26,001 nt of DNA from a virus, in the IMG/VR virus record IMGVR_UViG_3300021964_000448, positions 1 through 26,001 of that record; one strand, given 5' to 3'. A model generated the notes under the pieces. That model ran no database searches. It was given only the letters and a program-made list of their open reading frames with translations, and was not told the origin of the DNA. Both the position numbers and the translations under genes were made by a program. Of this stretch, positions 1 to 26,001 are shown piece by piece; the stretch's first letter is position 1, and each line of letters begins with the position of its first letter.

Positions 1-228
1 GATACAAGTTTCGATGCCATAGGCTTTGATCTCTTTCTCGAGGGCTTCGGAGCATATCTCCCCAGCCATGTTTGCGTTTAATCCTTCGAGCATACCATTG
101 TAGTACTCGACTGTCGTTAGGTCGTCGTCCATGTCAGCTTCACGCTTCAGGAACTCCACCAACTTAACGGCAGAATCTAAGGTTACTCCGCCGAGTAGTC
201 CTCGGTCAATTGTTGGTTTCCGGCTCAT
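1..228 (-). CDS. Hypothetical protein, 3' end outside window
   Basis: An open frame of 76 codons begins at the ATG at 228-226 and is still open at position 1, so the C-terminus lies outside the window. The visible protein starts MSRKPTIDRGLLGG, is mixed-charge and mostly helical in character, and contains the stretch FLKREADMDDDLTTVEYYNG. The start overlaps the stop of the upstream gene as ATGA, the arrangement of translationally coupled genes. It is the last visible gene of the leftward replication operon. I do not recognise the family and assign no function. Confidence 0.7.
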   Translation of the reverse strand, partial: MSRKPTIDRGLLGGVTLDSAVKLVEFLKREADMDDDLTTVEYYNGMLEGLNANMAGEICSEALEKEIKAYGIETCI

Positions 229-506
229 ACCTCTGCTCTCAGTTGTTTAGTTTTAAAAAAGCCATCGTAGTCAGGGTACTCAGAGTGAAAGTGACGTGCG
301 TAGTAAGCGCGGTGGTTGTTACTCAACTTAAACGACTTATCGTTTGTTTCGATGTCCGTGTGCCACCGGATACGTTCAAAGATAGCGTTTACACTGTAGT
401 GCTTACGCCCGGTTTTAATTACGTCAAATGTGAATTTTAAGAAGAGCTCCCATACTTTGGGATTTTCTTCATGAAACTCGTAGAATCTTTCTTGCAGTTT
501 ATTCAT
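225..506 (-). CDS. Conserved phage protein of unknown function (93 aa)
   Basis: The 93-aa product begins MNKLQERFYEFHEENPKVWE and contains HYSVNAIFERIRWHTDIE followed by NNHRAYYARHF and a YPDYDGFF ending. This pattern (ENPxVWELF, HYS, IRWxT, YYAR, GFF) is familiar from small proteins found in many phage and prophage genomes, whose function I do not know. A GAGGAGA ribosome-binding site lies just upstream of the ATG at 506. The start overlaps the preceding gene by 8 nt and the stop overlaps the next start as ATGA, so it sits inside the leftward operon. There are no membrane segments and no Cys cluster. The aromatic and basic residues could suit nucleic-acid binding, but that is a guess. Confidence 0.85.
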   Translation of the reverse strand: MNKLQERFYEFHEENPKVWELFLKFTFDVIKTGRKHYSVNAIFERIRWHTDIETNDKSFKLSNNHRAYYARHFHSEYPDYDGFFKTKQLRAEV

Positions 507-705
507 TGTCTCTCCTCAGTGAAGGGTCGAGAGAATAATCAGTGTTATTCTCATCGGTAGCTTTTTCGAGTAGGGATACTAGCCCCATCTCCACGAGAAG
601 TCGAGTCGCTTCGGTGGTTGTATCGATTTTGAATGTTGCAGAACCATCTTCGTGCTCTACCATGTCACTCACGGTGATGAGTACATCTTTTTCTAAGTCT
701 TTCAT
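499..705 (-). CDS. Small acidic hypothetical protein (68 aa)
   Basis: A 68-aa product beginning MKDLEKDVLITVSDMVEHED, rich in Asp and Glu, with no Cys and no membrane segment. The segment DMVEHEDGSATFKID resembles short phage proteins of unknown role. GGGAG lies upstream of the ATG at 705, and the start overlaps the stop of the upstream gene as ATGA. It shares the GAACACATG start context with the next gene upstream (start 893), which suggests matched translation signals within the operon. Function unknown. Confidence 0.75.
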   Translation of the reverse strand: MKDLEKDVLITVSDMVEHEDGSATFKIDTTTEATRLLVEMGLVSLLEKATDENNTDYSLDPSLRRDNE

Positions 706-893
706 GTGTTCTCAATCTCCCACTGTACATACTCTTGAGGTACCATGTACTGTTCTAACACGAGGCGTACTGCCGCCTGAAATTTTTCCACGTCCTCACA
801 CTCAAACAGGGGGTCAGTGCAGTGCCGATGTAACTCCTGCAACTCTGCCACCATGATACTGCTAAATGTTTCATCTGATAGTTCGATATTCAT
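702..893 (-). CDS. Small hypothetical protein (63 aa)
   Basis: A 63-aa, Glu-rich, mostly helical protein beginning MNIELSDETFSSIMVAELQE with two Cys residues. The upstream GGAGAAGA is a good ribosome-binding site for the ATG at 893. The stop overlaps the start of the following gene by 4 nt. A 39-nt gap separates it from the HTH gene upstream. No family is recognised; its place in the operon suggests an accessory role in early or replication metabolism. Confidence 0.7.
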   Translation of the reverse strand: MNIELSDETFSSIMVAELQELHRHCTDPLFECEDVEKFQAAVRLVLEQYMVPQEYVQWEIENT

Positions 894-932
894 GTGTTCT
901 TCTCCATTCGGAAGTCCATTTGCATAGGAATA

Positions 933-1202
933 CTATGCATTTCCCCACGGTTTCGTAATCATCCAGTGACCCAAGGGTACCACACCATGCCACCGCGTGT
1001 CAAAGTCTCCTCGACGTGGTCTGCCACCAAAAGCATTTGCTCGCTTTTCTAAGCCGAGTTCCTCGCGGTGTCTACATACGTATTGCGTAATTGCACTCGG
1101 CCTGCGTTTTAGGTAAACAGCGATCTTGTTAGACGACACGCCTTCCTTCCACATCTTGACTAATGTAGCCACGTCTTTTTCAGTCCACGTACTAATACCC
1201 AT
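933..1202 (-). CDS. Small HTH DNA-binding protein, GcrA/SANT-like
   Basis: I start the protein at the ATG at 1202 (89 aa) and not at an upstream codon at 1253, because GGGAGGAAC lies immediately before it. The N-terminus, MGISTWTEKDVATLVKMWKE then GVSSNKIAVYL and AITQYVCRHREELGL, follows the layout of GcrA-like or Myb/SANT-type helix-turn-helix domains: a WT-x(3)-V-x-L-x(3)-W start, a short turn and a recognition helix. The C-terminal third is basic, then Trp-rich (DTRWHGVVPLGHW). It overlaps the exonuclease gene by 11 nt and so belongs to the leftward operon. A role as transcriptional regulator or accessory DNA binder is inferred from the fold; the target is unknown. Confidence 0.75.
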   Translation of the reverse strand: MGISTWTEKDVATLVKMWKEGVSSNKIAVYLKRRPSAITQYVCRHREELGLEKRANAFGGRPRRGDFDTRWHGVVPLGHWMITKPWGNA

Positions 1203-1743
1203 ATAGTTCCTCCCATGTTGTCTGGTACTTGTCCTTAATCTGTTTATTGGCAACTTCCCATGTCGCCTGCACGTCTGCTATCCCGTACTCCTCTACGATC
1301 TCCCACGGAATCTCCGCAAATGTCTTGCCGCTCTTGAGATAATCCGTCGTGAGGTCTTTCTTCTTTTCAGTAACCTCATACCTTTTCGCGAGGGCCTCGA
1401 GTGAGAGTGGCCACTTACGTGCTCTCGCAAGTAGGTACTCAGCCACCATAGTATCGTAGACAGGTCCATCATACTCGAATCCACACTCCCGTATCCAGCT
1501 CAAATCAAACTTAATGTTGTGCCCTACAATAACATCAGCGTCTGCTAAGTCGCTACGAAACTTCTCGATAGCATCGAGGTCTGGCCTCTTCTCGTCGTGA
1601 TACACGCAAGCGTATTCCACAGGCAAATCGTTAGTCTTCCAGCCGATGGATACGAGATTGTTACCGAAGTAAGGTAGCGGTGTGTGACCACCGTTGGGTT
1701 TATCTTTGTGGGTCGTCTCTACGTCAAAGGTCAGTATGTTCAT
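1192..1743 (-). CDS. Stand-alone 3'-5' exonuclease (DEDDy, PolA-type proofreading domain)
   Basis: This 183-aa protein matches the proofreading exonuclease domain of family A DNA polymerases. Motif Exo I is FDVET with D7 and E9; Exo II is GHNIKFDLSW with D80; Exo III is YGIAD with Y153 and D157, which places it in the DEDDy class. The PVYDTMVAEYLL and LSLEALAKRY segments are also typical. The family removes mismatched 3' ends using two metal ions. No polymerase domain follows, so the exonuclease is encoded separately; a split polymerase gene would be expected to the left of the window. The start overlaps the HNH endonuclease stop as ATGA. Its position downstream of primase and helicase supports a role in phage DNA replication. 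Confidence 0.9.
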   Translation of the reverse strand: MNILTFDVETTHKDKPNGGHTPLPYFGNNLVSIGWKTNDLPVEYACVYHDEKRPDLDAIEKFRSDLADADVIVGHNIKFDLSWIRECGFEYDGPVYDTMVAEYLLARARKWPLSLEALAKRYEVTEKKKDLTTDYLKSGKTFAEIPWEIVEEYGIADVQATWEVANKQIKDKYQTTWEELYGY

Positions 1744-2240
1744 CCTAAGAATCCTAATCTTGCAAGTCTCTTGAGCAATTTAGTACCAGAGTCGCGGTAA
1801 GCTTTTGCCATTTCTTTATCCTCAAATGTTCCTAAATGGATATCTTTTCCATGTACTCTGACACGCGCAATCCACTTCCCGCTAGGTTGTAAGTAAACCC
1901 CTTGGTCTTCTCCATAGTTTCGGTTTAACGCTTGCATTAAGGGGGACGCCCATTCACAGTTTTCTATGTTGTAATCCCCAGACCCGTCAATTCTGTCGAT
2001 AGACCAGCCTATATGAGGGCACATACCCATATCATCTACAAACTTTTCAAAAGAATCAGCCCACTCCTCACAAACTTTGATGCCTTTTGCTTTATAGTAT
2101 GGGTACAGGCTAGGGTGATCAGAGGCACACCTCGTCCTCATATTTTTCCAGCTATTATATGTGCTCCAAAGGGGATTAAACCCCTCCGTTTTATTCCAAT
2201 CTATTACATGAGTCCTATATTTGTATGGTTTATTAGCCAT
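1740..2240 (-). CDS. HNH homing-type endonuclease with AP2 DNA-binding domain
   Basis: I start at the ATG at 2240 (166 aa), preceded by GGAG six bases upstream; an in-frame start at 2255 would add five residues. The N-terminal half has the HNH pattern common in phages: WSTYNSWKNMRTRC, then GIKVCEEW, then SIDRIDGSGDYNIENCEWAS and a QALNRN ending. The C-terminal half, GVYLQPSGKWIARVRV then IHLGTFEDKEMAKAYR, is an AP2-type DNA-binding domain. The combination is typical of free-standing homing endonucleases, which cut intron- or gene-less alleles and spread by repair. It sits between helicase and exonuclease genes, overlapping the helicase stop by 8 nt and the exonuclease start by 4 nt. It is intact and in frame with no sign of decay. 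Confidence 0.92.
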   Translation of the reverse strand: MANKPYKYRTHVIDWNKTEGFNPLWSTYNSWKNMRTRCASDHPSLYPYYKAKGIKVCEEWADSFEKFVDDMGMCPHIGWSIDRIDGSGDYNIENCEWASPLMQALNRNYGEDQGVYLQPSGKWIARVRVHGKDIHLGTFEDKEMAKAYRDSGTKLLKRLARLGFLG

Positions 2241-3516
2241 TAAAAACTCCTTCACTATCTAGCTCCGCCGCATCACGCTGGGCTTCTTTGTACTGTGCCG
2301 TGTGCATGTCCATCCTTACATCCACAGTGCCATGCCAACCATTCTGCTTGTTCTTCGAGATACAGAGGTGACGTAGGCCATCTCTCCCTTGATCATCATT
2401 ACGCTTGCCTATCCCGATGATGAGGTCAGCCTCGCCGGCTTTACCTGTCTTCGAGTTGTCAAGGTACTGGTACTCAATTGCGTACATACCATCCGCTTCT
2501 GCCGAAGCCTGTGAAACTCCCCATACGAGACACTTGTTTCTCTTCGCTATCTCCCGAGCCTGTAGGTAGATCTCCTTTAACTTCTCATCACCTCGGTTAA
2601 ACTTACCTCCTATCTTTACCTTGTCGAGTTGGTCAATGAAGATGACGTCCGGCTTGTTAATCTTGCACCAGTCATCAATCTCCTGAATGGTCGTTCCAAC
2701 GCAGTCAAGAACATGTAGGCGGTTGCCGATCTTGCTCCGCCATACTTCCGCAAGTTCACTACGCCGTTCACTGAGTGCTTCCCGCGTAGCTTCAAAGAAG
2801 CTCTGGATGATACGTAGTTTAGTTCGTACAGCCGGCTCTTCGTTTCCCCAAACCGCAACGGTAAAGCCCTGCTCGAGGAACTTCTTAGCGAGGAAAGATG
2901 TGAACGTAGTCTTGCCCGTCTCCGGTCTCGCAAAGATGATTCCAAAATGTCCTCGATCCAAACCCGGAACGTGGTCGGACAACGGTTTCCAGTCGAATGG
3001 AAAATCGGGAGTAATCGAAAGGGAGTCCAGAAGCTCTTCGAGTCCCATGTCCACCGCCGTGTAGGTCGTCTTCTCACCGAGCGAATCCTCCGCTGTACTC
3101 TCAATGAGTCGTTTGAGTTCTCCAAATTCATTGGACTTCCCTAAGAATATGTCGATGGATAATTCAGAGATGACACGTGCGCGATGTCGCATCCACAAAT
3201 CACGTATCACTCTCTCCTGTAGATCGATGTTTGTGCCGATCTTGTCGTCAAGCGTGTAGAAAAGCTCCCAGTACCGATATCGAGTACTGTCGGGTAGGGC
3301 GGGGTGCAAGGTGTCGTAATAAGCCTGTAGCTCGCTCGAGGTTAAGTCTGACTCATACTTTGAGTGGGCGTCGACGAGAGCTTGCCAAATGGAGGCCCAC
3401 TCACCTTCAAACATATCCCGCGTGAGGATATTTTTTACCCGATCATAACACTCCTGCCGTAAGCAGAAGGAAATGATCTTACATTCCAGCGATTGCTGAT
3501 CTGATTGTTCGTTCAC
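2233..3516 (-). CDS. Replicative DNA helicase, DnaB-like
   Basis: A protein of about 427 aa with an N-terminal helical domain of roughly 130 residues and a RecA-like C-terminal motor. Walker A is ARPETGKTT, with the GKT near residue 203 (numbered from 3522); Walker B is DVIFID near 292-297. SQAS (around 337) and ADLIIGIGKRND with LCISKNKQNG match later DnaB motifs. The family unwinds the fork 5'-3' on the lagging strand. Two GTG starts exist: 3522 is only 2 nt from GGAGA, while 3516 has ideal 8-nt spacing, so I prefer 3516. It overlaps the primase gene by 38 nt, so the two are likely co-translated. They look like the two halves of a T7 gp4-type primase-helicase encoded as separate polypeptides. 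Confidence 0.92.
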   Translation of the reverse strand: MNEQSDQQSLECKIISFCLRQECYDRVKNILTRDMFEGEWASIWQALVDAHSKYESDLTSSELQAYYDTLHPALPDSTRYRYWELFYTLDDKIGTNIDLQERVIRDLWMRHRARVISELSIDIFLGKSNEFGELKRLIESTAEDSLGEKTTYTAVDMGLEELLDSLSITPDFPFDWKPLSDHVPGLDRGHFGIIFARPETGKTTFTSFLAKKFLEQGFTVAVWGNEEPAVRTKLRIIQSFFEATREALSERRSELAEVWRSKIGNRLHVLDCVGTTIQEIDDWCKINKPDVIFIDQLDKVKIGGKFNRGDEKLKEIYLQAREIAKRNKCLVWGVSQASAEADGMYAIEYQYLDNSKTGKAGEADLIIGIGKRNDDQGRDGLRHLCISKNKQNGWHGTVDVRMDMHTAQYKEAQRDAAELDSEGVFNG

Positions 3517-4252
3517 GTTCACTATCTCCGAGAGATTTAAGGTCTTTCTCCAGCATCAACATGCTGGCACGGGTAAAACTAGAGATGGTTCTCATCATTG
3601 TCAAGGCTTTATCTGTCGCATCCTTATCGAGAGCAACAACTACACGACTAAACTCTGACAAGTCCTGCATGTGTTCATCACGTAGGCTTGTACCCAAGAG
3701 AGCGTAGCCTGTCACCCAGTCTGAGATGCTGATGGCTGAGGGTATATCTTCGACTACGAAGGCAATGTCGGACGTGCCGATGCGGAAGCCACCACGGTAG
3801 TTTCCGTAACGATACCACTTAGGGCGTTGCCCTATCATCGAGCGGCCTGCCCCATCGACGAGGTTGCCATTCTTATCGTGGATTGCGTACACAAGTCTGC
3901 TCTTTATGACATCGAAGTAGATATCGTCATATCGTCCGGATGTGTTGACTGTCTCGGTGTAAATCCGCCCGATCTCTGGGATCTGGCGTGACCACGACTT
4001 GGGTTTCTCGAAAGGTACACTTTGCTCAGTTGGTTGAGTACGTTTACTCAGTATGCTGTGTACATTGTCACGGGTGATGCGGCGGTCAGTCCGTCCTCTC
4101 ACGTCGCAGTCCGCATGGAAACAATTCCAGAGGAGTTGTCCGTTATCATTCGACACCGAGAATGTGTTACGGTGTCCGCACTCAGGACAGTTCATACGTT
4201 TAGACTGTCCGTTGTGTAGGCCGAAGGATTCGGCATACTCTTTGATGTTCAT
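3479..4252 (-). CDS. DNA primase (zinc finger + TOPRIM)
   Basis: The 257-aa protein has an N-terminal zinc ribbon, CPECGHRNTFSV followed by LLWNCFHADC (Cys near 22, 25, 44 and 49), as in T7 gp4-type primases. A TOPRIM core follows: FVVEDIPSAISISDW supplies the catalytic Glu and VVVALDKDATDKAL the metal-binding DxD. Such primases lay down short RNA primers for lagging-strand synthesis and work with the helicase encoded immediately downstream. It is the first gene of the leftward operon. No classical ribosome-binding site is seen; instead a GGGGG run and the small hairpin GGCTTTTAGCC (4254-4264) lie just before the ATG. It is shorter than bacterial DnaG because the helicase-interaction domain is absent. 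Confidence 0.92.
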   Translation of the reverse strand: MNIKEYAESFGLHNGQSKRMNCPECGHRNTFSVSNDNGQLLWNCFHADCDVRGRTDRRITRDNVHSILSKRTQPTEQSVPFEKPKSWSRQIPEIGRIYTETVNTSGRYDDIYFDVIKSRLVYAIHDKNGNLVDGAGRSMIGQRPKWYRYGNYRGGFRIGTSDIAFVVEDIPSAISISDWVTGYALLGTSLRDEHMQDLSEFSRVVVALDKDATDKALTMMRTISSFTRASMLMLEKDLKSLGDSERERTIRSAIAGM

Positions 4253-4288
4253 AGGCTAAAAGCCCCCGTTGTTTTGATAACATGGCGT

Positions 4289-4316
4289 ATTGTACATAAA
4301 AAATAAAAACTGACAA
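4289..4316 (-). promoter_or_regulatory. Leftward promoter for the replication operon
   Basis: Read on the minus strand, TTGTCA (4316-4311), a 16-nt A/T-only-rich spacer and TACAAT (4294-4289) form a good sigma70-type promoter. It lies about 37 nt upstream of the primase ATG at 4252. The first of three AAAACTGACA repeats covers its -35 box, so a factor binding the repeats could control it. Confidence 0.65.
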
Positions 4317-4364
4317 CATCCTCAAAAAAAAAACTGACAGCCTTCTCAAAAAAAACTGACAGCA
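4306..4364 (+). repeat. Three AAAACTGACA direct repeats (left cluster)
   Basis: Copies at 4306-4318, 4330-4342 and 4352-4364 share AAAACTGACA followed by ACA, GCC or GCA. Spacing is 24 and 22 bp, close to two helical turns, so all copies face the same side of the DNA. They lie between the divergent promoters. The same element recurs at 6418-6478. They are probably binding sites for a phage- or host-encoded protein controlling transcription or replication. Confidence 0.7.
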
Positions 4365-4368
4365 CTTC

Positions 4369-4397
4369 TTTACATGCACACACATCTGTGCTACAGT
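4369..4397 (+). promoter_or_regulatory. Rightward early promoter
   Basis: TTTACA (4369-4374), 17 nt, and TACAGT (4392-4397, preceded by TGC, an extended -10 feature) form a sigma70-type promoter facing the rightward small-gene operon. The downstream leader CCGATCAAC...GCCGGGGGTAAACCC...AATG matches, without gaps, the leader behind the promoter at 21078-21106. Confidence 0.65.
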
Positions 4398-4405
4398 CCG
4401 ATCAA

Positions 4406-4467
4406 CCCCTGCCGGGGGTAAACCCTCAATGCACCCCGACGACAGGCCGTCGGTTCTTCTTCCGTAA
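4406..4467 (+). promoter_or_regulatory. Structured leader with 12-codon ORF and terminator-like hairpin
   Basis: The leader has a hairpin (CCCC 4406-4409 with GGGG 4414-4417), an ATG at 4429 opening a 12-codon frame (MHPDDRPSVLLP, stop 4465-4467), and a second hairpin inside that frame (CCGACG 4436-4441 with CGTCGG 4448-4453) followed by TTCTTCTT. The ATG is at the same distance from the promoter as the genuine start at 21138. The layout could be an attenuator or a leader peptide, or simply a remnant of a duplicated promoter/start unit. The stretch 4468-4556 has no other clear feature except the ribosome-binding site of the next gene. Confidence 0.4.
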
Positions 4468-4556
4468 ACAAAACATCCCTACGACCAAAGTCTAATACAA
4501 CACACAATAAAGGTTCTGTACTGTGGTGGTTCATTCACGAAACTGGAGAAGTTAAC

Positions 4557-4811
4557 GTGACAATAAAGCGCATACACATAAACCAACACAACATCAGACA
4601 CAATGCAAAAAACCCAGATGAGTTGCGGCCGGTTGTTACCGTAAAAACAAGCTTAACCAACACAAAAGGTTTTAGCGCAACTATTAACGGAGCTTGTCGC
4701 GTAGTATACTCACCAGACAAGCCGCTATCTTGTGGTGCTAAAGTTTGGATCGAGACAAAGGATACTGTCGTCGTCGATACTGGGGACGGTAATTTTACGG
4801 GAGTAATGTAA
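4557..4811 (+). CDS. Conserved small phage protein (84 aa)
   Basis: The product begins MTIKRIHINQHNIRHNAKNP (GTG start) and contains VVYSPDKPLSCGAKVWIET. The KRIHxNQH opening and the PDKPLSCGAxVWIET core recur in small proteins of many phages and some bacteria; I know no function. GGAGAA lies 8 nt upstream of the GTG, which supports this start. The stop overlaps the next gene's ATG as TAATG. It is the first protein-coding gene of the rightward early operon after the 4369 promoter. Confidence 0.85.
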   Translation: MTIKRIHINQHNIRHNAKNPDELRPVVTVKTSLTNTKGFSATINGACRVVYSPDKPLSCGAKVWIETKDTVVVDTGDGNFTGVM

Positions 4812-4993
4812 TGAAATATTATACAGACCAAGAAATACTGGATATGATCGAGAGCAAGGAAGTTACCAAGTTAGTTGCGGAGCGTTTTAACCAAAAAGAC
4901 AGAATGGTACAACACGCTCAGGAAAGACTAACCGTGGCCGCAGAACATATTGGACACCAATTTATAACCGACCTAGTACAGGAGCAATATTGA
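4811..4993 (+). CDS. Small hypothetical protein (60 aa)
   Basis: A 60-aa, highly charged, probably all-helical protein (MKYYTDQEILDMIESKEVTK) with no Cys and no membrane segment. The start overlaps the previous stop by one base and the next gene begins one base after its stop, so it is translated as part of a coupled chain. No family is recognised. Confidence 0.75.
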   Translation: MKYYTDQEILDMIESKEVTKLVAERFNQKDRMVQHAQERLTVAAEHIGHQFITDLVQEQY

Positions 4994-4994
4994 A

Positions 4995-5336
4995 ATGATT
5001 GCAGAACAATACCGAAACATTAAACCCCATTTCGTACATGCGGATCATATGCCGATGGTTTGCCGGTGGTCTTGCATCCTGTTGGATCAGGATACGGAGA
5101 ACCCACCATTCGAACCGGCGCGGTACTTTGTTGTCAATGTGTTTGCAGAAACAAAAGACGCGGTACTTAATTGTTTAGGGGAGGAGTATCCGTGGTGCGA
5201 CATTATGTACGTTGATAGAGCACTCGGTGGACACACTGACGAGGATTTCCTAGAATCATGGTTGCATTACTTTGATGCGAAAGAAGCAGTACCAGTAAGG
5301 GAAGCACCACATGGGAGGGATTATGCACACAATTGA
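4995..5336 (+). CDS. Hypothetical protein (113 aa)
   Basis: A 113-aa acidic protein with four Cys residues spread through it (VCRWSC, NCLGEEYPWC) and a central β-like segment ARYFVVNVFAETKDAVLNC. The four Cys could form a metal site or disulphides, but spacing does not match a known zinc motif. It begins one base after the previous stop. Its 3' end overlaps the 44-aa gene by 14 nt. Function unknown. Confidence 0.75.
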   Translation: MIAEQYRNIKPHFVHADHMPMVCRWSCILLDQDTENPPFEPARYFVVNVFAETKDAVLNCLGEEYPWCDIMYVDRALGGHTDEDFLESWLHYFDAKEAVPVREAPHGRDYAHN

Positions 5337-5457
5337 AAAAGTTTTTGATTTACTTGCTGATGTAGATATCGACGGCGAGTTAGTGGAAATATTTGACGAT
5401 AGTATTTGGATTAACGTAACTAATGTGGATACAAAACAAAATGATGACGATAAGTAA
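5323..5457 (+). CDS. Tiny acidic hypothetical protein (44 aa)
   Basis: A short gene with ATG at 5323 immediately after a strong GGGAGGG ribosome-binding site. The product, MHTIEKVFDLLADVDIDGEL then VEIFDDSIWINVTNVD and a DDDK end, is strongly acidic (many Asp). Overlaps of 14 nt with the gene before and about 17 nt with the gene after fit the coupled layout here. Strong acidity in a small early phage protein is sometimes seen in DNA mimics, but nothing else supports that. Confidence 0.6.
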   Translation: MHTIEKVFDLLADVDIDGELVEIFDDSIWINVTNVDTKQNDDDK

Positions 5458-5644
5458 CGAGAACAAAACGCGAGTAGATTATCTTGTGCATAAACAAGTT
5501 ACAGAAATACTTGCGTTAGTTAAACAGGCAAGCGAAAAACTTAACGACACTGGCGACGTCGAGTCTGACTCACTAGATAACGCGAGTAGTCATTTAAAGT
5601 GTGGGATTGATATGCTCGACCATTACTTGAGGGCAAACGCATGA
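5441..5644 (+). CDS. Small hypothetical protein (67 aa)
   Basis: The frame opens at 5423 but I prefer the ATG at 5441 (MMTISNENKTRVDYLVHKQV), which gives a smaller overlap with the 44-aa gene; neither start has a strong ribosome-binding site. The product is helical and charged, with one Cys and a C-terminal LDHYLRANA. The stop overlaps the next possible start as ATGA. Function unknown. Confidence 0.6.
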   Translation: MMTISNENKTRVDYLVHKQVTEILALVKQASEKLNDTGDVESDSLDNASSHLKCGIDMLDHYLRANA

Positions 5645-5880
5645 GACCCAAAACAATCCACCACCCCGAAGCACTCGCAGACTGGCGAGCAAACGACGAA
5701 AAACCATACACTTTTAGTGGAGAAACAAACAATGCAAGTACACGTGAACATAGTACGCACGACAACAAAGTTTCCAAAGAGCAAACGAAACTTGAAGGAT
5801 TACTCGCACGACGTCTTAAAGACGCCATCGAGCAAGAAACTCGGAAGCGCGGGGAGGTACGTAAAGAAGGGGAAGCTTAA
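5641..5880 (+). CDS. Possible overlapping small protein (79 aa)
   Basis: An ATG at 5641 overlaps the previous stop as ATGA and has GAGGG 7 nt upstream, so the initiation signals are good. The product (MRPKTIHHPEALADWRANDE..., charged, Ala/Glu/Lys-rich at the end) is not recognised. The difficulty is a 149-nt overlap in another frame with the GP88-like gene, unusually long here. Without it, 5645-5731 would have no gene. It may be real, or only a short coupling ORF that brings ribosomes to the next gene. Confidence 0.4.
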   Translation: MRPKTIHHPEALADWRANDEKPYTFSGETNNASTREHSTHDNKVSKEQTKLEGLLARRLKDAIEQETRKRGEVRKEGEA

Positions 5881-6418
5881 AGGGGCTGAAGTCTACACAT
5901 TAACCTTAACTGAACGAGAAACTTGCCCGCAGTCTTGCGGACACTGGGACGATTGTTACGGAAACAAGATGCCCTTTGCCCATCGCCTAGAGCATGGCCG
6001 AGAGCTTGAGGATCGTTTATTCCATGAAGTAGGGGAGAAGTGTAAGAGGGCCGCAGAGAAAGGACGCAAGGTACTGGTGCGCTTGCATGTACTCGGAGAC
6101 TTTTACAGTACCGAATATGTGTTGCTCTGGCGTACCCTCATGGTCTTAAACGAAAACCTCTATGTCTGGGGATACACGCACCACACTGCCCACACTGATT
6201 CCGATATTTACAAGGAATTGTTTACCAACCGAGTTGCTTTTCCGGAGCGGTGGTTTGTTCGTTGGTCTGATACTGGTATGCGCTTTAGTGCGAATAGTGA
6301 GGAACTCGGCACGACCGGCATAGTATGTCCGGAACAGGAGGGAAAAACTGAAGCTTGTACCACTTGTAGTCTCTGTTGGGATGCTCCCGATAAGAACATC
6401 ATCTTTAAAACGCATTAA
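5732..6418 (+). CDS. GP88-like Cys-rich phage protein
   Basis: I start at the ATG at 5732 (228 aa), with GGAG 9 nt upstream; an in-frame GTG at 5717 overlaps that site. A lysine-rich N-terminus leads to the core VYTLTLTERETCPQSCGHWD then DCYGNKMPFAHR, which I recognise from the GP88 (mycobacteriophage gene product 88-type) family. Cys occur at 65, 69 and 75 and again at 199, 209, 212 and 215 (CPEQEGKTEACTTCSLCW), a set that could hold zinc or an Fe-S cluster. VLVRLHVLGDFYS and YVWGYTHH are the other conserved-looking segments. The biochemical role of the family is not known to me. The stop codon runs straight into the right-hand repeat cluster. Confidence 0.8.
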   Translation: MQVHVNIVRTTTKFPKSKRNLKDYSHDVLKTPSSKKLGSAGRYVKKGKLKGAEVYTLTLTERETCPQSCGHWDDCYGNKMPFAHRLEHGRELEDRLFHEVGEKCKRAAEKGRKVLVRLHVLGDFYSTEYVLLWRTLMVLNENLYVWGYTHHTAHTDSDIYKELFTNRVAFPERWFVRWSDTGMRFSANSEELGTTGIVCPEQEGKTEACTTCSLCWDAPDKNIIFKTH

Positions 6419-6478
6419 AAACTGGCAACATTCTGTAAAGGAAAACTGACAACAGTCTGTAAAGGAAAACTGACAACA
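6418..6478 (+). repeat. Three AAAACTGACAACA direct repeats (right cluster)
   Basis: Copies at 6418-6430 (one mismatch, CTGGCA), 6442-6454 and 6466-6478 recur every 24 bp; the first two are followed by TTCTGTAAAGG or GTCTGTAAAGG. The sequence matches the left cluster at 4306-4364 in the same orientation. The array starts on the last base of the GP88-like stop codon, so it is fully intergenic. Such evenly phased sites look like iterons or operators. Confidence 0.75.
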
Positions 6479-6514
6479 TGGTGTATTTAATTTGCCTAGC
6501 GATAACGGTGCTTT

Positions 6515-6532
6515 TAATCCACAATATCCACA
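6515..6532 (+). promoter_or_regulatory. Two adjacent DnaA-box-like 9-mers
   Basis: TAATCCACA (6515-6523) is followed directly by ATATCCACA (6524-6532). Each differs from the DnaA consensus TTATCCACA at one position. They lie 37 bp after the right repeat cluster and before a Z-DNA-prone tract, which together suggest a replication origin. Confidence 0.5.
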
Positions 6533-6554
6533 AACTATGAACGGCTTTTCCCTT

Positions 6555-6588
6555 CGCGCGCGCGCGTACGCACATAGGTGCGCGCACC
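6555..6588. other. Alternating pyrimidine/purine (Z-DNA-prone) tract
   Basis: Six CG dinucleotides (6555-6566) continue as TACGCACATA, giving 22 bp of strict pyrimidine/purine alternation to 6576. After a break of one base comes the perfect palindrome GGTGCGCGCACC (6577-6588). It lies in non-coding DNA between two A/T-rich stretches. Such tracts adopt left-handed DNA under negative supercoiling. Confidence 0.7.
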
Positions 6589-6622
6589 CGTTTCTTTATA
6601 GGGTTTTTCCGTAAAAAAAAAC

Positions 6623-6651
6623 TTGATGTATGTTTAATTTTGACATACAAA
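6623..6651 (+). promoter_or_regulatory. Promoter with overlapping operator-like inverted repeat
   Basis: TTGATG (6623-6628), 17 nt, TACAAA (6646-6651) form a moderate sigma70-type promoter for the DUF932 operon. The inverted repeat TGTATGT (6627-6633) / ACATACA (6643-6649) lies across the spacer and overlaps both boxes. A dimeric repressor bound here would block RNA polymerase. Confidence 0.55.
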
Positions 6652-6701
6652 GAACTCACCGGATCGGACAGGCCGACCGGATCTAAAGGAGGCTTTTAGC
6701 C

Positions 6702-7709
6702 ATGAACGCAATAGTTAGCAACCCAGAGCGAACCGCTCAGCGTATCCAAGACGGTTTGGAATTTACGCACAGCGACCCGCTTAACGTTGACTTCTTCCGT
6801 GAACTCGGGAGTGTCCAGAAGGAAGCGATCTACGACCGCGACCGAAATCTAGTCGAGGGATACTACGCCCTACGAAACAGCAACACGCAAAAGATCTTGG
6901 CGTCACCGCCGGTCTCGAAATCGTACAAGCTTGTCGATCACGCCTTGGCGTTCCAAGAACAGGCCAGATCGATACTCGATAATCCATCGTTGCCGCACGA
7001 TAACTTCACAGTCGTCGACCGGATCTTCGACGAAGGCCGCCGCGCAACTCGCGCTGTTTACTTCAACGACCTCACGTTCGACATCGACGGGAAAGGCCAA
7101 GGGATCACAGCCCGCGCCGACATCATCAATTCCGTCGATATGTCTTGGGCTTTCCAAGTATTCTCGGGAGCCTATCGAGACTACTGCCGGAATACTTGCG
7201 TCTTCGGCGGCCAGAAAGCCTACCACCAGAAACGGAAGCACACCGCGAATCTGTCGGTCTCGAGCATGATCGCGAAATCTACTCTCGGTCTCGGGATGTT
7301 CAACTCGCACCGTGACCAGATGAACAACTGGCGCACGATTGACCTCCATCCGTCCCAGTGGGTTGAGATCCTCGAGAACACAGTGTGCAAGAAGGGAGGG
7401 GAGGCCGCCGCGCTCAGTGTCGATAAGACGACCCGCGTTAACGGACGACTACTCGACTACCTCAACCACCGGTTCCTCGAGGAACAGCGTGAACTCGGTT
7501 CGAGCATGTGGGCGGGATACAATGCTCTCACCCACTGGGCAACCCACGTCGACGAGACATGGGAGCGGGAGAACGAGGATGGATCGGTCACTGAATTGAC
7601 CACAGGACGGGAGAAATCCAACCCACACCGGATCAGACTCCAACGCGAAGCTAAGGTGCGAAGCGTACTCGAGTCGCCCCAGTGGGTAGCACTGGAACAG
7701 GCCGCATGA
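6702..7709 (+). CDS. DUF932-like phage/plasmid protein
   Basis: A 335-aa soluble protein whose arrangement fits the DUF932 family of phage and plasmid proteins. It has an N-terminal region with YYALRNSNTQKILASPPVSK, a β-rich middle (AVYFNDLTFDIDGKGQGITA), then VFSGAYRDYCRNTCVFGG and a long helical C-terminus. The function of the family is not established. It has a perfect AAAGGAGG ribosome-binding site, with the SD merging into a GGCTTTTAGCC hairpin before the ATG. It leads a rightward operon of small genes under the 6623 promoter. The gene looks richer in G+C, with many C-ending codons, than the small genes to its left, which may reflect separate acquisition. Its stop overlaps the next start as ATGA. 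Confidence 0.7.
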   Translation: MNAIVSNPERTAQRIQDGLEFTHSDPLNVDFFRELGSVQKEAIYDRDRNLVEGYYALRNSNTQKILASPPVSKSYKLVDHALAFQEQARSILDNPSLPHDNFTVVDRIFDEGRRATRAVYFNDLTFDIDGKGQGITARADIINSVDMSWAFQVFSGAYRDYCRNTCVFGGQKAYHQKRKHTANLSVSSMIAKSTLGLGMFNSHRDQMNNWRTIDLHPSQWVEILENTVCKKGGEAAALSVDKTTRVNGRLLDYLNHRFLEEQRELGSSMWAGYNALTHWATHVDETWERENEDGSVTELTTGREKSNPHRIRLQREAKVRSVLESPQWVALEQAA

Positions 7710-7786
7710 TTGATTTCATTGCCGCACTCTACAAATTGGCGGTCATCACATTGGTGATCGTCATACTTTCTTTGATCTTTGGGTAA
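7706..7786 (+). CDS. Tiny single-pass membrane protein (26 aa)
   Basis: ATG at 7706 overlaps the DUF932 stop as ATGA. The product is MIDFIAALYKLAVITLVIVI followed by LSLIFG, a single hydrophobic helix of about 18 residues with a short N-terminal part containing one Lys. There is no separate ribosome-binding site, so translation probably depends on the upstream gene. It could be a small membrane modulator or a pinholin-like protein; no lysis partners are adjacent. Confidence 0.55.
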   Translation: MIDFIAALYKLAVITLVIVILSLIFG

Positions 7787-7798
7787 GGAATACAAACC

Positions 7799-8233
7799 AT
7801 GAAAACATTGAGCGAATTTAAGACCGACCTCACCACACTCCGCACAGACCTCAACGCGACAACCTACCGCGTCGAGAAGGTGCAGGAGCTTCTTTCGGAT
7901 CTTGTTGAAAAACTGGATGGTCTCTACGATCAGTCTGTATCCAACAAGGATCAGGCCGTTGATCTAGTACGCGCCGCCGACGACCTCAAACCACGACAAC
8001 AAGACCGCCGCCTCTTCTCAAGCCATTACCGGATGCTCGCGATCCTGAATGAGTATGGTGTAATGCATCGCGAACATGTCGCCAGACTACTCGGTGTGAA
8101 AGATCACACAGTCACCCAGATGTTGCACGTTTGTCGCCACCATGGCATCGCGGACTTGAAAACGCGGAAGGGTGTTGTTAGTCTTAACGGACTGGCCGAT
8201 GGGGTCAGCGATAATACAAACTTTAAGATCTAA
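7799..8233 (+). CDS. Coiled-coil protein with C-terminal winged-helix/HTH domain
   Basis: A 144-aa protein. Residues 1 to about 60 (MKTLSEFKTDLTTLRTDLNA..., heptad-like VEKVQELLSDLVEKLDGLYD) look like a coiled coil. Residues about 75-135 look like a winged helix: RMLAILNEYGVMHREHVARL then LGVKDHTVTQMLHVCRHHGI and a wing-like KTRKGVVSLNG. A dimeric DNA-binding regulator is the simplest reading; it could be the factor that binds one of the operators or repeats in this window. AAGGA precedes the ATG. Confidence 0.7.
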   Translation: MKTLSEFKTDLTTLRTDLNATTYRVEKVQELLSDLVEKLDGLYDQSVSNKDQAVDLVRAADDLKPRQQDRRLFSSHYRMLAILNEYGVMHREHVARLLGVKDHTVTQMLHVCRHHGIADLKTRKGVVSLNGLADGVSDNTNFKI

Positions 8234-8242
8234 GGGGAAAAC

Positions 8243-8332
8243 ATGAACGAACTTACTTTCAATAAGGCCGATGCTTTTATCGGTTTCGTGTTTGGCTTCG
8301 GCCTCTACCACATTATCAATATCTTTGTATAA
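8243..8332 (+). CDS. Tiny membrane protein (29 aa)
   Basis: AAGGGGAAA lies just upstream of the ATG at 8243. The product starts MNELTFNKADAFIGFVFGFG and ends LYHIINIFV: a short polar N-terminus and one hydrophobic helix rich in Gly and Phe. It begins 9 nt after the HTH gene. It is the second single-helix peptide in this five-gene operon. Function unknown. Confidence 0.5.
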   Translation: MNELTFNKADAFIGFVFGFGLYHIINIFV

Positions 8333-8340
8333 CCATTAAC

Positions 8341-8356
8341 GGGGGCGAAAGCCCCC
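8341..8356 (+). other. GNRA-loop hairpin between genes
   Basis: GGGGGC (8341-8346), loop GAAA, GCCCCC (8351-8356) form a very stable RNA hairpin with a GNRA tetraloop. No T-run follows, and the next gene's GGAG comes four bases later, so it is more likely an mRNA-stabilising or processing element than a terminator. Confidence 0.6.
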
Positions 8357-8369
8357 ACTGGAGAAAACC

Positions 8370-8582
8370 ATGAAAACAGAAACAACCTTGAATTTCACAG
8401 CCGAACAACTCAACGAACTCAAGCGCATCGTTGACACTATCGGATGGGCAACACGCGACGAGAAGAGCGGGCACATTGATGCTTACGTCTCAGAGAACCG
8501 CGTGAAGTTTGCTAAGGATCTCGCCGGTCTTCTCGGCCGCATGGATACCGCCGCAATCGTTGGAACATCCGAAGGAATATAA
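8370..8582 (+). CDS. Small hypothetical protein (70 aa)
   Basis: A 70-aa protein, MKTETTLNFTAEQLNELKRI then VDTIGWATRD and a helical C-terminus KFAKDLAGLLGRMDTAAIVG. GGAG 8-10 nt upstream of the ATG supports the start. It is the last gene of the DUF932 operon, 16 nt before the terminator hairpins. No family is recognised. Confidence 0.75.
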   Translation: MKTETTLNFTAEQLNELKRIVDTIGWATRDEKSGHIDAYVSENRVKFAKDLAGLLGRMDTAAIVGTSEGI

Positions 8583-8597
8583 GACCACCATTCCCTC

Positions 8598-8648
8598 GCC
8601 GGATTAAGCTACCGGCAACCTTGCCCCGCTCAATGCGGGGTTTTTTTT
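8598..8648 (+). terminator. Strong rho-independent terminator with preceding hairpin
   Basis: CCCCGC (8624-8629), loop TCAAT, GCGGGG (8635-8640) followed by eight T residues (8641-8648). A first hairpin, GCCGG (8598-8602) with CCGGC (8612-8616), lies just upstream. It ends transcription of the early operon and insulates the late region. Confidence 0.9.
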
Positions 8649-8915
8649 GCCCCCGCGACAGCCTACCGCCGGTTGACCCAGAAAATACCGTAAGTCATTG
8701 CCACCAGTGGACATTGGGTTTTTCTATGGTGTCCATAGTTGCTATGTATCACGCCCCAGACACACCGGTTTTCCAAAGAAACTACCAATAGAATTCTCGG
8801 AAACCCTACGGACACGGACGAGACTATGCCGGTTGACCGATGGTTATCCCAACGACAGGCCGGCAGAAGACCGAAAGTTGCTATGGATCAGAGGAAACCC
8901 CAGAAATCATAAGGA

Positions 8916-8938
8916 GGGAGGGCAAGGGCCACTGGGGG
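8916..8938 (+). other. G-quadruplex motif 1
   Basis: Four G-runs, GGG-A-GGG-CAA-GGG-CCACT-GGGGG, with loops of 1, 3 and 5 nt satisfy the canonical quadruplex pattern on the plus (RNA-like) strand. Confidence 0.6.
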
Positions 8939-9116
8939 TACCGGTATATGTACTAGCAACCCCGAGAAATTTTTACTGGTTTTGGAAGGTACCTGTGAAA
9001 CATCCCGTGAAACACCGACAGCCTACCTCTGGGGTACCCCAATGGGAGTACCGGGGGCCCCGACGGCTTGCCCAATGGACAGACAAAAAGAAAGCCCGAT
9101 GGTTGGGGGAACCACC

Positions 9117-9145
9117 GGGCTTATCGGGAGGGATCGGTTGGGGGG
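9117..9145 (+). other. G-quadruplex motif 2
   Basis: GGG-CTTATC-GGG-A-GGG-ATCGGTT-GGGGGG has loops of 6, 1 and 7 nt, fitting the canonical pattern. An additional GGGGG run at 9105-9109 is the loop of the neighbouring hairpin, so two alternative folds compete. Confidence 0.55.
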
Positions 9146-9248
9146 TGTTGTATGGGTTTACCCCCGCGGGCTTACAATCCCATTGTACTGTTGGATTTTA
9201 ATTCTGTCAATACGCCCGCCTCATATTTTTTATTTTATTTTTCCGGAG

Positions 9249-9277
9249 TTGACAACATTTTAATCCGTTACCATAAT
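9249..9277 (+). promoter_or_regulatory. Late promoter upstream of the terminase genes
   Basis: A consensus TTGACA (9249-9254), a 17-nt spacer and CATAAT (9272-9277) make the best sigma70 promoter in the window. An A/T-rich tract (about 9214-9242) just upstream resembles an UP element. It leaves a leader of about 120 nt before the small terminase gene. Confidence 0.75.
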
Positions 9278-9405
9278 AGGGATGTACCCGGAACTCGGCG
9301 GTACGAGAAACCACTCTTATTTAGTATCAACCCTTATCCATACGAGTTCTAAACCGCGCCTTTCGGGTACCCTTTTTCTAGTTATCTCTTATATGTGATA
9401 AAAAA

Positions 9406-9810
9406 ATGAACCTCCTCCCCCAAACCCAGAAGAAGCGTGAGCTATCTTCCCAACAACGTCAATTTCTCGATGCCTTGTTCGAAAACAACGGTAATTTCTC
9501 CGTTGCGTGTGAGGTTGCCGGCTACTCGAAAGGCTCAATCGGGCACTTAAAGGAAAGCCTAGCTGATGAAATCATCGAAAGATCCCGGAGTATCCTCGCC
9601 GGAGGGGCTATCAAGGCGGCAAATAAGTTGGTTGCCACTATCGACGCACCTGAAATTGAACGTGGAGATAATATACGCCTCCAAGCGGCTGAGTCACTCC
9701 TCAATAGAGTCGGCTTGGGGAAGCAGGAGACCCACAATCACAATGTCCAAGCACTTCATGGTGTGGTATTGCTCCCACCGAAGAAAGAAATGGTCGTAGA
9801 TTCGCAATAA
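9406..9810 (+). CDS. terS: Terminase small subunit (TerS)
   Basis: A 134-aa protein directly before the large terminase. The segment LSSQQRQFLDALFENNGNFS then VACEVAGYSKGSIGHLKESL is an HTH of the kind small terminases use to recognise viral DNA, followed by helices (IKAANKLVATIDAPEIERGD) and NIRLQAAESLLNRVGL, common in phage TerS. It would bind the packaging site and regulate the TerL motor. No ribosome-binding site is visible before the ATG at 9406, which sits in an A-run; translation may be leaderless-like or inefficient. The next gene starts one base after the stop. Confidence 0.85.
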   Translation: MNLLPQTQKKRELSSQQRQFLDALFENNGNFSVACEVAGYSKGSIGHLKESLADEIIERSRSILAGGAIKAANKLVATIDAPEIERGDNIRLQAAESLLNRVGLGKQETHNHNVQALHGVVLLPPKKEMVVDSQ

Positions 9811-9811
9811 T

Positions 9812-11518
9812 ATGTCGGATACACCCGAAAACACTGCTCAACCAAAGAAGCGCGGACGCCCAAAAAAAGACCCAAATGCACCCAAAAGCCGTTACAACCT
9901 CTCCACGGCTGAAAAAGCCCGTCGAGCAACACAAGCGAGCATAAGAAGGTCTAAAAAAGAGGCCGAAAAGAAGATTGCGGCCGCTACTAAACAAAAATAC
10001 CGTGCAAATGTACGAGAAAAAGCCGCCTCGAAGGTCGAAACAGCCTTAAAAGGCGAAAAATCCCGTGTTATCGACATTGGAGACCTCAATGAACTCCCAA
10101 AAGCTGTACAAGACCTCGTTGGCGAGTCTGAAGTCGTATTTAAGCCGAATGCCGGGCCTCAGGAGGAATTTCTGTCGGCCCCTGAGCAGGATGTACTCTA
10201 TGGTGGGGCGGCTGGTGGAGGAAAATCTTTTGCTCTACTGGCTGATCCTCTACGTTATTGCCATAATGGTAATCACCGGGGTCTTCTGTTACGTCGTACT
10301 CTCGATGAGTTAACGGAACTCATAAGTAAATCAAAACAACTCTACCCGAAAGCGTTCCCCGGAGCAACATTCCGCGAGAGTAAGTCTACGTGGGTCTTTC
10401 CATCAGGGGCCACGATCTGGTTCTCCTACTTGGATAAAGACAAAGATGTTACACGATATCAGGGGCAAGCCTTTAACTGGATCGCAATTGACGAGGTTAC
10501 ACAGTACCCTACGCCTTACGTCTGGGAATATCTCCGTTCTCGTCTCCGGTCAACCGACCCTGAGCTCTCTGCCAATCTCTCCATGCGATGTACTGCCAAT
10601 CCGGGCGGCGTTGGTGGCTGGTGGGTCAAGAAGATGTACATCGACCAAGGAGAGCCCGGTGCGGCGTTTGTACCGACTGATCTCGAGTCTGAGAAACCTC
10701 TAGTTTACCCTGATGGTCACGCTAAAGCCGGCCAACCTCTCTACTGGCGTAAGTTCGTCCCAGCCCGTCTCACCGATAACCCCTTCCTCATGGCCGACGG
10801 ACAGTATGAAGCCATGCTACTCTCTCTCCCAGAAACCGAGAGAAAGAGACTTCTCGCTGGGGATTGGGACGTCGCAGAAGGATGCGCTTTCCCTGAGTTC
10901 AACAAGTTCAGACATACTGTCGATCCATTCGAGATGCCGACCAACTGGCCCCGTATACGTGCGGCTGACTACGGTTATGCGAGCCCTTCGTGCGTACTCT
11001 GGGGTGCAATTGATTGGGACAACAACATATGGGTCTATCGAGAACTTTACGTAAAACACTTTACAGCAGAGCAATTAGCCGCTAAAATATTAGAGATGGA
11101 GGAGTACGATCCGAATATGCACTATTCGGTACTCGACTCTTCGTGCTGGAACCGTACAGGATACGGTCCTTCCATCGCAGAAACAATGATAAGAATGGGT
11201 TGTCGATGGACCCCCTCAGACCGAAACCGAATTTCCGGAAAAATGGAAATACATCGACGGCTCGGGGATAATGAATTTACAAGGGAACCGACCCTCAAAA
11301 TATTCAACACGTGCACCAACACTGTTCGCCAGCTCGCAGGTATTCCTCTCTCAAAAACAAACTCCGAGGATGTGGATACAAAGGCAGAAGACCACGCCTA
11401 TGACGCCTTGCGTTATATGCTGATGACTCGAACATCCGGTTACGTCTCCATCCACAAAACCTTGAACGACATTAAGAATAGCACGTTTAAACCACAGGAT
11501 GCAACATTTGGATACTAA
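9812..11518 (+). CDS. terL: Terminase large subunit (TerL) with basic AT-hook-like N-terminal extension
   Basis: A 568-aa packaging motor. Walker A GGAAGGGKS is at 131-139, Walker B WIAIDE at 223-228, and a TANPGG coupling motif at 261-266. The nuclease domain shows AADYGYASPS (D386), LDSSCWNRTG (D442) and EDHAYDALRY (D527). It translocates DNA into proheads using ATP and cuts concatemers. Unusual is the N-terminal extension of roughly 100 residues, very rich in Lys, Arg and Ala, with PKKRGRPKKDPNAPK, which resembles an AT-hook (core RGRP). The start follows the TerS stop by one base, with no ribosome-binding site, so translation is probably coupled. The stop is immediately followed by the next ATG. 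Confidence 0.95.
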   Translation: MSDTPENTAQPKKRGRPKKDPNAPKSRYNLSTAEKARRATQASIRRSKKEAEKKIAAATKQKYRANVREKAASKVETALKGEKSRVIDIGDLNELPKAVQDLVGESEVVFKPNAGPQEEFLSAPEQDVLYGGAAGGGKSFALLADPLRYCHNGNHRGLLLRRTLDELTELISKSKQLYPKAFPGATFRESKSTWVFPSGATIWFSYLDKDKDVTRYQGQAFNWIAIDEVTQYPTPYVWEYLRSRLRSTDPELSANLSMRCTANPGGVGGWWVKKMYIDQGEPGAAFVPTDLESEKPLVYPDGHAKAGQPLYWRKFVPARLTDNPFLMADGQYEAMLLSLPETERKRLLAGDWDVAEGCAFPEFNKFRHTVDPFEMPTNWPRIRAADYGYASPSCVLWGAIDWDNNIWVYRELYVKHFTAEQLAAKILEMEEYDPNMHYSVLDSSCWNRTGYGPSIAETMIRMGCRWTPSDRNRISGKMEIHRRLGDNEFTREPTLKIFNTCTNTVRQLAGIPLSKTNSEDVDTKAEDHAYDALRYMLMTRTSGYVSIHKTLNDIKNSTFKPQDATFGY

Positions 11519-13354
11519 ATGGCTAAGGTAACTCCAAAACAAGAAACCCTGAGTAATTTTGAAAAGTTGTACGACATCCTATTTTCTGGAGATGTACCAG
11601 ATCGGGACGACTTATTTGAACGTGTAAAAGCCGGGGATGAGCTAACAGTGCGTGAAGCATTTTTGGCTCGTATGTACGCTCAAGGAATTGAGATTGCCCC
11701 TGCTGTTTTAAAAGATGAACGACTCGGCCCTATAGCAAAAGACATTCAAGATCGTTTTGGAAAACCGAATACGGATCAGCCTGTTGTTGCCGGTGGTCTC
11801 GCAAAACAAATTGAAACGGTATCAAATAAAGCCGGCGGACTCGACGCTTCTTATCAACAGCTAGTCAGTGATGCTGAAGCGGGTAAAATAACAGGCGTTA
11901 GCACTCAAATTAAAGCGTTACAACGTCAGGTTGAAAACTTTAAAAAGGGTGCTCTCGGTAAAGTGGGGGGTACAGCGGATCTAAAGTTCGCCAAAGCCCC
12001 TACGGATCGTACCATTAAAGCTATCGTCGAAGGGATTGCGCGCATTCCTGATGAAAACCTTCGAGATGCGGTGTACCTATCCATATTTGGTATGCGAAGC
12101 AAGGCTCTTTCGCAGATGGCGACAGACTTTGAGTCTGCGTCTGAGCTCGAAGTTCCCCGCCCCTACTTTGATGCGGAAACAGGGACTGTAGAAACGCCGA
12201 AGGTTAAGGGGCGTAAGCAATTAGGTGAGCCACGTAAAATGGGACCTATTGCAACGTCTATACTACAACGTCGAGCGCAGGCCGCCGTAGACGCAGGTGA
12301 AACTTTTATTTTTCCTGATATCAGTGACGCGCAGATTCAAAAAGCTCTAAAAGATTACGTATTTAACAAAAAATTCTTTCCGGCGGCAGAAGTAAATCAT
12401 TTAGGTAGATTACCAACAGGTATGACAGATTTACGTCGCTTGTTTGTGTCTTACGTAGGTAATAACTATCCTGACGATTTGGCTACAGCCGAAACACTAC
12501 TAGGCCACAGCGCACCTCCTAAAGGGGCTACAAAAGTAGGCGCGAGATTTTACCTCACTGTTGATAGCACTGAAGCTGAAGCTATAGGGACGTTCTTAAC
12601 TGAATTTGAACAACGAGTAGCTCAAACAGTGGGGGCTAAATCCTACAACGATTTTAGTGCAAAGCTCGGAGTTCCGTTTGACGACACGTCTGTAGTTAAC
12701 TTTGTCAATATTGAAACACAAAAGGACGAAATAAAAGCCGGACTCCGCGAAAAGCTAGAGGCTGAAAAGACCCCGATGAGTGACGCTGAGAGACAGGCGT
12801 TGGAGGCTGAAAGAATTGCTACACTTAACAAGGGTGCTGGAGAAGCCAATAGAGCCGCTGAACTAGCAGGTGTAGAAGCTGAAACTGCTAAGCGGGAACG
12901 TTTACGGCTAGCCCGTGAGAATGCGGAGCTACAAGCCACTGCCCCAACCAAAAAAGATATCCTTCAGAAAAATGCAATTCAAGATGCAGAGGAAATTGCA
13001 AGTAAAACTGGCGGCTTAGATCTCGGTGGTATTTTTGATTTTGGAAAGAAAGCCCTCGGAGCGTTAGGCGTTCCCGGAATGGGGTACATCGACACTGAAA
13101 ACAGGTTAGGTGTTCTCGAACAAGCCGGGTATGTAGGACCTCAAGCTGAGCAATACGTCACACAAGACATCGGTATGAAAGAAGGGCCGCTAGGGGTCGT
13201 AGAACTCGTAGGACAAGGTATGCGGGCAGGTATGGAACAGCTCGGTATAAAGGAACCTTTGTCTCAAGAAGAAATTGATGCACAACAAGTGCAAGCGTAC
13301 GAAAATCAACTACTAAACATGGGTATTAACCCTGAAGATATAAAAGCACGATAA
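11519..13354 (+). CDS. Late-operon protein with tyrosine-recombinase-like domain (611 aa)
   Basis: Between TerL and portal lies a 611-aa protein. Residues about 165-370 read as a tyrosine recombinase catalytic domain: box I VYLSIFGMRSKAL with R193, a β-hairpin region with KVKGRK (K230/K233), TDLRRLFVSYVG in place of HxLRR (T303, R306), LLGHS with H330, and ARFYL with Y345. Box II His is Thr here, and H-to-Y spacing is 15, longer than usual. No standard core-binding domain is obvious in residues 1-160, which are helical. Residues about 400-475 form a charged coiled coil, and the C-terminus has GGIFDFGKKALGALG and Gly-rich segments. It could be a working integrase, or a recombinase fold recruited into a virion or packaging protein. 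The ATG abuts the TerL stop; no intergenic space for an attP is present on either side. Confidence 0.7.
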   Translation: MAKVTPKQETLSNFEKLYDILFSGDVPDRDDLFERVKAGDELTVREAFLARMYAQGIEIAPAVLKDERLGPIAKDIQDRFGKPNTDQPVVAGGLAKQIETVSNKAGGLDASYQQLVSDAEAGKITGVSTQIKALQRQVENFKKGALGKVGGTADLKFAKAPTDRTIKAIVEGIARIPDENLRDAVYLSIFGMRSKALSQMATDFESASELEVPRPYFDAETGTVETPKVKGRKQLGEPRKMGPIATSILQRRAQAAVDAGETFIFPDISDAQIQKALKDYVFNKKFFPAAEVNHLGRLPTGMTDLRRLFVSYVGNNYPDDLATAETLLGHSAPPKGATKVGARFYLTVDSTEAEAIGTFLTEFEQRVAQTVGAKSYNDFSAKLGVPFDDTSVVNFVNIETQKDEIKAGLREKLEAEKTPMSDAERQALEAERIATLNKGAGEANRAAELAGVEAETAKRERLRLARENAELQATAPTKKDILQKNAIQDAEEIASKTGGLDLGGIFDFGKKALGALGVPGMGYIDTENRLGVLEQAGYVGPQAEQYVTQDIGMKEGPLGVVELVGQGMRAGMEQLGIKEPLSQEEIDAQQVQAYENQLLNMGINPEDIKAR

Positions 13355-13369
13355 ATAAAGGAAAATACT

Positions 13370-13579
13370 ATGAAGTACTCTGAAGCAGACATCATGAATG
13401 CTGATAAAAAAGGTATCGACTATAACTGCGGCGAGAATAACCTCTACCGCGAAAAGGCTGACTTCGACACGGTTGCCAAGACTGATGTATTAATCGAAGC
13501 AATGCCTAAGAAACAGACTAAAACAACTGTAGACACAAGTTTTTTAGCTAAAGCTAACGACACGTCTCTCTACTCTTAA
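13370..13579 (+). CDS. Small hypothetical protein (69 aa)
   Basis: A 69-aa protein (MKYSEADIMNADKKGIDYNC...) with a good AAGGAAAA ribosome-binding site. It has one Cys, a Lys-rich middle (PKKQTKTTVD) and a C-terminal SLYS. It lies 15 nt after the recombinase-like gene and 23 nt before the portal gene, so it belongs to the late operon and may be a minor head component. Not recognised. Confidence 0.75.
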   Translation: MKYSEADIMNADKKGIDYNCGENNLYREKADFDTVAKTDVLIEAMPKKQTKTTVDTSFLAKANDTSLYS

Positions 13580-13602
13580 CTTCATAAACTTAGGTAGACA
13601 GT

Positions 13603-15717
13603 ATGTCCGATAACGGATTTTTACAGCCACCAGATGATGGTTTGGTTGAGGTACGCAACGCGCAAGATCAGATGGCCGGTCTTGCAGGGCATATCCGATC
13701 AAAATTTGAAGATGCGGAAAATGGCCGTCAACTTCATGAACAGCGGTGGCTTCAGGCCTTTAAAAATTTCCGCGGCATTTACGATAGCAGTACCCAATAC
13801 CGAGATTCGGAACGATCTAAAGTATTCATTAAGATTACAAAGACAAAAGTTCTTGCGGCGTACGGCCAAATCACGGACATACTGTTTGCAAACAAAAAGT
13901 TTCCCATTGTTATTGAACCTACCCCCGTACCTGAAGGTATTGCGGAGTTTGCTCACTTAACCACACCCCTTGATAACGCGCAACAACCTCAAGAAGATCC
14001 TTTTGGTTATGCAGGAGATGGTCGTGATCTGCCTCCGGGAGCCACTGAAGCTACAAGTCGTCTTGGAAAGTATGAGGGTCTCCCGCTAACAGAAGGCCCT
14101 TCTAAACTAGGAGAACCACAGGTTCACCCTGCACGTGAAGCCGCACTCGCTCTCGAAAAAGAGATTCACGATCAATTACTCGACACTAACGCCGTTAATG
14201 TACTTCGTAACGCAATCTTTGAGTCTGCTCTTCTTGGCACGGGTATTGTAAAGGGCCCGTTTAATTATTACAAGCGAATTCACAGATGGACGACTGGGGA
14301 AGACGGATCTCGAGAGTATACTCCAGAGGAGAAAGTTGTACCGCGTATTGAACACGTTTCTGTGTGGGACTTTCATCCTGACCCTGCCGCTACGAGCATC
14401 GAAGATTGTGAGTACGTAATTGAAAGGCACCGTTTGTCTCGCCAGCAATTACGCAATCTCATGAATCGACCGTTCTTTAACAGAGAAGCGATTGAGAATA
14501 CTCTCGTTAAAGGGGCAAACTACGAAGACAAGTATTACGAAGACACTATCCGTGAAGAAGAAACTCAGCCTAACGTCAACGAAAGTCGTTTTGAAGTTTT
14601 AGAATACTGGGGTGTTCTCGATGCTAAGTTTGCCGAGGAGGTTGGCTTAGATCTTCCCGATACGATCTCTGAACTCGATCAAGTGCAAATCAATGTGTGG
14701 GTATGTGGCTCGCAAGTACTACGCTGTGTACTCAATCCATTCACTCCAGCTCGTATTCCTTACTCTGCTTTTCCTTACGAAGTAAACCCCTATCAGATTT
14801 GGGGTGTAGGTGTAGCAGAAAATATGGAAGACGCGCAGATGCTAATGAATGGTCACGTGCGTATGGCGATTGACAACTTGGCTCTCGCTGGCAATCTCGT
14901 ATTTGATGTAGATGAGGCGAGCCTCGTTCCCGGACAAAACTTCGATATCTTCCCCGGCAAAGTGTTTAGACGGCAGTCTGGAGTTACTGGAACAGCAATC
15001 AACGGGCTCAAGTTCCCCAATACTGCACCCGAAAACATCCAAATGTATCAAATTGCCCGCCAGCTCTCTGATGAGGAAACAGGCATCCCCTCTATTATGC
15101 ACGGGCAAACAGGCGTAACAGGGACAGGACGTACAGCCTCAGGGCTATCTATGATGTTATCGTCCGGAAATCTTTCAATTAAGACAGTGATTAAGAATAT
15201 CGATGACTATCTTTTGAAACCTCTCGGTGAAGCTTTCTTCCAGTGGAACATGCAATACAACGACAGAAGCCCAGACATAGTGGGAGATCTCGAGATTAAA
15301 CCTCGCGGAACTTCTGCTGTTATGCAAAAAGAAGTGCGGACGCAACGATTGACTACCCTTCTACAGACGATTGCTAACCCTATGTTGGCTCCCTTTATTA
15401 AAATTCCTAACCTCGTCAAAGAGCTTGCAATTTCTCAGGATATCGATCCAGACTTGCTGGTGAATGATATGGACGAGGCTAAAATTTATGCTGAAATGCT
15501 AAAAGGACTTCAAAATGCTCAACAAGGAACAGGCCCAGAAGGTCAGCCTGCTGGTCAGCAACCCGCAGGCATGGGAGGCCCTGACGCAACACTTGGCGGA
15601 CCACCACCAGTTGACAATTCGGGGGTTGGTGGCGGCACAATCGGAACGGGAAATGTTCCGGCTTCAGGGGAAGCTGGATTTACTGGAAACCCTCCTGAGT
15701 CTCAAGGACAACTATAA
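13603..15717 (+). CDS. Portal protein, P22 gp1-like
   Basis: A 704-aa protein close in length to the P22 portal (725 aa). Its N-terminus (LHEQRWLQAFKNFRGIYDSS, then SKVFIKITKTKVLAAYGQIT) and its centre (VPRIEHVSVWDFHPDPAATS, AQMLMNGHVRMAIDNLALAG) are typical of podovirus portals. The portal dodecamer is the DNA channel, the motor docking site and the tail attachment point. About the last 75 residues are a Gly/Pro/Gln-rich flexible tail. It follows TerL in the usual order, with the recombinase-like gene inserted between. The weak AGG-type ribosome-binding site supports the ATG at 13603. Confidence 0.9.
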   Translation: MSDNGFLQPPDDGLVEVRNAQDQMAGLAGHIRSKFEDAENGRQLHEQRWLQAFKNFRGIYDSSTQYRDSERSKVFIKITKTKVLAAYGQITDILFANKKFPIVIEPTPVPEGIAEFAHLTTPLDNAQQPQEDPFGYAGDGRDLPPGATEATSRLGKYEGLPLTEGPSKLGEPQVHPAREAALALEKEIHDQLLDTNAVNVLRNAIFESALLGTGIVKGPFNYYKRIHRWTTGEDGSREYTPEEKVVPRIEHVSVWDFHPDPAATSIEDCEYVIERHRLSRQQLRNLMNRPFFNREAIENTLVKGANYEDKYYEDTIREEETQPNVNESRFEVLEYWGVLDAKFAEEVGLDLPDTISELDQVQINVWVCGSQVLRCVLNPFTPARIPYSAFPYEVNPYQIWGVGVAENMEDAQMLMNGHVRMAIDNLALAGNLVFDVDEASLVPGQNFDIFPGKVFRRQSGVTGTAINGLKFPNTAPENIQMYQIARQLSDEETGIPSIMHGQTGVTGTGRTASGLSMMLSSGNLSIKTVIKNIDDYLLKPLGEAFFQWNMQYNDRSPDIVGDLEIKPRGTSAVMQKEVRTQRLTTLLQTIANPMLAPFIKIPNLVKELAISQDIDPDLLVNDMDEAKIYAEMLKGLQNAQQGTGPEGQPAGQQPAGMGGPDATLGGPPPVDNSGVGGGTIGTGNVPASGEAGFTGNPPESQGQL

Positions 15718-15734
15718 AAAAGTAGTAGAGCAAA

Positions 15735-18620
15735 ATGGTAACTCTTAGTCCGTTTAGCCCAGATCCTTTTTTTGAAAATCTTAGGATTAGAGCGCGGTTA
15801 AAAACCCAAGAAAATGCGGCTAAATCTTCTGCCACATCAAATGTGGGTAGTGAAGACGTAGATATTTCTCGCGTAGGTGAGCAAATGACATCTGCGTTAG
15901 ATTCTACAGGTGTTTCTATATCTTCTCCGAGCTCTCAAATGTCTGCGGCGGATACCCCTTCAGTCGTTGGTGCCGCAGAACCTAGAATGGGCACAACGGA
16001 AGGGTACTCCTCGTTTATGCGTATTGCGGAAGGTGTGTCTGCAAATTTAGGCCCCCTAGCGGCAACGGCTGTGACAGGAAAGTTTACTCCTGTTACTCGC
16101 GCCGCGCAAGGAATTACGTTTAAAAGTGCTATAGGTCAAACCCCTCGATATTTAGAAGAGTCCACAAAAGTTGAGGGTCTTCCTACCCAAGTCGGTGGTT
16201 TTCAACCGGGGCAGTACTACACGCAAGAAGAAACCGGAGCGTACAGGGCTCTAGCAGGGTCTGAAGCAGACTACTACAACCGCACGGGTGACATTCAAAA
16301 CGTAATGACAGCAGGGGAAGCGGCTCGAAGAAACCCGCTTGGGTACACCGGTCCTGATCCTAGAACTCCCGGCGGACAATTTGCACAGGCGGGTCTCGGA
16401 CTAGCTAATCTTGCTATGCCTGCAATGGGGCTCATGACTGGGTTTTTTGGCCCCACATACGAAACTCCTATCGGTACAAAATATGCTCGCGGCTCTGGCC
16501 TTGGGGGTATTCTCGCTGAACAAAACTATAAAACCATGTGGAAAACCCATGAAGATATGGTAGCGGGAGCTCCCGGTAATTTTGGGATGAAGGTAGGTAA
16601 TACATACTACACGTATCAAGCCCGCAAAGATGCTTTCGGTAATCCCACAGGTTTTGTTGTGGGCGGCACAGATGTTGACGCGAGAACATTCCAAAATTTG
16701 TACGCGGCACAACTCGGTTACGATCCAAAAACGGTCGACTTCGAAAACTCTAGAGCAGGAGAGCTTTACGGGGAGCGACTTCAAGGATTTTCTCCCGGAG
16801 TCGGTGGATTTTCTCCATCAACCGGAGAGTTTGTCGACGCTCGGGGCAGAACTTACACAGAAAATTCCTTGAGTAGAAAAGACGTACAGAATTATGTCGA
16901 TTCTCTTGCCTATTCCCCGTCTCAGCTTCAAGGTGCTCTCGATGCGATGGAGAGGAAAAGAGAAGAAGCTAAAGGGGCATTTTTTGGAGCGGACTACAAA
17001 ACAACTACCTACGCCGAAGCCGTAAATGCAATACGGGATAAAATATCTGTCTCTGAAAACTTACAAGCGACACTAAGCCCCGAAGATTACGAAAAGGCGA
17101 TGGCGCAATTAAATGAGTATTCATCGAGCGCGAGCAATCTAACTGCTGAACAAATAAACGAGTTAGGGTTAGTAATTAACGTAAACGCTTCAGATAAAGC
17201 TCCGGGAGCAACGCAGTGGCGAGAAGTTACAGACCCTGAAACGGGAGTAACAAACCGCTACAACTTCAATCTTGAGGATAGCTCGGATCGGGACTTTCAG
17301 GAGTCAGATAGTTCCTACGCGGAGCGAGAAGAGTCTTTTGCTAGCGTGTCTGGCCCTGACGAGGGAGAAGACGACTCTGAACCGTTATCATTAGCGGCAG
17401 GGGGTCGGGTAAGCAAGTCTGACGGCGATATGGTAGAAGGCCCTGTTGGTTTTGTTAATGGACGCACCCCAGAAGAAGTTAGCGAAGCAGATACTGTTGC
17501 TGATGACGTTGAGGGCTCTGTTCCAGAAGGTACTTTTGTTATTAACGCATCCGCTGTTGAAGAGTATGGTAGCGAGCGTATACGTAAGTTGCTAGTGTCG
17601 GCACTCCAAGAAGCTGAAAGGCAGGGGATTGACATCTCTGCTAGCGACAGTACAATTGTTGATGAGGACTCTGTTTCTGTTGCCGTTTCCGAAGGTGAAG
17701 TTCTCATTCCCCCCGTTCTCGTCCGTATCATCGGACTCAAGAAACTCAAGCAAATAAATTCTCTTGGACAAGAAGAAGTAGCAGAGAGAGTTGAAGAGTA
17801 TGGGCAAGCTGAAGCTTCAGAACCTGTTGAAGGTGAAGCTCAGGTCATGGCCTCTGTAGGCGGAGGCTTTATTGAACGACAAAAAAAGTTTGACGGGGGC
17901 TCCTTATACAAGGCTATCCCCACAAATGTAAGACTTCTCGGGGAGTTTATTGCCGGTAAAGATTCTCCTATTACGGAAGAAGATTTTACCGAAGAAGAAC
18001 TTAAAGCAATGGCTGACGCCGTGGAACGAGCAAAGTCTCGAAACACAGAGCATGAAGCAGAATTGCGACGCCGTATTGAGCAAGGAACGCCGTTTGTTGC
18101 CGAAGAAGACGGCCGAACAGGGCATACAATATATCGAGACTACCGTGGGAAATACGTCCCACCAGAAATGCTCCGACACATGGATGATCCAGAATTTCAA
18201 AAAGAAGCTCTCGAAGTTTTACGCAATCAATTAAAAACCTACGAAGATACCCGCAACAAAACGTCAGTTAGAAACTATTACGTAAATGAAGTTGCAAATC
18301 CCGGCGGGACAATGGAGTTGTTAAAAATACTAAACAACCCTCTGTACCAGCTACAAACAACCCTTGGTGAGTATCGTGCTACTGAAAATAACAACGGCAT
18401 GGTAATCGACGATGAGTACAACTTTAATACCCGAGAACTACGGGAAATGATAGGAAAAGATGAGGTAGAACTCATCGACATCCTTAAAAATTTAGATACA
18501 CCTCAGCTTGCGGCGGAGCTATTTGCTCGGTATGTACAACCAGACCATAAGCGTAGTGTAAATATTAAAATACCAAATTCAGATACTGGGTTTATAGATA
18601 TTCCTCCTGAATTTGAGTGA
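15735..18620 (+). CDS. Large probable virion protein (961 aa) with duplicated EGxFVI-type motif
   Basis: The largest complete gene in the window. It starts 17 nt after the portal gene. The first 550 residues are Gly/Ser/Ala/Tyr-rich and low in predicted order. Around 551-580, SLAAGGRVSKSDGDMVEGPV then GFVNGRTPEE resembles 'AGGRV...GPVGFVNG' modules of marine phage proteins. Two copies of a repeat follow: VPEGTFVINASAVEEYGSER (about 596) and VSEGEVLIPPVLVRIIGLKK (about 653). A charged helical C-terminus includes TLGEYRATENNN...DDEYNFN (about 877-900). Its position between portal and scaffold is where P22-like phages keep head-assembly or ejection genes, so an ejected internal virion protein is possible; the function is not established. 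The ribosome-binding site is weak. Confidence 0.7.
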   Translation: MVTLSPFSPDPFFENLRIRARLKTQENAAKSSATSNVGSEDVDISRVGEQMTSALDSTGVSISSPSSQMSAADTPSVVGAAEPRMGTTEGYSSFMRIAEGVSANLGPLAATAVTGKFTPVTRAAQGITFKSAIGQTPRYLEESTKVEGLPTQVGGFQPGQYYTQEETGAYRALAGSEADYYNRTGDIQNVMTAGEAARRNPLGYTGPDPRTPGGQFAQAGLGLANLAMPAMGLMTGFFGPTYETPIGTKYARGSGLGGILAEQNYKTMWKTHEDMVAGAPGNFGMKVGNTYYTYQARKDAFGNPTGFVVGGTDVDARTFQNLYAAQLGYDPKTVDFENSRAGELYGERLQGFSPGVGGFSPSTGEFVDARGRTYTENSLSRKDVQNYVDSLAYSPSQLQGALDAMERKREEAKGAFFGADYKTTTYAEAVNAIRDKISVSENLQATLSPEDYEKAMAQLNEYSSSASNLTAEQINELGLVINVNASDKAPGATQWREVTDPETGVTNRYNFNLEDSSDRDFQESDSSYAEREESFASVSGPDEGEDDSEPLSLAAGGRVSKSDGDMVEGPVGFVNGRTPEEVSEADTVADDVEGSVPEGTFVINASAVEEYGSERIRKLLVSALQEAERQGIDISASDSTIVDEDSVSVAVSEGEVLIPPVLVRIIGLKKLKQINSLGQEEVAERVEEYGQAEASEPVEGEAQVMASVGGGFIERQKKFDGGSLYKAIPTNVRLLGEFIAGKDSPITEEDFTEEELKAMADAVERAKSRNTEHEAELRRRIEQGTPFVAEEDGRTGHTIYRDYRGKYVPPEMLRHMDDPEFQKEALEVLRNQLKTYEDTRNKTSVRNYYVNEVANPGGTMELLKILNNPLYQLQTTLGEYRATENNNGMVIDDEYNFNTRELREMIGKDEVELIDILKNLDTPQLAAELFARYVQPDHKRSVNIKIPNSDTGFIDIPPEFE

Positions 18621-18629
18621 TTTAACCAA

Positions 18630-18697
18630 CGGCTACCCCGTCTCGACGGGCCCCGTGTAACACACCTACCGGCTACCCTCAGCCATGAGGCCCCGTG
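18630..18697 (+). repeat. Tandem pair of 28-nt stem-loops upstream of the scaffold gene
   Basis: Two units (18630-18657 and 18670-18697), 40 bp apart, share CGGCTACC at the left and GCCCCGTG at the right but differ in the 12 central bases: CCGTCTCGACGG versus CTCAGCCATGAG. Both centres are self-complementary hairpins, so pairing is kept although sequence is not. They occupy the 92-nt gap before scaffold, just upstream of its TAGGAG site. Possible roles are mRNA processing, stabilisation of the abundant capsid message or partial termination; no T-run follows. Confidence 0.75.
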
Positions 18698-18712
18698 AGA
18701 TAGGAGAATAAA

Positions 18713-19597
18713 ATGGCAAAACCAAAAGGGCATCGCGCCAATAAAGCAAATGATAGCTTCGGTACAATTAACGACGACAACTTATACCGTGGTAAGTACC
18801 GCGAAGAAGTCTATCAGGATGACGACGAAGAAACTGTAGAAGCACAGGACCCCTCGGAAGAAGAGGCTACTCCAGAGCAAGAAAGTACAAGTTTCGCTGA
18901 ACCTCAACAGGGTTCGGATACAGACTACAAAAAACGCTACGACGACCTCAAACGTCACTACGACTCGAAGCTCGAGGAGTGGAAGACAGAACGGCAAGAA
19001 CTAGCGAGCGCAAGGAAAGCAGGAGAAGACAGTGGTCTTTCACAATCTGAACTGCCTAAAACGCCAGAAGAATTGGCGGCATTCAGGGATAAATACCCTG
19101 ACGTGTATGCGATTGTAGAAACTGTATCGACATTGCAAGCTGAAAACCGTCTTAAAGAACTTAAAGATGAAGTACAGCAACTCAAAGGTAAAGAGCAAAA
19201 CTTAATTGTTCAGAATGCGTATAAAGAATTAATTTCAGCGCATCCGGATTTTAGTCAGCTTAAAACCAATGAGAAATTTTTGATGTGGTTGGACGATCAG
19301 CCCGCATCAATTGCTGACGGTATCTACAAGAACAACACAGACGCACGGTGGGCAATTCGAGTTGTCGATCTTTATAAGGCAGACACAAGTACTAAGACTA
19401 CGAAAAGGTCCAAAGATGCCGATCCAGCGGCCGCAGTAACACGCTCGACTGCAAAGGATATAGCTGGGGAAGCTAACTCAGAAAAGAAAGTCTGGAAAGC
19501 TTCCGAAATCGGTCGACTAAAGCCGTGGCAATTTGAAAAGCTCGAAGCTGAAATTGATGCCGCGAAAAAAGAAGGCCGTATTGACTATAGAGCATAA
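18713..19597 (+). CDS. Scaffolding protein
   Basis: A 294-aa acidic, strongly helical protein directly before the major capsid gene; P22 gp8 has 303 aa. The N-terminal third is Asp/Glu-rich (QDDDEETVEAQDPSEEEATP), followed by coiled-coil heptads (KKRYDDLKRHYDSKLEEWKT; LQAENRLKELKDEVQQLKGK), and the C-terminus is Lys-rich and helical (KLEAEIDAAKKEGRIDYRA), as expected for the capsid-binding end of scaffolds. It would direct prohead assembly and then leave the shell. The ribosome-binding site TAGGAG fits the ATG at 18713. Confidence 0.85.
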   Translation: MAKPKGHRANKANDSFGTINDDNLYRGKYREEVYQDDDEETVEAQDPSEEEATPEQESTSFAEPQQGSDTDYKKRYDDLKRHYDSKLEEWKTERQELASARKAGEDSGLSQSELPKTPEELAAFRDKYPDVYAIVETVSTLQAENRLKELKDEVQQLKGKEQNLIVQNAYKELISAHPDFSQLKTNEKFLMWLDDQPASIADGIYKNNTDARWAIRVVDLYKADTSTKTTKRSKDADPAAAVTRSTAKDIAGEANSEKKVWKASEIGRLKPWQFEKLEAEIDAAKKEGRIDYRA

Positions 19598-19639
19598 CTT
19601 TAAAAACAACCTAACTATCTCATAAGGAAGGGTAATAAC

Positions 19640-20584
19640 ATGGCTTTTGATAGCGCATCAGGTTATAACAACCTGCCTTCAGGTAACTTTACTCCTGAGA
19701 TCTTTTCTCAGAAAGTCCTGAAGTTTTTCCGTCGTGCTTCTGTAGTAGAAGACATCACTAACACTGACTACGCTGGTGAAATCGAAAACTACGGTGACAC
19801 AGTCCGTATCATCAAAGAACCTACAATCACTGTATCTTCTTACTCACGTGGTGCTGTGGTAAACCCACAAGACCTCGCTGACGACCAGATCACTATGGTT
19901 GTAGACCAAGCGAATGCTTTCGCGTTCAAGATCGACGACATCGAAGAGCGTCAGTCACACGTTAACTTTGAAGCGTTGGCTACATCTTCAGGTGCGTTCT
20001 CTTTGAAGCGTAAGTACGATGCAAACGTCCTCCAAGCGATGGCTGACGGTGCTGGCCTCACAGGTGGCGCGAGTACTTTCGGTTCTGCGGCGGCTCCTAT
20101 CGACATCACTGGTACAGGCAACGAAGATGCCGCAGTTAACTTGATGTTGGCAATTGCGCGTTCTTTGGATGACAACTCAATTCCAGAAGAAAACCGTTTC
20201 TTCGTAGCTCCTCCTATCTTCTGGGAGAACCTGTTCAAAGCAGGCTCTAAGTTCGCAGAAGTACAGGTAACAGGCGACGCGACTTCACCTCTCCGTAACG
20301 GTCTCGTTATGCAGGGCAACATCGCTGGTATGAACTGCTACAAGACAACTGCACTGAACAACTCTGGAACAGACGTTGTGACTATCACTTCACAGGATAC
20401 TACAAATGACTTCGTAGTTCTTGCTGGTCACATGTCTTCTACAGCGACTGCATCGCACATCGCTAAGACCGAAGTTGTCCGTTCTACTGAAACATTCAGC
20501 GACATCGTCCGTGGTTTGCACGTATTTGGCCGTAAGGTCTTGCGTCCAGAAGCGTTGGCTGTTGGCGTTGTGAAGACTGACTAA
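19640..20584 (+). CDS. Major capsid protein (HK97 fold likely)
   Basis: A 314-aa protein after scaffold with a strong AAGGAAGGG ribosome-binding site. The segments FTPEIFSQKVLKFFRRASVV, NYGDTVRIIKEPTITVSSYS and QANAFAFKIDDIEERQSHVN are typical of the phage major capsid family in podoviruses with this gene order (N-arm, E-loop, then P-domain with RFFVAPPIFWENLFKAG). It forms the icosahedral shell. Codon choice looks different from the flanking genes (many CGT, GCT, TCT and ACT codons), consistent with high expression. At 314 aa it is shorter than the 430-aa P22 coat, which carries an extra insertion domain. Confidence 0.9.
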   Translation: MAFDSASGYNNLPSGNFTPEIFSQKVLKFFRRASVVEDITNTDYAGEIENYGDTVRIIKEPTITVSSYSRGAVVNPQDLADDQITMVVDQANAFAFKIDDIEERQSHVNFEALATSSGAFSLKRKYDANVLQAMADGAGLTGGASTFGSAAAPIDITGTGNEDAAVNLMLAIARSLDDNSIPEENRFFVAPPIFWENLFKAGSKFAEVQVTGDATSPLRNGLVMQGNIAGMNCYKTTALNNSGTDVVTITSQDTTNDFVVLAGHMSSTATASHIAKTEVVRSTETFSDIVRGLHVFGRKVLRPEALAVGVVKTD

Positions 20585-20599
20585 GGGAGAGACTAACTA

Positions 20600-21025
20600 A
20601 TGGCAACTTATCAATCATCTGCTGTCACAGCGCAGGCAACTAACATTCCTGCTGGTGGCGGTGCACACGTAGCTAAAGTCGTTCTCGACTTCTCTACAAC
20701 TAACTTGGGCACTTCTGAGTCTATCGACGTTTTGGAAGTTCCTGCGGATACTGCTGTAGTGGGAGCTTGGTTAGAAGTTCTTACTGCGGGCGCAGGTGAC
20801 CTTGACTTGGGTGACGACACAGACCCTAACCGCTACGTAGCGGCCTACGACGGTTCTGGCGCGGGTGTTGCACCTGCCGCTGGTACTGCTGGAGGTTTCC
20901 TCTACAATGCTAACGATCACATCGTGGTAACTAATGGTGCAACTGACGCTTTCACTGGAAAGATTAAAGTTGTAGTTGTTATGACACCAATCGGTGGCGA
21001 TCCTACTGCGGCTACCTTCGCCTAA
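20600..21025 (+). CDS. Probable head decoration protein (141 aa)
   Basis: A 141-aa, Ala/Gly/Val/Thr-rich protein with β-strand-like alternation (AKVVLDFSTTNLGTSESIDV; KIKVVVVMTPIGG), low in Lys and Arg and without Cys. It begins 15 nt after the capsid gene behind GGGAGAG and shares the capsid gene's codon style, so it is probably an abundant virion component. Decoration (capsid-stabilising) proteins often follow the capsid gene, which is the basis for the call; no family signature is seen. Confidence 0.6.
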   Translation: MATYQSSAVTAQATNIPAGGGAHVAKVVLDFSTTNLGTSESIDVLEVPADTAVVGAWLEVLTAGAGDLDLGDDTDPNRYVAAYDGSGAGVAPAAGTAGGFLYNANDHIVVTNGATDAFTGKIKVVVVMTPIGGDPTAATFA

Positions 21026-21034
21026 GTATGAGTC

Positions 21035-21056
21035 GGGGCCTTCGGGCCCCTTCTTT
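21035..21056 (+). terminator. Terminator after the capsid/decoration genes
   Basis: GGGGCC (21035-21040), the stable loop TTCG, GGCCCC (21045-21050), then TTCTTT. The short broken T-run suggests partial termination, which would favour capsid message over downstream genes. Confidence 0.75.
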
Positions 21057-21077
21057 ACGTCAGCATCTCACGGGGTG

Positions 21078-21106
21078 TTGACATAAAGAATTTTATAGTA
21101 TACTAT
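21078..21106 (+). promoter_or_regulatory. Second late promoter, near-copy of the early promoter unit
   Basis: TTGACA (21078-21083), 17 nt, TACTAT (21101-21106); an alternative -10, TATACT, has 15-nt spacing. The next 32 bases up to the ATG at 21138 match the leader behind the 4369 promoter without gaps. It drives the tail and lysozyme genes after the terminator at 21035. Confidence 0.65.
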
Positions 21107-21137
21107 CCGATTAACGGCCCGCCGGGGTACACCCATA

Positions 21138-21509
21138 ATGACCATCGCAAAGTTTAGTCGAACAAAGTCTGAGATTACTGCCATATCAACAGATGACTCT
21201 CCCGTCACTCTGTACACATGCCCAGACATTGCGAAGGCTCACATGAGTCTGCTCTTCATTACCAACGCCTCCTCAAATGCTTCAGATATCAATGTTGTTT
21301 GGTATCGTGCCGCAGACAGTACGAGTTACTTTATCATTGGGGGCAAGAACCTAACTCAAGGTGAGTTCATCAAGTTTGACGGCGCATTTATCGTGCTCGA
21401 GGCGGGTGATTACATAACAATAGAAACAACGAATACAGCAGGTAGTGGTACACCAGACACCGACGCCTTCTGTACTGTCGAAGAATTCTTTGTACCCGTA
21501 GGAGGGTAG
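21138..21509 (+). CDS. Hypothetical β-rich late protein (123 aa)
   Basis: A 123-aa Ser/Thr-rich protein (MTIAKFSRTKSEITAISTDD then MSLLFITNASSNASDINVVW and FIKFDGAFIVLEAGDYITIE) with a β-sandwich-like alternation, suggestive of a small virion or tail component. A GGGG run rather than a classical ribosome-binding site precedes the ATG, which is part of the duplicated promoter/leader unit. It is the first gene after the second late promoter. Not assigned to a named family. Confidence 0.7.
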   Translation: MTIAKFSRTKSEITAISTDDSPVTLYTCPDIAKAHMSLLFITNASSNASDINVVWYRAADSTSYFIIGGKNLTQGEFIKFDGAFIVLEAGDYITIETTNTAGSGTPDTDAFCTVEEFFVPVGG

Positions 21510-21510
21510 C

Positions 21511-21690
21511 ATGTCTGAAAAACGCGGTCTCTGGGACAACATCCACGCAAAACGCAAGAGAATCAAAGAAGGTTCTGGAGAACGGATGCGTAAACCGGGA
21601 TCTCCCGGTGCTCCCACAGCAGAAGCTCTGAGAGAGTCAAAAGCGATGGGCGGTTACACTGCACGGTGGAGTAAAGCACGTGGCGGTTGA
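21511..21690 (+). CDS. Small basic conserved phage protein (59 aa)
   Basis: A 59-aa gene with GGAGGG four bases before the ATG at 21511. The product, MSEKRGLWDNIHAKRKRIKE then GSGERMRKPGSPGAP, is very basic. The GLWDNIHAKRKRI...GSGExMRKPGxxGAP pattern recurs in small proteins of many marine phages; I know no function. It overlaps the next gene by 11 nt. The charge pattern suggests DNA or RNA association within the virion or cell. Confidence 0.8.
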   Translation: MSEKRGLWDNIHAKRKRIKEGSGERMRKPGSPGAPTAEALRESKAMGGYTARWSKARGG

Positions 21691-21937
21691 ATATCGTGGG
21701 ATGACGTTTCCCGGATACAATAAACCTATCCGAACACCAAAAGGTCCGAAAAAGTTTGCTGTACTCGCAAAGGTCGGGGACAAAGTAAAACTTGTTCGTT
21801 TTGGCGATCCGGACATGAGTATCAAGAAGGACCAACCCTCTCGTAAGAAATCATACTGTGCTCGTTCCTCTGGCATCAAAGGAACTGATGATAAGTTTAG
21901 TGCAAATTATTGGTCACGTAAAAAATGGAACTGCTAA
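21680..21937 (+). CDS. Small conserved phage protein, KKDQP type (85 aa)
   Basis: A GTG start at 21680 with GGAG 8 nt upstream gives 85 aa. The core KLVRFGDPDMSIKKDQPSRK then SYCARSSGIKGTDDKFSANY and WSRKKW resembles a short protein family found in many phages, often ending with ARYWSCKxW; here the Cys of that ending is Arg and a Cys is instead the last residue. Function unknown. It sits between the 59-aa basic gene and lysozyme. Confidence 0.8.
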   Translation: MAVEYRGMTFPGYNKPIRTPKGPKKFAVLAKVGDKVKLVRFGDPDMSIKKDQPSRKKSYCARSSGIKGTDDKFSANYWSRKKWNC

Positions 21938-21941
21938 CACT

Positions 21942-22370
21942 ATGATGAAATACAACACCAAAGACCTCGAAGATCAACTTATCGACCATGAAGGCTTGGA
22001 GTTGAAACCCTACCGTTGTACAGCAGACAAGCTGACTATCGGCGTAGGTCGAAACATTGAAGAGCGTGGCATCACGGAAGACGAAGCGCGGTATTTGCTA
22101 CAGACAGATATCATGATCGTTGAAGATGAACTTCTTGAGAGAAAACCCGAAGTGGCTGGACTTGATTCTGTTCGTCAGCGTGTGCTTGTTGACATGGGCT
22201 TCAATCTAGGTATTCCAACCCTGATGAAGTTTCAGAACATGTGGGCCGCTATCGAAGACGAAAACTGGGAAGAAGCCGCAGACCAAATGATGGACTCGAA
22301 GTGGGCTAGACAGGTAGGCCGTCGGGCTGAGCGTCTCTGTCAAGCGATGGCTACAGGGGAGTGGGTATGA
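21942..22370 (+). CDS. Endolysin, T4-lysozyme-like (GH24)
   Basis: I place the start at the ATG pair at 21942/21945; the longer frame from 21858 has an unlikely N-terminus and overlaps the previous gene. The protein (about 142 aa) has the GH24 active-site layout: E in IDHEGLELKPYRC, then KLTIGVGRN. Aligning with T4 lysozyme E11/D20/T26 gives E16, C25 and T31 (counted from 21945), so the second catalytic position is Cys. QRVLVDMGFNLGIPTLMKF and WAAIEDENWEEAADQMMDSK match the rest of the fold. It would cleave peptidoglycan at lysis or entry. No signal peptide and no neighbouring holin are seen. The stop overlaps the next start as ATGA. Confidence 0.92.
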   Translation: MMKYNTKDLEDQLIDHEGLELKPYRCTADKLTIGVGRNIEERGITEDEARYLLQTDIMIVEDELLERKPEVAGLDSVRQRVLVDMGFNLGIPTLMKFQNMWAAIEDENWEEAADQMMDSKWARQVGRRAERLCQAMATGEWV

Positions 22371-23062
22371 GTTCGACCTACCTCGCCTTGACTAACTCCG
22401 TATTACGACGTGTCAACGAGGTCGTTCTCGACGAGACTAACTTTACAGCGGCACGTAATGTTCAGGCCCTCGCAAAGGACTCCATCAACTCATCGATCCG
22501 TGAAGTCCTGTCGTACGTACAGGAGTGGCCTTTCACCACGACTACGACAACACAGGTTTTGACTGCGGGTACCCAAGAGTATAGTTTTCCGGCTGATCTT
22601 CATGTCGTTGACTGGGATTCCTTCTTTCTCCAGAAAGACGCCGCTCTCGACCCCGCAGTAGATGCGGATAAGCTCGACACCATCTCCTATGATGAGTACC
22701 AAGAAAGTCGTCGGGCTAATGATGAGAATATGGCCTCTGGTTCGTACTCCAAGCCAGAGTACATCTACCGCACCCAGCAGACAAAGTTCGGGGTAACTCC
22801 ACCTCCAGATCAGGCGTACACAATTGAGTACGTCTACAACTCTTTCCCCAACGACTTGAATCTCTACGATGACACTACTATCATCCCCCCAAGGTTTGAC
22901 CACGTAATCATTGAAGGGGCGATGGTATACATCATGAGGTTCCGCTCGAACGAGCAAGCAACACAGTACCACTACCAGAAGTTCAAGGAAGGGCTCGAGT
23001 TTATGCGACGTGTCCTGCTCGATCCGCCGGATTACTTCCGTGCGAATGTCGTGAGGGGATAG
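22367..23062 (+). CDS. Tail adaptor (head-tail connector, P22 gp4-like role)
   Basis: I start at the ATG at 22367, behind GGGGAG and overlapping the lysozyme stop as ATGA; a GTG two codons earlier is less likely. The 231-aa protein (YLALTNSVLRRVNEVVLDET; EVLSYVQEWPFTT; EYSFPADLHVVDWDSFFLQK; YTIEYVYNSFPNDLNLYDDT) fits the tubular tail/adaptor proteins of podoviruses that attach below the portal. P22 gp4 is 166 aa, so this is longer. The neighbouring gp10-like gene supports the assignment. Confidence 0.8.
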   Translation: MSSTYLALTNSVLRRVNEVVLDETNFTAARNVQALAKDSINSSIREVLSYVQEWPFTTTTTTQVLTAGTQEYSFPADLHVVDWDSFFLQKDAALDPAVDADKLDTISYDEYQESRRANDENMASGSYSKPEYIYRTQQTKFGVTPPPDQAYTIEYVYNSFPNDLNLYDDTTIIPPRFDHVIIEGAMVYIMRFRSNEQATQYHYQKFKEGLEFMRRVLLDPPDYFRANVVRG

Positions 23063-23063
23063 G

Positions 23064-24605
23064 GTGGCAGACGAACTACAAACACAGGTTATCTCTTGTA
23101 GGGGCGGTTTGGATACCGCCCGTGATGTTTTATCACAGGGGCAAGAACAACCGGGAAGTGCTGTCCGCCTCATCAACTACGAACCGTCGATCAACGGTGG
23201 GTATCGCCGTATCAGTGGGTATAGCAACGACTACGGGACTGTGACGGGTACGGGTAAGGTGCTCGGCGTCTGTGTTGCCAATGGTATAAACGACGGTATC
23301 CTCGCGTGTCGCAAGCCTAGTGCAGGAAACAACTACCTACACTATTGGGACACTGTACTTTCTGCATGGGTTGCTGTAACTACATCCGGCTCTCCTACAA
23401 TGACTGGGGTCTCCAGAGTCCGCATGATCCCCTACAACTTCTCGGGCCCTAAAGTTCTTCTCATTGACGGGGTCAACCCAGCGGCATTCTACGACGGGAC
23501 GACCTACACCCAGATCACTCATGCTAGTGCTCCTACCGACCCCACCGTGGGCGTAGACTTCCAAAACCACATCTTCCTTGCTGGCGATCCTGCTTCTCCC
23601 TACGAGCTTTACTTCTCCGCTCCTTTCGATGAGGACGACTTTGCGCCCGCTAGTGGTGCAGGGTCCATCAATGTGGGCTTTGAGATCGTACAACTGAAGT
23701 CTTTCCGTAATGAACTCTACATTTTTGGCACAAACGCTATCAAGAAACTCTCGGGAACAAGCGTCGCAGACTTCCAACTCCAGACTGTCACCTCCGACTT
23801 GGGGTGTGTTGCCGCAGACAGTGTCATAGAAATTGGCGGTGATTTGCTGTTTTTAGGCCCTGATGGGTTGCGCCCAGTGTCAGGTACCGATAAAATAGGA
23901 GATGTAAACTTAGAGACTGTGTCTAAGCCAGTCCAGTCCATCATCCTCGACTTGATCGACAACCAAGACCTCACCGAGTTATCTTCCGTAGTTATCCGAC
24001 AGAAGTCCCAGTTTCGCATATTCTTCGAGACAGCAGACACAATCGGTCTGATTGGCGGATTGAGGCTCGGGCAGGGCGGAATCAGCTTTGAGTTCGGTCA
24101 ACTACTCGGTATAAACGCCTCCTGTGTTGCGAGTGGATACATCGGTAAGACAGAGTTTGTAATCCACGGGGACGGAGACGGTAATGTCCACCGGCAGGAA
24201 GTCGGCACTGATTTTGACGGCGAGAACATCTTTAGTGTATTCCAAACCCCGTACTACTACTTCGGGGACCCGGAGTTACGTAAGATATTCTACAAGGTTT
24301 CTACGTACCTCCGTTCTGAGGGTAACAACGAAATTGTACTCGCGGTAGTGTACGACTACGAAGACAGCACTGTGTCGAACCCCTCTAACTACACCCTCAC
24401 AAATGAAGGGGCGGCGGCATTCTACAACGAGTCCCTCTACAATGGATCTGGCGTAATTTTCGACGGAAACCCATCACCGGTGATTGACACCAACTTCTCA
24501 GGATCAGGGAAGTCTGTGAGTTTCCGTTACGTAACCAACGACACAAACGCGAGTCATAACATTCAGGGTCTCGCAATCCTGTTCGGCCTAGGAGATAGAA
24601 GATAA
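23064..24605 (+). CDS. Tail tube/hub protein, P22 gp10-like
   Basis: A GTG-initiated 513-aa protein starting right after the adaptor gene. It opens with a FGGLDTA-like segment (CRGGLDTARDVLSQGQE; INYEPSINGGYRRISGYSND) and continues with repeating β-propeller-like blades, such as TYTQITHASAPTDPTVGVDF and IVQLKSFRNELYIFGTNAIK. These are hallmarks of gp10-type 'packaged DNA stabilisation' tail hub proteins (P22 gp10 has 472 aa). It would seal the portal channel and bind tail fibres or needle. The following gene is the tail fibre, as expected. Confidence 0.85.
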   Translation: MADELQTQVISCRGGLDTARDVLSQGQEQPGSAVRLINYEPSINGGYRRISGYSNDYGTVTGTGKVLGVCVANGINDGILACRKPSAGNNYLHYWDTVLSAWVAVTTSGSPTMTGVSRVRMIPYNFSGPKVLLIDGVNPAAFYDGTTYTQITHASAPTDPTVGVDFQNHIFLAGDPASPYELYFSAPFDEDDFAPASGAGSINVGFEIVQLKSFRNELYIFGTNAIKKLSGTSVADFQLQTVTSDLGCVAADSVIEIGGDLLFLGPDGLRPVSGTDKIGDVNLETVSKPVQSIILDLIDNQDLTELSSVVIRQKSQFRIFFETADTIGLIGGLRLGQGGISFEFGQLLGINASCVASGYIGKTEFVIHGDGDGNVHRQEVGTDFDGENIFSVFQTPYYYFGDPELRKIFYKVSTYLRSEGNNEIVLAVVYDYEDSTVSNPSNYTLTNEGAAAFYNESLYNGSGVIFDGNPSPVIDTNFSGSGKSVSFRYVTNDTNASHNIQGLAILFGLGDRR

Positions 24606-24606
24606 A

Positions 24607-26001
24607 ATGGCAGGCTATACCAGACAGTCCGTAGCGGATATTATTTCGGGAGAAGTAATTAAAGCCGCACCGATTAACGCGGAATACAATGCGATCAGGG
24701 ACGCGTTTGCCGCATCTACAGGTCACAAGCACGATGGGTCTACAGGGGAAGGGGGGCTCATTGCTCTTATCTCCGATAGTGATGGTAAAAACAAGGTCTC
24801 CGTAGACACATCCAACAACCGTGTCTCTTTCTATGTTGAAGTCGGTGGATCAGCAGTCGAGCAGATCCGTGTACAAGACGGTGCGATTGTTCCTGTCACT
24901 GATGATGACATTGACCTCGGTGCTTCAGGTGCGGAGTTCAAGAACCTCTACATCGACGGCACAGCCAACATCGATGCCCTCGTATCTGCCGCAGTGACAA
25001 TCACGGGCGGTACGATTGATGGTACTAACATTGGTGCTACAACTCCGGGTACTGGTGCGTTCACAACTCTTTCTGCTTCTGGGGGTATCACAGGAGATCT
25101 TACAGGTGATGTAACTGGGGACGTTACAGGAGACTTGACGGGAAATGTTACCGGTAATGTTACAGGTACCACCACAGGAACTCACATTGGTAGTGTCATA
25201 CTTGCTACCTCTATCTCAGGCACAAGCGGAACCATTACCAACCTAACTGCCCCCAACGCAACAATAACAACTGCGGATATCAACGGCGGCGCAATTGACG
25301 GCACGATTATTGGTTCCTCAGTTCCTGCCGCAGGTTCTTTCACTACTGTAACTACCACTGGACAAGCAACACTCAATACTGCGGATATTAACGGTGGTAC
25401 AGTAGATGGTGCAGTCATCGGTGGAACAACTCCGGGGGCTGTTACAGGTACAACCATCACAGCCAACACGGGCTTCACAGGAACACTGACAGGTAATGTA
25501 ACTGGTAATGTCACAGGAAATGTAACTGGAAATGTCACAGGCGATTTAACTGGGAATGTCACAGGTAACATCACCGCATCCACAGGCTCTTCTACATTTA
25601 ACGACGTCACCGTGAACGGTACCTTGGATGTTACTGGTACAACTATCGCCAACGTAACAGATCCGACATTAGCTCAAGATGCCGCTACAAAGAACTACGT
25701 AGATACACAGGTTGCAAACCTAGTTGATTCAGCACCCGGTACGTTAGATACACTCAACGAGCTTGCCGCCGCAATTGGGGATGATGCAAACTTCTCTACA
25801 ACTATCACCAACTCTATTGCGACGAAGCTTCCCTTAGCAGGTGGCACCATGACTGGTGCGATTGCGATGGGTACAAGCAAGATTACTGGCTTGGGTGATC
25901 CCACAGCTAACCAAGATGCCGCTACGAAAGTTTACGTAGATACACAGCGTGATACCCGCCTCGCACTGTCTGGCGGCACGATGACGGGCAACATTACCCT
26001 T
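24607..26001 (+). CDS. Tail fibre protein, 3' end outside window
   Basis: The ATG at 24607 opens a frame that stays open to the window end (465 codons seen). The N-terminus AGYTRQSVADIISGEVIKAA then GHKHDGSTGEGG would attach to the tail. Repeats follow: GGTIDGTNIGATTPGTGAFT and two similar copies, two blocks of tetrapeptide GNVT/GDVT/GDLT, and two copies of DAATKxYVDTQ. These are common in phage fibres that form long β-structured trimers. It binds the host receptor, so the unseen C-terminus is likely the host-range part. The start codon overlaps no gene and lies 1 nt after the gp10-like stop. Confidence 0.9.
   Translation, partial: MAGYTRQSVADIISGEVIKAAPINAEYNAIRDAFAASTGHKHDGSTGEGGLIALISDSDGKNKVSVDTSNNRVSFYVEVGGSAVEQIRVQDGAIVPVTDDDIDLGASGAEFKNLYIDGTANIDALVSAAVTITGGTIDGTNIGATTPGTGAFTTLSASGGITGDLTGDVTGDVTGDLTGNVTGNVTGTTTGTHIGSVILATSISGTSGTITNLTAPNATITTADINGGAIDGTIIGSSVPAAGSFTTVTTTGQATLNTADINGGTVDGAVIGGTTPGAVTGTTITANTGFTGTLTGNVTGNVTGNVTGNVTGDLTGNVTGNITASTGSSTFNDVTVNGTLDVTGTTIANVTDPTLAQDAATKNYVDTQVANLVDSAPGTLDTLNELAAAIGDDANFSTTITNSIATKLPLAGGTMTGAIAMGTSKITGLGDPTANQDAATKVYVDTQRDTRLALSGGTMTGNITL
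25087..25170 (+). repeat. 12-bp coding repeats, block 1
   Basis: About seven tandem 12-bp units of the type ACAGGNGATGTN encode TGDLTGDVTGDVTGDLTGNV. Units differ mostly at third bases. Confidence 0.8.
25474..25575 (+). repeat. 12-bp coding repeats, block 2
   Basis: About eight tandem units of ACAGGTAATGTA and variants encode TGTLTGNVTGNVTGNVTGNV then TGDLTGNVTGN. It is a second array of the same tetrapeptide as block 1, about 300 bp downstream. Confidence 0.8.

Follow-up and report, generated by a model that had tools for sequence, protein, structure and literature searches.

The gene between the large terminase (TerL) and portal genes of the window, meaning the whole 26,001-nucleotide stretch of DNA, from an IMG/VR virus record, that was analysed, very probably encodes a genuine and active tyrosine recombinase, its activity being inferred in the absence of biochemical data. 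It represents a new, strongly diverged branch of the tyrosine recombinases, and its genetics are the novelty. The gene has a fixed location, and phages exchange the head of its enzyme as a module drawn from a shared pool. In the best reading of its function it is an integrase-type recombinase, expressed late and with a DNA specificity that can be exchanged, and its tail may load it into the virion. This reading is favoured only narrowly, at a probability of roughly 0.55, and both integration and virion loading are inferred.

The slot contains an ORF of 611 aa at 11519-13354 on the + strand, with an ATG start, lying head-to-tail behind the HMO-2011-type TerL (9812-11518, +; phrog_979). It abuts this gene, its first base directly following the TerL stop codon (11518), and 15 nt separate its end from a 69-aa ORF (13370-13579, +; C-terminus TSFLAKANDTSLYS) that is kept between the recombinase and the portal (13603-15717, +; PF23899, phrog_332). 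The gene after the portal (15735-18620, +; C-terminus SDTGFIDIPPEFE) is a second hypervariable cassette. TerL and portal of the window are about 50% identical to those of HMO-2011-type marine phages, namely the Roseobacter CRP phages, pelagiphage HTVC115P and HMO-2011. An ORF of approximately 70-80 aa is present between the recombinase and the portal in most loci, some of these ending in SFLAKAN. The initial annotation had reported a 611-aa gene between TerL and portal carrying R193 in GMRSKAL, R306 in TDLRRL, H330 in LLGHS and Y345 in ARFYL, and all of these residues are where it placed them. The location in the late operon is likewise real, being conserved in more than 100 related contigs.

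Sequence, structure and catalytic residues

On its own, the window protein had no match in searches of Pfam, PF00589 included, PHROGs, PDB sequences or phage records, so bridging homologues were needed for its detection. Pattern scans seeded with the window protein returned just 5 to 10 close relatives each; it was portal-guided scans that succeeded, retrieving about 200 related viral contigs, in which homologues were then sought with an iterative profile. A total of 148 homologous ORFs (115 distinct) were identified, all 148 beside the portal and/or TerL in the TerL-portal slot, and no recombinase homologues were found by this profile outside the slot in the fetched contigs.

Slot homologues do match PF00589 directly, as in L077 (2e-30), L089 (5e-23), L080 (6e-21) and L040 (1.5e-5), and 46 of 99 members match a PHROG integrase. 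As a check on circularity, the canonical-looking members L077, L080, L089 and L120 were removed, after which PF00589 was matched by 30 of 93 members. The family profile without canonical members found XerA (3e-11), XerD (4e-7) and lambda Int (2e-5), as well as Tn1549 Int. When the profile was restricted to the 16 nearest relatives, it found no recombinase in the PDB; the recombinase link therefore rests on the wider family.

Residues 1-405 were modelled by AlphaFold2 from the 99-sequence alignment with a pLDDT of 87.8 and a pTM of 0.84, the loop 335-349, which bears Y345, being of low confidence. With 6 closely related sequences the pLDDT was 46 and the model was uninformative. An all-helical N-terminal region of DNA-binding type (residues 1-145; 11519-11953, +), with pLDDT >90 over most of its length, precedes the tyrosine recombinase catalytic domain (residues 160-370; 11996-12628, +), which is supported by conservation, profile, model and Foldseek. 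Against the PDB, Foldseek ranks 1 to 15 are all tyrosine recombinases, with lambda Int first (best E 5e-4) and Brujita Int, XerA, XerH and IntI4 among the leaders; in a viral structure library the top matches are mostly phage integrases. The TM-scores are modest (0.3-0.5), for which a differing domain arrangement is the likely cause. The initial annotation had named a predicted fold unrelated to tyrosine recombinases as a refutation, and this did not occur.

Protelomerases and topoisomerases IB were considered in view of the box II without histidine. Neither is among the 50 listed Foldseek matches in the PDB, where integrases and Xer proteins rank first, and both were rejected on this ranking.

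Conservation was assessed in 67 representatives of <60% identity, with a median pairwise identity of 14%. Only R193 (box I arginine; 12095-12097, +), R306 (box II arginine; 12434-12436, +) and Y345 (catalytic tyrosine; 12551-12553, +) are invariant in all 67, F265 being present in 66, and the same three are the sole invariant columns in MAFFT alignments of 99 and of 93 sequences. These residues are the tyrosine recombinase signature, and their conservation is far beyond chance. In alignments of the family profile to the solved XerA and XerD, the conserved columns fall on the box I Arg, the box II Arg, the box III His and the catalytic Tyr. That the residues converge in a single active site, the lack of which the initial annotation would also have taken as a refutation, is an inference supported by this alignment to solved recombinases only and not by the model, from which residue distances do not form part of the evidence.

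The other catalytic positions are more relaxed. The box II His/Lys position is T303 in the window (12425-12427, +), and among the 67 representatives it is S in 17, Y in 12, K in 10, T in 9 and H in 4, so that His is rare. The box III position, H330 (12506-12508, +), is H in 34, R in 32 and S in 1, and is invariantly His in the window's own 16-member subclade. K233 (12215-12217, +) is the likely beta-hairpin lysine (K in 20, N in 13, R in 10), the alignment of the hairpin being unreliable across the family. The H-to-Y spacing is 15 residues, as against the usual 9 or so in tyrosine recombinases; both this long spacing and the replacement of the box II His by Thr had been described in the initial annotation, and both hold. 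With the box II His mostly lost and Arg at box III in half of the family, it is possible that some members are altered or impaired. The dN/dS of the gene is 0.05-0.13, indicating that it is under purifying selection. The proposal of a tyrosine-recombinase-like domain has thus held, and is stronger than when it was made, through homologues, profiles, fold and the near-absolute conservation of catalytic residues.

A fixed slot and an exchanged head

The presence of the slot gene follows the relatedness of the backbone. In deduplicated loci, it is found in 95 of 95 with a portal at least 70% identical to that of the window, in 8 of 23 at 58-70%, and in none of 37 below 58%. The slot of HMO-2011 is empty, and that of HTVC115P contains three small ORFs.

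Within this fixed location the enzyme is replaced wholesale. For pairs of phages with portals at least 95% identical and TerL about 98% identical, the median identity of the recombinases is 14%, and DNA homology stops 8-12 nt past the start codon and returns 20-30 nt before the stop. In the window's subclade the exchange point falls inside the gene. Compared with L002, the window has a dS of 0.05 in the head (residues 1-400), against 2.1 in TerL, 2.3 in the portal and 1.4 in the tail; compared with L004, saturation is seen in the head (dS about 3), with tail and portal at about 0.5. Heads more than 80% identical are also found in backbones with portals less than 80% identical. The C-terminal tail (residues 475-611; 12941-13351, +) tracks the phage backbone, not the head.

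Many of the tails end in a short motif. Of 110 distinct recombinase tails, 83 have the pattern [GSN]F[LIVM] within their last 20 aa. The background is 3% for internal 20-mers taken from the C-terminal halves of these proteins and 39 of 889 for other genes. Of these 39, the gene right after the portal accounts for 26 (out of 82 at that position) and the small ORF before the portal for 4; the enrichment in the gene after the portal has p=7e-20 against the remaining genes, with related genes counted as independent. The motif was first spotted by eye in the recombinase tails, and only the set of other genes is an independent test. The window's own tail has no GF motif in its last 20 residues, having GMGYIDTEN at about 520-528 instead. 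A phmmer comparison of the recombinase tails with the gene after the portal gave nothing significant, the short motif alone being in common. The gene after the portal is hypervariable, with Pesticin-type or Hydrolase_2 domains in up to 10 of 50 members (5 each), and could be a virion-associated entry protein, with which these features are consistent.

The sister phage L121 has a 372-aa slot protein that is undetected by the recombinase profile and whose C-terminus matches the tail of the L077 recombinase (E 5e-8). This suggests that the tail is independent of the enzyme. It may be a docking element able to carry different heads, which is an inference.

Other large genes occupy the slot in the more distant L014 and L015 (phages phiM6 and RHph_N3_19), the contents there being PhoH with an SGNH hydrolase, and an 849-aa unknown protein. 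Two further large slot proteins were missed by the recombinase profile. One (L143:7559-9661) combines a box I-like GDRAAEFSRL with a GSFL motif close to its end, and the other (L137:3678-5885) has the C-terminus GGFVTL. These two are possibly further or degenerate slot members.

The case for an integrase and its rivals

In the proposed explanation, the recombinase would be made with the late packaging and structural genes of HMO-2011-type marine podoviruses. Its head (about residues 1-400, the helical N-terminal and catalytic domains) would recognise a specific DNA site, where Y345 is predicted to attack the DNA backbone, aided by R193 and R306. The head would serve as the specificity module swapped between phages, with the C-terminal tail staying with the backbone. 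The reaction would be the site-specific integration of the phage in its host, or its excision, and the enzyme would stand in for the canonical integrase located near the replication genes of HMO-2011 and CRP-3. A weaker step is that the tail may dock the enzyme to the portal or capsid, so that it would ride in the particle and be delivered with the DNA. An integrase-type role is the balance of the evidence by a small margin, and is inferred, there being no data on strand exchange. Virion delivery is a minority hypothesis, which remains possible without virion evidence.

In the long contigs of slot phages, genes matching PF00589 are at most the slot gene itself. HMO-2011 and ctYwJ313, which are without a slot gene, have a canonical integrase elsewhere in the genome, and in CRP-3, which has been proved to integrate at tRNA-Met (PMC6918029), the integrase is upstream of the primase. 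The corresponding region of the window (4253-5716; strand not given) contains no integrase, this being the place of the canonical one in CRP-3 and, according to the literature (PMC6918029), in related phages. This complementary distribution, together with the swapping of heads, favours an integrase-type function with changeable site specificity.

Against this, integrases are not usually placed in a late operon. An attP/attB pair was not found, and a tRNA/attP scan of the window and three further long contigs returned nothing. A scan of 2.8 Mb for a T-arm followed by CCA found two elements, one of them in CRP-3 at 3182, which agrees with the published tRNA-Met attP and serves as a positive control. 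The other is in a 520-bp intergenic region of a 61-kb slot phage contig, G005 (43585-43657, equivalent to L245:3585-3657), and has a CCA end. ARAGORN did not call this element; it has an Rfam score of 42.9 bits, that of a near-complete tRNA, and its host matches are mainly over the 3' end. Given such a score, it could just as well be a phage tRNA as an attP. Integrated prophages of the slot clade were not found with portal patterns in 84,980 genomes, a collection in which the hosts have poor coverage. A search of the contigs for an HTH_3 repressor was negative, which is uninformative, as the integrating CRP-3 is also without one over the cut-off.

Two clusters of direct repeats are present in the window at 4304-4375 and 6416-6487, each of three AAAACTGRCA-type repeats with a spacing of about 24 nt, and about 2.1 kb apart. 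The arrangement is similar in G001 and L009 and absent in G005 and G009, which have other recombinase alleles. The repeats might be operators, origin iterons or recombinase arm sites.

It could be that the recombinase acts late on the phage DNA itself, in the resolution of multimers or concatemers, in making or joining ends with TerL, or in gene inversion or rearrangement, and is made with TerL and portal since it works with the packaging motor. The gene abuts TerL in the same orientation as the portal, it is a core gene in all close relatives, which is stricter than expected of an optional lysogeny gene, and no prophages of the clade were recovered by the portal patterns in the 84,980 genomes. 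However, co-evolution with the backbone would be expected of an enzyme whose target is a fixed site of the phage itself, and heads of 14% identity are instead found in 95%-identical backbones. In addition, HMO-2011, HTVC115P and other relatives package their DNA without the slot gene, and inverted repeats around the gene were looked for and not found. This explanation is considered unlikely, as is that of a virion-associated DNA-binding or ejection protein, in which the recombinase fold is used mainly to bind DNA and catalysis is vestigial, or a tyrosyl linkage protects or anchors DNA ends. In its support, the C-terminal motif is common to the gene after the portal, which can bear muralytic domains, the general-acid positions of boxes II and III are relaxed, and a non-recombinase slot protein, that of L121, has a recombinase tail (from L077, E 5e-8). 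The invariance of R193, R306 and Y345 where nearly all else has changed argues instead for selection for catalysis, and not for mere DNA binding.

Least probable, and considered very unlikely, is a function in competition or superinfection, in which the enzyme's target would be DNA belonging to rival phages or to mobile elements, and frequency-dependent selection would drive the swapping of alleles. The extreme diversity of alleles at a fixed locus with conserved flanks is like that of loci under diversifying selection, but there is no direct evidence for such a function, and no immunity partner is recognised except for the 69-aa ORF of unknown role. The functional options offered in the initial annotation were a late integrase, concatemer or end processing, and a virion role. 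Of these, an integrase-type enzyme of exchangeable specificity is the one favoured by the data, and a virion role remains possible; none is proved.

A bolder form of the integrase-type reading, again no more than possible, is that of a virion-delivered integrase, docked by a short C-terminal peptide common to other cargo, injected with the DNA and recombining at once. If this were true, apparently lytic marine phages would lysogenise without expressing an integrase after entry.

Comparison with known systems

HMO-2011-type phages have been described as a dominant group with a broad oceanic distribution (PMC9038755). Subgroups I-III were reported in a survey of these phages to have int upstream of the replication module, and subgroups IV-X were suggested to be possibly obligately lytic (PMC9038755). 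The presence of a hidden tyrosine recombinase as a core gene of one large clade calls the obligately lytic reading into question for any subgroup that this clade covers, the slot clade not having been mapped onto the subgroups. The evolution of the gene is also unusual, as an obligatory gene has its enzyme head replaced wholesale between near-identical neighbours, and the switching of recombinase specificity is directly testable. The open-access literature searched has no mention of a virion-carried phage integrase or of a recombinase between TerL and portal. Should the tail load the recombinase into virions, a phage integrase would have a means of delivery of which no description was found. 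Virion ejection and internal proteins, such as P22 gp7/16/20, the N4 virion RNA polymerase and the T7 internal proteins, are proposed as an analogy only, that of enzymes which are loaded close to the portal and delivered together with the DNA.

The slot family shares with the tyrosine recombinase superfamily (PF00589; XerA/XerD, lambda Int, Tn1549 Int) its fold, the box I Arg, the box II Arg, the catalytic Tyr and a helical N-terminal domain, and the window protein also has an LLGH-type box III. It differs from the superfamily in the replacement of the box II His, the Arg at box III in half of the members, the long tail and the late-operon location. The canonical integrases of HMO-2011, CRP-1, CRP-2 and CRP-3 belong to the same superfamily and are found in the same phage group, but differ in lying upstream of the replication module and in being about 300-360 aa, that of HMO-2011 being recognised by PF00589. 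Module swapping between related temperate phages, part of phage mosaicism, changes the site specificity of integrases. In contrast to such exchangeable integrase modules, the exchange here is allelic and takes place in one fixed slot of the late operon, with the backbone-specific tail kept.
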